Origin: an uncultured Alphaproteobacteria bacterium
Lineage (GTDB): Bacteria > Pseudomonadota > Alphaproteobacteria > Geminicoccales > Geminicoccaceae
NCBI GenBank assembly: GCA_937926445.1
Contig: CALBAK010000013.1
Span: forward strand, 1-61,054
DNA: 61,054 nt
Reading direction: 5' to 3'
Positions 1-61,054 of this stretch are shown piece after piece; position 1 is the first letter of the stretch, and each line of letters starts with the position of its first letter. The notes beneath the pieces were generated by a model, which saw only the letters and a program-made list of their open reading frames with translations, was not told the origin of the DNA and searched no databases. The position numbers and the translations under genes are program-made.

Positions 1-389
1 TCGAGCCGCGCCACGTCGCCGAGCGAGAAGCCCGCTTCGTCGCGGAAGGCGAAGGTCGTGGCGATCGGCATCGGCTCGGCGATTCCGGTCGATTCGACGA
101 CGAGCCCGTCGAACCGGCCGTCGCGGGCGAGGGCCGTCACCTCGCGCAAGAGATCGTCGCGCAGCGTGCAGCAGATGCAGCCGTTGGTCATCTCGACGAG
201 CCGCTCCTCGCCGCGCCGGAGCGCCCCGCCGTTGCGCACGAGCTCGGCATCCACGTTCACCTCGCTCATGTCGTTGACGATGACCGCGAGCCGGCGGCCC
301 TCGCGATTGGCGAGGATGTGGTTCAAGAGGGTCGTCTTCCCGGCGCCGAGAAAGCCCGTGAGGACGGTGACCGGAAGCTTCCCCGCCAT
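1..389 (-). CDS. COG0523 (CobW/ZigA-type) GTPase, N-terminal part, cut by window edge
   Basis: Metal-chaperone GTPase of the CobW/COG0523 family; only the first 129 or so residues lie in the window. The N-terminus reads [20 protein letters not shown], a P-loop (GFLGAGKTT) almost at the start. It is followed by the family-defining CxCC metal motif (CICC in [14 protein letters not shown]) and the switch-like VESTGIAEP. The ATG at 389-387 has a good ribosome site (GGAGGT) just upstream. COG0523 proteins deliver zinc, cobalt or nickel using GTP. A Zur-box-like palindrome 25-39 bases upstream of the start argues for the zinc-starvation branch (ZigA/YciC type). The C-terminal metal-specificity domain is outside the window, so the metal is an inference from the operator. 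Confidence 0.9.
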
Positions 390-413
390 GATACCTCCAA
401 CCGGACCGCCGAT

Positions 414-428
414 TGTTATAGTATAACA
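414..428. promoter_or_regulatory. Zur-box-like palindrome upstream of the COG0523 GTPase
   Basis: TGTTATAGTATAACA is a perfect 7-1-7 inverted repeat in otherwise very GC-rich DNA. It matches the known proteobacterial zinc-uptake-regulator operator core (TGTTATA-N-TATAACA). It lies 25 bases upstream of the GTPase ATG on the minus strand, where a bound repressor would block the promoter. The divergent methyltransferase begins 86 bases away on the other side and could share the control, but this is less likely. Confidence 0.8.
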
Positions 429-514
429 TTTAGCTGCGGCAAGACCCGATCCGCCGACCGCCTCCTCGGCCGCCCGCGAGCCTGCTAGGTCCGCGGCGAC
501 CAGGAGCTGGCGGC

Positions 515-1351
515 ATGCGCGATCCGAGGGCCCTCGGGACCGAGGCGGGGGCGGCGGCGCTCGAGGCGCGGCTGCTCGCGGCCCTCGCTGCCGCCGGCCG
601 CGATCCGAACCGCCTCCAGCCGGCGGATCTCGCCGGCATCGACGCGCTGCATCTGGGTGGAGCGGCGGCGAGTGCGAAGCTCCTCGAGCGGCTGCCGCTC
701 CGCCCGGGCCTCGCGATCCTCGACATCGGCTGTGGCGCGGGCGACACCGCCCGGCTCCTGGCCGAACGCGCCGAGGCCTTCGTGCTCGGGATCGACCGCG
801 ATCCGCTCCTGCTCGCCTTGGCCCGCAGGCTCGCCGCACGGGTCGGCCTCGCCGAGCATACGGCCTACCTACGGGCCGACGCCCTCGCCCTGCCCTTCGC
901 CGACTCGAGCTTCGACGGCGCGGTGAGCCTGCACCTTTCGATGGCCGTGGCCGCGAAGGCGGAGCTCTGGGCCGAGGCCTTCCGGGTGGTCCGCCCCGGC
1001 GGCTTCCTCGGCCTCTACGACGCGGTGGCCGGGCCGGCCGGTGCGCCGCTGCGCTATCCCACCCCCTGGGCCGAGAGCGCGGCCGCGAGCTTCGTGGAGA
1101 ACCCGACCGAGACCCGCGCCGGGCTCGAGCGGGCGGGGTTCCGGGTCGAGACCGAGCTCGACCTCGGCGAGCTCGCCCGCGAAGGGCTCCAGCGGCTGCG
1201 TGCCCGCCTCGATGCCGCGCCCGATCCGGCGCGTGTGCCGGGCCCGCATCTCCTCATGGGCCCCCGCTTCGCCGAGAAGCTCGACAATGTCGCCCGCGCG
1301 CTCGCCGAGGGGCGGCTGCGAGCGATCGCGTTCCTCGCCCGCAGGCGCTGA
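515..1351 (+). CDS. Class I SAM-dependent methyltransferase
   Basis: A 278-residue protein with a Methyltransf_11-type Rossmann domain. Motif I is [14 protein letters not shown] (about residue 70), the acidic residue after strand 2 is in GIDRDPLLL, and motif III is [13 protein letters not shown], followed by [14 protein letters not shown]. This layout is typical of small-molecule methyltransferases (ubiquinone/menaquinone or secondary-metabolite type). Nothing in the sequence fixes the substrate. It stands alone on the plus strand. Its TGA forms half of the hexamer TGATCA, whose other half is the stop of the convergent ccoS, so the two genes abut with no spacer. Confidence 0.85.
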
Positions 1352-1519
1352 TCAGCCGGCCCGCGGCCGGTCCTCGGGCTCGTCGTCGTCGAGCAGGATC
1401 CGCTGGGCGGCGCCGTCGAGATCGTCGAACTGGCCGGACTTGAGCGCCCAGACGAAGGCGGCGAGGCCCAGAAGCCCGAGGAAGAGGGCGATCGGGATCA
1501 GATAGAGAAGCCCGCTCAC
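1352..1519 (-). CDS. ccoS: cbb3-type cytochrome oxidase assembly protein CcoS
   Basis: A 55-residue protein starting at GTG (1519-1517). It has a single transmembrane helix (SGLLYLIPIALFLGLLGLAA) followed by the family-typical WALKSGQFDDLDGAAQRIL, ending in an acidic tail. CcoS is needed to insert haem and copper into the CcoN subunit of the cbb3 oxidase. It is the last gene of ccoG-fixH-ccoI-ccoS; its GTG overlaps the ccoI stop in the tetranucleotide GTGA, implying translational coupling. Length and motif match the family. Confidence 0.92.
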   Translation of the reverse strand: MSGLLYLIPIALFLGLLGLAAFVWALKSGQFDDLDGAAQRILLDDDEPEDRPRAG

Positions 1520-3801
1520 GCGCTCGCTCCCGCGAGCCGGGTATCGGCCTTCGCCGGCGTCGAGCTCGACTCGGCTCGGCGAGCCCCGAGCTGGAGGCGG
1601 AGCGAATTGCCGACCACCAGGAGCGAAGAGGAGGACATCGCGATCGCCGCCACGAGCGGGGTGACATAGCCCAGCACCGCGAGCGGTACGGCGCAGAGAT
1701 TGTAGGCGATCGAGAGCGCGATGTTCTGGCGGACCAGCCGCTCGGCGCGCCGCGCCACCTCGAGCACCTCGAGCACGGGTGCGAGCCGCTGGCCCTGGAA
1801 CACGGCATCGGCAGTGGTCTGCGAGACGTCGACCGCGGACGCGGGCGAGAGCGAGACCGAGGCGGCGGCCAGCGCCGGGGCGTCGTTGAGCCCGTCACCG
1901 ACCATGAGGACCCGCCGGCCCTCGCGCGCGAGCGTCTCGAGCCGCGCCACCTTCTCGTCGGGCGCGAGCTCGGCCGCCCAGCGCCCGATCCCGAGCCGGT
2001 TCGCCACCGCCTCGACCGTCGCCCGCCGATCGCCCGAGAGGAGCTCGACCGAAAGGCCGCGGGCGCGCAGCGCCGCCACGACCTCCGCCGCATCGGGTCG
2101 CAGGGGATCGGCGAAGCGGAACCGCACGGGCGGCCGACCGGGCCGGGCGAACCAGAGCTCCGCCCCGGGCCGCCCGTCCTCCTCGACCTCGGCCGCGAAG
2201 CCGCGCCGGCCGAGCCGCCATTCGCCCTCCGGGCTCGAAAGCCGCAGGCCCTGCCCGGCGACCTCCTCGACCCCGGCGGCGGCCGGACCCGGTCCGGCCG
2301 CAGCAGCGAGCGCCCGGGCGAGCGGGTGGCGCGAGGCGCGGGCGAGGCTCGCCGCGGCGTCGAGGTCCTCCGCCCCGCCGCCCTCGATCGCCTCGAGCGC
2401 CATGCGGCCGCTGGTGAGCGTGCCGGTCTTGTCGAACACCACCGTGTCGACCCGGGCGAAGCGCTCGAGCGCAGTCGCCGATTTGACGAGCGTGCCACCC
2501 TTCATGAGCCGGCCGGCGGCGATCACCTGGACGGCCGGCACGGCGAGGCCGAGCGCGCAGGGGCAGGTGATGATCAGGACCGCGATGGCACTCATGATGG
2601 CGAAATGCCAGCCCGCCCCGGCGACGAGCCAACCGGCGAGCGTGAGGGCCGCGAGCGTGTGGACGAAAGGAGCGTAGAGCCGGGCGACCCGATCGGCCAG
2701 GGCCACGAAGCGCGAGCGGCGCTGCTCGGCCGCCTCCATGAGGCGGACGATCTCGGCCAAAAGCGTGCCCTCGCCGACCGCCGCCACCCGTACCCGCAAA
2801 GGTGCCCCGAGATTGAGCGTGCCGGCGAAGACCCGCACACCCGGCTCGACCGGCTGCGGTACCGTCTCGCCGGTCACGAGGCTCGTGTCGAGCTCGCTGC
2901 GGCCGGCCACGACCTCGCCGTCGACCCCCACCCGCTCGCCCGTGGCGACCAGGATCTCCTGGCCCGGCTCGAGGCTCTCGGGCCGCACCGGCCGGGTCGT
3001 GCCGTCCGGTTCGATCCGGCTCACCGCCTGGGCCCGGAGCGCGAGCAGCCGAGCCGCGGCGGCGCGCGCCGCCCCGCGCGCCCGCCGGTCGAGATAGCGG
3101 CCGATCAACAGGAAGAAGAGGAGGGTTACGGCACTGTCGAAATAGGCGTGCTCGCCCGCCCGGATCGTCTCCACGAGACTCACCGTCGGCGCCAGGATCA
3201 CCGCCAAGGAGATCGGCACGTCCATGTTGGTCCGGCCGCGGCGCAGCGCGGCAAGCGCCGAGCGGAAGAAGGGCCGGCCCGCGAAGGCGATGGCCGGCAA
3301 GGCGATGAGCGCCTGGAACCAATGGAGGAAGGTCCGGGTCGCCTCGCCCATGCCGGTGAAATGACCGGACCAGACCGAGACCGCCAACAACATGATGTTG
3401 CCGGCCGCGAAGCCCGCCACCGCGAGGCAGAGGAGGAGCTCCTTCTCGGCCGCTGCATCCGCCCCCTCGAGGCGCGACGGATCGAACGGCACCGCCCGAT
3501 AGCCGAGCCCCTCGACGGTGGCGACGATCTCCGACGCCCGCGCCGGGTCGCCCTCGAAGGCAACCGCGAGGCGCCGGGTCGTGAGGTTGACCCGGGCCTC
3601 CTTCACCCAGGGAAGCCTGCCGAGCGCCCGCTCGATCCGCCGGATGCAGGCGGCGCAGTGCACCCCTTCGACGACGAGGTCGAGACGCAGGAGCCCGTTC
3701 TCGGGATCGACTCGCACGAAGGGTGCCGGCTCGAGCCCCGGCTCGCCGGGCTCGGCCGCACGCCCGGGCAGCGGACAGGCGGCGGAAACGGGCGCACTCA
3801 T
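1516..3801 (-). CDS. ccoI: Copper-translocating P1B-type ATPase CcoI/FixI
   Basis: A 761-residue P-type ATPase that supplies copper for cbb3 oxidase assembly. In order: a heavy-metal-associated domain with the metal pair in GVHCAACIRRIE (cysteines 49 and 52), transmembrane helices, the actuator TGE, the membrane metal site CPC in ITCPCALGLAVP, the phosphorylation site DKTGTLTSG, and the hinge MVGDGLNDAPAL. The start is the ATG at 3801-3799, which overlaps the fixH stop as ATGA; further upstream codons in the same frame lie inside fixH and are not used. Context in the ccoG-fixH-ccoI-ccoS cluster separates it from the copper-efflux ATPase CopA. Confidence 0.95.
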   Translation of the reverse strand: MSAPVSAACPLPGRAAEPGEPGLEPAPFVRVDPENGLLRLDLVVEGVHCAACIRRIERALGRLPWVKEARVNLTTRRLAVAFEGDPARASEIVATVEGLGYRAVPFDPSRLEGADAAAEKELLLCLAVAGFAAGNIMLLAVSVWSGHFTGMGEATRTFLHWFQALIALPAIAFAGRPFFRSALAALRRGRTNMDVPISLAVILAPTVSLVETIRAGEHAYFDSAVTLLFFLLIGRYLDRRARGAARAAAARLLALRAQAVSRIEPDGTTRPVRPESLEPGQEILVATGERVGVDGEVVAGRSELDTSLVTGETVPQPVEPGVRVFAGTLNLGAPLRVRVAAVGEGTLLAEIVRLMEAAEQRRSRFVALADRVARLYAPFVHTLAALTLAGWLVAGAGWHFAIMSAIAVLIITCPCALGLAVPAVQVIAAGRLMKGGTLVKSATALERFARVDTVVFDKTGTLTSGRMALEAIEGGGAEDLDAAASLARASRHPLARALAAAAGPGPAAAGVEEVAGQGLRLSSPEGEWRLGRRGFAAEVEEDGRPGAELWFARPGRPPVRFRFADPLRPDAAEVVAALRARGLSVELLSGDRRATVEAVANRLGIGRWAAELAPDEKVARLETLAREGRRVLMVGDGLNDAPALAAASVSLSPASAVDVSQTTADAVFQGQRLAPVLEVLEVARRAERLVRQNIALSIAYNLCAVPLAVLGYVTPLVAAIAMSSSSLLVVGNSLRLQLGARRAESSSTPAKADTRLAGASA

Positions 3802-4292
3802 CGCAACACCAACCGCTCGCTCACGACCAGTATCTCGTCGCCGCGGACGAGCCGCAGCCGCGCCTGCCATTGCCCCGCCGGCAGCGCGCCGAGGGCCGCC
3901 CGGTAGAGACCGGCGCCCACCGCCTCGAGGCGGAGCTCGCGCTCGGCACCCGGTTCGAGCGGCCGCTCGAGCCGGCCCTCGACCCGAAGACCCGAAAGGG
4001 GCGCGCCTTCGCGATCGCGCGCCTCGAGGAGGAGCTCGCGCCCGCCCTCGCCGCTCGTTCGGGCGACGAGCCGCGTGCTCCATCCGAGCGCCGCCATGGC
4101 GGCCGCCGCCTCGAGGTTGCGGTTGTAGGCGATGCCGCGGTCGTAGGGTCGCTCGGTGACGAGCCCGGGCCAGGTCGAGGCGGCGAACCAGATCATGACG
4201 CCGTTGACCGCCACGACGAGCAGGAAGCCCGCGAGGAAGGTCCAAGGGATCCACCAGCCGGGCGGCCGTCCGCGCGACACCGCCGCCCTCAC
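3798..4292 (-). CDS. fixH: FixH/CcoH family protein
   Basis: A 164-residue membrane-anchored protein with one N-terminal helix (IPWTFLAGFLLVVAVNGVMIW) and a periplasmic domain. The domain carries family features such as TERPYDRGIAYNRNLEAAAA and a C-terminal beta-rich part ending QWQARLRLVRGDEI. FixH/CcoH stabilises early cbb3-oxidase assembly intermediates and cooperates with CcoI. The start is taken as the GTG at 4292, which forms a GTGA overlap with the ccoG stop. The stop overlaps the ccoI ATG as ATGA, so all four genes of the operon are coupled this way. Confidence 0.9.
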   Translation of the reverse strand: MRAAVSRGRPPGWWIPWTFLAGFLLVVAVNGVMIWFAASTWPGLVTERPYDRGIAYNRNLEAAAAMAALGWSTRLVARTSGEGGRELLLEARDREGAPLSGLRVEGRLERPLEPGAERELRLEAVGAGLYRAALGALPAGQWQARLRLVRGDEILVVSERLVLR

Positions 4293-5746
4293 CGCTTGGG
4301 TCCCCGGAAGGTCGAGACGAAGCGACGGCTCTCGCCGCTCGCCACGTCCGTGAGCACGAAGGTCAGGTCCATGCTCTCCCCACTCACCGTCGCCCGCGGC
4401 AGCTTGAGATAGATCCGGTGCGTGCCGACTCCGTCGGGCGGCGCCTCGAGCAGGAGCCCGGTCCGCTCCGCCTGGTCGCCCGCGAGCTGCAGCCGCGCGC
4501 CCGGAGCCCCCTCGACGACGAGCTCGTAGGTCCGCGGCTGCCGTTCCATGTTGAGGATCTTGAAGGTGTAGCCGTTGCGGATCGAGCCGTCGGCGAGCTG
4601 GACGTACAGCGGGTTGCGCTCGGGCAGGATGTTGACCTCGGTGGTCCGCCGCAACAACAGCGTCGAGAGCATCACCGCGGCCACCACCACGAGCACCGTG
4701 GCGTAGAGGACGGTACGCGGCCGCACCAGGCGATAGACCGGCGGCTTCTTCGCAGCCTTGAGCTCCAGGTTGCGCTCGCTGTCGTAGGAGATCAACTTCG
4801 GCGGCCGGCCGATCTTCGCCATCACGTCGTCGCACGCGTCGATGCAGAGGCCGCAACCGATGCACTCGAGCTGGAAGCCGTCGCGGATGTCGATGCCCAT
4901 GGGACAGACCGCCACGCACTGGCGGCAATCGATGCAGTCGCCGCGACCCTCGAAGCTCTGGCCCTTCTTGTACTTGCCGCGCGGCTCGCCGCGCCAGGCC
5001 TCGTAGGAGACCGCCATCGTGTCCTGGTCGACGAGTGCGCCCTGGATCCGCGGCCAGGGACACATGTAGGTGCAGACCTGCTCGCGGGCGTGCCCCGCCA
5101 AGAGATATGTCGTGAAGGTGAACAAACCGAAGAAGAAGTAGACGGCGAAGCTCGCCTGGCCCGTCAGGATTTGGCGCACCACCGTGGGCGCGTCGTTGAA
5201 GTACATGATCCAGGCACCGCCCGTCGCCGCGGCGATCAGGATCCAGGCGGTGTGCTTGAGCGCCTTCTTGCCGATCTTGGCTCCGGTCCAAGGCTGCGCG
5301 TCGAGCCGGATGCGCTCGCCCCGGTCGCCCTCGATCAGCCGCTCGACCCACATGAAGAGATCGGTCCACACCGTCTGCGGGCAGGCGAAGCCGCACCAGA
5401 GCCGGCCGAAGAGCGCGGTCGCGAGGAACAGGCCGAAGGCCGCGAGCATCAAGATGCCGGTGAGATAGTAGACCTCCTGCGGCCAGATCTCGATCCAGAA
5501 GAAGTAGATCCGTCGGGTCTCGAAATCCGCTAGGATGGCCTGTCCCGGGGCACCCGGCCCGCGATCCCAGCGGATCCAGGGCGCGACGTAGTAGAGGCCG
5601 AGCAGCACCAGGAGTGCCGCCCACTTGATCCGGCGGAAGGTGCCGTGCACGCTCTTGGGATAGACCTTGACCCGTCCGGCATAGAGCGGCGAGGCCTTCT
5701 GCTCGGTCCGCGAAAGCGCGTCCTGATATTCGGCGACGTCGCTCAT
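4289..5746 (-). CDS. ccoG: cbb3 oxidase accessory ferredoxin CcoG/FixG
   Basis: A 485-residue polyferredoxin-type membrane protein. The N-terminal half has several transmembrane helices with conserved FACPQTVW and YMCPWPRIQ segments. The middle carries two 4Fe-4S clusters (CIDCRQCVAVCP and CIGCGLCIDACD), and the C-terminus is a periplasmic immunoglobulin-like domain. CcoG is linked to copper reduction for cbb3 oxidase assembly. The ATG at 5746 is preceded by a GAGAGG-type ribosome site and gives MSDVAEYQDAL, the normal family start; an in-frame extension to 5848 would cover the FixK box and is rejected. It is the first gene of the operon. The structural genes ccoNOQP, often just upstream, are not there. 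Confidence 0.95.
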   Translation of the reverse strand: MSDVAEYQDALSRTEQKASPLYAGRVKVYPKSVHGTFRRIKWAALLVLLGLYYVAPWIRWDRGPGAPGQAILADFETRRIYFFWIEIWPQEVYYLTGILMLAAFGLFLATALFGRLWCGFACPQTVWTDLFMWVERLIEGDRGERIRLDAQPWTGAKIGKKALKHTAWILIAAATGGAWIMYFNDAPTVVRQILTGQASFAVYFFFGLFTFTTYLLAGHAREQVCTYMCPWPRIQGALVDQDTMAVSYEAWRGEPRGKYKKGQSFEGRGDCIDCRQCVAVCPMGIDIRDGFQLECIGCGLCIDACDDVMAKIGRPPKLISYDSERNLELKAAKKPPVYRLVRPRTVLYATVLVVVAAVMLSTLLLRRTTEVNILPERNPLYVQLADGSIRNGYTFKILNMERQPRTYELVVEGAPGARLQLAGDQAERTGLLLEAPPDGVGTHRIYLKLPRATVSGESMDLTFVLTDVASGESRRFVSTFRGPKR

Positions 5747-5812
5747 GCCTTCGCCTCTCGGTGCCGCACCGGCGCGGCGCCCGCCTTCTACGAGCCGGAT
5801 CGTGCCCATGCC

Positions 5813-5826
5813 TTGATCTGCCGCAA
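5813..5826 (-). promoter_or_regulatory. FixK/FNR-type box upstream of ccoG
   Basis: TTGATCTGCCGCAA (plus strand) reads TTGCGGCAGATCAA towards ccoG and fits the alphaproteobacterial FixK/FnrN/Aadr consensus TTG(A/C)-N6-(G/T)CAA. Its centre is about 73 bases upstream of the ccoG ATG. If it acts at the usual -41.5 position, transcription would start about 30 bases before the gene. Low-oxygen activation of cbb3 maturation genes by this regulator class is well established. Confidence 0.7.
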
Positions 5827-5991
5827 GTCCGAAATCTCGTATGCACATCAGCTTAGGACGGGCTCGCCGGTCCGGCCTGTGACCGATCCGCGCGCGCGAC
5901 CGCCCGTCGCTCCTCCTCGGTTCCTGGATGCTTGACTTTTATCCTCTATTACTGCACATGATCCCGAGCGTCCGCAGCGAGGAGCCGCCCC

Positions 5992-6984
5992 TTGCCCACC
6001 CCCGGCCCCGCCCCCTCCCACGCCGACCCCGCCGCCCGCCGCGCCGGCCCCCACACGGTCGAGGGCAAGGCCCGTTCCGCCCTCAACGCCCTGCGCCACG
6101 GCCTCAGGGCCGCCCGCTTCACCCTCCTCCCGCACGAAGACGCCGAGGCCTTCCGCGAACTCGTCGAGGGTCTCCGCCTCGCCCATGCCCCGGACGATCC
6201 GGTCGAGCTCCTCTATGTCGACGCGATCGCGGTCGCGATCTGGCGCGAGCTCCGCGTCGATCGTCTCGAGGCGGAGATCCTGGCCGACATCGCCCCGGCC
6301 GAGCCCGGCCGCAGCTGCGGCAGCGACCTCGCCGAGCCCGCCGCCCGCGCGAGCCTCGCCACGATCGCCCGCTATCGGGCCGCCGCCCAGGCCGAGCATC
6401 GCCGCGCCTTGAAGCTCCTCGAGGAATATCGCCGGCTGCGCGGCGAAGCGCTCGACCGGGCGGCCCTCGGCGGCCGGCCCGACGCGCTCGCCGACCTGCC
6501 GACGGTCGAGATCACGGCCCCCGAGCCCGAACGCGTGAGCCTGCGCGATCGGGCCCGCGAGGAGGGTGCGGCGCGCGAGCGCATCCGGCTTCGGGCCACG
6601 GAATTCGCGGGCCTCGGCGCCGCCGCCCTGGCCGATCTGTTCGACGGGCTCCCGACCGCTCCGTTCGCGACCGTGCGAGCGTCCGCTTCGCCCGACCATG
6701 CGGCGGCCGATCCCACGACCTTCGAGGCGGCGTCTGCCGGGACCGGACAGCCCTATCCCCGGCCCTCGGACCCCGCACCGTCCGATCCCGAGCCGTCCGA
6801 TCGCGCGGCCGCGGGCCACGATCGAGCGGCTCCCGCGGCCCGCGGCCCCGACGGCCGGGGCCCCGACCATCGGCCCGAGAGCACCGCGGGCCTCGACCCG
6901 ATCGCCCACGCCCGGCTCCTTATCGACCGCTGGCTCGAGGAGCACCCGGACGGGGTGGCTCCCGGCCGCCGCCGGGTCGCCTGA
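5992..6984 (+). CDS. Uncharacterised protein with a 'GKARSALNALRHG' N-terminal motif
   Basis: A 330-residue cytoplasmic protein with no catalytic motif that I recognise. Residues about 20-75 carry a conserved block (EGKARSALNALRHGLRAARF, then ED..AF..LV..L). Residues 70-100 read PVELLYVDAIAVAIWRELRV, rich in conserved hydrophobic and charged positions. This block occurs in a widespread family of hypothetical proteins in GC-rich bacteria. The rest is Ala/Arg/Glu-rich helix, and the last ~100 residues are Pro/Ala/Asp-rich low complexity (repeated PSDPEPSD-like units). The start is a TTG at 5992 with GAGGAG about 6 bases upstream. An AT-rich stretch at 5935-5960 may be its promoter. Confidence 0.6.
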   Translation: MPTPGPAPSHADPAARRAGPHTVEGKARSALNALRHGLRAARFTLLPHEDAEAFRELVEGLRLAHAPDDPVELLYVDAIAVAIWRELRVDRLEAEILADIAPAEPGRSCGSDLAEPAARASLATIARYRAAAQAEHRRALKLLEEYRRLRGEALDRAALGGRPDALADLPTVEITAPEPERVSLRDRAREEGAARERIRLRATEFAGLGAAALADLFDGLPTAPFATVRASASPDHAAADPTTFEAASAGTGQPYPRPSDPAPSDPEPSDRAAAGHDRAAPAARGPDGRGPDHRPESTAGLDPIAHARLLIDRWLEEHPDGVAPGRRRVA

Positions 6985-7406
6985 GCCGGCGCCGCACCGC
7001 CCGCTTTTCGCTGGCCCCCGGGCCGAGCCCGCAAAGCCGCCACCACCGCGCGCTGCCGCTCGGTGGTGGCCCGCGCCTGCGGGCTTCCCGTCCCTCTCCT
7101 CGACCTCGCCGCCCAAGGCGCCGCGTCCTTCGCCGATCCCGTCCGCCCTCGGCCCCGGGTTGCGGCCGCCGCTCGCGGCCGACCGTTCGCCCGCACGGCG
7201 CAGCGCAGGCCGGCCCGCGCCGTAGGCGCGATGCCGGTGCAGGCCCGACCCGGGCCGGCCGCAGGCGCCGGGCCGGATCGGAGCGTTCGAGGCTCTTCGT
7301 TGCACGAACGAACCCCCTCGCCCGTCGGCCCCCTCGCCCTCGGACCTTGTCGAGGGGCACGGCGGGGCTAGGCTGCGGCCGACCCTTGCGCAGGAGGGGG
7401 CGGACC
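6985..7406. other. Intergenic region without a convincing gene
   Basis: 422 bases between two plus-strand genes. Open frames exist in all directions because of the high GC content, but none has a start, ribosome site or recognisable domain. The only clear structure is the hairpin at 7039-7070. The last ~20 bases carry the strong ribosome site of the next gene. Confidence 0.6.
7039..7070 (+). terminator. 10-bp-stem hairpin downstream of the uncharacterised gene
   Basis: GCCACCACCG (7039-7048) is the exact inverse of CGGTGGTGGC (7061-7070), with a 12-base loop. It begins 55 bases after the preceding stop codon. There is no T-tract, so it would be a non-canonical terminator or an RNA 3'-end stabiliser. 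Confidence 0.4.
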
Positions 7407-8360
7407 GTGGACAAGCCGGACGTGCTCGTGCTCTGGCCCAGCCGGCCCAAGCAGATGGCGATCCTCGAGGAGCGCTACCGGCTGCACCATCTCTACAAGG
7501 CGCCCGACAAGGCGGCGCTTTTGGCCGAGGTCGGTCCGAGGGTGCGGGCGATCGTCGCTTCGGGCGAGGTCGGGCCCGATCGGGCGATGATCGAGGCCTG
7601 CCCGAAGCTCGAGATCGTCGCCTGCTACGGGGTGGGGGTCGACGCGATCGACCGAGTGGCCTGCGCCGAGCGCGGCATCCCGGTCACCAACACGCCCGAG
7701 GTGCTGACCGAGGACGTGGCCGATATGGCCCTCATGCTCCTGCTGATGCTGCTGCGCGACGCGATCGCGGCGGACGCTCACGTGCGGACCGGCCGCTGGG
7801 CGCGCGAGGGCGTCTTCCACATGACCCGCTGCCCGCGCGGGCTTTCCGTCGGCATCGTCGGGCTCGGCCGGATCGGCAAGGCGATCGCCCGAAGGCTCGA
7901 GGCGATCGGCATGCAGATCGGCGGCTATCACGGCCGCAACGCCCAGCCCGGCGTGCCCTACCGTCATCATCCGAACCTTCTGGAGCTCGCTCGCGACGTC
8001 GACGTCCTGATCCTCTCCTGCCCGGGCGGGGCCGCCACCCGCGGGATCGTGAACGCGGCCGTGCTCGACGCGCTCGGCCCCGAGGGCCGGCTCGTCAACG
8101 TCGCCAGGGGCTCGGTGGTGGACGAGCCGGCCCTGATCGAGGCCCTCGAGCAGAAGCGGATCGCCGGTGCCGCCCTCGACGTCTTCGCCGACGAGCCCCG
8201 GGTGCCGGAACGGCTCCGCCGGCTCGACAACGTGGTCCTCTCGCCGCACGCCGCCTCGGGCACCTTCGAGACGCGCGACAAGATGGCCCAGCTCGTGGTC
8301 GACAATCTCGAGGCCCATTTCGCCGGCCGTCCTCTGTTGACGCCCGTTCTCCCGCCCTGA
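7407..8360 (+). CDS. D-2-hydroxyacid dehydrogenase (hydroxypyruvate/glyoxylate reductase type)
   Basis: A 317-residue NAD(P)-dependent dehydrogenase. The nucleotide-binding glycine motif is GIVGLGRIGKAIA (about residue 150). The catalytic triad is visible as Arg in VNVARGSVVDE, Glu in LDVFADEP and His in LSPHAASGT. The substrate-loop region CYGVGVDAID is also typical. The start is a GTG at 7407 preceded by an excellent AGGAGGGGG site. Sequence features favour the glyoxylate/hydroxypyruvate reductase branch over D-lactate or phosphoglycerate dehydrogenase, since there is no ACT domain. It seems monocistronic. Confidence 0.9.
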   Translation: MDKPDVLVLWPSRPKQMAILEERYRLHHLYKAPDKAALLAEVGPRVRAIVASGEVGPDRAMIEACPKLEIVACYGVGVDAIDRVACAERGIPVTNTPEVLTEDVADMALMLLLMLLRDAIAADAHVRTGRWAREGVFHMTRCPRGLSVGIVGLGRIGKAIARRLEAIGMQIGGYHGRNAQPGVPYRHHPNLLELARDVDVLILSCPGGAATRGIVNAAVLDALGPEGRLVNVARGSVVDEPALIEALEQKRIAGAALDVFADEPRVPERLRRLDNVVLSPHAASGTFETRDKMAQLVVDNLEAHFAGRPLLTPVLPP

Positions 8361-8530
8361 GCGAAGAGGCCTCGCGGCCCGGACGTTTGCGAGGCAAATG
8401 TTCTTGACGATCCGACCAGGATCCGGCATTCCGCGCCCGCCGGCGGGAAGCTGTGGACAGGCCGCGCGCGGCGGTTGCGCCGTTGCGTCTTGCGCGCTCT
8501 AGGGTGTCGCGCGCGTCACCGGGTCTCGTC

Positions 8531-11500
8531 ATGCCGCACGCCGACTTCGTCCATCTGCGCGTCCGCTCCGCCTTCTCGCTCCTCGAGAGCACGGTCCGCC
8601 TCGAGCGGCTGGTGGCGCGTTGTCGCGAGCTCGCGATGCCTGCGGTGGCCGTCACCGACAGCGCCAACCTGTTCGGCGCCATGCAGTTCTGCGAGCTCGC
8701 CAAGAAGGCCGGGGTGCAACCGATCCTGGGCTGCACGCTGCCGCTCGTCGTGGCCGGACCGGCCCGGCCGGGGTCGCGGCCCGGGGTCGGCGAGCCCGAG
8801 CCGATCGTCCTCCTCGTCAAGGACGAGGAAGGCTGGCGCAACCTGATGGCGCTCGTTTCCGAGGCCCATCTCGAGGCCGAGGCCGGCCGGGTCGAGACCC
8901 GCATCGAGCGGCTCGCCGGCCGGACGGGCGGGTTGATCTGCCTGACGGGCGGGCCCGCGGGGCCGGTGGGTGCGGCGCTCGCCCGCGGCGATCGGGCGGT
9001 CGCCGAGCGGCGTCTCCAGGAGCTCGCGGCGCTCTTCCCCGGCCGGCTCTATGTCGAGCTGCAACGGACCGGGAGCGAGGTCGAGCGGCTGGTCGAGCCG
9101 GCGCTGGTGGCCCTGGCCGACGCCCACGATCTGCCCCTTCTCGCCACCAACGACGTCCGCTTCCTGGACGCCGCCGGCCATGGCGCCCACGACGTCCTGC
9201 TCGCGATCGCCGAGGGCCGGACCGTCCACGAGCAGGACCGCCAGCGGGTCTCGGTCGAGCATCGGCTCAAGAGCGCGGCGGAGATGCGCGCGCTTTTCGC
9301 CGATCTGCCCGATGCCTGCGACAACACGCTCGTCGTGGCGCGCCGCTGCGCTTTCGTGGCACCCGTACGCGAGCCGATCCTGCCCTCCTTCGCCGCCGAC
9401 GAGGCGGCCGAGCTCCAGCGGCTCGCGGCCGAAGGGCTCGAGCGTCGGCTCGAGACGGCGGTCTGGAAGCCCGAGGACGACGGCCCCACCCGCGAGGCCA
9501 AGGCGGCCCCCTATCGCGAGCGGCTCGCCTACGAGTGTTCCGTCATCACCCAGATGCGCTTTTCGGGCTATTTCCTCATCGTCTCTGACTTCATCCGCTG
9601 GGCCAAATCGCGCGGCATCCCGGTCGGCCCCGGCCGCGGAAGCGGCGCCGGTTCCTTGGTCGCCTGGGCCCTCGAGATCACCGACCTCGATCCCTTGCGC
9701 TTCGGCCTCCTCTTCGAGCGCTTCTTGAACCCCGAGCGGGTCTCGATGCCCGACTTCGACATCGATTTCTGCGAGGAGCGCCGCGACGAGGTCATCGCTT
9801 ATGTCCGCGACCGCTACGGCGCCGACCGGGTCGCCCACATCATCACCTTCGGGACGCTCCAGGCCCGCGCCGCCCTGCGCGACGTCGGCCGGGCGCTCGG
9901 CCTGCCCTTCGGTCTCGTCGATCGGATCTGCAAGCTCGTGCCGGTCAACCCGGCCGCGCCCGTGAGCCTCGCCCAGGCGATCGAGCTCGAGCCGCGCTTG
10001 AAGCAGGCGATCGAGGAGGACCCGCAGGTCGCGGCCATGGTCGAGATCGGCCGGGCGATCGAAGGCCTGCCGCGGCACGCCAGCACGCACGCGGCCGGAG
10101 TGGTGATCGGCGATCGGCCGCTCGTCGAGCTCGTGCCGCTCTACCGCGACCCGCGCGCGGCCATGCCGGCCACCCAGTTCAACATGAAGGACGTCGAGAA
10201 GGCCGGGCTCGTCAAGTTCGACTTCCTGGGCCTCTCGACCCTGACCCTCCTGCACCGCGCCCGCACCATGGTCGAGGCCGCGACCGGTGCCCCCCTCGAC
10301 CTCGACCGGCTGCCGCTCGACGATTCCGCCACCTACGAGCTCCTGGGCCGCGGCGAGACGCTGGGTGTGTTCCAGCTCGAATCCACGGGCATGCGGGACG
10401 CGCTCAGGAAGCTCAAGCCCGACCGGTTCGAGGACATCGTGGCGATGAACGCCCTCTACCGGCCGGGGCCGATGAGCAACATCCCGCGCTACATCGCGGT
10501 CAAGCACGGCCAAGAGGAGCCCGGTTACATGCACCCCGCGCTCGAGCCGATCCTGGCCGAGACCAACGGGGTGATCGTCTACCAGGAGCAGGTGATGGAG
10601 CTGGCCAAGCGGCTGGCCGGCTACTCGCTCGGCGGCGCCGATCTGTTGCGCCGGGCGATGGGCAAAAAGATCAAGGCCGAGATGGACGCCCAGCGCTCGA
10701 CCTTCGTCGAGGGCGCGGTCAAGAACGGGATCGAGCCGGCGCTCGCCGAATCGATCTTCGAGGCGGTCGCTCGCTTCGCCTCCTACGGCTTCAACAAGAG
10801 CCACGCGGTGGCCTATGCGCTGATCGCCTACCGCACCGCCTGGCTCAAGGCCAACCGGCCGCACGAGTTCTACGCCGCGGCGATGGGCATCGAGATCGCC
10901 ACCGCCGAGAAGCTCGCGGCCTTTCGTCAGGAGATGCTGGCCCGCGGCCTCGAGCTCCTGCCGCCCGACGTCAACCGCTCGGACGTCTCCTTCACGGTCG
11001 AGGAGCGGCCGGGCGGCCGGGCCGTCCGCTTCGCACTCGCCGCCATAAAGGGGGTGGGCGAGCAGGCGATGCGGGCGCTCGTCGAGGAACGCCGGCGCGG
11101 CGGGCCGTTCGCCGACCTGTTCGACCTCGCGCTCCGGCTCGGCACCCGAGTGCTCAACCGCCGGCTCCTCGAGGCCCTGATCCAGGCCGGTGCCCTCGAT
11201 TCCCTGGAGCCCTGCCGGCGGCGACTGTTCGAGGCGGTCGAGCCGGCGCTGCGCTGGGCCCAGGCGGCGGCCGAGGCGCGGGCGAGCGGCCAGGCGAGCC
11301 TGTTCGGCGGCGAGACCGCGCTGCCCGACCGGCCGCCCCTGGCCGCGGTCGCCGACTGGCCGGCGAGCGAGCGGCTGCAGCGCGAGCTGCAAGTCCTGGG
11401 TTTCTACCTCTCGGCCCATCCGCTCGACGCCTTCGGCCCGGCCCTCCGAAGGCTCGGGGTGGTGCCGGCCGTCCGCCTGGTCGAGCAGGTCGAGGCAACC

Positions 11501-11992
11501 GGCCGGACCCGCCAGCTCGTGGCCGGCGTGCCGCTCGGCCGCCAGGAGCGGGCCGGCGAGCGCGGCCGTTGGGCCTTCGTCCGGTTCTCCGACCCGACCG
11601 GTCCGTTCGAGGCGACCTTCTTCGCCGAGCTCCTCGGCCGCTCGCGCGAGCTGCTCGACGCCCAGGAGCCGCTCCTGCTCGAGGTCGAGGTGCGGGTCGA
11701 GGACGGGGCGCCACGGCTCGTCGCTCAGCAGGTGGAACGCCTCGAGGACCGGCTGCGGAGCCAGCCGCAGGGAACGGTCGAGATCCGCCTCGAGCGGATC
11801 GAGGCGGCTGCCGGCCTCGCCCCGCTCCTGGCCGAGGGCGGCCGCGGCGCCCGTGTCCGGCTGGTCGTGCCGAACGGCGAGGAAGAGGTCGTGCTCGCCC
11901 TGCCCGAGCGCTTCGCGCTCGCCTGGGCGCGGCGGCCGGACGTGGCCCGGCTGCCGGGTGTGGCGGGTCTGCGCGAGCTCCAGCCGCGCTGA
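8531..11992 (+). CDS. dnaE: DNA polymerase III subunit alpha
   Basis: The replicative polymerase alpha subunit, 1153 residues, normal for proteobacterial DnaE. It has an N-terminal PHP domain (FVHLRVRSAFSLLEST). The family-C palm motifs are GPGRGSGAGSLVAW and PDFDIDFCEERR, the latter carrying the metal-binding aspartates. After these come the fingers (NALYRPGPM, GVIVYQEQVM), a helix-hairpin-helix region and an OB-fold near residue 970. The ATG at 8531 gives MPHADFVHLRV, the usual family start; an in-frame GTG at 8453 would add 26 residues not seen in the family. The preceding ~170 bases contain one DnaA-box-like TGTGGACAG at 8453. Confidence 0.96.
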   Translation: MPHADFVHLRVRSAFSLLESTVRLERLVARCRELAMPAVAVTDSANLFGAMQFCELAKKAGVQPILGCTLPLVVAGPARPGSRPGVGEPEPIVLLVKDEEGWRNLMALVSEAHLEAEAGRVETRIERLAGRTGGLICLTGGPAGPVGAALARGDRAVAERRLQELAALFPGRLYVELQRTGSEVERLVEPALVALADAHDLPLLATNDVRFLDAAGHGAHDVLLAIAEGRTVHEQDRQRVSVEHRLKSAAEMRALFADLPDACDNTLVVARRCAFVAPVREPILPSFAADEAAELQRLAAEGLERRLETAVWKPEDDGPTREAKAAPYRERLAYECSVITQMRFSGYFLIVSDFIRWAKSRGIPVGPGRGSGAGSLVAWALEITDLDPLRFGLLFERFLNPERVSMPDFDIDFCEERRDEVIAYVRDRYGADRVAHIITFGTLQARAALRDVGRALGLPFGLVDRICKLVPVNPAAPVSLAQAIELEPRLKQAIEEDPQVAAMVEIGRAIEGLPRHASTHAAGVVIGDRPLVELVPLYRDPRAAMPATQFNMKDVEKAGLVKFDFLGLSTLTLLHRARTMVEAATGAPLDLDRLPLDDSATYELLGRGETLGVFQLESTGMRDALRKLKPDRFEDIVAMNALYRPGPMSNIPRYIAVKHGQEEPGYMHPALEPILAETNGVIVYQEQVMELAKRLAGYSLGGADLLRRAMGKKIKAEMDAQRSTFVEGAVKNGIEPALAESIFEAVARFASYGFNKSHAVAYALIAYRTAWLKANRPHEFYAAAMGIEIATAEKLAAFRQEMLARGLELLPPDVNRSDVSFTVEERPGGRAVRFALAAIKGVGEQAMRALVEERRRGGPFADLFDLALRLGTRVLNRRLLEALIQAGALDSLEPCRRRLFEAVEPALRWAQAAAEARASGQASLFGGETALPDRPPLAAVADWPASERLQRELQVLGFYLSAHPLDAFGPALRRLGVVPAVRLVEQVEATGRTRQLVAGVPLGRQERAGERGRWAFVRFSDPTGPFEATFFAELLGRSRELLDAQEPLLLEVEVRVEDGAPRLVAQQVERLEDRLRSQPQGTVEIRLERIEAAAGLAPLLAEGGRGARVRLVVPNGEEEVVLALPERFALAWARRPDVARLPGVAGLRELQPR

Positions 11993-12060
11993 GCTCGGCC
12001 CGGCGACGGCGCGGGCGATCGGGACGCCGTGGAGCCGGCCGCTCGCCCGCTCCGACCGCA

Positions 12061-12079
12061 GCGAACCGAGGCGGTTCGC
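12061..12079. terminator. Hairpin between convergent dnaE and mlaF
   Basis: GCGAACCG-AGG-CGGTTCGC is an 8-bp stem with a 3-base loop, placed 68 bases after the dnaE stop and just beyond the mlaF stop on the other strand. A short CCGTTTG follows on the plus strand. It is a plausible bidirectional terminator, weak by E. coli standards. Confidence 0.45.
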
Positions 12080-12088
12080 CCGTTTGCC

Positions 12089-12925
12089 TCAGCCGATCCG
12101 CTCGACCCCCACTTCGATCGGGCCCACCGCGCGGCCGTGGACGAACTGGTCGACGTAAGGGTCGCCGCTGTCGTCCAGCCGCTCGACCGGCCCCTCCCAG
12201 ATGATCTTGCCGCCGTAGAGCATCGCCACCCGGTCGGCGATCTTGCGCACGCTCGCCATGTCGTGGGTGATCGAGAGCGCGGTCGCCCCGAGCTCGCGCA
12301 CGAGGCCGCGGATCAGCTCGTTGATCACGTCGGCCATGATCGGGTCGAGGCCGGTCGTGGGCTCGTCGAAGAACAGGATTTCGGGCTCGGCGGCAATCGC
12401 CCGGGCGAGGCCCACCCGCTTCTGCATGCCGCCCGAGAGCTCGGCCGGGTAGAGATCGGCCGCCTCGGGCCCGAGCCCGACCCGGGCGAGGGTGGCGATC
12501 GCCCGTTCGCGCGCCGTCTTTCGGTCGACCAGCCGGCGGGCCAACAGGCCGAAGGCGACGTTCTCCCAGACCGGCAGGCTGTCGAACAGCGCCGCCCCCT
12601 GGAACAGCATGCCGAACTTGCGGCGGGCAGCATCGAGGGTGGCGCGCGAGGCGCCGACGAGCTCGGTCCCGTCGACCCGGATCGAGCCGGCATCGGGGGT
12701 GACGATGCCGAGCACCGACTTGATCAGTACCGATTTGCCGGTGCCCGAGCCGCCGATCACCACGAGCGAGCGGCCCTCGGGCACGTCGAGGTCGAGCCCT
12801 TCGAGGACCCGCTTGGGTCCGAAGCGCTTGTGGAGCCCGCGGATCGCGATCTTGACGGCCGCTGCCGCCGGCGGGGCGGTCGGTGGCCGGTCGGACGGGT
12901 CGGGAACGGGGCCGGTCTCGGTCAC
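12089..12925 (-). CDS. mlaF: ABC transporter ATP-binding protein MlaF
   Basis: The ATPase of the Mla phospholipid transport system (outer-membrane lipid asymmetry), 278 residues. The Walker A motif is GGSGTGKSVL, the signature is LSGGMQKRVGLARA, Walker B is EILFFDEPTTGLDP, and the H-loop is SITHDM. The LSGGMQ form and the IMADVINELI extension are typical of MlaF/Mkl rather than LolD. About 30 Pro/Ala-rich residues precede the domain. It lies nine bases downstream of mlaE. The substrate-binding MlaD and periplasmic MlaC/B genes are not in this window. Confidence 0.9.
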   Translation of the reverse strand: MTETGPVPDPSDRPPTAPPAAAAVKIAIRGLHKRFGPKRVLEGLDLDVPEGRSLVVIGGSGTGKSVLIKSVLGIVTPDAGSIRVDGTELVGASRATLDAARRKFGMLFQGAALFDSLPVWENVAFGLLARRLVDRKTARERAIATLARVGLGPEAADLYPAELSGGMQKRVGLARAIAAEPEILFFDEPTTGLDPIMADVINELIRGLVRELGATALSITHDMASVRKIADRVAMLYGGKIIWEGPVERLDDSGDPYVDQFVHGRAVGPIEVGVERIG

Positions 12926-12934
12926 GGGGGCGGC

Positions 12935-13708
12935 TCAGCGGGCGAAGAACAGCTCGGTGACGAAGTAGTTGGCGATCAGGATGAGGATCGAGGCCGAAAC
13001 CACCGCCCGGGTGGTGGCGGCACCGACCCCCTGCGCACCGCCCTTCGAGCGGTAGCCGTGATAGCAGCCCATGAGGGTGAGCAAGAAGCCGAACACGGCA
13101 GCCTTGACGAGGCCCGAGACGACGTCCTGAGTCTCGAGGAACTCGAAGGTGCGGTTGATGTACTCGATCGGTCCGAAGCCGAGCTTGTAGACCGAGACCA
13201 GCCAGCCGCCCATGACTCCGATCACGTCGGCCACCACGACGAGCAGCGGCAGCATCAGGGTACCGGCCAAGAGGCGCGGGAAGACCAGATAGCGGAAGGG
13301 GTCGGTCGCGAGGGTGGTCAAGGCGTCGATCTGCTCGGTCACCCGCATCGTGCCGAGCTCGGCGGCGATCGCCGCGCCCACCCGGCCCGCGACCATGAGC
13401 CCGGCGAGCACCGGCCCGAGTTCGCGGGTCATCGAGAGCACGACGATGGTCGGGATGGCGCTCTGGGCCTCGAAGCGCGAGAAGCCGGTGTAGCTCTGGA
13501 GCGCCAGCACCATGCCGGTGAAGACCGCGGTGAGGCCCACGACCGGCAGCGAGAAATAGCCCATTTCGAGCATCTGCCGGGCGATCTGGCGCCAGTAGAG
13601 CCGGCCCGAGAGGCCGCGGGCGAGCGCTTCGGCCGCGAACAGGACGACCGCCCCGATGGTCGAAAGGAGCGCGAGGGTGGTCCGGCCGATCGCGGCGAGG
13701 AAGCTCAA
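12935..13708 (-). CDS. mlaE: ABC transporter permease MlaE
   Basis: A 257-residue membrane permease of the MlaE/Trigalactosyldiacylglycerol1 family. Several transmembrane helices surround the conserved MTRELGPVLAGLMVAGRVGA segment and the C-terminal GCYHGYRSKGGAQGVG. I place the start at a TTG (13708) rather than 24 bases upstream. The TTG overlaps the alr stop as TTGA and has GGAGGG six bases before it. With MlaF it forms the inner-membrane core of a lipid transporter. The close coupling to alr suggests co-expression with cell-envelope synthesis. Confidence 0.9.
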   Translation of the reverse strand: MSFLAAIGRTTLALLSTIGAVVLFAAEALARGLSGRLYWRQIARQMLEMGYFSLPVVGLTAVFTGMVLALQSYTGFSRFEAQSAIPTIVVLSMTRELGPVLAGLMVAGRVGAAIAAELGTMRVTEQIDALTTLATDPFRYLVFPRLLAGTLMLPLLVVVADVIGVMGGWLVSVYKLGFGPIEYINRTFEFLETQDVVSGLVKAAVFGFLLTLMGCYHGYRSKGGAQGVGAATTRAVVSASILILIANYFVTELFFAR

Positions 13709-14814
13709 GCTCCGCCCTCCGGGACGCGCCAACGCCGCTCGAAGCGCCGGCCGAGCCTGGTCAAGACCTCGTAGCCGATGGTCCCGGCCGCGGCCGCGAG
13801 CTCGTCCACCCCGAAGCCCTCGCCCAGGAGCTCGACCGCCGTCCCGGGACCGACCGCCTCTTCGGGCAGCTCGCTCACGTCGAGCGTCGCGAGGTCCATC
13901 GAGACGCGGCCCACGAACGGCACTTCGCAGCCGGCGATCCGCGCCCGACCGAGGCCCGAGGCGGCCCGCGGCCAGCCGTCGGCATAGCCCACGGGCACGA
14001 CCGCGATCCGGCTGCCCGGCCGGGTCGGATGGGTGGCGCCGTAGCCGACGGTGCCCGGCTCGCGCACGGTGTGCACCCGGAGCACCGGGGCCTCGAGGCG
14101 GACCACGGAGCGCATCGGGTTGGGCCGGCCGGGGGTCGGGTTGATACCGTAGAGGGCCGCACCGGGGCGGACCTGGTCGAAGCGGTAGGCCTCGCCCAGG
14201 AAGATGCCCGAAGAGGCCGAAAGCCCGGCCGGAGCCTTCGGCAGCATCGCCCGCAGCCGGCCGAAGGCCGCGAGCTGGCGAGCGTTGAGAGGGTGGGCGG
14301 GCTCGTCGGCACAGGCCAGATGACTCGCCACGAGCACGAGCTCGAGTTCGGCGAGCGGGTCGCCCATCAGCGCCCGGACATCCTCCTCGGCGAGCCCGAG
14401 CCGGGTGAGGCCGGTGTCGAGCAGGAGGGCGGTCTCGAGCCGCCGCTCGCGGGCGCGGGCGAAGGCCCGCCAGGCGGCGAGCTCGCCGGGCTCGCCGATC
14501 ATCGGCACGAGCCGGGCCTCCAGAAAGCGGTCGGGCGGGCGGCCGGCGAGCCCGTCGAGCACGAACACGCGAACGCCCGGCAAGAGGCCGCGCAGCGCCT
14601 CTCCCTCCTCGAGGCGGGCCACGAAGAAACTCCGGCAGCCGGCCCGGGCGAGAGCGCCGGCGACCGGGCTCAGGCCCAACCCGTAAGCGTCGGCCTTGAC
14701 CACGGCCGCGAGCTCGGCACCCTGCGCGACCCGGGCGAGCGTGCGCCGGTTGGCTAGCAGGGCCTCGAGGTCGATCGTGAGCCGGGCCCGCTCGATCCGC
14801 TGCGCCCAGCTCAA
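13705..14814 (-). CDS. alr: Alanine racemase
   Basis: A PLP enzyme that makes D-alanine for peptidoglycan, 369 residues. The PLP lysine sits in AAVVKADAYGLG (about residue 38). The glycine/serine phosphate-binding regions and the C-terminal catalytic tyrosine region (VGYGATHP and GYADGWPRA) are present, as is the conserved VSMDLATLDV. The start is a TTG at 14814 that overlaps the dnaB stop as TTGA, giving MSWAQRIERARLTIDLEALL. The next gene, mlaE, repeats the same TTGA arrangement. Coupling of dnaB and alr is known in several alphaproteobacteria. Confidence 0.93.
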   Translation of the reverse strand: MSWAQRIERARLTIDLEALLANRRTLARVAQGAELAAVVKADAYGLGLSPVAGALARAGCRSFFVARLEEGEALRGLLPGVRVFVLDGLAGRPPDRFLEARLVPMIGEPGELAAWRAFARARERRLETALLLDTGLTRLGLAEEDVRALMGDPLAELELVLVASHLACADEPAHPLNARQLAAFGRLRAMLPKAPAGLSASSGIFLGEAYRFDQVRPGAALYGINPTPGRPNPMRSVVRLEAPVLRVHTVREPGTVGYGATHPTRPGSRIAVVPVGYADGWPRAASGLGRARIAGCEVPFVGRVSMDLATLDVSELPEEAVGPGTAVELLGEGFGVDELAAAAGTIGYEVLTRLGRRFERRWRVPEGGA

Positions 14815-16328
14815 CAGCAGCCTTCCACGTAGGCCTCGGTCTCGAGGTTGCGGAAGCGGCCGTAGGCCGCGTCGAACTGGAGCTGGACGCTGCCGATCGG
14901 CCCGTTGCGCTGCTTGGCGATGATCACCTCGGCCTTGTTGTGGACCCGTTCGCAGCGCTGCATCCACTCCTGGTAGCGAGCCTGGAACTTCTCGACCGCC
15001 TCTCCCTCGCGCTGGCTCGGTACCGCCCGGGAGAGATAGTACTCCTCGCGGAAGACGAACATGACGACGTCGGCGTCCTGCTCGATCGAGCCCGATTCGC
15101 GAAGATCCGAGAGCATCGGCCGCTTGTCGTCCCGCGTCTCGACGGCCCGCGAGAGCTGGGAGAGGGCGAGGACCGGCACGGCGAGCTCCTTGGCGAGCGC
15201 CTTGAGGCCCTGGGTGATCTCGGAGACCTCCTGCACCCGGTTGCCGGGCCCGTAGGAGCCCGAGCCGCGCAGGAGCTGGAGATAGTCGACGACGACCAGA
15301 TCGAGGCCGTGCAACCGCTTGAGCCGACGGGCGCGGGTCCGAAGGCCGGCCACCGTGAGGGCCGGGGTGTCGTCGATCCAGAGCGCCATCGAGGCCAGGC
15401 GCTGGCCCGCGCGGGCGATCCGCGGCCAGTCCTCCGCCCCGATGTGGCCGCGCCGCAGCTCGTCGGAGGGGATCTGCGCCTCGGCCGAGAGGAGCCGGGT
15501 GGCGAGCTGCTCGGCCGACATCTCGAGCGAGAAGAGGCCGACCCGGTAGCCGGCCGGCTCGCCCGGCCGCCGCTCCGCCTCGGGTCGGGGGGTCGAGGCG
15601 GCGTTGGCGGCGATCGTGATGGCGAGCGCGGTCTTCCCCATGCTCGGCCGGCCGGCCAGGATCACGAGGTCCGAGGGCTGGAGCCCACCGAGCTTCTGGT
15701 CGAGCCCCTCGAGGCGGGTCGGCACGCCCGTGACGTTGCCGGCCTTGTCGAACGCGCTCCGGATGTGGCGGACGGCCGCCGCGAGCACGTCCGGAAAGGC
15801 GCGGAAGGCACCGCCCGTGCGGCCGTGCTCGGCGAGTGCGAACAGCTGCTGCTCGGCCTGCTCGACCTGCTCGGCCCCGCTCAACTCGCAGGCGCGGTCG
15901 AAGGCCCGGTTGACGATCTCCTCGCCGATCCGAATGAGCCGCCGTTTGACCGCGAGGTCCCGCACGATGCGGCCGTAGTGCGCGGTATCGACGATCGCCT
16001 CGGCCGCGGCTGCGAGCCGAGCGAGATAGCGGGCACCGTCGAGCTCCTTGAGCGCCGGGTCGGTCTCGAACAGATGGAAGAGCGTCTTGTGGTTGGCGAT
16101 CCGACCGTCCGCGATCCACTGGGCGCAGGTGGCGTAGATCCGCTGATGGACGGGTTCGTAGAAGTCGTCGGCCGCGAGGAAGGTCTCGACCTGCTGGAAG
16201 GCCTCGTTGTTGACGAGGATCGCACCGAGCACGGTCTGCTCGGCCTCGAGATTGTAGGGCTGGGTGCGGAAGGCGGGCTCGCCCGGCAGGGCGAGCGGCG
16301 GCACCCGGAGGGCTTCGGTCGTCGGCAT
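14811..16328 (-). CDS. dnaB: Replicative DNA helicase
   Basis: A 505-residue DnaB helicase. The N-terminal collar domain begins at PYNLEAEQTVLGAILVNNEA. The RecA-like core has Walker A GRPSMGKTALA, Walker B LDLVVVDYLQLL, the arginine-finger region ESGSIEQDADVV and a C-terminal AKQRNGP motif. The ATG at 16328 is the family start. It is the first gene of dnaB-alr-mlaE-mlaF. The 140 bases upstream contain a cluster of TGTGG repeats that resemble DnaA boxes. Confidence 0.96.
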   Translation of the reverse strand: MPTTEALRVPPLALPGEPAFRTQPYNLEAEQTVLGAILVNNEAFQQVETFLAADDFYEPVHQRIYATCAQWIADGRIANHKTLFHLFETDPALKELDGARYLARLAAAAEAIVDTAHYGRIVRDLAVKRRLIRIGEEIVNRAFDRACELSGAEQVEQAEQQLFALAEHGRTGGAFRAFPDVLAAAVRHIRSAFDKAGNVTGVPTRLEGLDQKLGGLQPSDLVILAGRPSMGKTALAITIAANAASTPRPEAERRPGEPAGYRVGLFSLEMSAEQLATRLLSAEAQIPSDELRRGHIGAEDWPRIARAGQRLASMALWIDDTPALTVAGLRTRARRLKRLHGLDLVVVDYLQLLRGSGSYGPGNRVQEVSEITQGLKALAKELAVPVLALSQLSRAVETRDDKRPMLSDLRESGSIEQDADVVMFVFREEYYLSRAVPSQREGEAVEKFQARYQEWMQRCERVHNKAEVIIAKQRNGPIGSVQLQFDAAYGRFRNLETEAYVEGCC

Positions 16329-16382
16329 GGCCGGAACCTAGCAGCGCTCCCGCCCGCCCGCGAGCGGGCCCGCACCGCTTGC

Positions 16383-16435
16383 TGTGGGCCGCGCTGTGGA
16401 CGGCTGCGCGCGGCTTGTGGACGAGGTGTGGAAGG
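16383..16435 (-). promoter_or_regulatory. Four TGTGG repeats resembling DnaA boxes upstream of dnaB
   Basis: TGTGG occurs at 16383, 16395, 16416 and 16427, as TGTGGGCCG, TGTGGACGG, TGTGGACGA and TGTGGAAGG. The reverse complement of TGTGGACGA differs at one base from TTGTCCACA, the DnaA box used by GC-rich bacteria. The spacing of 12, 21 and 11 bases puts them close to helical phase. Direct DnaA control of dnaB is an inference. Confidence 0.35.
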
Positions 16436-16468
16436 CCTGGCGCGGGGCGCGACGACCGCGTCGCGGGT

Positions 16469-17638
16469 TCAGACGGCGCAGAGCTCGGCCACGGTTTCGG
16501 GCGAAGCCTGCAGGCGCTGGTACTGCTCCTGCAGGAAGCGGATCGTGTCGGGCCCGTAGTCGGAGCGCGGCGCCCGCCCCTCGACCGCCGCCTCGGCGAA
16601 CTCGATCGCCATGCGCACGAGCACGTAATGGGCGACCGGGAAGCCCGCCCGGATGCAGATCGCGGCGAGCCGGCGCCGGTCGGGGTCGTAGAGCAGCTTG
16701 CGGACGCGGGCGACCGGCTCGTGGGCGTGCAGCGCCACGCCGATCTCGAAGCCGGCGACGTCGCCGTCGCGCAGCATGGCGAGGAGCGCCTCGTGGTCGA
16801 GCTCGCCCGCACGGAAGCGGGCGCGCAGATGCTCCTCTCGGCGGCGGTCGCCGTGCTCGCGAGCGACGAGGTCGATGGCCGAGCGCTCGCGGGCGGCGTG
16901 GACGATCGCCTGGGCCCGCTCGAGCGGCATACGGTGGGTGGCGACGAGCTCCCACTCGAGCCGCTCGCCGATCAGCCGCACGAGCCGCTCCACCAGCTCG
17001 AAGGAGAGCTCCGGCCGGCGCACGAGCCGCTCCTGGACCGCCGCTTCGCGGCCGAACTCGGCGGTCACCCGCTCGAGGGCCGCAGCCGACAGCCGGGCGC
17101 CGACATTGCCGACCAGGCGGGCGACCACGGGCGCTTCGCCGGTATCGAGGAGGACGTCGGCGACCGCCTCGGACAGCCGGCTGCGGCCGGCCACCGCGAG
17201 CGCGTACTGCATGGCGTTGGTGCGGACGATGGCGATCAGGTCCTGGTCCGTGAGCAGCGGGCTCTTCTCGAGGACCGGGGTCGCCACCTCGATGTCGTCG
17301 CGGGCGAGGCGGCGGACGATCGAAGGCGGCACGTCGGCACTGTCGGCCACCGCCTCGGCGAGGGCCTTGCGCACCTCCTTGGCGACGTCGCGGACCAGGA
17401 GCTCGAGCACCGCCTCGACCAGACGGGCGTCGACTTCGCGGTTGAGCTCGGCGACGCTGCGGCCGAGCTTGGCCGCGATCTTCGCCCGCTGCTCGGGCGA
17501 GGGGTCGCGCCCGAGGGCCGCCACGTCGGCGGCGGTCAGCCGTCGTTCCGGCCGCGCCCCGGCCGCCGGCTCGCAGCCCAACAACAACACGCGGCGCCGC
17601 CCGCCCGCAGGCGTCTCGCGGGTGAGGCTCTGGCTCAT
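16469..17638 (-). CDS. DUF2336 domain-containing protein
   Basis: A 389-residue, helix-rich cytoplasmic protein of the alphaproteobacterial DUF2336 family. After an Arg/Gly-rich N-terminus, the domain spans roughly residues 35-310. Recurrent conserved segments include LGRDPSPEQRAKIAAKLG, VRRLARDDIEVATPVLE and SPLLTDQDLIAIV, the last motif diagnostic of the family. The domain looks HEAT-like, a series of helical hairpins. Some members sit near cell-cycle or stress regulators and a few are reported as response-regulator partners, but no enzymatic role is known. It is a single gene divergent from mmcB. Confidence 0.85.
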   Translation of the reverse strand: MSQSLTRETPAGGRRRVLLLGCEPAAGARPERRLTAADVAALGRDPSPEQRAKIAAKLGRSVAELNREVDARLVEAVLELLVRDVAKEVRKALAEAVADSADVPPSIVRRLARDDIEVATPVLEKSPLLTDQDLIAIVRTNAMQYALAVAGRSRLSEAVADVLLDTGEAPVVARLVGNVGARLSAAALERVTAEFGREAAVQERLVRRPELSFELVERLVRLIGERLEWELVATHRMPLERAQAIVHAARERSAIDLVAREHGDRRREEHLRARFRAGELDHEALLAMLRDGDVAGFEIGVALHAHEPVARVRKLLYDPDRRRLAAICIRAGFPVAHYVLVRMAIEFAEAAVEGRAPRSDYGPDTIRFLQEQYQRLQASPETVAELCAV

Positions 17639-17723
17639 GGCACGCCCGTTCCGCTCGAAGAGATCCCGGGGTGCACGAGCGCACCCCTGGTCGACCCTCG
17701 CACGCCTCGGTTAAGAAATCGTT

Positions 17724-18170
17724 GTGACTTCCGCCCCCGCCATCGGCCGCGATGCGGCGACCGCCGAGGTCCGCCGCGGCACCATGCGGCTCCTGGCCGC
17801 GCTCGGCCTCGCTCCCTTGGCCGAGGTGCCGCTCGCTTCGGGCCGCAGACTCGATCTTTTGGCCCTCGCCGCCGACGGGACCTTCTGGGCGATCGAGATC
17901 AAGAGCTCGCTCGCCGATCTGCGTGCCGATGCGAAGTGGCCGGACTATCTGCCCTGGGCCGATCGGTTCTTCTTCGCGGTCGCCCCCGACTTCCCGCTCG
18001 CCGCCCTTCCGGGTGAGGAAGGGCTGATCGTGGCCGACCGCTACGAGGCCGTGATCCTGCGCGAGGGGCCGATCCGGCCCCTGCCCGGGGCCCGGCGCAG
18101 GGCCCTCCTCCTCCGCTTCGCTCGACTCGCCGCGGCCCGCGTCCACGGGCTCGAGGATCCGCCCCTCTGA
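17724..18170 (+). CDS. mmcB: MmcB family DNA repair protein
   Basis: A 148-residue protein of the alphaproteobacterial MmcB family, reported in Caulobacter to protect against mitomycin C damage. It has a PD-(D/E)XK nuclease-like core: the Asp in GRRLDLLALA, then the E-x-K pair in FWAIEIKSSLADLRADAKW, then DYLPWADRFFFAVAP. The start is a GTG at 17724; its ribosome site (AAGAAA) is weak. I see no clear LexA site in the 85-base divergent spacer shared with the DUF2336 gene. Confidence 0.85.
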   Translation: MTSAPAIGRDAATAEVRRGTMRLLAALGLAPLAEVPLASGRRLDLLALAADGTFWAIEIKSSLADLRADAKWPDYLPWADRFFFAVAPDFPLAALPGEEGLIVADRYEAVILREGPIRPLPGARRRALLLRFARLAAARVHGLEDPPL

Positions 18171-18191
18171 CCCGGCGCCGGCGGCACGGGT

Positions 18192-19088
18192 TCAGCCCTC
18201 GGTCAGCCACTCGTCGATCAGGAAGCGGGCGATGCTGTCCGGGTTCGGCAGGCGGACGGGCCGGCGCTCCTCGTCGAGGAGCTCGGCGCGGTGGAACCAG
18301 CGGGCGTCCTCGAGCTCCTCGAGTTCGACCGCGAGTGCGCCACCCACGCAGCTCGCGCGAAAGCCGAGCATCAGGCTCTGCGGGAAGGGCCAGGGCTGCG
18401 AGGAGCGGTAGCGGATCTCGCCGAGCTCGAGGCCGACCTCCTCGCGGACCTCGCGGCGGACCGCGGCCTCGAGCGATTCGCCGGGCTCCACGAAGCCCGC
18501 GAGGGTCGAATACATGCCGGGCGGAAAGCGCGGGGCGCGGCCGAGCACGCAGCGCTCGCCCTGCGTCACGAGCACGATGACCGCGGGGTCGGTGCGCGGG
18601 AAGCCGTCGCTGCCGCAGGCGGTGCAGCGTCGCACGTGGCCGGCCTCGACCGTCTCGGTGGGGGCGCCGCAGCGGCCGCAGAAGCGATGGGTGCGGTGCC
18701 AGTGGGCGAGCGCCCGGGCATAGGCCAAAAGGCCGGCCTCGGCGGCGCCGAGCAGGGGTGAGAGGGCGCGCAGCTCGACGAGCCGCCCCTCGATCCCCGG
18801 CCGCTCGCCCTCGAGGTCGAGGGCGAAGACCGCGCGATCCTCGAGCAGGCCCAGGAAGATCGCCCGCTCCGGGATCTCCCCGCCCAGGAGCGCCGGCTCG
18901 AGCGCGAACGGGTCGGGGCCTTCGGGGCGGTCGACCACGAAGAGCCGGAGATCGTCGAGCGCCACGACGCGGGACAGCGGGTCGCGGCGGCGCTCGGCGA
19001 GCCAGGCCGGATCGCGCCTTCGGGCGGCGGCCCGGTCGAGGCCCACGGTGGTGTAGACGTGCGGCGGGGGATTGGCGATCGGGCGCAA
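18192..19088 (-). CDS. nudC: NAD(H) pyrophosphatase / RNA decapping hydrolase NudC
   Basis: A 298-residue Nudix hydrolase that splits NADH to NMNH and AMP and can remove NAD caps from RNA. The zinc ribbon has four cysteines (HRFCGRCGAPTE and RRCTACGSDGF). The Nudix box is GFVEPGESLEAAVRREVREE. The NADH-specific SQPWPFPQSLM motif downstream separates it from other Nudix enzymes. The start is a TTG at 19088 with GGGAGG five bases upstream. It converges on mmcB with 21 bases between stops. Confidence 0.93.
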   Translation of the reverse strand: MRPIANPPPHVYTTVGLDRAAARRRDPAWLAERRRDPLSRVVALDDLRLFVVDRPEGPDPFALEPALLGGEIPERAIFLGLLEDRAVFALDLEGERPGIEGRLVELRALSPLLGAAEAGLLAYARALAHWHRTHRFCGRCGAPTETVEAGHVRRCTACGSDGFPRTDPAVIVLVTQGERCVLGRAPRFPPGMYSTLAGFVEPGESLEAAVRREVREEVGLELGEIRYRSSQPWPFPQSLMLGFRASCVGGALAVELEELEDARWFHRAELLDEERRPVRLPNPDSIARFLIDEWLTEG

Positions 19089-19186
19089 ACGGGCCTCCCG
19101 GGAGCGGGACCACGGCCCGCACCCGGCCGGCTTCTGGTCCGCCGCCGCATCTTGCGCAAGCGCCGCACGCGGTCGATATAGCGCGT

Positions 19187-19282
19187 GGAAGGCTGGCGGC
19201 GGACGACACCCTCGCCAACCCGGTCAGGTCCGGAAGGAAGCAGCCGTAACGAGTTCCGTGCCGGGTCGTCCGCCAGCCTTCC
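19187..19282 (+). ncRNA. ffs: 4.5S RNA of the signal recognition particle (small SRP RNA)
   Basis: About 96 bases fold into one long hairpin: GGAAGGCTGGCGG at the 5' end pairs with CCGCCAGCCTTCC at the 3' end. The apical part holds the invariant SRP domain IV core GGTCAGGTCCGGAAGGAAGC with the GGAA tetraloop region and AGCAGCC. Strand is set by this core. It lies 53 bases upstream of dnaX, a classic neighbourhood. Exact ends are drawn from base-pairing and may be a few bases off. Confidence 0.95.
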
Positions 19283-19334
19283 GCCGCGGCCTCGGGGCCG
19301 CGCGCTTCCGCCTGTCGCCCCGACCCCGCAGCGG

Positions 19335-21095
19335 ATGAGCGAGCCCAGGGTGCAAGGCGCCTACCGTGTGCTCGCCCGGACCTACCGGCCGGGCCGCCTG
19401 TCCGAGCTGATCGGCCAGGACGCGCTCGTCCGCACGGTCTCGAATGCCTTCCGCACGGGCCGGATCGCGCACGCCTTCCTGCTCTGCGGGATCCGCGGGG
19501 TGGGCAAGACCACGACCGCGCGGATCCTGGCCAAGGGGCTCAACTGCACGGGGCCCGACGGCAGGGGCGGACCGACCCCCGAGCCCTGCGGGGTCTGCCC
19601 TTCCTGCGTGGCGATCGGCGAGGACCGCTCGCTCGACGTCGTCGAGATGGACGCCGCCTCGCAGACCGGCAAGGCCGACGTCCTCGACCTCGTCCAGGGG
19701 ATCCAGCTCGCCCCCGCCTCCTCGCGCTTCAAGGTCTACATCCTGGACGAGGTCCACATGCTCTCGGAGAAGGCGTGGAACGCCCTTCTCAAGACCGTCG
19801 AAGAGCCGCCGCCGCACGCCAAGTTCGTGTTCGCCACGACCGAGATCCGCAAGGTGCCGGTCACCGTGCTCTCGCGCTGCCAGCGCTTCGAGCTGCGCCG
19901 GGTCGAGCCCGCCAAGCTCGCGGCACACCTGGCCGCGGTCTGCCGCAAGGAGGCGGTCGAGGCCGAGCCGCGCGCCCTCGAGCTGTTGGCGGCGGCCGCC
20001 GAGGGCTCGGTCCGCGACGCCCTCTCGCTGCTCGACCAGGCGATCGCCATCGGCGAGGGCCGGGTGGTGGCGGCGCTCGTCCAGGACATGCTGGGTCTGG
20101 CCGACCGCGGCCGGCTGCTCGACCTGCTCGAGGCGGCCGGCGCCCGCGATCCCGGCCGGGTGCTCGATCTCCTGGGCGAGCTCCACGCGCTGGGTGCCGA
20201 CCCGCGCATGGTGCTGCAGGACCTCCTCCACTTGGTCCATCTGGCGAGCCGGCTCGCCGCCGGGGTGGCACCCGGCCGGCTCGGCGAGCCGCTCGCGGCA
20301 CCGCTGCTCGAGCGGCTCGAGGCGCTGGCCCGGGGCTCCGACCTGCCGCGGCTCGCCCGCGCCTGGCAGGTGCTGCTCAAGGGGCTCGAGGAGGTACGCA
20401 GCGCGCCCGATGCGGCGGCGGCGGCCGAGATGGTGCTCCTGCGCCTCACCTGCCTCTCCGACCTGCCGACGCCGGCCGAACTCGCTCGGCTCCTGCGGGC
20501 CGGGCCGGGTGCTCTCGAGGCGGCCCTGCCGGCAGCCCGGCCGCGCGCCCCGAGCCCCTCCCCCACTGGACGCGCTGCCGCCCCCTCGACCGCCGGCGCT
20601 TCGGGTACGCCGCGCCCGGTGTCCGCCCGTGCCGTCGCCGGGCCGGCCGCGGCGACGGTCGAGCCGGGGGCGGATGCGACTGCGGCGGTCGAGACGCCGA
20701 TCCGCTTCGCCGATCTCGTGGCACGCTTGCGTGCGCGCGGCTACGCTCCGCTCGCCGGCTGGCTGATCGAAGGGGTGCATCTCGTGCGCCTCGAGCCGGG
20801 CCTGCTCGAGGTCCGGGCGCGCCCGGGCCTGCCGCGCGAGCTGCCGGGCGAGCTCGCCGCGGCCCTCCAGGCGGTGACCGGGCGGCGCTGGATGGTGGCC
20901 TTGAGCGACGCGCCGGGCGAGCCCACCCTCGCCGAGCAGGCGGAGGCGGCGCGGGCCCGGCGGATCGAGGAGCTCGGCCGAACCGAGCCGATCCGGAACC
21001 TGCTCGAGCTCTTTCCGGGCACCGAGATCGTCGACGTCCGCCCGGCGGCGCCCGCCGGGGCGCGTGGTGCAGCCGAGGAGGAAGGGGGCCGATGA
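19335..21095 (+). CDS. dnaX: DNA polymerase III subunits gamma/tau
   Basis: The clamp-loader ATPase, 586 residues. The AAA+ core has Walker [13 protein letters not shown], a four-cysteine zinc module (LNC then CGVCPSC), Walker [11 protein letters not shown] and sensor 1 FATTE. The C-terminal ~180 residues (Pro/Ala linker, then [16 protein letters not shown]) form the tau-specific DnaB/alpha-binding part. The ATG at 19335 follows the 4.5S RNA. Its stop overlaps the ybaB ATG as ATGA. I saw no slippery A-tract that would point to a programmed frameshift for gamma. Confidence 0.95.
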
Positions 21096-21415
21096 AGAAT
21101 CTCTCCAACATGCTCAAAGAGGCGCAGAAGCTGCAGCAGCGCATGGTCGAGATGCAGCAGCGCCTGGCCGAGACCGAGATGACGGGACAGTCGGGCGGCG
21201 GGCTCGTCACCGTCGTCCTCAACGGCAAGGGCGAGATGAAGCGGGTCAAGATCGACAAGAGCCTGGTCGATCCGAACGAGGTCGAGATCCTCGAAGACCT
21301 GATCGTCGCCGCGACCAACGACGCCAAGAGCAAGATCGAGGCGCATCTCGCTGCCGAGATGCAGAAGATGACCGGCGGGCTGCCCTTGCCGCCGGGCATG
21401 AAGCTGCCGTTTTGA
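21092..21415 (+). CDS. ybaB: YbaB/EbfC family nucleoid-associated protein
   Basis: A 107-residue DNA-binding protein, normal family length. It begins [20 protein letters not shown], a coiled-coil helix, followed by the beta core [20 protein letters not shown] and a C-terminal helix ending [12 protein letters not shown]. It binds DNA as a tweezer-like dimer. Its ATG overlaps the dnaX stop (ATGA), and recR follows after four bases: the conserved dnaX-ybaB-recR unit. Confidence 0.95.
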
Positions 21416-21419
21416 GACC

Positions 21420-22016
21420 TTGGCCGCCGGACCGATCGAAGATCTCGTCCGCCTGCTCGGCCGCTTGCCGGGGCTCGGTCCGCGCTCGGCCCGACGCGCG
21501 GCGCTCGCCCTGTTGCGGCGACCCGACACGCTGCTCGAGCCCCTGCGGGCGGCCCTCGAGACCTGCGCCCGCGAGGTCCGCCGCTGCGCCGTCTGCGGCA
21601 ATCTCGACACCCGCGATCCCTGTTCGATCTGCACCGATCCGGGCCGCGATGCGGATGCGATCCTCGTGGTCGAGCAGGTCGAGGATCTGTGGGCCATGGA
21701 GCGGGCCGGTACTTTCCGGGGCCGTTACCACGTGCTGGGTGGTACGCTCTCGGCGCTCGATGCGGTCGGCCCCGAAGAACTCGGGGTCGACCGGCTCTTG
21801 CGGCGCGCGGCCGAGCGGCCGGGGATCGAAGTGGTCCTCGCCCTCGGCGCCACGGTCGCCGGCCAGACCACCGCGCACTATCTGGCGGAGCGCCTCGCCG
21901 GTACCGGGGCGCGCGTGACCCGGCTCGGCTACGGCCTTCCGATCGGCGGCGAGCTCAACTATCTGGACGAAGGAACGCTCGCCGCCGCCCTGAGCGGCCG
22001 CCAGCCGGTCGGCTGA
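21420..22016 (+). CDS. recR: Recombination mediator RecR
   Basis: A 198-residue protein that loads RecA at gaps together with RecF/RecO. It has an N-terminal helix-hairpin-helix (LGRLPGLGPRSARRAA), a zinc finger (RRCAVCGNLDTRDPCSIC), a Toprim domain (ILVVEQVEDLWAME) and a C-terminal Walker-B-like segment. The start is a TTG at 21420, four bases after ybaB, with a poor ribosome site; translation is probably coupled to ybaB. Confidence 0.94.
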   Translation: MAAGPIEDLVRLLGRLPGLGPRSARRAALALLRRPDTLLEPLRAALETCAREVRRCAVCGNLDTRDPCSICTDPGRDADAILVVEQVEDLWAMERAGTFRGRYHVLGGTLSALDAVGPEELGVDRLLRRAAERPGIEVVLALGATVAGQTTAHYLAERLAGTGARVTRLGYGLPIGGELNYLDEGTLAAALSGRQPVG

Positions 22017-22047
22017 GCCGCCGACGATCGCGCGATTCGAGAGCACG

Positions 22048-22560
22048 ATGGCCGTCCGCCGCATCCTGATCGCTCCGCACCCGCTCCTCAAGCTCAAGGC
22101 CCGGCCGGTCGAAACGGTCGACGACGACATCCGCCGGCTCATGGACGACATGCTCGAGACCATGTACCGAGCACCGGGCATCGGCCTCGCCGCACCGCAG
22201 GTGGGCGTGTCGCTGCGCGTGGTGGTGGTCGACCTCGCCAAAAAGGACGAGCCGCCCGCACCGCTGCGCCTCGTCAACCCCGAGATCACCTGGCGCTCGG
22301 AAGAGCAGGTGGTGATGGAGGAGGGGTGCCTGTCGCTGCCCGAGCAGTTCGCCGAACTCGCCCGGCCGGCTTCGATCCGCCTCGCCTATCTCGACGAGCG
22401 GGGCGAGCCGCGGACCCTCGAAGCGGACGGCATGCTCGCCCGCTGCCTGCAGCACGAAGTCGACCATCTGGACGGGATCCTGTTCGTCGACCGGCTCTCG
22501 CCCTTGAAGCGCAACATGATCCTGAGGAAGCTCGCCAAGGCCCAGCGAGCGCGCGCCTGA
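22048..22560 (+). CDS. def: Peptide deformylase
   Basis: Removes the formyl group from new polypeptides; 170 residues. All three family motifs are present: GIGLAAPQVG (motif 1), EEGCLSLPEQ (motif 2, metal Cys) and QHEVDHLDG (motif 3, HExxH metal ligands). It is followed by fmt, so the formylation and deformylation enzymes are adjacent as in many bacteria. Confidence 0.96.
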   Translation: MAVRRILIAPHPLLKLKARPVETVDDDIRRLMDDMLETMYRAPGIGLAAPQVGVSLRVVVVDLAKKDEPPAPLRLVNPEITWRSEEQVVMEEGCLSLPEQFAELARPASIRLAYLDERGEPRTLEADGMLARCLQHEVDHLDGILFVDRLSPLKRNMILRKLAKAQRARA

Positions 22561-22572
22561 AGCGGTCCGCGC

Positions 22573-23496
22573 GTGCGCCTCGCCCTCCTCTTCATGGGTA
22601 GCGCCGGCTTCGCGGTGCCGGCCCTCGAGGCGCTCGCCCGCGGACCGCACCGACTGCTCGCGGTCTACACCCAGCCGCCGCGACCCGCCGGGCGGGGCAT
22701 GGCGGAGCGCCGGACCCCGGTCCACGAGGCGGCCCTCTCCCTGGGGCTGCCGGTGCGTACGTCGTCGAGCCTGCGCGATCCGGCGGTGGAGGAGGAGCTT
22801 CGGGCGCTGGCACCCGATCTCGCGGTCGTCGCGGCCTACGGCCTCCTCCTGCCCGAGACCGTGCTCGCCGTCCCGCGGCTCGGCTGCCTCAATCTGCACG
22901 CTTCGCTCTTGCCGCGCTGGCGGGGGGCGGCGCCGATCCAACGAGCGATCCTGGCGGGCGACGGCGAGACCGGCGTGTGCCTCATGCGGATGGAGAAGGG
23001 GCTCGATACGGGCCCGGTCTACGCCTGCAGGCGGACCCCGATCGGCCCGCGCGAAACGGCGGGCAGCCTGCACGATCGCCTCGCGGCGATGGCGGCCGAG
23101 CTCCTGCTTGCCGAACTGCCGGCGATCGCGGCTGGGACTGCGGTGCCCCGCCCGCAACCGGCCGAAGGCGTCACCTACGCGGCAAAGATCGGCCCCGAGG
23201 ACCAGCGGCTCGACTTCACCCGCAGCGCCGTCGAGCTCGACCGGCGGATCCGGGCGCTCTCGCCGGCGCCCGGGGCCTGGTGCACGGCACGCGGCGAGCG
23301 GCTCCTCGTGCTCGAGGCCGAGCCGGTCGAGGCGCCCCCCGGTGCCCCGGGCGAGGTCGTGGCGCTGCCGCTCACCGTGGCCTGTGGCGAGGGCGCGCTC
23401 GCCCTTCGCCGGGTGCAGCGGGCCGGGCGGCGGGCGCTGGACGCCGAGGCCTTGCAGCGCGGCTTCCCCCTTCCCCTCGGCAGTCGGCTGGGATGA
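22573..23496 (+). CDS. fmt: Methionyl-tRNA formyltransferase
   Basis: A 307-residue enzyme that formylates initiator Met-tRNA with 10-formyl-THF. The N-terminal Rossmann part reads LLFMGSAGFAVPALEAL. The catalytic region is LNLHASLLPRWRGAAPIQRAI with the folate-site SLLPRWRG. The C-terminal OB domain starts near PRPQPAEGVTYAAKI. The start is a GTG at 22573. It lies 12 bases after def and 4 bases before truA. Confidence 0.95.
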   Translation: MRLALLFMGSAGFAVPALEALARGPHRLLAVYTQPPRPAGRGMAERRTPVHEAALSLGLPVRTSSSLRDPAVEEELRALAPDLAVVAAYGLLLPETVLAVPRLGCLNLHASLLPRWRGAAPIQRAILAGDGETGVCLMRMEKGLDTGPVYACRRTPIGPRETAGSLHDRLAAMAAELLLAELPAIAAGTAVPRPQPAEGVTYAAKIGPEDQRLDFTRSAVELDRRIRALSPAPGAWCTARGERLLVLEAEPVEAPPGAPGEVVALPLTVACGEGALALRRVQRAGRRALDAEALQRGFPLPLGSRLG

Positions 23497-23500
23497 GGGC

Positions 23501-24247
23501 GTGCGGCGCTGGCGGATCGTGATCGAGTACGACGGCGGGCCGTTCGTCGGCTGGCAACGGCAGACCTCGGGGCTCTCGGTCCAAGCCCTGCTGGAGGAGG
23601 CGGTGGCCCGGCTCACCGGCGAGAGCGTCACGGTGGTCGGCGGTGGGCGGACCGACGCGGGGGTGCACGCGCTCGGCCAGGTGGCGCATGTCGATCTCGC
23701 GAAGGACCTGCCGCCCGAGCGGCTCGTGGGTGGTCTCAACGCGCATCTGCGGCCGCACCCGGTGGCCGTGCTCGAGGCGCGGGCGGTCGACGAGAGCTTC
23801 CACGCCCGCTTCTCGGCGCTGCGCCGGCGCTATCTCTTCCGGATCCTCGATCGGCGGGCACCGCCGACCCTCGAGCGCGGCCGGGTCTGGCACCTGCCGC
23901 GGCGGCTCGATGCCGAGCGGATGCACGAGGCCGCCCAGGCGCTCGTCGGCCGGCACGATTTCACGAGCTTCCGGGCGAGCGAGTGCCAGGCGAAGAGCGC
24001 GATCAGGACGCTCGATCTCGTGCACGTCCGGCGGGTCGGGTCGATCGTCGAGCTCCGAGCGGTGGCCCGCTCCTTCCTGCATCACCAGGTGCGGAACATG
24101 GTGGGCACGCTCGTCCGGGTCGGGCTCGGCGAGGCCGATCTCGGCTGGCCGGCGCATGTGCTCAAGGCCCGCGACCGGCGGGCGGCGGGGCCCACCGCAC
24201 CCGCCTGCGGCCTGTTCCTCGAACGGATCGACTACCCGACCGGCTGA
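23501..24247 (+). CDS. truA: tRNA pseudouridine(38-40) synthase
   Basis: A 248-residue enzyme with N-terminal IVIEYDGGPFVGWQRQ and the catalytic Asp in GGGRTDAGVHALGQ. The conserved RRYLFRI and the C-terminal SFLHHQVRNMVGTLV are also present. The start is the GTG at 23501 (MRRWRIVIEYDG). Its 3' end overlaps the end of the opposite-strand membrane-protein gene by 16 bases. It is the last gene of the ffs-to-truA run. Confidence 0.95.
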   Translation: MRRWRIVIEYDGGPFVGWQRQTSGLSVQALLEEAVARLTGESVTVVGGGRTDAGVHALGQVAHVDLAKDLPPERLVGGLNAHLRPHPVAVLEARAVDESFHARFSALRRRYLFRILDRRAPPTLERGRVWHLPRRLDAERMHEAAQALVGRHDFTSFRASECQAKSAIRTLDLVHVRRVGSIVELRAVARSFLHHQVRNMVGTLVRVGLGEADLGWPAHVLKARDRRAAGPTAPACGLFLERIDYPTG

Positions 24248-24834
24248 AGGGCCGTACCAGCGGCGAGCCAGGCGATCAGGCGGTCGGTGGCGCCGTTGAC
24301 GAGCACGCTCACGATCACGTCGAGCAGGACGAAGCCGGCCGCCACCTGGCCCGGGGCCTCGAGCGCAGTGCGCACCACGAGCCACTGATAGGCGAGGGCG
24401 GCGAGGGTGGCGGCGGTGGCGAGCCCGGCACCCGTGGGGTGCGGCAGGAGGGCCGAGAGGATCACCGCCGCGAGCAGGAAGTGGATCTGCAGGACGGCCG
24501 CCCAGTTGCTCGCCACGACGAGCGGCACGAAACGGCGGCCCTCGCCCATCGCACGGAGGACGAGGGCGGCGGCGAGCGGGAAGGCGAGCCAGCCGAGTAC
24601 GTAACCGCCGGTCTCGACGAGGAGGAGGAGTGGCAGGGCGATCGGCGCCCCCTCCTCGAAGAGGCCGCGCAGGACGAGCACGAGATAGGCGGGGAAGGAG
24701 ACGAGCGCCGCGGTGAAGGAGGCGAGGAAGCCCTCGAAGGAGAGGTCGAAGCCGGCCATCGCCGCGGGCTCGCGCCGCAGGATCGCGAGCGCGCCCACGA
24801 GGCCTCTGCGGATCTCCGCGGCCGAGGCGATCAC
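24232..24834 (-). CDS. Small multi-span membrane protein, function unknown
   Basis: A 200-residue protein with about five hydrophobic helices (for example LVSFPAYLVLVLRGLF, YVLGWLAFPLAAALVLRAM and VLQIHFLLAAVILSALL). I recognise no enzymatic motif; the layout is like Yip1-type or other small membrane proteins found beside dapE in alphaproteobacteria. The start is the GTG at 24834, overlapping the dapE stop as GTGA, so it is translationally coupled to lysine/peptidoglycan precursor synthesis. It ends in TAG inside the 3' end of truA. Confidence 0.7.
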   Translation of the reverse strand: MIASAAEIRRGLVGALAILRREPAAMAGFDLSFEGFLASFTAALVSFPAYLVLVLRGLFEEGAPIALPLLLLVETGGYVLGWLAFPLAAALVLRAMGEGRRFVPLVVASNWAAVLQIHFLLAAVILSALLPHPTGAGLATAATLAALAYQWLVVRTALEAPGQVAAGFVLLDVIVSVLVNGATDRLIAWLAAGTALQPVG

Positions 24835-25973
24835 GCGGGGAAGAACCGGTCGAGGAAGGTGGCGTAGATGCGCGCGAGGCCTTCGATGTCGGCGATCGCC
24901 ACGTGCTCGTCGGTCTGGTGCAGAGTAGGCCCCGGCAGGCCGAACTCGACCACCGGACAGTGCGGGGCGAAGAAGCGTGCGTCCGAGGTGCCACCCGAGG
25001 TGTCGAAGCGGGGCCGCAGACCCGTCACGGCCTCGACCGCTTCGGCGAGCGTGGCGGTGAGCGGCCCCTCCTCGGTGCGGAAGGGCTCGGCGCCGATGCT
25101 GGTCTCGAGCGCGACGTCGCCGCCCAGGGAGTCGAGGAGCGCCCGCAACCGGCGCTCGAGGCCGGCGCCGCTGTGGCGGTCGTTGAAGCGGATGTTGAAG
25201 ACGGCTCGGGCCTCGCCCGGAATCACGTTCGACGCGGGATTGCCGATGTCGATCGAGGCGATCTGGAGCGTCGAGGGCTCGAACCAGGGGGTGCCCTCGT
25301 CGAGGCGGAGGGCGAGGAGGGCCGCGAGGATCTGCACCAGGCGGTGGGCCGCGTTGTCGGCCCGCTGGGGGTAGGCGGTGTGACCCTGACGCCCGCGCAC
25401 GACGAGCCGCCCGGTCAAGGAACCGCGGCGGCCGATCTTGGCGAGATCGCCGAGCCGCTCGCGGCTCGTGGGTTCGCCCACGAGGCAAGCGTCGGGGGGC
25501 ATCCCGCGTTCGATCGCCCAGGCGACGAGCCGGGCCGAGCCGTCGATCGAGGGTCCCTCCTCGTCACCGGTCAAGAACAACGAGAGCCGGCCGCGCGGCA
25601 GGCCGCGGCGGGCCAGATGGTGCGCGACGGCGGCGATCATGGCCGCCACCCCGCTCTTCATGTCGGCCGCCCCCCGGCCGAACAGCCGGCCGTCGCGCAC
25701 CACGCCTTCGAAGGGCGGGACGCTCCAGCGCGCGGGATCGCCCGGCGGCACGACGTCGAGATGGCCGTTGAGGACGAGGTGCGGCCGGCCCTCCCCGACC
25801 GTCGCCACGAGGTTGGGCACGCGCGGCCCGGCGCTCGCGAACTCGAGGCGGATGCAGGCGAAGCCGGCGGGCTCGAGCGTCCGCGCGCAGCGCTCGAGCG
25901 CCGCCCCGGCATCCGGTGTGACGCTCGGGCAGCGGACGAGCTCCCGGGTGAGTGCGACGGGATCGATCTCCAT
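24831..25973 (-). CDS. dapE: Succinyl-diaminopimelate desuccinylase
   Basis: An M20-family metallopeptidase fold, 380 residues, that releases LL-diaminopimelate in the succinylase branch of lysine synthesis. The zinc-binding His-Asp motif is LNGHLDVVPPGD, the bridging region is FGRGAADMKSG, the catalytic Glu-Glu is TGDEEGPS, and the dimer domain has the conserved GRQGHTAYPQRADN. C-terminal TSGGTSDARF fits DapE rather than ArgE. dapD lies 137 bases upstream, supporting the call. Confidence 0.94.
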   Translation of the reverse strand: MEIDPVALTRELVRCPSVTPDAGAALERCARTLEPAGFACIRLEFASAGPRVPNLVATVGEGRPHLVLNGHLDVVPPGDPARWSVPPFEGVVRDGRLFGRGAADMKSGVAAMIAAVAHHLARRGLPRGRLSLFLTGDEEGPSIDGSARLVAWAIERGMPPDACLVGEPTSRERLGDLAKIGRRGSLTGRLVVRGRQGHTAYPQRADNAAHRLVQILAALLALRLDEGTPWFEPSTLQIASIDIGNPASNVIPGEARAVFNIRFNDRHSGAGLERRLRALLDSLGGDVALETSIGAEPFRTEEGPLTATLAEAVEAVTGLRPRFDTSGGTSDARFFAPHCPVVEFGLPGPTLHQTDEHVAIADIEGLARIYATFLDRFFPA

Positions 25974-26110
25974 GAGCGCCTTTCGGAACGAGCGCCCCGC
26001 GGACCCGCGCCGGTCCGGGTCAACGCAGCGGGCGGCCGGCCGGGCGATCGGACCCTACGCCACCGCCCCCTCCTGTCAACCGCACGGCGCGCCGGAGCCG
26101 CCTGCGCCGT

Positions 26111-26953
26111 TCAGTCGCGCAGCAGCTCGTTGATCGCGGTCCGCGCCCGGGTCTTGGCGTCGACCCGCTTGATGATGACGGCACAGTAGAGGCTCGGGCC
26201 GGGCCGCCCGTCGGGCAGCGGGTTGCCGGGCAGGCTGCCGGGCACGACGACGGAGCCCGCCGGGACACGGCCGGTGAAGATCTCGCCGGTCGTACGGTCG
26301 ACGATCTTGGTCGAGGCGCCGATGAAGGTGCCCATCGCCAGGACCGCTCCCTCTTCAACGATCACCCCCTCGACTACCTCGGCACGGGCGCCGATGAAGA
26401 CATCGTCCTCGACGATCACCGGGTTGGCCTGCAGAGGTTCGAGCACGCCGCCGATCCCCGCACCGCCCGAGATGTGGCAGTTCTTGCCGATCTGGGCGCA
26501 GGAGCCGACGGTGGCCCAGGTGTCGATCATGGTGCCGCGGTCCACCCGGGCACCCACGTTGACGAAGCAGGGCATGAGCACCACGCCCGGAGCGATGTAG
26601 GCGCTCTTGCGGACGATGGCGCCCGGGACGGCGCGGAAGCCCGCCTCCTCGAAGCGGGCCTCGTCCCAGCCCGCGAACTTGGGCGGAACCTTGTCCCACC
26701 AGGAGGTGCCGCCGGGCCCGCCCGGGATCGTCCGCATGCCCTCGAGGCGGAAGGAGAGCAGCACGGCTTTCTTGAGCCATTGATGGGTGATCCACTGCCC
26801 GTCCTTCTTCTCGGCCACCCGAAGCTCGCCGCGGTCGAGGGCGGCGAGTGCCTCCTCGACGGCGTCGCGGATCTCGCCCTCGGTTTGCGGGCCGATGGTC
26901 GCGCGCTCGTCCCAGGCCCGCTCGATCACACCTGCGAGCAGGTCGTGGTCCAT
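26111..26953 (-). CDS. dapD: 2,3,4,5-tetrahydropyridine-2,6-dicarboxylate N-succinyltransferase
   Basis: A left-handed beta-helix acyltransferase, 280 residues. It has an N-terminal helical domain ([15 protein letters not shown]). Hexapeptide repeats begin at [20 protein letters not shown] and continue through [22 protein letters not shown]. It ends in the family-typical [20 protein letters not shown]. It catalyses the step before the DapC aminotransferase and DapE. dapD and dapE appear co-transcribed. Confidence 0.96.
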
Positions 26954-27115
26954 GCCGGTTTCCCCCTTTCCGTGCCTGTAGCGATGCTCGCTCGATGCGG
27001 AGGTGGGAGGCTAGCCGGCGCGGGCGGGCTGTCAATTCGGCCGGCGCTCGAGCGGCTCGGCTCGCCGGCTCGCCTTTCAACCCGAGATTTTCCCGAGGGC
27101 GGGGGCGTTCTTCCC

Positions 27116-27244
27116 GTGGCCGTCGACCTCGAGAACGCCGAGGCCGATCGCCTCGCCCGCGCGATCGCCGAAGCGCGGGGCGAGCCCTTGCTCTTCGAGG
27201 GCCGAGACTTCGGCCGCACCGACGTCGAACGGGCGGTTCCCCGA
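27116..27244 (+). pseudogene. C-terminal remnant of a VapC-type PIN-domain toxin
   Basis: One frame reads AEADRLARAIAEARGEPLLF and then EGRDFGRTDVERA. This matches the C-terminus of VapC toxins, where the ...GEPLLFKGDDFxxTDI block carries the last acidic residue of the PIN active site. The N-terminal two thirds of a PIN domain and any antitoxin are missing, and the frame runs on into unrelated sequence. It therefore looks like a relic. It occupies the 408-base gap between dapD and the FAD-linked dehydrogenase. The rest of the gap shows nothing clear. Confidence 0.5.
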
Positions 27245-27361
27245 GCCGGTCCGGGAGCGGTGTCGAGATGCTCCGGGGGGCCGGGCGCACCGGCCGAACG
27301 GAAGGGCCCCTCCTGCGCGGCGGTGCTTGTCCGGGGGCGCCGGCCACCCTAGCCTCCGGTC

Positions 27362-28810
27362 ATGGAGCGAAGCGACCTCGCGCCCCTGCCCGCGGGCTTT
27401 CTCGAACGCTGCCGGGCCGTCCTCGGGCCGGCCGGCCTGGTCGACGACCCGCAGTCGATCGAGCCCTACGTCAGCGACTTCTGGCGACAGCACCGCGGCC
27501 GCACGCCGGCCGTGCTCCGACCGGCCGACACCGAGCAGGTGGCGGCCGTCGTGCGCCTGGCGGCCGAGGCGGGCGTGCCGCTCGTCCCCCAGGCGGGCAA
27601 TACCGGGCTCGTGCACGGCGGCATCCCGGATGCGAGCGGCCGGCAGGTGGTGCTCTCGCTCGAACGGATGACCCGGATCCGGGCGATCGACCCCAGGGGC
27701 GAGCACATCGTGGTCGAGACGGGCTGTGTGCTCGAGACCGTGCAGCAGAAGGCCGCGGCGATCGGCCGGCTCTTCCCGCTCGCGCTCGGTGCCCAAGGCT
27801 CGTGTCGGATCGGCGGCAATCTCGGCACCAACGCCGGCGGGCTCAACGTGCTGCGCTACGGCATGATGCGCGATCTCGTGCTCGGCCTCGAGGTCGTGCT
27901 GGCCGACGGCCGCGTGTGGGACGGGCTCAGGGCGCTGCGCAAGGACAATACGGGCTACGACTTGAAGCAGCTCTTCATCGGCAGCGAGGGAACGCTCGGG
28001 ATCGTCACCGCGGCCGCTCTCCGCCTGTTCCCGGCCCCGCGCGACCGGCGCACCTGTTGGCTCGGCATCGACGGGCCCAAGGTGGCGCTCGACGTGTTCG
28101 AGCTGTTCCGCGCCGAGGCGGGCGAGACGATCTCGAGCTTCGAGCTCTTGACCGGCTTCGGTGTCGAGGCGGCTTGTGCGAACCTGCCCGGGGTGCGCCG
28201 GCCGCTTCCCGAACCGCATCCCTGGCATCTCCTGGTCGAGCTGTCCTGGAGTTTCGAGGACGGCCTCGCCGAGAAGCTCGATGCGGTCCTCGAACGCGCG
28301 GTCGAGATGGGCCTCGTGCGCGACGGCACCCGCGCCGAGAGCGAGGCGCAGCGGGCCAACATGTGGCGGATCCGGGAGGGCCAGTCGGAGGCCACCCGGC
28401 ACATGGGCTTCATCGTCCGGAGCGATGTCACGGTGCCGATCGACCGGATCCCCGAGCTCGTCGAGCGAATGGCCGGCTGGGCGTCCGCGACCGCGCCCGA
28501 CGTCACGCTGATCCCCTTCGGCCACGTGGGCGACGGCAACCTGCATTTCAACTTCATCGCGCCGCCCGAGCGGGTGGATGCCCTGAAGCCGATGCTGCTC
28601 GACCGGCTCTACGACGAGGTCACCGCGCTCGGCGGCTCGATCAGCGCCGAGCACGGCATCGGCCGGCTCAAGCGCGACGCCCTCTGGCGCCGCCGGTCGG
28701 CACTCGACCGCGAGCTCATGACGAGAATCAAGGCGACGCTCGATCCCCGCGGGATCTTGAACCCGGGGGTGATCCTGCCGGTCGAGCCCGCCTCGGAGGA
28801 ACGACCGTGA
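27362..28810 (+). CDS. FAD-linked D-2-hydroxyacid dehydrogenase (D-lactate / D-2-hydroxyglutarate type)
   Basis: A 482-residue flavoprotein of the GlcD/D2HGDH family. The N-terminal FAD_binding_4 domain includes VPQAGNTGLVHGG, GGNLGTNAGGLNVLRYG and FIGSEGTLGIVTAA. The C-terminal FAD-oxidase domain carries the metal/substrate histidines in IPFGHVGDGNLHFNF and ISAEHGIG. Enzymes of this family oxidise D-2-hydroxyglutarate, D-lactate or similar acids and pass electrons to ETF or quinones. Its stop overlaps the next gene as GTGA, so it may supply a keto acid to the HMG-CoA lyase/CoA-transferase pair that follows. Confidence 0.88.
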   Translation: MERSDLAPLPAGFLERCRAVLGPAGLVDDPQSIEPYVSDFWRQHRGRTPAVLRPADTEQVAAVVRLAAEAGVPLVPQAGNTGLVHGGIPDASGRQVVLSLERMTRIRAIDPRGEHIVVETGCVLETVQQKAAAIGRLFPLALGAQGSCRIGGNLGTNAGGLNVLRYGMMRDLVLGLEVVLADGRVWDGLRALRKDNTGYDLKQLFIGSEGTLGIVTAAALRLFPAPRDRRTCWLGIDGPKVALDVFELFRAEAGETISSFELLTGFGVEAACANLPGVRRPLPEPHPWHLLVELSWSFEDGLAEKLDAVLERAVEMGLVRDGTRAESEAQRANMWRIREGQSEATRHMGFIVRSDVTVPIDRIPELVERMAGWASATAPDVTLIPFGHVGDGNLHFNFIAPPERVDALKPMLLDRLYDEVTALGGSISAEHGIGRLKRDALWRRRSALDRELMTRIKATLDPRGILNPGVILPVEPASEERP

Positions 28811-29763
28811 CGAGCCGCCGTCCGGCGGGCTGGCCGGCCCGCGCCACGATCGTCGAGGTGGGCCTGCGCGACGGTCTGCAGGCCGAACGCGTCACGCTCC
28901 CGACCGCGACCAAGCTCGATCTGGCGCAGCGGCTGCTCGCCGCGGGACTGCGGCACCTCGAGGTGACGAGCTTCGTGAGCCCGCGGGCCGTGCCGCAGCT
29001 CGCCGATGCGGCCGAGCTCCTGGCGACCCTGCCGCGCCGGTCGGGGGTCGAGTATTCGGCGCTCGTGCCGAACGCCAAGGGTGCCGAGCGGGCGATCGCC
29101 GCCCGGGTCGACGCGATGGTGGTGTTCCTCTCGGCGTCCGAGAGCCACAACCGGAAGAACCTCAACCGGCCGATCGACCAGAGCCTCGCCGACGTGGCCG
29201 AGGTCATGCGGATCGCCGACACCGCGGGCATCCCGGTGCACGCGGCGATCTCGGTCTGCTTCGGCTGTCCGTTCGAGGGCGAGGTGCCGCTTTCGCAGGT
29301 GCTCCGCATCGCCGAGGAGCTCGCCATGCTCGGCATCGGCCATCTCTCGATCGCGGATACCACCGGCATGGCCACCCCGCCTCTGGTCCGCGAGCGGGTC
29401 GAGGCGTTGCGCGCGCGGCTGCCCGGGGTGCGGCTGGCACTCCATTTCCACAACACCCGCGGGCTCGGCCTCTGCAATGTCATGGCCGGGCTCGATTGCG
29501 GGATCGACCGGTTCGAGAGCTCGATCGGCGGCATGGGCGGCTGCCCCTTCGCGCCCGGGGCGACCGGCAACATCTGCACCGAGGACCTCGTCTTTCTGCT
29601 CGAGGAGTGCGGGGTGGAGACCGGGATCGACCTGGAGGCGCTGATCGAGGCGGCGAAGGCGGCCGAGGCGGCGGTCGGTCACCCGCTGCCGGGTCAGGTC
29701 ATGAAAGCCGGCCCGCGGCTTCGGCTCCACCCGCTCGAGGCGGTCCGCACCGCCGCGGGCTGA
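28807..29763 (+). CDS. Hydroxymethylglutaryl-CoA lyase family protein
   Basis: A 318-residue TIM-barrel aldolase of the HMG-CoA lyase family (HMG-CoA to acetoacetate and acetyl-CoA). Visible are the N-terminal catalytic Arg-Asp (VEVGLRDGLQAE), CFGCPFEGEV, ADTTGMATP, the metal histidines in LALHFHNTRGLG, and the active-site cysteine loop SSIGGMGGCPFAPGATGN. The start is the GTG at 28807 in a GTGA overlap. Members also act on 3-hydroxy-3-methyl acyl-CoAs other than HMG-CoA. The adjacent CoA-transferase suggests the substrate is activated from a free acid. The likely context is leucine or branched-acid breakdown. Confidence 0.88.
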   Translation: MTSRRPAGWPARATIVEVGLRDGLQAERVTLPTATKLDLAQRLLAAGLRHLEVTSFVSPRAVPQLADAAELLATLPRRSGVEYSALVPNAKGAERAIAARVDAMVVFLSASESHNRKNLNRPIDQSLADVAEVMRIADTAGIPVHAAISVCFGCPFEGEVPLSQVLRIAEELAMLGIGHLSIADTTGMATPPLVRERVEALRARLPGVRLALHFHNTRGLGLCNVMAGLDCGIDRFESSIGGMGGCPFAPGATGNICTEDLVFLLEECGVETGIDLEALIEAAKAAEAAVGHPLPGQVMKAGPRLRLHPLEAVRTAAG

Positions 29764-29771
29764 GGCAGGCC

Positions 29772-30938
29772 GTGCTCGCGGGCGCGCTCGACGGGATCCG
29801 GGTCGTCGATCTCACCCGGGTGCTCTCCGGCCCTTTCTGCACGATGCTCTTGGCCGACCTCGGGGCGGACGTGATCAAGGTCGAGGGGCCCGAAGGGGAT
29901 CCGACACGGACGATCGGCGCCGGGCGGGAGGGGCTCTCCTGGTACTTCGCCGCCTTCAATCGCAACAAGCGCTCGATCCTGCTCGACCTCAAGCGCAGCG
30001 CCGACCGGGAGGTGCTCGCCCGGCTGATCGAGACGGCCGATGTGCTGGTCGAGAATTTCCGACCCGGTGTGCTGGAGGCGATGGGGTTCGCGCAGGCCCG
30101 GCTCGAGGCGCTGAACCCGCGGCTCGTGACCTGCTCCATCAACGGCTTCGGCAGCGTCGGGCCCTACCGGGACCGGCCGGCCTTCGACTTCGTCGCCCAG
30201 GCGATGAGCGGCTTCATGGCGACCAACGGGGTGGAAGGCGGGCCGCCTTTGCGGACCGCCGCCCCGCTCACCGATCTGGCGGCCGGGCTCTATGCCGCGC
30301 TCGGGATCGTGGCGGGCTTGCGGGCCCGCGACCGCACGGGCCGCGGCCAGCGGGTCGAGGCCACGATGCTGGGCTCGATGCTCTCGCTCCTGGGCTATCT
30401 CGCCCCGGAGTTCTTCGCCACCGGCAAGCCACCGCCCAGGACCGGCAACGACCATCCGATACTCGCTCCTTACGGCCTGTTCGCAACCGCGGACCGCGCG
30501 ATCGCGATCGCGCCCGCGAACGAGGCGATCGTGCGCAAGCTCTTCGCCGAGCTCGGGCTCGAGGCGCTGCTCGAGGATCCGCGCTACGCCAGCAACGCCG
30601 AGCGGGTGAAGCGGCGCGAGGAGCTGCGCGCCCGGATCGAGGCGGTGCTCTCGACCGCCCAGGCCGAAGTCTGGATCGCTCGGCTCAACGCCGCGGGCGT
30701 GCCCTGCGGTCCGGTCAACGGGCTCGCCGAGGCCATGGCCGACCCGCAGGTCGACGCGCTCGGCATGGTCCTGGACGTGCCGCATCCGGGCCACGGGGTC
30801 GTGCGGATGACCGGCTTTCCGATGCGGCTCGAGGGGACCCCTTGCGCGCTGCGGCGGCCCGCCCCGCGGCTCGGCGAGCACACGGGCGAGGTCTTGGCGG
30901 AGCTCGGGATCGCGCGCGAGGAGGAAGCGCGGGGCTGA
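29772..30938 (+). CDS. Family III (CaiB/BaiF) CoA-transferase
   Basis: A 388-residue CoA-transferase. It starts at GTG 29772 (LAGALDGIRVVDLTRVLSGP) and shows the family signature LADLGADVIKVEGPEGDPTR, the catalytic Asp in RPAFDFVAQAMSG, and a C-terminal GVPCGPVNGLAEAMADPQV. It lies eight bases after the HMG-CoA lyase-like gene. A succinyl-CoA:3-hydroxy-3-methylglutarate or glutarate CoA-transferase (SUGCT-like) role would fit this pairing, but the sequence alone does not fix the acid. Confidence 0.88.
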   Translation: MLAGALDGIRVVDLTRVLSGPFCTMLLADLGADVIKVEGPEGDPTRTIGAGREGLSWYFAAFNRNKRSILLDLKRSADREVLARLIETADVLVENFRPGVLEAMGFAQARLEALNPRLVTCSINGFGSVGPYRDRPAFDFVAQAMSGFMATNGVEGGPPLRTAAPLTDLAAGLYAALGIVAGLRARDRTGRGQRVEATMLGSMLSLLGYLAPEFFATGKPPPRTGNDHPILAPYGLFATADRAIAIAPANEAIVRKLFAELGLEALLEDPRYASNAERVKRREELRARIEAVLSTAQAEVWIARLNAAGVPCGPVNGLAEAMADPQVDALGMVLDVPHPGHGVVRMTGFPMRLEGTPCALRRPAPRLGEHTGEVLAELGIAREEEARG

Positions 30939-31001
30939 CGCACGGGCGCGGGCCGCCTTATCTTGGCTCGAATGCAAAACGCTTTCGAGGAAGAGGGATC
31001 C

Positions 31002-31454
31002 GTGTCGACCGCCTCGCTCTACGAGGAAGACTTCTATCGCTGGAGCCAGGAGCAGGCGGAGCGGCTGCGCGCGCTCGCGGCGATGCGGGCGAACCTCGCC
31101 GTGCCGCTCGATCTCGAGAACCTCGCCGAAGAGATCGAGAGCGTGGGAATCGCGCAGCTTCACGCGCTTCGGGCGCATCTGCGCCAGCTGCTTCTCCACC
31201 TGTTGAAGTGGCGTTTCCAGCCCCGGCGCCGGACCCGCAGCTGGCGGACGACGATCCGCGTGCAACGAGACGCCGTCGCCGATCTCCTCGAAGCGAGTCC
31301 GAGCCTGCGGCGACGGTTGGGCGAAGAGCTGCCGAAAGCCTACGCGAAGGCTCGCCGCTACGCGGCGGAGGAGACCGGGCTACCGCTTTCGACCTTTCCC
31401 GAGACCTGTCCTTTCACACTCGAACAGATCGAGGATCCGGAGTTCCTGCCGTGA
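31002..31454 (+). CDS. DUF29 domain-containing protein
   Basis: A 150-residue protein of the DUF29 family, common in cyanobacteria and alphaproteobacteria. It has N-terminal ASLYEEDFYRWSQEQAERLR, central LENLAEEIESVG, then LLLHLLKWRFQPRR and the C-terminal LPLSTFPETCPFTLEQIEDP. I choose the GTG at 31002, which has AGGAAGAGGG just upstream and gives the usual family start (STASLYEEDFY). Upstream TTG (30963) and ATG (30972) would place that purine run inside the gene. Function is unknown; such genes are often in accessory regions. A 43-codon frame overlaps its stop. Confidence 0.85.
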   Translation: MSTASLYEEDFYRWSQEQAERLRALAAMRANLAVPLDLENLAEEIESVGIAQLHALRAHLRQLLLHLLKWRFQPRRRTRSWRTTIRVQRDAVADLLEASPSLRRRLGEELPKAYAKARRYAAEETGLPLSTFPETCPFTLEQIEDPEFLP

Positions 31455-31582
31455 GCCGTGCGTCTTCCGCGCTCCTCGACCTCGCCGCCGCGCTCGCGCG
31501 TTTCGTGCGCGCCGAGAAGCTCTTGCCGGCCGAGGCCGAACCGGTGCTCGCCGCGGCCGAGGCGCTCGCCGCGCCGGGGTGA
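31451..31582 (+). CDS. Short Ala-rich ORF coupled to the DUF29 gene
   Basis: A 43-residue frame starting at a GTG that forms a GTGA overlap with the DUF29 stop. The product is a single helix (SSALLDLAAALARFVRAEKL, then PAEAEPVLAAAEALA). No family is recognised. The GTGA arrangement is used repeatedly by real genes here, which argues for translation, but in DNA this GC-rich a chance frame is possible. Confidence 0.35.
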   Translation: MSRASSALLDLAAALARFVRAEKLLPAEAEPVLAAAEALAAPG

Positions 31583-31596
31583 GCGACGCGTTGGGC

Positions 31597-32589
31597 TCAC
31601 CGCGTCGGCAACGACACCCCGCACTGCTGCGCGATCGCCTCGGCGAGGGCCCGGAACCCTTCGTAGCAATCCCGCACCGCGGCCTGATGCCCGCCGATGG
31701 CGCCATCCGCCGGCTTGAGCAGGAACATGGGCTTGCGCACCTCCTGGGCAATCGCCATCAAGGAGCGGAAGTCCTTGAGGCGCGCCAAACAGAAGGGATC
31801 GTTCTCGATTGAGGGCGACGGTTCCGCCGGTTGACCCAAGACGGCCTGCCGGTACGCGCCCGGGGCCTGTGCCATCCATCGCTCGTAGGCCCGGACCGGA
31901 CGATCGAGACGGACCGTGTGGCGCATCATCACGTAGCCGGCCGGAGCCATCCCGCCTTCTGGAACATCCGTCACCTGATCCGGTGCTTTCCTTCGCCGTT
32001 CCGCCCACTGGCCGCGCCAAGTCCTCAGCGTCGGTCCCACGTTCCGCAACCCCTGGATGGAGAAGAGGTCCGGTCCGAGTGGTAGCACCACGTGATCGCA
32101 AGCGGTGAGAGCCGCGCGATTGAGGGAACCGAGATTCGGCCCGAGATCGACCAATGTCAGATGAGCCCCGATCCTCTCGGCGGCTGCCCGAATGACCCGG
32201 GCGAAAGACGTGATCACCCGAAAGGCCCGCGCCTTGCCGTCGGTACATTCCGCCCAGGCCCGAGACAGTTCGTCCTCGTAGCGCGACAATTCTAGATCGC
32301 CTGGAACTAAAGCGATAGAGTCGTCGGGGAATCGTGGTTCGAGAGCCTGCAGGCCGGCCTCACCCTCGTAGAGTGGCCGAATCGCCCGCCATACAGTGTT
32401 GGGCCGGTCCTCCTGCCAGAGTCGCTCGATCGCATCCTCGTCGAGAAAAAAGCTCGTAAGATTGGCCTGCGGATCGAGATCCGCCGCTACTACTTGCAAT
32501 CCCAGCTCGCGAAACATCCAAGCCAGGTGGTAGACCAGAGACGTCTTCCCCACACCCCCCTTGTTGTTGAAGCAAGCGATCGTTTTCAT
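31597..32589 (-). CDS. ParA/MinD-like P-loop ATPase
   Basis: A 330-residue deviant-Walker ATPase. The P-loop is at the extreme N-terminus (FNNKGGVGKTSLVYHLA, with the signature lysine), Walker A' is AADLDPQANLTSFFL, and Walker B is TLVDLGPNLGSLNRAAL with a PNLG loop. The second half (VRAYERWMAQAPGAYRQAVL, then SIENDPFCLARLKDFRSL) resembles orphan ParA-like proteins rather than chromosomal ParA or MinD. No parB or parS is adjacent. Its ATG overlaps the stop of the AlbA_2 protein (ATGA), so the pair acts as one unit. By eye its codons are less GC-biased than neighbouring housekeeping genes, suggesting acquisition. Confidence 0.85.
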   Translation of the reverse strand: MKTIACFNNKGGVGKTSLVYHLAWMFRELGLQVVAADLDPQANLTSFFLDEDAIERLWQEDRPNTVWRAIRPLYEGEAGLQALEPRFPDDSIALVPGDLELSRYEDELSRAWAECTDGKARAFRVITSFARVIRAAAERIGAHLTLVDLGPNLGSLNRAALTACDHVVLPLGPDLFSIQGLRNVGPTLRTWRGQWAERRRKAPDQVTDVPEGGMAPAGYVMMRHTVRLDRPVRAYERWMAQAPGAYRQAVLGQPAEPSPSIENDPFCLARLKDFRSLMAIAQEVRKPMFLLKPADGAIGGHQAAVRDCYEGFRALAEAIAQQCGVSLPTR

Positions 32590-33773
32590 GGAGCGCGCCA
32601 GATGATCGCGGACACGAAATTGAGGTCGGCGCGCAGCTCGAGCGGCGGATTCCCGTTCCGCTCGAGCTCGTCGCGTGCACGGGCGATCCCTGTACCGAAC
32701 CGCTGTGCGTAGCCGAGACGACTCGCGAGTTCGGCGAGCCCGGGATTGCGATAGCTCGTGACGTTCGGCTCGCCGAACCGCTCCGGGGTGACCTCGCCGA
32801 ACGGCCCGCCCGGGCTCACGATCTCGACTCGGTCGGCGTACCAGGTGACCCGGACCGGAGTCGTCGACTGCTCGTAATTTCGATGGATCAGAGCGTTACG
32901 TCCGATCTCCTGGAGTGCGACCAGGGGATAGTCGGGGCGCTCCACGGCTGGACCCGGCCCGAGAACCGTGCGGACGGAGACGTTGAGCCGCAAGAGCTCG
33001 TCGAGCTGCCGGAACTGGTCGACCAGCGTGCCGCCGATATCGTGCGAAGCCACGACCGGGTCGGAGAGTCGCGTGCCTTCCAGCTTCAGGAACTGGATGT
33101 AAGCACCCGGAAAGAAACGGCGAGGCTCTTTGCCCAGGGAAAGGATAGCAAGCACCGAAGGCGTGCCGTCCGGGTGGAGCATCCGCAAGGCGCGCAGCTG
33201 CTCCTCCTCGCTCCGCTGGTTGAAGGCCAGCACGTCGGCTGGAACGAGTGCCGGAAGCAGCTCCAGTCGAAAACGAGCGAGATCGAGATCTTCGCGGGTC
33301 GCCCCTCGCACCGGCTGCTGATCGAACGGCAGATTGGCCCACCGTCGCCGCTCGACGAGTCGCCGCTCTTCTTCTGCCGAGGCAATGCGCACCGTGGGTC
33401 CGACGCGCACATAGGCACGCCCCTCGAACTTCACCGGCGGATTGTCGGACGGCTCGACGAGGACGACCACGAGCCTACAGCCGGCGACAATCTCTTCCTT
33501 GACTGTCATCGTCGGGAAGGGGTGGATCTTCCCGTCGCTCCGCAATTCGGCGAGATCACGTAGGAGCCGGTCGGTGACGGGCAGATCGGCGCAACTGCCG
33601 TCGTCGCGCACGCCGATGAAGATCACGCCGGGTGTCCCCGCGCCACCGAGATCGTTGGCGAGCGCGCATATCACGCGGCGCAGATCGTTCTTGTCGCTCG
33701 CCGACGCTTTGCGCTCGACGCGATCGTTCTCTGCGTCACGCAGCAGCGATTCGAGATGGTCGCTCGTCAGCAT
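32586..33773 (-). CDS. Schlafen/AlbA_2 domain ATP-binding protein
   Basis: A 395-residue protein of the COG2865 type. The N-terminal AlbA_2 (Schlafen-like) domain covers about residues 10-130, with ENDRVERKASASDKNDLRR and ALANDLGGAGTPGVIFIGVR. The C-terminal HATPase_c_4 region (about 270-380) has EIGRNALIHRNYEQSTTPVR, ADRVEIVSPGGPFG and SRLGYAQRFGTGIARARDEL. The C-terminal winged helix of longer relatives seems absent. The start is the ATG at 33773. Such proteins are annotated as regulators, and AlbA_2 domains also occur in anti-phage systems. Coupling by ATGA to a ParA-like ATPase is the main clue to its role. Confidence 0.85.
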   Translation of the reverse strand: MLTSDHLESLLRDAENDRVERKASASDKNDLRRVICALANDLGGAGTPGVIFIGVRDDGSCADLPVTDRLLRDLAELRSDGKIHPFPTMTVKEEIVAGCRLVVVLVEPSDNPPVKFEGRAYVRVGPTVRIASAEEERRLVERRRWANLPFDQQPVRGATREDLDLARFRLELLPALVPADVLAFNQRSEEEQLRALRMLHPDGTPSVLAILSLGKEPRRFFPGAYIQFLKLEGTRLSDPVVASHDIGGTLVDQFRQLDELLRLNVSVRTVLGPGPAVERPDYPLVALQEIGRNALIHRNYEQSTTPVRVTWYADRVEIVSPGGPFGEVTPERFGEPNVTSYRNPGLAELASRLGYAQRFGTGIARARDELERNGNPPLELRADLNFVSAIIWRAP

Positions 33774-33917
33774 GGCTACCCTATCCGTTTCAGAAGCGTA
33801 GCGGCTCGCGACCTTCCGCGTCCACCCGCTGCCGTGTCCACCCCTGGCCCTCGGGCTCCGGCCGTGCCATCTCTGGCCGCGGGCGAGACAGTCGCATCGG
33901 ATCGGGGACCCGCGGCC

Positions 33918-35354
33918 ATGGAAACCTACCTCAACCTGATCGGCGGCAAGTCGGTGCCGGCACGCGACGGGCGCACCTACGAGCATCTCTGCCCCTCCGA
34001 CGGGCGGCCCTTCGCGACCGCCCCCCGCAGCGGGGCGGCCGATGTGGACGCCGCGGTGCAGGCGGCCCGCAGCGCCTTCGAAGGAGCCTGGGGCCGGATG
34101 CCGGCGGTCGAGCGCGGCCGTCTGCTCCTGCGCCTTTCCGAAGCGATCCGGCGCGAGGCCGAGGCCTTGGCCGCGCTCGAAGCGCGTGACACCGGCAAGC
34201 CCCTGAAGCAGGCGCGGGCCGACATCGCCGCCGCCGCCCGCTATTTCGAGTTCTACGGTGGCGCCGCCGACAAGCTCATGGGCGACACGATCCCCTTCCT
34301 CGAGGGCTACACCGTCTTCACCCTCCGGGAGCCGCACGGGGTGACCGCCCACATCGTGCCCTGGAACTACCCGGCGCAGATCTTCGCCCGCTCGGTCGGT
34401 GCGGCGCTCGCCACCGGCAACGCCTGCGTCGTCAAGCCGGGCGAAGAGGCGGGGCTCTCGATCGTCAGGATGGCCGAACTCGCCCGCGAGGTCGGCCTGC
34501 CCGACGGGGCGTTGAACGTCGTGCACGGCATCGGCGAGGAGGCGGGTGCCGCGCTCGCCGCCCATCCCGATATCGACCATCTCTCCTTCACGGGCTCACC
34601 CGAGGTCGGCACGCTGGTCCAGGCGGCGGCCGCCCGGAACCACGTCGGCTGCACCCTCGAGCTCGGCGGCAAGAGCCCGCAGGTGGTCTTCGCCGACGCC
34701 GATCTCGAGGCCTGCATCCCGGTCGTGGTGACCGCGATCACCCAGAACGCCGGCCAGACCTGCTCGGCCGGCTCGCGGGTGCTGATCGAGCGGAAGGTCT
34801 ACGAGGAGGTGGCGGGCCGGATCGCCGAGCGGTTCGCGCAAGTGCGGGTCGGCACCCACGAGATGGATCTGGACATGGGGGCGCTGGTCTCCGAGACCCA
34901 GCGCCGCCGGGTCCAGGGCTATGTCGACCGGGCGATCGAGGAAGGGGTACCGGTGCTCGCCCGCGGCCGGCTGGAACCCGGCCTGCCGGCCGGCGGCTTC
35001 TACGCCCAGCCGGTGCTCTTCGGGCCGGTACCGCGGGCCAATCGGCTCGCCTGCGAAGAGGTGTTCGGGCCGGTTCTGGCGGCCTTCCCGTTCGAAGACG
35101 AGGAGGATGCGATCCGGCTCGCCAACGGCACGCCCTACGGCCTCGTGGCGGGCGTGTGGACGCGCGATCTCGGCCGCGGGATGCGCCTCGCCCGGGCGAT
35201 CCGGACGGGGCAGGTGTTCCTCAACGCCTACGGCGCGGGTGGCGGAGTCGAGCTCCCGTTCGGCGGCTTCAAACATTCCGGACACGGTCGCGAGAAGGGT
35301 TTCGAGGCACTCTACGGCTTCACCGCGGTCAAGACCGTTGTCGTCCGCCACTGA
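33918..35354 (+). CDS. Aldehyde dehydrogenase family protein
   Basis: A 478-residue NAD(P)-dependent aldehyde dehydrogenase. Visible are VPWNYPAQIFARSVG, VVKPGEEAG, the coenzyme glycine FTGSPEVG, the catalytic Glu in LELGGKSPQVV, the nucleophile Cys in NAGQTCSAGSR, and EEVFGPVLAAFPF. The ATG at 33918 gives METYLNLIGGKSVP, a normal family start. The branch resembles betaine-aldehyde/gamma-aminobutyraldehyde-type enzymes, but the substrate is not certain. A small lipoprotein frame overlaps its 3' end and an acyl-CoA dehydrogenase follows. Confidence 0.92.
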   Translation: METYLNLIGGKSVPARDGRTYEHLCPSDGRPFATAPRSGAADVDAAVQAARSAFEGAWGRMPAVERGRLLLRLSEAIRREAEALAALEARDTGKPLKQARADIAAAARYFEFYGGAADKLMGDTIPFLEGYTVFTLREPHGVTAHIVPWNYPAQIFARSVGAALATGNACVVKPGEEAGLSIVRMAELAREVGLPDGALNVVHGIGEEAGAALAAHPDIDHLSFTGSPEVGTLVQAAAARNHVGCTLELGGKSPQVVFADADLEACIPVVVTAITQNAGQTCSAGSRVLIERKVYEEVAGRIAERFAQVRVGTHEMDLDMGALVSETQRRRVQGYVDRAIEEGVPVLARGRLEPGLPAGGFYAQPVLFGPVPRANRLACEEVFGPVLAAFPFEDEEDAIRLANGTPYGLVAGVWTRDLGRGMRLARAIRTGQVFLNAYGAGGGVELPFGGFKHSGHGREKGFEALYGFTAVKTVVVRH

Positions 35355-35850
35355 GGGGGCGCGCGGCAACGGGCTGGTCGGCGCCGGCCTGCTCCTTTTG
35401 GGCCTCGCCGGCTGTCAGCCGGCGGCGCCGCCCGAACCGACCGGCACGGCCGGGATCGTCAGGGCGAGCCCGGCCGAGGCCCGCGCGCGGGCGGCCGCCG
35501 TGCTGCGGGCCGCCGGTTTCGCCGCGACCGAGTTCGAAGGGAGCGCGGCGCCCACCCTCCGCGGCGAGCTCGCGGCCGGGAGCGATCCGGGCTGGGCGCA
35601 TGGCCCCGGTATCTGGACGAGCGACCCGTTCGGCGACCTCGGCCGGTCGCGCTTCGTCGAGGCCGAGGGGCGGCGCGCCGTCGTCGTGGTGCGGACAAGT
35701 GCCCTGCCGCAGGGCACCAGTGTCGAGGTCGACCTGCACGTGATCGGCCTCTACCGTCGTGCCTTCACGGGCGACCGGGTCGAGGCGCACTTCGGCAGCA
35801 GCGCCGTGCTCGAGCAACGGATCCTGGATGCGGCCGCCGGAATCGGCTAG
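35338..35850 (+). CDS. Small predicted lipoprotein
   Basis: A 170-residue protein with an N-terminal lipoprotein signal (VGAGLLLLGLAGCQPAAPP, lipobox LAGC). The mature part contains ASPAEARARAAAVLRAAGFA, GPGIWTSDPFGDLGRSR and a beta-rich VVVVRTSALPQGTSVEVDL. I do not recognise a family. The best in-frame start is a TTG at 35338, 17 bases inside the aldehyde dehydrogenase gene; its ribosome site is weak and the N-terminus has only one Arg before the hydrophobic core. The long frame with a clear lipobox makes it likely real. Confidence 0.6.
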   Translation: MSSATEGARGNGLVGAGLLLLGLAGCQPAAPPEPTGTAGIVRASPAEARARAAAVLRAAGFAATEFEGSAAPTLRGELAAGSDPGWAHGPGIWTSDPFGDLGRSRFVEAEGRRAVVVVRTSALPQGTSVEVDLHVIGLYRRAFTGDRVEAHFGSSAVLEQRILDAAAGIG

Positions 35851-35874
35851 CGGGGGCGGGCGAGGAGCCGAGCC

Positions 35875-37602
35875 ATGACCGTCTTCACCCCGCCTCTTGA
35901 CGAAATGCGGTTCGTGTTGCGGGCGCTCGCCGAGGTCGAGAGCCTCGCGAGGCTGCCCAGCCTCGCGCACGCCACCCCCGACCTGCTCGATGCCGCGCTC
36001 GAGGAGGCGGGGAAGTTCGCAGCCGAAGTGCTGGCGCCGCTGAACGCGGTCGGCGACCGGCACGGTGCGGTCCTCGAGAACGGCGTGGTCCGCACCGCGC
36101 CGGGCTTCAAGGCGGCCTACGAAAAGTTCCGCGAGGGCGGCTGGATGGGGGTGGTGTTCCCCGAGGCCTATGGCGGGCAGGATCTGCCCTGGACCTTGAA
36201 CACCGCCTTGGCCGATCTCTGGAACGCGGCCAACACGACCTTCGAGCTCTGCCCCTTGCTGACCCAGGGGGCGGTCGAGGCGCTCCTCCACCACGGCAGC
36301 GAGGAGCAGAAGGGGCTCTACGCGACGCGGCTCATCGCCGGCACCTGGACGGCCGCCATGTGCCTGACCGAGCCGCAGGCCGGCACCGATCTCGGTGCTC
36401 TGCGCACGCGTGCCGAGCCGCGCGACGGGCACTTCCGGCTCTTCGGGCAGAAGATCTTCGTCACCTTCGGCGACCACGACATGGCCGAGAACATCGTCCA
36501 TCTCGTGCTCGCCCGCCTACCCGACGCACCGCCCGGCACCCGCGGCATCTCGCTCTTTCTCGTGCCCAAATATCTGCCGGAACCGGACGGCCGGCTCGGG
36601 CTTCGGAACGACTGGCGGATCCTCAAGCTCGAGCAGAAGGTCGGCATCCACGCCTCGCCCACCTGCGTGGTGAGCTACGGCGAGAGCGAGGGTGCGGTGG
36701 GCTTCCTCGTGGGCGAGCCGAACCGCGGCCTCGCCAGCATGTTCACGATGATGAACAATGCCCGCTTGGCGGTCGGGCACGAAGGGCTCGGCCTCTCCGA
36801 GCGCGCCTTCCAGGCCGCGCTCACCTACGCCAAGGGACGAATCCAGGGGCGGATCGACGGCCGGCCGGTGCCGATCGCGGCCTATCCGGACGTGCGGCGG
36901 ATGCTCGTGCGGATGCGCGCCCAGATCGCTGCGATGCGGGCGCTCTGCTATTGGACCGCGAGCTTCGTAGACCGGGCCGCTCGCGCCGCCGAGCCCGGGG
37001 AGCGGCACCGGGCGAGCGAGCGGGTGGCGCTGCTCACGCCCATCGTGAAGGCCTGGTGCACCGATCTCGCCCAGGAGATCACCCATGCCGCGATCCAGGT
37101 CCACGGCGGCATGGGCTTCGTCGAGGAGACCGGGGTCGCCCAGCACTGGCGCGACGCCCGCATCCTGCCGATCTACGAGGGCACCAACGGCATCCAGGCC
37201 CTCGATCTCGTGGGCCGCAAGCTCGCGATCGCCGACGGACGGCTTCCCTGGGAGCTCGTGGGGGAGCTGCGCCTCGACCTCGAGACGGTGCCGGGCGAGC
37301 TTCGCCTCGTGCTCCGCGAGGCTCTCGAGCGGCTCGAGGCCGCGACCCGCTACGTGCAGGCGGCGGACGAGGAACATCGCGGGGCGGCGGCTGCGGCATA
37401 CTTGCGGCTTTTCGGCCACACCCTCGGGGGCTTCCTCCTCGCGCGGGGTGCCCGAGCGGCGCTCGCCGGGGCCGAGGGCGGCAGCACCTGGCCGGGTCTC
37501 GCGCGCTTCTGGTGCGCGCACGTCCTGCCCGAGACGCTGGGCCTTCTCGCGAGTGTGCTGGCCGGCGCCGAGGGGCTCGAACCGGCGCTGCTCGAGGGCT
37601 GA
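35875..37602 (+). CDS. Acyl-CoA dehydrogenase (large, DmdC/FadE-like subfamily)
   Basis: A 575-residue flavoprotein, longer than the ~390 of classical acyl-CoA dehydrogenases. It has an extra N-terminal segment and a C-terminal extension (LRLVLREALERLEAATRYVQ onward). The core is typical: AMCLTEPQAGTDLGALR, MFTMMNNARLAVGHEGLGLS, IQVHGGMGFVEETGVAQHWR, and the catalytic Glu in ILPIYEGTNGIQALDL. The subfamily includes 3-methylmercaptopropionyl-CoA dehydrogenase (DmdC) and FadE5-like enzymes; which acyl chain it uses is open. It starts 24 bases after the lipoprotein gene. Confidence 0.9.
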   Translation: MTVFTPPLDEMRFVLRALAEVESLARLPSLAHATPDLLDAALEEAGKFAAEVLAPLNAVGDRHGAVLENGVVRTAPGFKAAYEKFREGGWMGVVFPEAYGGQDLPWTLNTALADLWNAANTTFELCPLLTQGAVEALLHHGSEEQKGLYATRLIAGTWTAAMCLTEPQAGTDLGALRTRAEPRDGHFRLFGQKIFVTFGDHDMAENIVHLVLARLPDAPPGTRGISLFLVPKYLPEPDGRLGLRNDWRILKLEQKVGIHASPTCVVSYGESEGAVGFLVGEPNRGLASMFTMMNNARLAVGHEGLGLSERAFQAALTYAKGRIQGRIDGRPVPIAAYPDVRRMLVRMRAQIAAMRALCYWTASFVDRAARAAEPGERHRASERVALLTPIVKAWCTDLAQEITHAAIQVHGGMGFVEETGVAQHWRDARILPIYEGTNGIQALDLVGRKLAIADGRLPWELVGELRLDLETVPGELRLVLREALERLEAATRYVQAADEEHRGAAAAAYLRLFGHTLGGFLLARGARAALAGAEGGSTWPGLARFWCAHVLPETLGLLASVLAGAEGLEPALLEG

Positions 37603-37614
37603 GCCCGGACGGAC

Positions 37615-37633
37615 CGGGGCGACATCCGCCCCG
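37615..37633. terminator. GC-rich hairpin after the acyl-CoA dehydrogenase gene
   Basis: CGGGGCG-ACATC-CGCCCCG, a 7-bp stem with a 5-base loop, 12 bases after the stop codon. No T-tract follows directly. It probably ends the plus-strand unit. The remaining bases up to the his operon end (37634-37856) show no convincing gene. Confidence 0.4.
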
Positions 37634-37856
37634 CGTTCGGACCGTCGGCGGTTAACGCTTCCTCAACCTTTCTGGACGAAAACGGTCGCGGAAGAGCGGA
37701 GACCGATCGGTGCTCGTCCTCTTTCTCGCCTGTCAGCTCGGAGCCGCCGTCCTCTCCGCGGTCGGCTGGCTCCGACGGCCACCCGACGGCACGGCCGCTC
37801 GGCCCTCGGCTCCGCTCGCTGTCGCCGGGTCGATACCGCGGACGGGCGCCGGCGGG

Positions 37857-39104
37857 TCAGTCGCGGCGGGTCACCTTGCGGGCGCGGCGGTCGAGGTGGC
37901 GCTCGACCTCGGCGAGCCGGACACCCGCCGCGACGAGCTTGACGAGGGCGAAGTAGAGGAGATCGGCCGCCTCCCAGACGACGTCCTCGCGACCCTCGGC
38001 GCGGGCCAGCTCGTCCGCCTCCTCGCGCAGCTTGGCGGCGAGCAGACCGGGATCGGCGAGGAGCTTCGCCGTGTAGGAGCCTTCCGGAGGAGCCTTCGCG
38101 CGAGCCGCGAGGATCGCCTCGAGACGGGCGAGGCCCTCGGCCTCGCCGAAGCAGGAAAAGCGCTCGAGGTGGCAGAAGCCCGGGCCTTTCTGACGGACCA
38201 GAAAGCGGAGCGCGTCGCGGTCGCAGTCGAGGTCGACGCGCACGAGCTCCTGGGTGGCGCCGCTGGTCTCGCCCTTCACCCACAGGCCCCGCGAGCGCGA
38301 CTGGTACACACCCGCGCGCCGTCGGACGGCCTCGCGCAGCGAATCGCGCGAGCTCCAGGCGAGCCCCAGGGCGATACCGCGCTCGTCGACGACCACGGTC
38401 GGGAACAGGCCGTCGGGCCGGTCGGAACGCAGAGGCGCGGCGATGGCGTCGGCGAGGTCGAGCCGGCCGGTGTAGAGCGCCATGCCTACCTGGGCGTCGG
38501 CACCGAGACGGTCGAGGGTGGCGATCTCCTCGGGCGTCGTCACCCCGCCCGCGATCGTGACGCGGCAGGTGGGGCCCGCGGCGCGCACGACCGCCTCGGC
38601 GAGCGTCAGATCGGTGCCGCCGAGCCGCCCCTCGCGCTCGACGAAGGTGACGAGAAAGCCACAGACGAAGTCGCGGAGCTCGTCTATCCGCTCGAGGATC
38701 CCGCGGCCCGTCCCCTTGCGCCAGCCCTCCACCACGACCTCACCGTGGCGGGCGTCGAGAGCGGCGATCACTCGCTCGCGCGGCAATTCGCGCAGGAGCT
38801 CCGGCCGAGCGGCGGTACCGAGAACGACCTTGGCAGCTCCGCGGTCGAGCCAGCGGCGGGCCGTGGCGAGATCCCGGATACCGCCACCCACCCGGCAGGC
38901 GAAGCCGGCATCGAGCAGGCGCTCGATCAGCACCGCATTGGAGCCGCGCCCCATGGCGGCGTCGAGGTCGATCACGGCGATCTCGCCCGCCACGGCGAAG
39001 TGTTCGGCGATCGGCAGCGGATCGCCCGCCTCGAGCGCCAGCGTCTCGCCGCCCACGAGCTGGACGGTCTGGCCATCCCGGAGGTCGATCGAGGGGACGA
39101 TCAC
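37857..39104 (-). CDS. hisA: Fused HisA-HisI-HisE histidine biosynthesis protein
   Basis: One continuous 415-codon frame with three enzymes. Residues 1-225 are HisA (ProFAR isomerase): [10 protein letters not shown] carries catalytic Asp7, [15 protein letters not shown] the second Asp (117), and [12 protein letters not shown] a phosphate loop. Residues ~235-320 are HisI (PRA-CH): [44 protein letters not shown] and [12 protein letters not shown], with metal cysteines 294, 311 and 318. Residues ~325-415 are HisE (PRA-PH): [11 protein letters not shown] and [12 protein letters not shown]. HisI here resembles the N-terminal part of fungal HIS4 more than bacterial HisI. HisA resembles the Thermotoga-type variant (DxxxGxVxxxGW) rather than the usual alphaproteobacterial form. 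The GTG start overlaps the hisF stop as GTGA. Confidence 0.88.
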
Positions 39105-39853
39105 GGCCGCACCGGCACGCCACGGGCGGCGAGGAACCGCTTCACTTCCCCGACCGTCCGATCGCCGTCGTGGAAGATCGAAGCGGCGAGCACCGCGTCG
39201 GCTCCGGCCTGGAGCGCCTCGAGGAGATGCTCGGGCGTGTCGGCGCCGCCCGAAGCGATCACCGGAACGCGGACCGCGCGGGCGACCGACCGAGTGAGAG
39301 GGAGGTCGTACCCGGCCCGGGTTCCGTCGCGGTCCCAGGAAGTCAACAGGATCTCGCCGGCTCCGCAGCGCTCGCCCTCGCGGGCCCACTCGACGGCGTC
39401 GCGCCCGGTACCCTCGCGGCCGCCCTTGACCAGCACTTCGAAGCGGCCGTCGCGCAGCGCCGCGTCGATCGCGAGCACGCAGCACTGGCGACCGAAGCGC
39501 GTCGCGATCTCGCCGAGCAGTGCCGGTCGCTCGACGGCCGCGGTGTTGATAGAGACCTTGTCGGCCCCCGCCTCGAGCAGCCGCCAGGCGTCCTCCTCGC
39601 TGCGGATGCCACCACCCACGGTGAGCGGGATGGCCAGCACCTCGCGAACCCGCCGGACGGTCTCGATCTGGTGGCATCGCCCCTCGGGGGTCGCCGAGAC
39701 GTCGAGGATCACGATCTCGTCGGCGCCCTGCTCCTCGTACAGCTCGGCCCGTTCGGCCGGATCGCCGGCATCCCGCAGGCCCTGGAAACGGATGCCCTTT
39801 ACCACCCGGCCGTGGCTCACGTCGAGACAGGGAACGATCCGTCGCGCCAGCAT
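39101..39853 (-). CDS. hisF: Imidazole glycerol phosphate synthase subunit HisF
   Basis: The 250-residue TIM-barrel cyclase half of IGP synthase. It has the catalytic Asp in [17 protein letters not shown] and the second in [15 protein letters not shown], where E. coli-type enzymes read LTSMDRDGT. SVNTAA-like [13 protein letters not shown] and the phosphate loops [10 protein letters not shown] and [11 protein letters not shown] are present. The ATG at 39853 comes one base after the hisH stop codon. It pairs with HisH, which supplies ammonia. Confidence 0.95.
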
Positions 39854-39854
39854 C

Positions 39855-40454
39855 TCAGGGCGACTCCAGGGCGAGGAAGCGGTCGAGCAGGGCCGCCCCC
39901 CAGCGACCGGACAGCTCGGGGTGGAACTGGCAACCCAGGACCCGCCCCTTCTCGACGGCGGCGAGGAAGCGGCCGCCGTGCTCGCTGCGCGCGCAAGCCC
40001 AACCGGGGGCGTCGACGGCGCGGTAGGAATTGGCGAAATAGGCCCAGCCCGGCTCGACCAGTCGACAGGTGGGCTCGGGTTCGACCAGGTTCCAGCCGAA
40101 TTGGGGCGTGCGCACGGTGGCCGGAAAGCGGCCGACCGTTCCCGGCAGTGCACCGAGCCCGCCAACCCCGGGGCTCTCCTCGCTCGAGGCGAACAGGAGC
40201 TGGTGGCCGACGCAGATCGCGAGGGTGGGCCGATCTTCGGCGATCCGCCGACGGAGCGCCTCGGCGAAGCCCCGACCCATCAGGCGGGCCATGGCGGCAC
40301 CGAAGGCTCCGACGCCGGGCAGCACGACGTGGCTCGCAGCCAGGATCTCGCGACCCCGCTCGGCCAGCCGCACGGTCGCGCCGAGCCGGCGGAAGGCGGC
40401 CGACACGCTCGCGAGATTGGCCGTGCCGGTCGGCACGATCAGCACCTCGGTCAT
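39855..40454 (-). CDS. hisH: Imidazole glycerol phosphate synthase glutaminase subunit HisH
   Basis: A 199-residue class I glutamine amidotransferase. The nucleophile Cys is in [10 protein letters not shown] (usually GICLGMQ), and the His-Glu pair is in [10 protein letters not shown]. The oxyanion region [16 protein letters not shown] is normal. The ATG at 40454 gives [17 protein letters not shown]. Its stop lies one base before hisF. Confidence 0.93.
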
Positions 40455-40505
40455 CGCCGCTCCCCACGGCCGGACAGCCGCCGCATCGCCCTGCCGCACC
40501 TCGCC

Positions 40506-41105
40506 TCAGAGCACGCCCTTGGTGCTCGGCACCTCGGCCGAGCCGTCCGAGGACACGGCCTCGCGCAGGGCCAAGGCGAGAGCCTTGAAGGCCGCCTCGA
40601 CCCGGTGATGGTCGTTCTCGCCGCGCTCGACGTCGACGTGCAGGGCCATGCGGCCGGTCACCGCGAGCGAGTGGAAGAAGTGAGCGAGGCATTCACAGGC
40701 GACCTCGCCGATCCGCTCGCGTCTAAGACCGAGCGCTACCTGTGGCGCCGGCCGGCCGGACAGATCCACGACGACCCGGGCGAGGGCTTCGTCGAGCGGA
40801 GCGAAGGCGAAGCCGAAGCGGCGGATGCCGCGCCGCTCGCCGAGCGCCGCATCGAGCGCGCTGCCGAGGGCGAGCGCACAGTCCTCGACCGTGTGGTGGT
40901 CGTCGACCTCGAGGTCGCCCTCGCAGGTGAGCTCGAGGTCGAAGCGGGCGTGGCGAGCGAACGCGGTCAGCATGTGATCGAGGAATCCGAGACCGGTCGC
41001 GATCTCGCTTCGGCCCGTGCCGTCGAGCAGCATCCGCACTCGGACGGCCGTTTCCCTCGTTCGCCGCTCGACCGCGCCGACGCGGCCCTCGCCCGTGCCC
41101 TGCAA
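40506..41105 (-). CDS. hisB: Imidazoleglycerol-phosphate dehydratase
   Basis: A 199-residue manganese enzyme. The two metal-binding repeats are [15 protein letters not shown] with [16 protein letters not shown], and [12 protein letters not shown] with [16 protein letters not shown]. It is the mono-functional form (no HisNB phosphatase domain). It lies between hisG and hisH, with gaps of 27 and 51 bases. Confidence 0.95.
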
Positions 41106-41132
41106 ACGACCCTCCCCGCCCGGTCGCCGTTC

Positions 41133-42065
41133 TCAGACGACGATCTGGGCGATGTCGAACACCACGATGTCGGTGCCGCCGCGCTCCTTGATCGCCCGGA
41201 TGAGCTCGGGCAGCTGATGGCGCGGCACGGCGGCCTTGACCGCGAAGCCGGCATCGTGGTGCAGTGGCGCGATGGTCGGCTCGCGCATGCAGGGAAGGAT
41301 CTCGACCACCCGCTCGAGATGCTCCCGGGCGACGTTGACCTCGAGCATCACCCGCTTGCGGGCGTCGAGCACCGAGCGCACGAGCAACGTGAAGTGCTCG
41401 ATGACCGGCCGCTTCCTCCGGTCCTCGAGAGCCCGCGGATGGGCGTAGAGCCGGGTCGAACTGCGCATCACCTCGTCGACCACCACGAGCCCGTTGGCCC
41501 GCAGGGTCGCTCCGGTGGCGGTGTTGTCGACGATGCAGTCGGCGTCCTCCGGCGGGAAGACTTCGGTGGCTCCATAGGAGCGGACGATCCGCGCCTCGAG
41601 CCCGCGTCGGGCGAGCCAGAGGGCGGTCAGTCGTTCGTATTCGGTGGCAACGACGAAGGAGCGCGCCGGCAGCTCGCCGTTCTCGAGGAAACCCGGGGCC
41701 GCCGCCACGACGATCGTCACCGGGTCGAGCCCGGTGTCCACGAGCTCGACCAGCTCGGCCTCGAGCTCCGCCACCCAGTCGGCCCCGGCGAAGCCCAGAT
41801 CGCGCGAGCCGAGATGCAGCATCTCGACGATGTTCTGGGGCTTCAACAGCTTGGCCTCGAAGCCCGGGAGCGAGAGGCTGGGCCGGTAGCCGCGCCGATC
41901 GAAGGAGAGCCGGATCCCCGCGTCGGCGAGGAGTTGGAGGACGTTCTCCTGCATCCGGCCCTTCGGCAGGGCCAGGTGCACGAGTGGTGGAGCGGGCGAG
42001 GCGGCGAGCGGCACGGTGTCGGGGCCGTGGTTGATGGCGGGCGCCGGGCCGCGACGCCTTGGCAC
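41133..42065 (-). CDS. hisG: ATP phosphoribosyltransferase, long form
   Basis: The first enzyme of histidine synthesis, 310 residues. [32 protein letters not shown] and the PRPP loop [20 protein letters not shown] identify the catalytic domains. The C-terminal [20 protein letters not shown], then the [11 protein letters not shown] end, is the ACT-like regulatory domain. It is therefore the long, histidine-inhibited form that does not need HisZ. The start is a GTG at 42065; a downstream in-frame GTG near residue 18 is an alternative. First gene of the operon; hisD and hisC are not in the window. Confidence 0.93.
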
Positions 42066-42139
42066 CCCGCGGCCTCGCTTATAGAGAGCGCCGCGGGCGC
42101 GGTAAAGGCGAGCCGGCGACGGCCGGCCGGGAGCGGTGG

Positions 42140-43648
42140 ATGGCGAATGCGGGCCGCGTGCAGGCGACGATGGGGATCGAGGTCGGCCGCAGCCGAACGA
42201 ACGGGGTGCTGCTCGCCGCCGACGGCCGCGAGCTCGCGCGGGCTTCGGCCGAGCATCCGCCGCTCGTCGCCCGGGGCGCCGTCTGCGAGCACGACCCCGA
42301 GGTCCCTTGGGTGGCGTTTCGCCGCGTGGCGGCTCGGCTCAAAGCGCTGGTCGAGGTCGAGCTCGTGGGACTCGGCCTCGCCGGCGAGGCGGGCGGCCTC
42401 GTGTTTCTCGATCGCGCCGGCGTGCCGGTCCGCCCTGCCGTGGCGGGTGCCGATCGACGGGCGGGCGACGAAGCGCGCGAGCTCGTTCGCCGGTTGGCCG
42501 AGGCCGGCGTGGCACCCCCTCCAGGGCGTCGCCTCGGGCCCTGTCTGCCGGCCGCCAAGATCCTCTGGCTCGCCGCCAACGAGCCCGAGGCCGCGCAGCG
42601 CGTGGCCCGGGTGCTCGCGCCCAAGGACGATGTGCGTCGGCGCCTGACCGGAGAGCTCGCGACCGATGCCGCCGAGGCCTCGGCGACCGGGCTGCTCGAT
42701 CTCGCCGGCCGGCGGTGGAGCGCTCCCGTCCTGGAGGCGCTCGGCCTTCCCGCCGACCTGTTGCCGGAAGTGTTCGAAGGCGCCGACGTCACGGGCCGGG
42801 TGAGCGTGGCGGGTGCCGCCGAGACCGGCCTGCCGGAAGGGTTGCCGGTGGTGGCGGGCGGAACCACGCTCGCCTGCGGAGCGCTCGCCGCGGGCCTGGT
42901 CGCAGACGGCGATGCGCTCGCCTGGTTGGAGCCCGGCGCCGGGTTCCTCGTCCGCATCGGACGGCCGCCGGAGGCGGCCGAAGAGGGGGTCGAGATCCTC
43001 TGCGACGCGACCGGCGGCTTCCATCGAATCGCGGAAGTGCCGATCGCCACGAGCCCGCTCGCTTGGCTCGCCCGCGAGCTCGTTCCCGAATGGGCCCAGG
43101 CGGCCCGCGCCGCCGGTATCGAGCCCGAGGACGCCCTCTTGGGGGAAGCCGCGGGAGCGGAGCCAGGAGCATCGGGCCTCCTCTTTCTTCCGGCCCTCGA
43201 CGGCGCCGCCGGCGACCCGGCCGTGCCCGGCGCCTGGCTCGGTCTGCGGCCCGACCAGCGCCGAGCCGATCTCGCCCGTTCGCTGGTCGAGGGGCTCGCT
43301 GCGGCGCTCGCCGAGCGGACCGCTCCGCTGCGCCACGCTCGCGCCCCGCGCGAGCCGGTGCGGCTGGTCGGTCGCGCGGCGACGGACGCCGCCTGGCGGG
43401 TGCTGCTCGCCGCCAAGCTGGGCCTCGCCCTGACGCCGCTCGAGGCCGGGCTCGACGCGGCCCGGGGAGCGGCGATGTTGGCCGGCGTCGGCGTGGGGCT
43501 CTGGTCCGATCCCGCCGAGGCCGTCGCGCGAGCCGCAGCGCCCGCGGGTCCCGTGGTCGCCGTCGATCCGCAGCTCCACGCCTTCTACCGGGCGCGCGAG
43601 CCCGTGCGGGCTCGGGCTCGGGCGCTTCTCGCCGCACTCGAAATCTGA
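42140..43648 (+). CDS. FGGY-family (xylulokinase-like) protein lacking catalytic motifs
   Basis: A 502-residue protein that aligns by eye with xylulokinase along its length: [40 protein letters not shown] and [11 protein letters not shown] are typical. Key motifs are changed. The N-terminal phosphate loop, normally IDxGTS, is IEVGRS (residues 13-18). The catalytic-base motif GGGD is GGTT (Thr243 in place of Asp). The adenosine loop SLGTSG is WLEPGAG. It is therefore probably a pseudokinase, perhaps regulatory or a binding protein. The ATG at 42140 follows a purine-rich site; divergent from hisG by 74 bases. Confidence 0.75.
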
Positions 43649-44111
43649 ATGGCGCGAGTGCCCGACGCGCATCGTATCGACGATCTGCCCGCGACCGAGG
43701 CGTGCTGTCAGATACTCGACGCGCCGCGATCGAGACCGAGGGCGTTGCCGGCCGTACCGGCTACAGGAAATCCTTCGTGAAGGCCCGAGCGTTCATGCCC
43801 TCGTCACGCTCGGCAGCCGACCCCGTGCACGCCACCGGGCACGTGACGATTCGCGACCCGGAGCGCCCGCCCCACACCACGGTCGCGATCCGAAAGATTG
43901 CGAATTCGGGCGGACGATTCGCGGGCTTCTCGGTCTTGCTCGACCCGCGGCACCGAGCCCGCCACTGGGGGGCCCACAAGGACCCTGCCGCGAATCGCCG
44001 GATCCACGGTCCGAGGCATACGGGAATGCGTAGACCGATCCCCCCCGTTTCACGATTCCTCAACTCCGTCGTGGCACTCTCCCGACCGAGGTCGGGAGAA
44101 GAGCGACGGAC
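43649..44111. other. Intergenic region upstream of the TadG-like gene
   Basis: 463 bases without a recognisable gene on either strand. Composition is slightly less GC-biased than the coding DNA, suiting a promoter region. The clear element is the inverted repeat at 44079-44098 next to the start of the TadG-like gene. Confidence 0.6.
44079..44098 (+). promoter_or_regulatory. Perfect inverted repeat covering the TadG-like gene's ribosome site
   Basis: CTCCCGACC-GA-GGTCGGGAG is a 9-bp stem with a 2-base centre, ending 13 bases before the ATG at 44112. The right arm contains GGGAG, the best ribosome site for this gene. Either a DNA operator for a dimeric repressor, or an RNA hairpin that hides the ribosome site. 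Confidence 0.5.
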
Positions 44112-45476
44112 ATGGCCAACCCCGAGGGAAACCGGCTCGGCGTCCGATCGGTCGATGCCTCGGTGCTTCCGATGCAACTGGGCAGGGACCAGCGCGGCGC
44201 CGTGGCCGCTGTCGTGGCACTGATCCTGGTGCCGCTCGTGATCGCGGTCGGGATCGCGATCGATGTCGGGCGGGCATTGTCGGCCCGGACCTCGCTCGGC
44301 ACGGCGCTCGATGCGGCCGCTCTGGCCGCCGCCCAGGAGACGTCGGAGAACGCCGCGCTCGCCACCCTCCAGCGCTACTTGCGCGCGAATTACGACGAGT
44401 CGCGCTGGGGTACGCTTTCCGCGTTCCACGTTACCCGGGGCGACCTCACGCTCGGGGTCGATGCACGCGCCACGGTGCCCACGACGCTCCTGCGCGTGCT
44501 CGGCCTGAACGAGATCGAGGTCGCCGCCGAGGCCGAGGTCGCGGTCGGCGGGTCCAACCTCGAGGTGGCACTCGTCCTCGACATCACCGGTTCGATGGCC
44601 GGTCGACCGATCAAGGACCTCAAAGCTGCCGCCAACGATCTCATCGACATCATTGTTCGCCACGAGCAGACGCCGTTCTACAGCAAAGTGTCGATCGTCC
44701 CCTACTCGATGGGGGTGAACGTCGGAATCCTCGCCGACAGGGTGCGGGGCCCGATCAGCGCCGGCACCTGCACCACACCGGGCTGCCAGTTCTACCGCTT
44801 TACCGCCGCCGACGGCAGCAGCCAGACTTTTCCGATCAGCACCTGCGTGAGCGAGCGGACGGGTCCTCATGCTTATACCGACGTGTCGCCGAGCGTGGCT
44901 CCGGTCGGTCGCAACTACACGAGCGCCTACAATCCGTGCCCGACCGCCCTCCTCCAGCCCCTGAGCTCGAACAAGCTCGCGCTCCAGGCCACGGTGGCGA
45001 GCTTCACGGCGGCCGGATCGACCGCTGGCCAGATCGGGCTCGCCTGGGGCTGGTACACGCTCTCGCCCGAATTCGGCATCTGGACCGGGTCGAGCATCCC
45101 GGCCGCCTACGGCGACACGCAAACCCAGAAGATCCTCGTTCTGATGACCGACGGCGAGTTCAACACGGCTTACTGCAACGGCGTGATTGCCAAGAACTCG
45201 ACGAGCGGCAGCGGCTCACTTTCTCAAAAGATCAATTGCAACGCGACCAACGGCAGCTCGTTCAGTCAAGCGAGCCGACTGTGCACGGCGATCAAGTCGC
45301 GCGGGATCACGATTTTCACAGTGGGGTTCGGCCTCGACAGCACGACCGCCATCGACTTCCTGCGGTCCTGCGCCTCGAGCCCGCAACACGCTTACACGGC
45401 GGACACGGGCGCCGAATTGCGCACAGCCTTTCGTCAGATCGCCTCGCGGATCTCGAAACTCCGCCTGTCTCGGTGA
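44112..45476 (+). CDS. TadG-like pilus-assembly protein with VWA domain
   Basis: A 454-residue secreted or membrane-anchored protein. Residues ~25-60 (RDQRGAVAAVVALILVPLVI) form the TadE/TadG-type hydrophobic N-terminus. The region to ~150 is the Flp-pilus putative Tad domain (GRALSARTSLGTALDAAALA). A von Willebrand A domain starts at LEVALVLDITGSM, the MIDAS DxTGS, with KILVLMTDGEFN as a later MIDAS loop. Paired cysteines (CTTPGCQF, CPTALL, RLCTAIK) suggest an exported fold. No other tad genes are nearby. A 20-bp inverted repeat covers its ribosome site. Confidence 0.87.
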   Translation: MANPEGNRLGVRSVDASVLPMQLGRDQRGAVAAVVALILVPLVIAVGIAIDVGRALSARTSLGTALDAAALAAAQETSENAALATLQRYLRANYDESRWGTLSAFHVTRGDLTLGVDARATVPTTLLRVLGLNEIEVAAEAEVAVGGSNLEVALVLDITGSMAGRPIKDLKAAANDLIDIIVRHEQTPFYSKVSIVPYSMGVNVGILADRVRGPISAGTCTTPGCQFYRFTAADGSSQTFPISTCVSERTGPHAYTDVSPSVAPVGRNYTSAYNPCPTALLQPLSSNKLALQATVASFTAAGSTAGQIGLAWGWYTLSPEFGIWTGSSIPAAYGDTQTQKILVLMTDGEFNTAYCNGVIAKNSTSGSGSLSQKINCNATNGSSFSQASRLCTAIKSRGITIFTVGFGLDSTTAIDFLRSCASSPQHAYTADTGAELRTAFRQIASRISKLRLSR

Positions 45477-45537
45477 GGACCGGAGCCCGGTGGGTCGCGC
45501 CAGCGGGCCCCGGACGGTGCCCGCTCGGCGCGCTGCC

Positions 45538-47379
45538 TCAGCGGCCGGCGCTCTGCCCCGCCCGTTCCTGGTCCCAAGCGGCGACGACGGCGTTCTGCAC
45601 CGATCCACCGGCCGGATCCGGCTGGTCGGCGACCCAGAGGTCGGCACCGGGAAAAATCTCGGGCAACCTCGACGAGGCCTCGGCAAGCCCGCTCCCGACC
45701 GGATCGGTGCCCGATCCCCGACCGTCGATCGGCACCGGAGCGGTGCCCATGTCGGGTTCGAGGAAGCCCGAGAGGAGGTCCTCCGTCGGCGGCTCCGCGA
45801 CGCCCAGGAACTCGCCGGGCTCGTGCAGCTCGCCGTCTATCTCGATACCGGCGAGCGATCCCTCCCGACCGCGATAGCCGACCACAACGGCGAAATCGCG
45901 ATCGTCGTAGGCCAACCAGAGGTCGTGCCCTTCGAGCCGCGCCGAAAGTCGCGACGGGTCGGCACCGTCCAGTCGAACCCGGTTTGCGCCCTCGTGATCG
46001 AAGATCCGGTCGACGCCCGTTTCGGCGAGCCCGAACACGTAGACGTCGTCGCCTGCGCCACCGAAGAGGAGATCGTCACCCGCTCCTCCCTCGAGCAGGT
46101 CGTCGCCGTCGTCGCCCATCAGGAGGTCGTTGCCTTCCTGGCCGTACAGTCGGTCGTCGCCGGCCCCACCGCGGATCCGGTCGTCGCCGGCACCTCCCCA
46201 GAGTCGGTTGGCGGCATCGTTGCCCTCGATCGTATTGGCGGCGCCGTCTCCGACCACGGCATGAGCCTCGGACCCTGTGAGTCGAACATTCTCGACGTTC
46301 GGCGCCACCTGTTGCTTGAAGGTCGGGGCGCCCGCCGGCGGCGATCCGAGAACGGCATCTCCGATCATGAAGGTGGCCACCCCGCCTTTGGCGAGAGTCG
46401 GAAACACTTTCTCGAGCTGGGCACCGAAGTCCGGCGCGACGACCAGCGTGTCTCGCCCGCCGCCGTCCGGCCCCCAGGGATCTTCGAAGACCAGATCGCC
46501 GGGTCCACCTATCACCGCGGAATCGTCGCCGGACCCACCGGTAATCGTGTCGTCGCCGTCCCCGCCGTCGAGCCAATCGTGGCCCGGACCACCGTCGAGC
46601 GTGTCCCGACCCGGTCCACCCAGGAGCGTGTCGTCGCCCGTCCCGCCGGAAACGAGGTCGTTTCCCGCTTCACCGTCGACGAAGTCGTTGCCGGCCCCAC
46701 CGGCCAGGATGTCGTCGCCACCGCCGCCCGCGATCGTGTCGTCGCCCCCACCGCCGTCGATCAAATCGTCGTGGGGCCCCCCCACGAGCACGTCGCCGTC
46801 CTCGCCGCCCACGATTTCCTCGCCGATCGGTCCGAGATCCTCGCCGGGCTCGGCCGGCGCCTCGACCGCCGGCAGCTCGACCGGGCCAGGCGGCGCGAGC
46901 GCGATCGAAATCGTCGCCGCCGCTGCCGCCGCCGGCGCCGGCGCCGTTCCGGCGTCGAGCGGGACGGTCGTCGCTTCCGGGCGCAGCAGCCGCAGTGCCG
47001 CTTCGTCGAAACGAGCTTCGCCTGCGAGCCGGGTGAGCACCGCCGGATCGATCACCGCGCCGGCGGTGAGAACAGAGCCCGCTGCTACAGGGATGGCCGC
47101 GAGCTCCTGCATCGGTGCCACGGCCTCGTGCCCCTCGGCCGGTTCGTCACCCGCGCGTCGCTCTGCGCCCTCTCCCGGTGGCGTCGGCCGCGGCTCCTCG
47201 GCGCCCTCGGCCCCCGAGCCCGGACGAACCAGCAGAAGCCCGAGAAAGGTGGCGCCGAGCGCGGTGCCGAGACCATTACCGACCGTCCGCGCCTCGCCCC
47301 GTCGCCGCCCCGCCCCGACCCGCGGCTCCGACCCGGGCGGCTGCGCCGCCGGCCTTCCTGCAGCGACTCCCTCGATCAT
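45538..47379 (-). CDS. RTX repeat calcium-binding protein
   Basis: A 613-residue acidic protein. The N-terminal ~120 residues hold one hydrophobic helix (GLGTALGATFLGLLLV) and Pro/Ala/Glu-rich linkers. Two blocks of glycine-rich RTX nonapeptides follow: about eleven repeats at 46500-46800 (GGGGDDTIAGGGGDDILAGG type) and about eight at 46040-46250 (GGAGDDRIRGGAGDDRLYG type). A C-terminal segment (VDRIFDHEGANRVRLDG, then VVVGYRGREGSLAGIEI) resembles the haemolysin-type end recognised by type I secretion. The ATG at 47379 has GGAGGT upstream. It converges on the TadG-like gene. The helix near the N-terminus is unusual for a freely secreted RTX protein and hints at anchoring. Confidence 0.87.
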   Translation of the reverse strand: MIEGVAAGRPAAQPPGSEPRVGAGRRRGEARTVGNGLGTALGATFLGLLLVRPGSGAEGAEEPRPTPPGEGAERRAGDEPAEGHEAVAPMQELAAIPVAAGSVLTAGAVIDPAVLTRLAGEARFDEAALRLLRPEATTVPLDAGTAPAPAAAAAATISIALAPPGPVELPAVEAPAEPGEDLGPIGEEIVGGEDGDVLVGGPHDDLIDGGGGDDTIAGGGGDDILAGGAGNDFVDGEAGNDLVSGGTGDDTLLGGPGRDTLDGGPGHDWLDGGDGDDTITGGSGDDSAVIGGPGDLVFEDPWGPDGGGRDTLVVAPDFGAQLEKVFPTLAKGGVATFMIGDAVLGSPPAGAPTFKQQVAPNVENVRLTGSEAHAVVGDGAANTIEGNDAANRLWGGAGDDRIRGGAGDDRLYGQEGNDLLMGDDGDDLLEGGAGDDLLFGGAGDDVYVFGLAETGVDRIFDHEGANRVRLDGADPSRLSARLEGHDLWLAYDDRDFAVVVGYRGREGSLAGIEIDGELHEPGEFLGVAEPPTEDLLSGFLEPDMGTAPVPIDGRGSGTDPVGSGLAEASSRLPEIFPGADLWVADQPDPAGGSVQNAVVAAWDQERAGQSAGR

Positions 47380-47553
47380 CGCAGCGATACCTCCGTGGTC
47401 AGGCCACCCCGGTCGGTGGTCCTCGCCCGACGACGGACCCGGTCGCGCGGCTTCGCCCCGACACCGCCGCACGCCCTCAATATACTGTTGCAACCCATTC
47501 AACACAAACGATTTTCGACAGGCTGTGAAGGTTCCGTTGGAAGTCGCGCCGGG

Positions 47554-48545
47554 TCAGGGCCTTGGCTCACCCTTCTTAACCATTGGTTGAACACGACCGC
47601 CGAAGCCCACTCTTGGCGCGGCTCGCCGGTCGGACTGCGGTCGCGTCTCGTCCGTCGCCGCCACGACCGGACGCGACGTCTCGCCGAGGCCGGCGATGCC
47701 GGCCCGCACGGTCGTGCCGGGCCGAAGCGAGAAGGGCATGTCGCCCTTGGCCGACGCCAGGCGGGGTAACGGTCGGGACGACGTCGCTAGGAAGGAGAGT
47801 CGTGGTGTGGCTCGCGAAGCTCACGATCGAAGCGACGTCGAAGAGCTTCGGCCGGATCGGAAGATCGTCGTCCGGGTCGAGCCGTCTTGCATCCGGTGGC
47901 CGTCGACCCCGGACCGGATGGCGAAGTCTCGCGCGTCGTTCACCTCGTCCGGCCGCGACCGGCCAGCGCCCGAACGTTGCGAACCCTTCACCGTCTCCGC
48001 CGCGGATCCCCTGCCCGACCTGCCGCTCGTTCCAGAATCGTTCGATCTCGTTCGAGAATCGCTCGGGGATGTCGTTCGCGATGCAGCAGCCGGCCAGATC
48101 GGCGAGTGCTCGCTCGACCGGAAGGTGGCAAGCGGGGGTGCCGATCACCAAGGCGAACTCGACCTCGAAGCCCTGTTCGTGCGAGCCCCGTGGCGCGATC
48201 GGCCGATCCGTGGCCCCTCGGAGGGCGGTGGTCGGCTCGAGGAACAGGACCGGCTCGACCGGCAGGGGCGGCTCGACCTCCGCCGCGTGATAGGAGCGAT
48301 CGAACCCGATGCGGACGATCGCGCAGGTTCCCGGCACCGGCACACCGAGCCGGACCGACCGGTCGATTTACGGCAAACCGAGCGCAGCGAGCCGTGGCGA
48401 CCGGTCGAGCGCTTCGGGTCGGAGGAATGCGCCGGCGAGCTCCGCGACGACGTCACCGAGCGCTCGGATCGAACCGTCGGGAGCCGAGGCGCAGATGCGC
48501 TCGCGGTCGCGTTCGGCCGTAGCGGGGCGGACGCACCCTTGCCCG
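47554..48545 (-). pseudogene. Fumarylacetoacetate hydrolase family protein, frameshifted
   Basis: Pieces of one FAH-family protein are spread over changing minus-strand frames in the right order. The N-terminal domain is RYGRTRPRAH and APDGSIRALGDVVAELAGAF (48370-48540). The main domain is VRIGFDRSYHAAEVEPPLPV, EPVLFLEPTTALRG and GFEVEFALVIG (47960-48345). Next comes RPDEVNDARDFAIRSGVDGH (47860-47955), then LFDVASIVSFASHTTTLLPS and TPPGVGQG (47750-47858). The C-terminus is RPGTTVRAGIAGLGETSRPV (47600-47739). At least four frame changes are needed and one piece ends in a stop at 48368. No intact product is possible. Intact relatives hydrolyse acylpyruvates or act in aromatic breakdown. Confidence 0.8.
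47577..47591 (-). promoter_or_regulatory. Possible CtrA-type site upstream of the RTX gene
   Basis: TTAACCATTGGTTGA matches the CtrA consensus TTAA-N7-TTAA at seven of eight fixed positions. It sits about 200 bases upstream of the RTX gene start in a locally AT-rich stretch, between that gene and the pseudogene. The stretch 47380-47553 shows no other gene. One mismatch and no supporting promoter motif keep this tentative. Confidence 0.25.
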
Positions 48546-48786
48546 TCCCTCGCCGTTCCACCCCTGCTCTTGCGTTGCCGTCCGGTCACGCACCTCGCGC
48601 GAAGGCCTACCGACGCACGGGATCGACACCGAGGTTGGCGGTGCGTCGGCGCGAGCGCGGAACTCTTCATGTATCGTTAACCTTTGTGGTGCTAGAGACG
48701 GGTCGCGCGGTGGTCGGTTCGGCCTCGCACGTGGCATTCGATCCGGAACAGCGGCCAGGAACGATCCGAAAGCGAGGGCACGACGT

Positions 48787-49992
48787 GTGAGCACGGCACC
48801 TCCAACGATCGAACGGATGTCCGCCCCCGGGGATCGGGGTCGTGGACGGCTGCGCAGTGCACTTTTGAATCTGCTGCTGCTGGCGACGAGTGGGTTCGTG
48901 GCGCTCGCAGGGTTCGAACTCGTGCTGCGACTTTTCCCGAACCTGCTGGGCGAAGAGGCGGCGCTGCGGGTCCATTGGCTCGAGGTCGCGGGCGACACGG
49001 ACAGCGAAGGCCGGTCCTTGATGATCGACGATCCGTCGATCGGCTTTCTCTACAGGCCCGGTATCGAGGGACGGATCGCGCGGGGCGATCTCGACTTCCG
49101 CTTCCGCCTCGATTCCAAGGGGTTCCGTAATCCGGAGCCGTGGCCCGAACCGGCCCGCATCGTGGTGCTCGGGGATTCGATGGCGTTCGGCTACGGCGCC
49201 GACGACGGCGCCGACTGGGTCTCGTTGTTGCGCTCCCGGTTGCCGGGTGTCGGCATCGTCAATCTGGGGCTGATCGGGAGCGGGCCCTTGCAGCAGGAGC
49301 GCATCTTCGAACGCTTCGGGGCCGAGCTCCGACCGTCGATCGTCTTGCTGTGCCTGTTCGCCGGCAACGATCTGGACGACGACCGGGCGTTCGCGCGCTG
49401 GATCGAGCACGGCGCGACCGGCTCTTATCGTCGATTCCGGGGCCAGGGCGATCGCTGGCTCGACGAAAGCCTGCTCGGGCTGGCCCAGCGAACCTATCTG
49501 TTCTGGTTCACCGTCGATCTCGCGAGGACACTCGCCCGACGCTCCCGGGGCCGGACCCTCGAGCTCGACAGCGGTGAGCGACTGCAACTCGTCCTCCCGC
49601 GCCCGGGTGCGATCGACCCGGCCGACCTGGATCGGACGCTCGGTGTCGTGCGCGAGCTGCGCTCGCGAGTCGAAAACGGCGGCGGTCGGCTGTTCGTCAT
49701 CTTCATGCCGACCAAAGAAGAAGTGTACCTCCCGCTGCTCGGAGAAACCGCTCCGAGCCCGACCGCGGCTTTGGCCGAGCGGTTCGTCGGCGCCGGCCTG
49801 GACGTGCTCGATCTGGGCGAGGTCCTGCGCGAGCGAGCCTCCCGACGTGGGCCGGCGCTCTATTTCGCGGTCGACGGCCACCCGAATCCGACTGGTCAGG
49901 CCGTCGTCGCCGAGGCAGTACAAGGCTGGCTCGTCGGGCGGTTGCCCCCATTCGCCACGAACGGGTCGGCTGCGCCGGCGACGGCACGCTGA
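48787..49992 (+). CDS. SGNH/GDSL-type hydrolase, membrane-anchored
   Basis: A 401-residue protein. One helix near residues 25-48 (LLNLLLLATSGFVALAGFEL) anchors it, with the rest likely periplasmic. The SGNH fold shows block I VVLGDSMAFGYGADD (nucleophile Ser), block III-like LFAGNDLDDD and block V DGHPNPTGQ (Asp-x-His). Such proteins add or remove acyl groups on polysaccharides or lipids. It begins at GTG 48787 and is the first gene of a four-gene operon with the SxtJ-like, DUF5989-like and carbamoyltransferase genes. A short AT-rich segment at 48665-48690 may hold the promoter. Confidence 0.85.
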   Translation: MSTAPPTIERMSAPGDRGRGRLRSALLNLLLLATSGFVALAGFELVLRLFPNLLGEEAALRVHWLEVAGDTDSEGRSLMIDDPSIGFLYRPGIEGRIARGDLDFRFRLDSKGFRNPEPWPEPARIVVLGDSMAFGYGADDGADWVSLLRSRLPGVGIVNLGLIGSGPLQQERIFERFGAELRPSIVLLCLFAGNDLDDDRAFARWIEHGATGSYRRFRGQGDRWLDESLLGLAQRTYLFWFTVDLARTLARRSRGRTLELDSGERLQLVLPRPGAIDPADLDRTLGVVRELRSRVENGGGRLFVIFMPTKEEVYLPLLGETAPSPTAALAERFVGAGLDVLDLGEVLRERASRRGPALYFAVDGHPNPTGQAVVAEAVQGWLVGRLPPFATNGSAAPATAR

Positions 49993-50002
49993 GGAGAAGT
50001 GG

Positions 50003-50440
50003 ATGGCCGGTAGCTTCCACGAACGGATCGATACCCACGAGCGCATCGAAGGCCCGAGCGACCGCTCCTTCGGTTTGACCGTAGGCGGCATTCTGGCCGG
50101 ACTCGGCCTCCTCGAGGCTCTGTGGTTCGGCGGCTGGACGGTACTCGCCTGGGCGGTCCTCCTGACAGGCGGCGCGCTCGTGGCCACGGCACTCGTTCGA
50201 CCGCCTCTCCTCGCGCCGCTCAACCGGGCCTGGCTGCGGTTCGGGCTCCTCCTCTTCAAGATCGTCAACCCGATCGTCATGTTCCTGATCTACGCGACCA
50301 CCGTGGTACCGATCGGGCTGTGGCTGCGTCTGCGCGGCAGAGATTTGTTGCGGCTGCGGCGCGAGCCGGCGGCGGCCAGCTACTGGATCCCTCGCGAGCC
50401 GCCCGGCCCGGCGCCCGAAAGTATGCGTAACCAGTTCTGA
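50003..50440 (+). CDS. SxtJ-like membrane protein
   Basis: A 145-residue protein with three to four hydrophobic segments (GLTVGGILAGLGLLEALWFG, AWAVLLTGGALVATALV and FKIVNPIVMFLIYATTVVPI). The NPIVMFLIYATTVVPIGLWL segment and the C-terminal KRGRDLL-like RLRGRDLLRLR, then ASYWIPREPP, are typical of the SxtJ family. That family is named from the saxitoxin cluster, where it neighbours a carbamoyltransferase, and its role is unknown. The ATG at 50003 has GAGGAGA upstream and lies 10 bases after the hydrolase stop. Confidence 0.8.
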   Translation: MAGSFHERIDTHERIEGPSDRSFGLTVGGILAGLGLLEALWFGGWTVLAWAVLLTGGALVATALVRPPLLAPLNRAWLRFGLLLFKIVNPIVMFLIYATTVVPIGLWLRLRGRDLLRLRREPAAASYWIPREPPGPAPESMRNQF

Positions 50441-50452
50441 GGGGATACGAGC

Positions 50453-50602
50453 ATGAGCTTTCTCGCCGAGCTCTGGGCTTTCATGCGCGAGCGCAAGAAG
50501 TTCTGGCTCTTGCCCGTCCTCCTGATGACCGTCCTGTTCGGTGGCCTCGTCGTTTTGACGAAGGGCAGCGCCGTGGCGCCCTTCATCTATACGCTCTTCT
50601 GA
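50453..50602 (+). CDS. DUF5989-like 49-residue membrane peptide
   Basis: A very small gene: MSFLAELWAFMRERKKFWLL, then one transmembrane helix (PVLLMTVLFGGLVVL), then TKGSAVAPFIYTLF. The pattern of an amphipathic N-terminus with ERKK-W, a single helix and an AVAPFIYTLF end matches the short proteins found between SxtJ-like and carbamoyltransferase genes (DUF5989). It starts 12 bases after the SxtJ-like gene and ends 19 bases before the carbamoyltransferase. It may recruit the carbamoyltransferase to the membrane; that is inference. Confidence 0.8.
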   Translation: MSFLAELWAFMRERKKFWLLPVLLMTVLFGGLVVLTKGSAVAPFIYTLF

Positions 50603-50621
50603 TCCGAGGAGCAGGACGTCG

Positions 50622-52460
50622 ATGCGGATCCTCGGCATCTCGGCCTTCTACCACGACAGCGCGGCCGCGATCGTGGTCGACGGCGACATCGTCGCGGCGG
50701 CGCAAGAAGAGCGGTTCACCCGGATCAAGCACGACTCCGGCTTCCCGGCTCGGGCGATCGGTTACTGCCTGGAGGCGGCCGGCTGCGATCTGGGCGGGAT
50801 CGACCACGTCGTCTTCTACGACAAGCCGTTCCTCAAATTCGAGCGGCTGCTCGAGACCTATCTCGCGATGGCACCACGCGGCTTCCGCTCCTTCCGCGTC
50901 GCCATGCCGATCTGGGTCAAGGAGAAGCTCTTCCAGAAGAGCATGCTCGCCGACGAGCTACGACGCCTGCCGGGCGGCGAGCGCTGGAACGGTTCGTTGC
51001 TGTTCACCGAACATCATCTCGCCCACGCCGCTTCGGCCTTCTACCCCTCCCCGTTCGAACGCGCGGCCGTGCTCACGATGGACGGGGTGGGCGAATGGTG
51101 CACCACCTCGCTCGGCCTCGGGAACGGCAATTCGCTCAAGATCGTCAAGGAAATTCATTTTCCTCACTCGCTCGGCCTGCTCTATTCCGCCTTCACCTAC
51201 TACACCGGCTTCAAAGTCAACTCCGGCGAGTACAAGGTCATGGGCCTCGCCCCCTACGGCGAGCCGAAATACGTGAACCTCATCAAGGACCACCTGATCG
51301 ACATCAAGGAGGACGGCTCGTTCCGTCTCGACCTTTCCTATTTCGACTACTGTACCGGGCTGACGATGACGAACGAGAAGTTCCATCGTCTGTTCGGCGG
51401 ACCGCCGCGAAAGCCGGAAGTCTGGCTCACCCAGCGCGAGATGGACCTCGCTGCCTCGATCCAGAAGGTCACCGAGGAGGTGGTGCTCAAGCTCGGCCGG
51501 TCGATCGCCCGGGAAACGGGCGAGCGCAATCTCTGTCTCGCGGGGGGTGTCGCCCTCAACTGTGTCGCCAACGGCAAGCTTCTCAAGGACGGCTGCTTCG
51601 AGCGGATCTGGATCCAGCCGGCTGCTGGCGACGCCGGTGGGGCCCTCGGCGCCGCCCTCGCCTGCTGGCACCAGTACCTCGACCGGCCGAAAGCCGCTCC
51701 CAACGGCCATCTCGACGGCATGCACGGCGCTTATCTCGGGCCGGCTTTCGACCTCGAGGAGACCCGTCGCCAGCTCGATGCCTGTGGTGCTCGCTACACC
51801 GTCGTCGAGGACGACGAGGTGATCACGCTCACCGCCGACGCACTCGCCGACGGCAAAGCCGTGGGCTGGATGCAGGGCCGCATGGAATTCGGCCCGCGGG
51901 CTCTCGGCGCCCGCTCGATCCTCGGCGACGCGCGCTCGCCCACGATGCAGAAGCTCTTGAACCTCAAGGTCAAATACCGGGAGAGTTTTCGCCCCTTCGC
52001 ACCGTCGGTTCTGCGCGAGGACGTCGCCGACTGGTTCGAGCTCGACACCGACAGTCCCTACATGCTCCTCGTCGCCGACGTCGTACCGCGGCGTCGCCGG
52101 GCCATGACCGACGAGGAGCGGGCACTCTTCGGCATCGACAAGCTCAACGTCGTCCGCTCCGAAATCCCGGCCGTCACCCACGTCGACTATTCCGCCCGGA
52201 TCCAGACGGTCCATCGCGAGACCAACCCCCGCTATTGGCGACTCCTCGAAGCCTTCAAGCAGCGCACGGGCTGCCCGGTGATCGTCAACACGAGTTTCAA
52301 CGTGCGGGGCGAGCCGATCGTCTGCACGCCGACCGACGCCTTCCGGTGCTTCATGGGCACCGAGATCGAGCGCCTGGTGGTCGGCAATTGCTGGCTCGAG
52401 AAGGAACGTCAGGACCCGGCCCTCAAGCGCGATTACAAGGACCGTTTCGAGCTCGACTGA
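50622..52460 (+). CDS. NodU/CmcH-family carbamoyltransferase
   Basis: A 612-residue O-carbamoyltransferase. The N-terminal Kae1-like domain contains ISAFYHDSAAAIVVDG, EHHLAHAASAFYPSPF (metal-binding HxxxH) and LTMDGVGEW. The C-terminal carbamoyl-transfer domain contains GWMQGRMEFGPRALGARSIL and NTSFNVRGEPIVCTP. It transfers carbamoyl from carbamoyl phosphate through a carbamoyl-AMP intermediate to a hydroxyl, for example on a sugar or lipid. Together with the SGNH hydrolase and two small membrane proteins it probably decorates a surface glycan; no biosynthetic genes for an antibiotic or Nod factor are near. ATG at 50622 with GAGGAGCAGG upstream. Confidence 0.93.
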   Translation: MRILGISAFYHDSAAAIVVDGDIVAAAQEERFTRIKHDSGFPARAIGYCLEAAGCDLGGIDHVVFYDKPFLKFERLLETYLAMAPRGFRSFRVAMPIWVKEKLFQKSMLADELRRLPGGERWNGSLLFTEHHLAHAASAFYPSPFERAAVLTMDGVGEWCTTSLGLGNGNSLKIVKEIHFPHSLGLLYSAFTYYTGFKVNSGEYKVMGLAPYGEPKYVNLIKDHLIDIKEDGSFRLDLSYFDYCTGLTMTNEKFHRLFGGPPRKPEVWLTQREMDLAASIQKVTEEVVLKLGRSIARETGERNLCLAGGVALNCVANGKLLKDGCFERIWIQPAAGDAGGALGAALACWHQYLDRPKAAPNGHLDGMHGAYLGPAFDLEETRRQLDACGARYTVVEDDEVITLTADALADGKAVGWMQGRMEFGPRALGARSILGDARSPTMQKLLNLKVKYRESFRPFAPSVLREDVADWFELDTDSPYMLLVADVVPRRRRAMTDEERALFGIDKLNVVRSEIPAVTHVDYSARIQTVHRETNPRYWRLLEAFKQRTGCPVIVNTSFNVRGEPIVCTPTDAFRCFMGTEIERLVVGNCWLEKERQDPALKRDYKDRFELD

Positions 52461-52658
52461 CGTTGTTCCTCCGGTCGCGGCGCTTCCCGCGCTCGCTTCC
52501 CGGCGAGGCGGCCCGGCTCCGGGTCGGCCTCGCCGACCTCACCCGCGGGCAGTTTCGATCCGAACCGGGCATGCCGAGGCGACCTCGACCGCTAGGAGGC
52601 CCTGATCGCCGATGCGTTCGGTAGCCCGGCTCGAGGCGCGGGCACGAACCTCGCCCAG

Positions 52659-53250
52659 GCGAGGGAACGTGAGCAGCTGGCGGGTCGGAAGAGCGCCGAG
52701 GCCGACGCGAAGCAGAGGCGAGCGGCAGCGTCGTGTGCGACAGCCAAAAGACGACGCGCCGGGTTTCGGCATCGTCGAGCGAGGTCGGTCGGATTCCGGC
52801 GATCGTCGACGAGCTCGTGTTCCAGATCAACCTTTTCGCGTCGAACGCCGAGCCGGATTCGGCGCCGGGCGGTGAAGGGGGTCTCGGGGTTTCGCGGCGG
52901 TAATTAGGGAGCTTCGCCGGCTCGCGCAGCGGGCGGCGGAAGCGTCGCGGACGCTCCGGGATCTGCTCGACCGGAGCGGTGCGCACGTGGCGGAAGGGGT
53001 TCGGCCGGTCGATGCCACCGAGGAGGTTTCGGGTCGGACCGCCGAGGTGGTGCCCGCGATGGCGACAATGGTGGGTGACGTGGCATCCGCCGAGCGAGAG
53101 AGCGGGCACGTGCAATCGCCGAGCTCGGCACCGGGGTCGGCCATCTCGATAGGCTGACACAGCAGAGCGCGCCGACAGCGGAGGCGGCGACGGCCGCCGG
53201 CAGCCCATCGGCGAAGACCGCAAACGGCCCATCGCGCTCGGGGAGACCTC
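52659..53250 (+). pseudogene. Methyl-accepting chemotaxis protein, degraded C-terminal half
   Basis: Four consecutive segments of an MCP signalling domain appear in order but in three frames. They are a charged coiled coil AREREQLAGRKSAEADAKQR (52659 on); SSSEVGRIPAIVDELVFQIN then LFASNAE (52769-52903, ending in TAA), equivalent to the hairpin tip IDEIAFQTNLLALNA; RELRRLAQRAAEASRTLRDL, DRSGAHVAEGVRPV (52906-53098); and IAELGTGVGHLDRLTQQSAP (53115 on), equivalent to the IN.A..QLD..TQQNA segment. The sensory part is gone. Several conserved tip residues are altered, so it has been decaying for some time. Confidence 0.8.
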
Positions 53251-55246
53251 CCACGACGAGACCGGGGGCCCGCTGGTGGACAGGCCGGCCGATAGGCCAC
53301 CGTTGCGCCCGATCGGCCGGGCCGAGGTCGGGGGTCCATGGTCGATATGCCGTGGAGGGGTGCGCCCGCGGCGGGGTGAGCCACACGGCAGCGGCGGGCC
53401 AGCGCCCTTCGACCGTGCTCGAGGCCCGGATCTCTCGTGCAACGAGGGGGACCGAATGGCTCGAGGCAGAAATCCGCATCGGGCGAGACGTCTTGGAGAG
53501 CCCCGCTTCGGGTACGACGTCGCGTCGGCCTCGAGGGCTTTCTCAGCGCGTCATTGCTCTTTCAGTCGACACAGGCTCGGGCGGTGCCGGGCTCCGCGTC
53601 TCGGTACCCGAGCCCGGCTCGACACGCCCGGATCCGTCATCGACGGTACGAACCCGAGACGCGGCCTGGAGGTTGCGCAGTCTCTTCAGAAGCGAAGGCG
53701 TTCCGACGGCCCAGGTTCGAGGGCGGTCCGCCACCCCTCGGCGACGGGTCGGAGCGGTCGGGCGGAGACACCGGCCAACGAGCAGCGCACTCGTCCCGTG
53801 AGCGGGCCCGCTGCGCCTCAGCTGGAGGGTGGAACCTGTGGTTCGAGCCGCGCTGGCGACGGGCGTCGGAATGGACGCGCCGCGCGTCTGCTCGAGAGGG
53901 CGGAGCCTCTCGAGGCAGGCGACCCGCCCGCCCAGATACGTCGCGGAGCCTCGCCCGGTCCGGAACGCCGACACCCGATCGCAACCCCTGCCACAAGTGA
54001 TCCGAGCTACAGCAGTGGGGCACCGTGCGGCAGGCGGACGACGGCCGAAGCCCAGCAAAGTTTCGGGACCCGTTCGCACCCGATCCGGCTATGGGGAGAT
54101 TGGGGTGCGATCGCGTGCGTCCCGACCGAGGCGGCGATCCTCCGAGGACCGTCCACGCCCGTGACGCCGCTGCCGCCCGGCCCGTCTCCCCGGGGCGGAG
54201 CGGCTGTCGGTCGGCTGCAGGAGGGGCGAGCTCGCTCGGCCTCGTTCCCGGCGGGGGAGGGGCGGCCGCTCGACGCGATCCGCGACCCGATCCGCTGGCG
54301 GCTCGATCCCATGAGGGGCGGCCAATCGGCGAAGCGATCGCGAGGTCGTTCGAGAGGTTTGCCGAGCCGGGCGCGGCGCCCGGGGTTCCACTCGAGGCCT
54401 GGCCATGGTCGAAAGGACGATACACGCGCCTGCGCGTCGGCCATCTCCAAGCACACCGGCAGCAACGCTCGGCGTCCGGATCGACCACCGCCGGCCGCCG
54501 AGGTCCCGAGGCGAGACGCCGAAGCGCGACCGAACCGGACCGCGCGCCGGTGTCCAGTTCTCCGCCTCGCCGGATTCTCGCTTTCGCCACGCGGAACGAG
54601 GAGGCTTCGCGAACCGGCTGCGGCACGACGACCCGTTCGTTTCACCGAGGTACGCGTCCACCTGGGCGGCGTCGGGGTGCCGAGCCGGCCGACCCCGTGT
54701 CCGCCGCCAACCGGAGCCCCGGCCACGTCCGTGACGTTTGCACCGTCGCCTCCTACGAGCGATCCGCCGGCACGTCGCCAACAGGGGCGCGCTTTTCCGA
54801 GCACAGGCGCCAAGTCGCGGCTTCGCCATCGGGCGTGACGAGCGAGCCGAAGGAGATGGCGTGGCGGGGCCGTCGCGATGACGAGAGCTGCCCGCTTCGG
54901 GGGCGACCGACGACTTCGGCGGGTTCCCACACCGTCCGAGGCATCGACCGGTCCCCTCGGACGGAAGCGTTCCCGTCGACGAGACCGGTCGATCGGCCCG
55001 GCCCAAACGGCCTCCCCGAAGACCCGCCGACGAAAAGCTCCACTAAGGGGCGCTCCGGCACCGGTCGCCCCGCCCCCGACCGAGGCCCCCGGCTCCCGGA
55101 GCAGCGGACCCCCGTCGAGCGAGCCGGCTCGCCGCCGAAGCGCGTCGGAATCGAGCCCCCGCACCCGGCTGTCCCCGCGAGACTCCCCGGGTCTCCGGCC
55201 GATGGCGGTCGAGCGGTCGGCGTCGGCACGGGCGGTCCGCGCCGGC
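53251..55246. other. About 2 kb with no recognisable gene
   Basis: Long open frames run on both strands, but their translations are Arg/Pro/Ser-rich without domain motifs, lack ribosome sites, and conflict with one another, as expected of GC-rich noncoding DNA. No repeats, transposase pieces or tRNAs were seen. Given the pseudogenes at 47.6-48.5 and 52.7-53.3 kb, this is most simply further decayed sequence whose origin I cannot read. Confidence 0.55.
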
Positions 55247-56863
55247 TCAGCCGGTGGCGACGGTAGCGGCGATCCGGCGGGCCTGGCGGAGGGCCAGGGC
55301 GACGATCGTGAGTGTCGGGTTGGCGTGGCCGCCGCTGGGGAAGATCGAGCTGCCGGCGATCCAGAGATTGGCGATCCCGTGCACCCGGCCCCAGGGATCG
55401 ACGACACTCGTGCGCGGGTCGGTTCCCATCCGTGTCGTGCCCATGTGATGCGAGGCGTCGGTGAAGCGGGGCTCCTCCGCCGCGGGCAGCAGGCGGCCGA
55501 GCCCGGTGCTGGCGAGCTCCTCGCCGAGCAGCGTGGAGAGCGCCTCCATGCTCCGAACCACTTCGGGCTGGATTCGCCAGTCGAGCCGCAGCATCGGCAC
55601 GCCGATCGGATCGCGCCGGTCGGACAGGGTCACCCGGCTTTCGGAGTCGAGCGGTTGTTCGCAGAAATGGACGAGGACGAGGCGTTCGGCGCGCCGCCGC
55701 CGCGGCAGTCGCTCGTGCAGCTCCCAGAGGAGGCGATAGGCCCAGTGCGGTAGGATCTCCTTGGGGGTGAGGAGATAGAGGAGGTCGGGCGTGCGACCGG
55801 CGAGGACACCACGAAGCTCGAGGCGGCCGCCCACGTGGCCGCGGCGCAGGAGCCGCTTCGCCACTTGCACGGCGACGTCGTATTGCTCGCGGGCGTAGGA
55901 AGAGTGCTCGCTCTCGAATGTGAGATAGTGGTGCAAGAGGCCGCGCTCGGCGCGGATCGCGGGTGCCGCGGCGAGACCGAGCTGGACCTTCCCGCCCGGG
56001 ACCGGGCGGCCCCGCAGGACGTGCAGCCTCGCGCCGGGCACGAGTTCCACCCGGCCCCACACCGCTCGCGGATGATCCATGAAAAAGCGGCCGACCAGGC
56101 CCGAGCCGTTACCGAGCCCCTCAGGTCGGCAGTCGGTCGAAAGGAGGAGCAGTCGGGCGTTCTCGAGCCCGCCGCAGGCGAGGACGAACGCCCGGGCGCG
56201 TGCCTCGAGATCGCGGCCGTCGAGCGTGCGCAATCGGACCGCCCCGACCCGGCGCCCGTCCTCCGTCTCGGCGAGGCCGATCGCGTGTGCGCCGAGCAGG
56301 ATTCGGATGCGCGGGCTCGCTTCGAGTTCGGCAGCGAAGTCGCACGCGAAGCGGCGCGGGCGTACGGCCCAGAGCGAGACGGTCGGCACGAGCCGGCCGC
56401 TCGCGAAGAGGGCCCTCTCGGCCGCCCCCGCCCGGGCGAGCCAGGGCCCCGGGTGGAACGCGCCGGGCCCCGGCAGTCCCAGGATCCGCTCGGCTTCCGG
56501 GTAGAGCGCCTCGAGCTCGCCGGCGGCGATCGGCCATTCCCCCTGCGGTACCGAGGGCCGCGGCCGCAGATCCTCGGGAAGGAGGCGCATCGCACGCCCG
56601 GCCCAGAGGTTGCAGGTGCCGCCGAACTGGCGCAGGCGCGGCAGATAGCCGGGCCGCATCGGTCGGCCGACGCACTCGATTTCGTGGAGCGCCTGGGCGC
56701 GCGGGTCCGGATCGTGGCCGCCGCCCTCGATCAAGAGCACCTCGCGGCCGAGGCGGGCGAGCTCGAGCGCGAGCGTGATGCCGGCGGCACCCGCCCCGAC
56801 CACGACCACTTCGGCAGCGAGCTCGGGCGCCGGTCCGAGCTCCGAGACCCGGACGGGCTTCAC
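55247..56863 (-). CDS. GMC-family FAD-dependent oxidoreductase
   Basis: A 538-residue flavoenzyme of the glucose-methanol-choline family. The dinucleotide-binding motif is VVVVGAGAAGITLALELARL (about residue 18), followed by GREVLLIEGG. The segment FGGTCNLWAGRAMRL is the FAD-attachment/lid region, and the C-terminal GMC_oxred_C shows ASHHMGTTRMGTDPR and NLWIAGSSIFPSGGHANPTL with the active-site His-Asn pair. The start is the GTG at 56863, overlapping the GH1 stop (GTGA). GMC enzymes of this bacterial type often oxidise sugars at C3 or sugar alcohols; coupling to a glycosidase fits a glycoside-processing role. Confidence 0.9.
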   Translation of the reverse strand: MKPVRVSELGPAPELAAEVVVVGAGAAGITLALELARLGREVLLIEGGGHDPDPRAQALHEIECVGRPMRPGYLPRLRQFGGTCNLWAGRAMRLLPEDLRPRPSVPQGEWPIAAGELEALYPEAERILGLPGPGAFHPGPWLARAGAAERALFASGRLVPTVSLWAVRPRRFACDFAAELEASPRIRILLGAHAIGLAETEDGRRVGAVRLRTLDGRDLEARARAFVLACGGLENARLLLLSTDCRPEGLGNGSGLVGRFFMDHPRAVWGRVELVPGARLHVLRGRPVPGGKVQLGLAAAPAIRAERGLLHHYLTFESEHSSYAREQYDVAVQVAKRLLRRGHVGGRLELRGVLAGRTPDLLYLLTPKEILPHWAYRLLWELHERLPRRRRAERLVLVHFCEQPLDSESRVTLSDRRDPIGVPMLRLDWRIQPEVVRSMEALSTLLGEELASTGLGRLLPAAEEPRFTDASHHMGTTRMGTDPRTSVVDPWGRVHGIANLWIAGSSIFPSGGHANPTLTIVALALRQARRIAATVATG

Positions 56864-58176
56864 GCTGCCGTAACCTCGCCGGACGCGACCGGCGCGAGCC
56901 GGCCGCTGCGGGCGACCTCGGCCAGCATGTGCATCGCCGGCCGCGGCCGCCGCTCGAGCGTCGCGAAGTCGGTCTCGGCGAGGCCGAAGCGTGCGGTCGT
57001 CCCTTTGGCCCACTCGAAATTGTCGAAAAGCGACCAGTGAAGATAGCCACGCAGATCGATCCCTTCGCCGAGTGCTCGGGCCAGGGCCTCGAGATGGCCG
57101 CGCAGATGGGCGAGGCGGAGCGCGTCGTCGGTCGTGGCGATTCCGTTCTCGGTGATCAGGATCGGCAGGCCGAGCCGGGCGCAGCGCCGGAGTACCGCGA
57201 GCAGGCCCTCGGGGCAGAGCTCCTGGCCCAGATCGTCGAAGCGGCGCGCGCCGTGATGCGGCTCCAGGCAGTCGGCTCCGAAGAGGAGGGCTCGGCCCCG
57301 TGGCCGCCAGCGCACGACGCTGCGCGTGTAATAGTTGACCGCGACATAGTCGAGGAGGAGCCGGCCGTTCTCGCGGACGAAGTCGAAGGCGAGATCGACC
57401 AGGAAGCGGGTCCGTAGCCGAGCCGCGAGCCGATCGAGGGGGCGGCGCGGATCGCAGGGCTCGATCCAGGGAATGCTGTGGGCGAAGGAGACGAGCGCTC
57501 GGGGTCGCAGCGCCCGGATTCGGCGATAGGCCCGACGATGCGCGGCGCAGAGCCGATGCAGGATGCGAAGTGCGAGATCCCACCGGCCGCGACGGAAGGG
57601 CGGCCAGTCGCCGGTCACCCAACCGTGCTTGGCGAGCACGGTCGGTTCGTTGACGGTGATCCACCAGCGGATCCCGGGCCCGAGCCGGTCGACCACCGCC
57701 TCGACATGGGCGGCGAAGCGGTCGAGCGCGTCGGCCGCGAGCCAGCCGCCGCGTTCGGCGAACCAGCGCGGAGAGGTGAAGTGGTGCAAGGTGGCGACGG
57801 GCTCGAGGCCACGCTCGCGCAGGGCATCCAGCACTCGGGCGTAATGGTCGAAGGCGGCCGGGTCGCGCCGACCGGGCTCGGGCTCGAGCCGGCTCCATTC
57901 GAGGGAGAGGCGATGGGCGTTGTGGCCGAAGGCCCGGGCGAGGTCGAAATCCTCTTCGTAGCGCCGCAGATGGTCGCAGGCCCGCCCCGAGCGGTGCGGC
58001 AAGAGCCCGCGCTCCTCCGCCGCCCACCAGTCGCTCGCCCGATTGTCGCCCTCGATTTGGTGAGCCGCCGTCGCGGCCCCCCAGAGGAAGCCTCGCGGAA
58101 AGCGGAACTCCTCGAACCGTCCCCCCGCCGACACTTTCCCGGTCTCCCCTGTCCGATCGCCGGGCTCGGGTGGCAC
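56860..58176 (-). CDS. Glycoside hydrolase family 1 (beta-glucosidase-like)
   Basis: A 438-residue GH1 TIM barrel. It shows FPRGFLWGAATAAHQIEG, the acid/base Glu in WWITVNEPTVLAKHGW, LDYVAVNYYTRSVV, and the nucleophile Glu in LPILITENGIATTDD. HWSLFDNFEWAKGTTARFGL completes the aglycone/glycone site. Residues needed for catalysis are intact. The GTG at 58176 adds 15 polar residues before the domain; a GTG at residue 15 is an alternative start. No signal peptide is visible, so it likely works in the cytoplasm on an imported glycoside, in step with the coupled GMC oxidoreductase. Confidence 0.92.
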   Translation of the reverse strand: MPPEPGDRTGETGKVSAGGRFEEFRFPRGFLWGAATAAHQIEGDNRASDWWAAEERGLLPHRSGRACDHLRRYEEDFDLARAFGHNAHRLSLEWSRLEPEPGRRDPAAFDHYARVLDALRERGLEPVATLHHFTSPRWFAERGGWLAADALDRFAAHVEAVVDRLGPGIRWWITVNEPTVLAKHGWVTGDWPPFRRGRWDLALRILHRLCAAHRRAYRRIRALRPRALVSFAHSIPWIEPCDPRRPLDRLAARLRTRFLVDLAFDFVRENGRLLLDYVAVNYYTRSVVRWRPRGRALLFGADCLEPHHGARRFDDLGQELCPEGLLAVLRRCARLGLPILITENGIATTDDALRLAHLRGHLEALARALGEGIDLRGYLHWSLFDNFEWAKGTTARFGLAETDFATLERRPRPAMHMLAEVARSGRLAPVASGEVTAA

Positions 58177-58210
58177 GGCCGCTGGCCCCCGACAAGCCCG
58201 CGCGATCGTC

Positions 58211-59869
58211 TCAGAGCCGGGTCACGCGACAGTCGGCGGCGCCGGCGAGGCGGGCACAGGCACGCTCCGCCTCGGCCCGGTCGGCGAAGGGACCGGCGAG
58301 CAGGGTTCCGCCGCCGGCACCCTCGCCGGCCAGGCGGCCGACACCGGCGAGCGTGTCGGCGTGGGTGCGACGGAGCTGCTGCCAGCGCGCCCGCCCCTCC
58401 TCGCCGCTCGCCACCGGGCCGAGCTCGACCACCCAATCGCCGCCGCGGGCGGGCTCGATCGGCAGAGCGGCCAGGGTCCGTTCGGCGCTCGGCGGTGCCG
58501 CCGGAAGCGATGCCGAGGAGCCACTGCTGCCGGCGAACGCATCGGCGGGCCCGTCGGCCGCCGGCTGCGGCAGCCGCGCGGGCGCGGCCTGGCTCTCGGC
58601 GACGGTCGCCGGGTCCGGCTCCGCTGCGGGCCGGATCGTCGGTCCCGCCGCCTCGGCCGGGGCCTCCGCCACAGAGGTGGACGCTTTCGCGGCCTCGGCG
58701 ACGGTCGTCGGCACCGGCCCGGAAGGTGCGGGCAGCGGTGCCGCGGCAAGTGGCGTGGACGGGCGGGAGGCGGCGAGGTGGTGGGTCCGGGCGGGACCGC
58801 CGGTCGCTGTCGGGCCCCCGCTCGCCGCGGCGATCCCGATCCCCGGGACGATACCGGTCGCCGAGGGCGCGGCGGCCGCGAGCGCGGGCTCGAGCTCTGG
58901 CGCGCTCAGCCGCGTACGGCCGGCCGCGAGGGCCGCCGGTCGAGCCAACGGCTCCGGGGGCGGTGCCACCGGCGCACCGCCGGGTGCGGCGGAGGCCAGG
59001 CGCCTCGCGGCGCTCGCCGCCGTCGGCTCCGCCGGCGTCGCCGCGCCGAGCAGCGCGCGTGCAGCCCGTGGCGAACCGGCGGGACCCAGGCCGCGCAGCG
59101 CGGTGTAGTAGGCGAGCGTCGAGCGCAGATCCTTGTCGTCGAGGTCGAGCTTCAAGAGCGCTTCGGCCGCGGCGAGATCGCCCTTGAGTGCGTAGGCCGC
59201 GGCCAGATTGTGGCGGGCACGCGGCGTATCCTGCAGGCCGCGGGCGAGCTGGCCGAGCTCGGCGATCGCCTCCTCGTAGCGGCCGGCAAGCGCGAGCGAG
59301 AGGCCGAGATTGTTGCGCAGCGAGGCGTTCTCGGGCCAACGCGCGAGCCCCTCGCGATAGACCGCCTGGGCCTCGGCGTGGCGGCCGAGCTGGTCGAGGG
59401 CGACGCCCTTGGCGTTGACCAGCCGCGGATCGTCCGGGGCCCGGGCGAGCGCCTCCTCGAGCCGAGCGAGCGCCGCGTCCGGCCGGCCGATCGCGAGCAG
59501 CGCCCGGGCGACGCCGCGGCTCGCTTCCGGCTCGCCGGGATCGGCCGCGAGAACCCGGCGAAAGGCGTCGATCGCCTCCTGGTGGCGACCGAGGCGCAAC
59601 AGAGCCTCGCCCAGCCGCCGCGCCGCCTCCCGGTTGTTCGGCTCGACCGCCAACACGCGGCCGTAGAGATTGGCGGCGGTGGCCGGATCGCTGGCGCCGG
59701 CCGCGTCGTCGGCCATGCGCAACAGCCGGCCGACCCGGCCCGGACCGGGCCCGGCTTCGCTCTCGGCGAGCCGGCCGTCGCCCGGGAACCGGGCGCAACC
59801 CCCGACCAGGAGAAAGACGGTCAGGAGGAGAGTCGGGGCGAGCCGGGTCGGAACGGACGAGCGGGACAA
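58211..59869 (-). CDS. Lipoprotein with TPR repeats and C-terminal SPOR domain
   Basis: A 552-residue envelope protein. The signal and lipobox are LAPTLLLTVFLLVGGCARF (Cys about 25). TPR repeats run over residues ~45-245 (AANLYGRVLAVEPNNREAAR, ARWPENASLRNNLGLSLALA and others), TadD-like. A long Ala/Pro-rich low-complexity linker covers ~260-470. The final ~80 residues (GDWVVELGPVASGEEGRARW, GTLLAGPFADRAEAERACARL) form a SPOR domain, which binds denuded peptidoglycan at division sites. The start is a TTG at 59869 with GGAGGT nearby. Its neighbour anmK recycles peptidoglycan. Confidence 0.85.
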   Translation of the reverse strand: MSRSSVPTRLAPTLLLTVFLLVGGCARFPGDGRLAESEAGPGPGRVGRLLRMADDAAGASDPATAANLYGRVLAVEPNNREAARRLGEALLRLGRHQEAIDAFRRVLAADPGEPEASRGVARALLAIGRPDAALARLEEALARAPDDPRLVNAKGVALDQLGRHAEAQAVYREGLARWPENASLRNNLGLSLALAGRYEEAIAELGQLARGLQDTPRARHNLAAAYALKGDLAAAEALLKLDLDDKDLRSTLAYYTALRGLGPAGSPRAARALLGAATPAEPTAASAARRLASAAPGGAPVAPPPEPLARPAALAAGRTRLSAPELEPALAAAAPSATGIVPGIGIAAASGGPTATGGPARTHHLAASRPSTPLAAAPLPAPSGPVPTTVAEAAKASTSVAEAPAEAAGPTIRPAAEPDPATVAESQAAPARLPQPAADGPADAFAGSSGSSASLPAAPPSAERTLAALPIEPARGGDWVVELGPVASGEEGRARWQQLRRTHADTLAGVGRLAGEGAGGGTLLAGPFADRAEAERACARLAGAADCRVTRL

Positions 59870-59883
59870 GGTGCGACCTCCAC

Positions 59884-59898
59884 GGGCGGGATCCGCCC
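59884..59898 (-). terminator. Short hairpin between anmK and the TPR/SPOR gene
   Basis: GGGCGG-GAT-CCGCCC, a 6-bp GC stem about 50 bases downstream of the anmK stop and just before the ribosome site of the next gene. Without a T-tract it could be an attenuator-like element or chance. Confidence 0.25.
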
Positions 59899-59944
59899 CT
59901 GCACCATGCCACGCAGCCGTGAACGGAAGGTTAACGGCGCGCGC

Positions 59945-61054
59945 TCAGCACTCGGTGATCTTGCCCAACAACGCCGCCCGGCGCGCGCCCGTGACCTCGG
60001 GCAGCCCCGCCGGGATACCCTCGAGCCGCGCCGCGGCCAGAAGCCCGAAGGCGATCGGCTCCTTGAGCTCCGCCGGCAGGCCGAGCGCGTCGCTCGGCAC
60101 GACCGGCAGCGGCGCGAGCGCCGCCTCGAGCCGACGCAGGAGCTCTGGGTTGCGCACCCCGCCGCCACTCGCGACCAGGCGGGCCGGGCGGTAGTCCGGC
60201 GGGACGCGGCGGGCGACCGCGCGGGCGACCACCTCGACCGTGAAGGCGGTGGCGGTGGCGAGGAGATCGCACCAGGCCCCTTCGCCCTCGGGCCGCACGC
60301 GCGCCAGGAGCCGGTCGACGAAGGCGGCACCGAACTGCTCGCGGCCCAGCGAGGGCGGCGGCTCGCGGCTGAACAGCGGATCGGCCAAAAGCTCGGCCAG
60401 GAGTGCCGGGTCCACCCGACCGGCGGCGGCCATCCGCCCGTGCCGGTCGCAATTCAGCCGGCCGCTGGTGGCGCGCCGCGCGAGCTCGTCGATCACCATG
60501 TTCGCGGGGCCGCAGTCGAAGCCCAGGACCGGCAGCCCGCTGTCGGCGGGCGGCAGCACGGAGAGGTTGGCGATGCCCCCGAGATTGAGGGCGAGGACTC
60601 CCTCCCCCGGCCGGGCGAGCAGCCAGCGGTCGACGATCGGGACGAGCGGCGCGCCGCAGCCGCCGGCGGCCACGTCGTTGCGGCGGAAGTCGCTCACCAC
60701 GGGGCAGCGCAGCCGCTCGGCGAGGAAGGCCGGCTCACCGAGCTGGCAGGTCGTGACCCGGTGCTCGTGGTACACGGTCTGGCCGTGGCTGCCGACGAGG
60801 TCGGGCAGGTGGCCGCTCGCGCGAACCAGCCGCTCGAGGGCGTCGGCGAACCAGAGGCCGAGCGCGCGGTCGAGCCGGCAGGCCTCGGCGAGGGTGAGGG
60901 CACCTTGCGGCGCGAGGGCCGCGCGCAGCTCGGGCGGCATGGGCTCGTGGGCGTACGCCAAGAGCTCGAAGCGGCGGGGGACGCCGGCCGGCACACGCAG
61001 GATCACGAGGTCGAGCCCGTCCATCGAGGTGCCGGTCATGAGGCCGGCCACGAT
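59945..61054 (-). CDS. anmK: Anhydro-N-acetylmuramic acid kinase, start cut by window edge
   Basis: An enzyme of peptidoglycan recycling that phosphorylates and opens 1,6-anhydro-MurNAc. At least 369 residues are visible. It has the phosphate-binding start AGLMTGTSMDGLDLVI, HGQTVYHEH, the catalytic Asp region VVSDFRRNDVAAGGCGAPLV, LNLGGIANLSVL, GFDCGPANMVID and LVASGGGVRNPELL. The gene is open to the window end; the real start is probably a few codons beyond, since the family normally has a short lead before GLMTGTS. The C-terminus (GARRAALLGKITEC) is complete. Confidence 0.94.
   Translation of the reverse strand: MVAGLMTGTSMDGLDLVILRVPAGVPRRFELLAYAHEPMPPELRAALAPQGALTLAEACRLDRALGLWFADALERLVRASGHLPDLVGSHGQTVYHEHRVTTCQLGEPAFLAERLRCPVVSDFRRNDVAAGGCGAPLVPIVDRWLLARPGEGVLALNLGGIANLSVLPPADSGLPVLGFDCGPANMVIDELARRATSGRLNCDRHGRMAAAGRVDPALLAELLADPLFSREPPPSLGREQFGAAFVDRLLARVRPEGEGAWCDLLATATAFTVEVVARAVARRVPPDYRPARLVASGGGVRNPELLRRLEAALAPLPVVPSDALGLPAELKEPIAFGLLAAARLEGIPAGLPEVTGARRAALLGKITEC

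Follow-up and report, generated by a model that had tools for sequence, protein, structure and literature searches.

The window, i.e., the whole 61,054-nucleotide stretch analyzed here (contig CALBAK010000013.1 of an uncultured alphaproteobacterium of the family Geminicoccaceae), contains a minus-strand histidine biosynthesis cluster of five genes in the order hisG-hisB-hisH-hisF-hisAIE, the last of which codes for a 415-residue protein with HisA, HisI, and HisE domains. The first gene, hisG, codes for the long form of ATP phosphoribosyltransferase (41133-42065; TIGR00070, 140.0 bits; TIGR03455, 85.3 bits) and is followed by hisB, coding for imidazoleglycerol-phosphate dehydratase (40506-41105; NF002111, 255.3 bits), by hisH, delimited as an open frame whose true start probably lies further in (39855-40499; TIGR01855, 163.1 bits), and by hisF (39101-39853; TIGR00735, 330.1 bits), the stop codon of which overlaps the GTG start of hisAIE as GTGA. 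Long plus-strand frames flank the cluster on either side (35875-37602 and 42059-43648). The host assembly comprises 3.71 Mb and is 98.6% complete, and hisAIE lies on its contig 13.

The hisAIE gene (37857-39104) is an intact frame of 415 codons running on the minus strand from a GTG at 39104-39102 to a stop at 37859-37857 with no internal stops; the coordinates in the original prediction were thus correct, the strand being minus. From the N- to the C-terminus, the protein shows a HisA (ProFAR isomerase) domain (approximately residues 1-222, 38439-39104), matched by Pfam His_biosynth (PF00977) over residues 2-215 with 139.5 bits (cut-off 23.6); a HisI (phosphoribosyl-AMP cyclohydrolase) domain resembling that of fungal HIS4 (approximately residues 225-321, 38142-38432), matched by PRA-CH (PF01502) over residues 248-319 with 85.8 bits (cut-off 27); and a HisE (phosphoribosyl-ATP pyrophosphohydrolase) domain (approximately residues 322-414, 37863-38141), matched by PRA-PH (PF01503) over residues 326-407 with 73.6 bits (cut-off 21.3). 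Since the NCBIfam HisA model spans residues 2-223 and the HisIE model starts at 225, the linker between HisA and HisI is nearly absent, and frame, Pfam, and NCBIfam together bear out the predicted three-enzyme fusion of 415 residues with hardly any linker, including the presence of the motifs that had been cited for it. The protein misses the NCBIfam HisA equivalog cut-offs (148.7 bits versus 243 and 140.4 versus 228.95), passes only the HisE domain model TIGR03188 among the NCBI models matched, and reaches none of the NCBI whole-protein cut-offs for HisA, HisI, and HisIE, so automatic annotation may miss HisA in such organisms. In the HisI part, D293, C294, D295, D297, C311, H312, and C318 are present in 113 of 113 aligned rows, and the same holds for E361, E362, E365, E378, and D381 in the HisE part (113 of 113); we take the DCDxD and C/H/C residues of the former and the EExxE and ExxD residues of the latter to be metal-binding.

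The further claim that all catalytic residues are present holds for D7, D117, W128, and T153 of the HisA part, which correspond to D7, D129, W145, and T171 of Escherichia coli HisA and are kept in all 60 fused rows, and fails for the catalytic acid: aligned with Asp176 of E. coli and Salmonella HisA is E158 (codon 38631-38633, minus strand). D176 has been described as the catalytic aspartic acid of the Salmonella enzyme (PMC9088769). The position is Asp in E. coli, in 14/14 other ordinary HisA rows, and in 12/12 HisF rows, and Glu in 60/60 fused HisA rows. Further replacements in the fused rows are S202 by Ala (Ala185, 60/60), I223 by Gln (Gln205, 60/60), and R/K226 by Met (Met208, 59/60), and hisAIE carries the entire signature of Glu158, Ala185, Gln205, and Met208. 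The HisA part is therefore atypical, as had been proposed, by virtue of the D176, S202, and R226 replacements; going by the alignment, its active site is altered but strictly conserved. With the catalytic Asp, S202, and R226 replaced, the domain may have lost or altered its activity, and the fused HisA could be envisaged as dead as an isomerase and retained only to scaffold or regulate HisI-HisE, with PRFAR supplied by another enzyme. Such a role would fit the D176-to-Glu, S202-to-Ala, and R/K226-to-Met replacements, and the front region of fungal HIS4 is of unknown function (PMC1963479), so a worn-out domain may be tolerated. However, no fused row that reaches these positions departs from D7, D117, T153, or the Gly-rich sites, a degree of conservation unexpected of a dead scaffold.

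The gene content of the fusion genomes bears on the same question. The His_biosynth matches over the family cut-off in the host genome are one HisF and the fused HisA, with no others, and its sole HisI over the cut-off is that of the fusion. The expectation that no separate hisA, hisI, or hisE exists is thus upheld for hisA and hisI, of which no further copies were found over the family cut-offs, and is contradicted for hisE: besides the fusion itself, two HisE matches exceed the cut-off, of which one (56.5 bits) is a standalone gene on contig C104 and the other, weak at 24.7 bits, lies in a frame of 751 residues. The standalone copy (C104, 3815-4036) scores 76.8 against a cut-off of 42.7 with the NCBI equivalog-domain model for phosphoribosyl-ATP diphosphatase, and because of this second HisE that of the fusion might be redundant; similar standalone matches are also seen in G002, G004, G005, and G015. 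Among 24 fusion genomes chosen from the 80 named loci described below, HisI is single in all 24 (E-value 1e-5 or better), and 20 have only HisF and the fused HisA (His_biosynth, E-value 1e-10 or better), the remaining four having one to three additional His_biosynth proteins each. Given these 20 genomes without another HisA, a functional pathway would require the fused HisA to be active; taken with the lack of another HisA over the cut-off in the host genome, this makes an isomerase-dead domain improbable, and we favor the reading that the altered HisA should be active as an isomerase. A PriA-like double role is not supported as an overall explanation of the unusual active site, since TrpF is present in the host genome and in 20 of the 24 other fusion genomes (21/25 in all), and is possible in the four genomes with no TrpF match (G413, G420, G421, and G422).

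The fusion is nearly fixed in the Geminicoccaceae and is not peculiar to the host genome. Among 30 relatives from the family, 25 have a full-length copy (64-88% identity) and two a partial one (G002 and G030), with a stub at a contig end in G016 and none in G025 and G028. These full-length and partial copies dispose of the concern that a sequencing error had created the fusion, and its presence in 27 of the 30 relatives and in records not marked as MAGs (Arboricoccus pini, Rectinema subterraneum, and Marinimicrococcus flavescens) rules out chance or an assembly artefact; it is also found in the complete genomes Pla86 and Poly30. Of 29 further genomes from the class included in that comparison, just one carries it, and even samples recover it in 11 of 385 genomes of the class, host included, spanning four families, and in one of 398 of the phylum Pseudomonadota, the host itself (E-value 1e-50). 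In Myxococcota, 34 of 150 genomes have HisA-to-HisE matches at an E-value of 1e-100 or better (divided between two contigs in one case), with a domain check covering all but five of the 34; Planctomycetota have 14 of 159 (E-value 1e-80), plus two with HisA-HisI alone; and the phylum to which the Sumerlaeia genome G412 belongs has 7 of 40. These counts are lower bounds and not strictly comparable, since queries and thresholds differ. The distribution between phyla is thus scattered and sporadic. A copy from the phylum of G412 is 73% identical to the 415-residue protein, and the Geminicoccaceae copies outside the host genus are 64-76% identical, many being no closer than that copy.

A scan of named genomes, for which the best 80 of 356 relatives were retained, recovered HisA-HisI-HisE in all 80, with L051 and L104 cut by contig ends; because the first query was a fungal HIS4 sequence, these best 80 of 356 are those most like HIS4. 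They belong to Planctomycetota (23), Pseudomonadota (22), Myxococcota (21), Sumerlaeota (3), Spirochaetota (2), Actinomycetota (1), and Bdellovibrionota (1), with seven unassigned. The commonest gene order around these 80 loci is hisC-hisB-hisH-hisF-hisAIE-hisD, which is exact in 21 and present with overlapping frames in several more, and the hisG-hisB-hisH-hisF-hisAIE order of the host occurs in 11. Several variants were observed. The copies from Rectinema subterraneum (Spirochaetia; L099 and L119) show fused HisA with a lower profile score, 252-253 bits versus at least 315 in the other uncut named loci, and have a Gly-rich insertion after a GG site, yet they too occur with only HisF beside the fused HisA (E-value 1e-10). 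Two frames from the planctomycete sample (L170 and L172, in G593 and G621) combine HisA and HisI and end directly after HisI, with no HisE in frame; they could be precursors of the full fusion or have lost HisE afterwards. A HisA-HisI-HisE gene is also found in a 335-kb putative viral contig (IMGVR_UViG_3300025121_000011, L124), where it belongs to a row of genes at 608-4014 coding for a Ham1/RdgB-like protein, HisG, a SAICAR-synthetase-like protein (weak, 21.8 bits against a cut-off of 20), and the fusion; steps 1 to 4 of histidine synthesis are thus represented next to what may be a purine enzyme. Three neighbors at 4072-6727 returned no Pfam matches, and five proteins of this contig searched against PHROGs, including HisG and HisAIE, returned none either. 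Fungal HIS4 itself was not found in viral contigs, L124 being the only fusion there, and among the 8 matches listed of 608 in plasmid records there are only ordinary HisIE or HisI proteins, 33-38% identical.

Phylogenetic trees of the separate domains, a check proposed with the original prediction, place both parts of the protein outside the ordinary alphaproteobacterial clades. In a HisA tree computed with a quick method, 58 fusions and two HisA-HisI rows form one clade (support 99), which includes the HisA domain of hisAIE, and 15 ordinary rows stand apart (96), among them nine alphaproteobacterial ones (98); on this placement, the fused HisA proteins represent a deep-branching lineage of their own, in which Glu stands for the catalytic Asp. 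For HisI-HisE, 66 of 175 fused rows were kept together with eight joined alphaproteobacterial and two fungal rows, those at least 68% identical to a kept row being left out, and the careful tree was computed without L050, which duplicates L125, and without L154, which is truncated at a contig end. Here 58 fusions and the two fungal rows are separated from 14 ordinary rows with support of 100/99, and the fungal rows lie inside a core of 57 rows (99/92), in which the tree singles out no nearest neighbors for them, with three fusions from the planctomycete sample (L155, L167, and L168) outside it. The careful HisF tree unites the Geminicoccaceae HisF with that of the other fusion operons (98/92), apart from eight ordinary alphaproteobacterial HisF (100/99), and a quick tree recovers the same grouping at 92, not starred; the ordinary rows of these trees comprise the eight alphaproteobacterial and five other sequences and do not include HisF of fusion-free Myxococcota or Planctomycetota. 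The fusion had been predicted to lie within an otherwise normal hisGBHF operon, which these results do not support, as HisF sides with the fusion operons and not with ordinary alphaproteobacterial HisF. The suggested replacement of native genes by a transferred fused gene remains the likely reading for the two parts of the fusion and needs amending as regards its extent, as HisF is of the fusion lineage too. Among the operon neighbors, HisF is the one for which trees were built, and these suggest that hisF and hisAIE probably traveled together; the transferred unit is therefore more likely a hisF-hisAIE block or the operon than a single gene. The fusion could alternatively have arisen from native hisA, hisI, and hisE genes of alphaproteobacteria and then been passed to other phyla, and several alphaproteobacterial families and nearly all Geminicoccaceae do hold it. 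However, besides the position of both HisA and HisI-HisE outside the alphaproteobacterial clades, the deepest fused HisI-HisE rows are the three from the planctomycete sample, and Myxococcota (34/150 at 1e-100) and Planctomycetota (14/159 at 1e-80) have it far more often than Pseudomonadota (1/398 at the laxer 1e-50), which leaves such an origin very improbable.

The affinity to fungal HIS4 was evaluated throughout with two provisional sequences, those of Saccharomyces cerevisiae and Komagataella phaffii. They score 120-240 bits against the fused HisI-HisE (168/168 rows, with some genomes counted more than once) and 67-104 bits against ordinary HisI-HisE (14/14 rows), and both these scores and the tree bear out the predicted likeness of the HisI part to fungal HIS4, within the limits of provisional fungal sequences. 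Taken on this evidence, the HisI-HisE of hisAIE belongs to the HIS4 clade. None of 200 bootstrap trees separates all fusions from the fungi, the bootstrap being not fully settled, and in an AU test a topology that groups the fusions as a single clade without the fungi is retained (p=0.224). Fungal HisIE has also been reported to cluster apart from prokaryotic and plant HisIE (PMC1963479).

In HIS4 the place of HisA, ahead of HisI-HisE, is occupied by an N-terminal region of 160-220 residues, which was described in 2007 as lacking a known domain, function, or relatives (PMC1963479). We propose, with somewhat more confidence than doubt, that this region is a decayed bacterial HisA barrel, and that the hisH-hisF-hisAIE-hisD order, which occurs in the operons of Planctomycetota and Myxococcota, was the template from which further fusion would have produced eukaryotic HIS4 and the giant Acanthamoeba protein considered below. 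Alternatively, fungal HIS4 and the bacterial fusions might share only an unfused ancestor with a HIS4-like HisI-HisE, the N domain being unrelated to HisA. A Pfam search of the fungal region finds no HisA, its two unanchored HisA-profile scores rank only 3rd and 13th when pooled with those of 1000 shuffles (1002 sequences in all), and the AU test allows fungi outside the fusions, all of which would suit an unrelated domain. Comparison of the region to fused HisA with hhalign yields a weak match (probability 6.6% over 31 columns), which also suits it; yet its score of 24.6 was reached by none of 150 permuted controls, albeit narrowly (best control 24.1). In a test anchored on HisI-HisE, much of the gain in which arises at the junction helix, 64 of 1000 shuffles and 66 of 1000 rotations scored at least as high as S. 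cerevisiae, whereas for K. phaffii one shuffle and no rotation did so (1000 of each); the HMMs for these three tests were built without L051, which is cut by a contig end. A BLAST alignment of K. phaffii HIS4 to L013 (residues 65-379, 41%) runs from HisI-HisE into the N-terminal region. Further against an unfused ancestor, the bacterial members of the clade that were examined are all fused to HisA or cut by contig ends, the fungi lie inside the core (99) with no bootstrap tree of 200 separating the fusions, a length of 160-220 residues suits a shortened HisA, and the published description of the Acanthamoeba protein lists ProFAR isomerase just ahead of HisI, HisE, and HisD (PMC6029752). Direct sequence comparisons of the fungal region thus give a mixed picture, and the case for HisA is carried more by two indirect arguments, the HisA fused to the bacterial clade members examined and the Acanthamoeba listing. 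We accordingly regard an unrelated N domain as a doubtful, though serious, alternative to its origin from HisA; an identification of the HIS4 N-terminal domain as HisA was not found in the portions of the open-access literature consulted.

HisD was detected with a model built from the two provisional fungal sequences. Nine Myxococcota matches span four domains, and in four of the 150 genomes HisA, HisI, HisE, and HisD occur in one frame (L125, L129, L132, and L133); the other five have a stop between HisE and HisD (two in L130) within the same reading frame. For the Pfam domain check of the four-domain protein, L050 was used, a second record of the L125 gene. A derivation of the entire fungal HIS4 from such a protein is rejected, as in a quick tree without fragments under approximately 330 residues fungal HisD groups not with the four-domain HisD but with HisD of E. 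coli, Pseudoalteromonas, and Deinococcus (support 100). Fungal HisD being of another lineage, HisD was probably joined independently in fungi and in these bacteria.

Taken together, we consider it very likely that hisAIE codes for a trifunctional enzyme of an interphylum HisA-HisI-HisE family, that it displaced the ordinary hisA and hisI in an ancestor of the Geminicoccaceae, and that HIS4 is of the same family. In the proposed mechanism, the HisE domain would hydrolyze phosphoribosyl-ATP, the HisI domain would open the ring of phosphoribosyl-AMP, and the HisA barrel would isomerize ProFAR to PRFAR; one chain would thereby cover steps 2, 3, and 4, taking up what HisG produces and delivering what HisH-HisF uses, conceivably with channeling. 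The family has probably spread between phyla within a hisH-hisF-hisAIE(-hisD) cluster, the displacement of the two ordinary genes falling in the Geminicoccaceae ancestor. We further suggest, as the somewhat better-founded reading, that fungal HIS4 was derived from the fused family and that its HisA part decayed once fungi relied on a separate HisA gene. That separate gene is HIS6. The fusion family suggests where HIS4, a textbook gene of yeast that also serves widely as a marker, is likely to have come from, and it gives the puzzling front domain of that protein an identity that can be checked. It also places three successive steps of histidine synthesis on a single chain, in which the catalytic acid of HisA has naturally changed from Asp to Glu.

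The closest known counterparts differ in instructive ways. E. coli, with a bifunctional HisIE and a separate HisA, performs the same reactions as those predicted for hisAIE; however, its genes are separate, both parts fall into another clade, and position 176 is Asp rather than Glu. Fungal HIS4, as represented by the provisional sequences, has HisI-HisE of the same clade and in the same order as hisAIE, and shares with it an (S/T)DRPDGL-like stretch at the HisA-HisI junction and a KVTRR ending; it differs in its N domain-HisI-HisE-HisD architecture, the hisAIE frame ending after HisE with no HisD, and in that its N domain, unlike that of hisAIE, is not recognized as HisA by Pfam. Archaeal HisA/F-HisIE fusions are reported from four metagenomic assemblies of DPANN and unclassified archaea (PMC11237513) and, by description only, similarly join a barrel of the HisA/F type to HisIE. 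A 1,682-residue histidine protein of Acanthamoeba is described with IGP synthase/cyclase, ProFAR isomerase, PRA-CH, PRA-PH, HisD, and ATP-PRT listed in that order (PMC6029752); if the listing reflects the domain order, its H, F, A, I, E, D series matches the way genes are arranged in many bacterial fusion operons, although this protein, likened to hisAIE by description only, is eukaryotic and has more domains fused on both sides. Finally, trifunctional PRA-PH/PRA-CH/ProFAR isomerase proteins, i.e., with activities identical to the three predicted here, were noted in one sentence in 2021 for Spirochaetia and some Gammaproteobacteria (PMC8102479), in a study whose similarity network has fungal HIS4 close to Myxococcales and which proposes that HIS4 and the trifunctional proteins share an ancestor. 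As the kinship is thus already in print, and as that account, in the parts consulted, gives neither domain order nor residues nor operon, names no members from alphaproteobacteria or planctomycetes, and does not mention the HIS4 N domain, the trifunctional class and its kinship to HIS4 were already known, and what is new here is the distribution, the active-site signature, the operon, and the reading of the HIS4 N-terminal region as a remnant of HisA.
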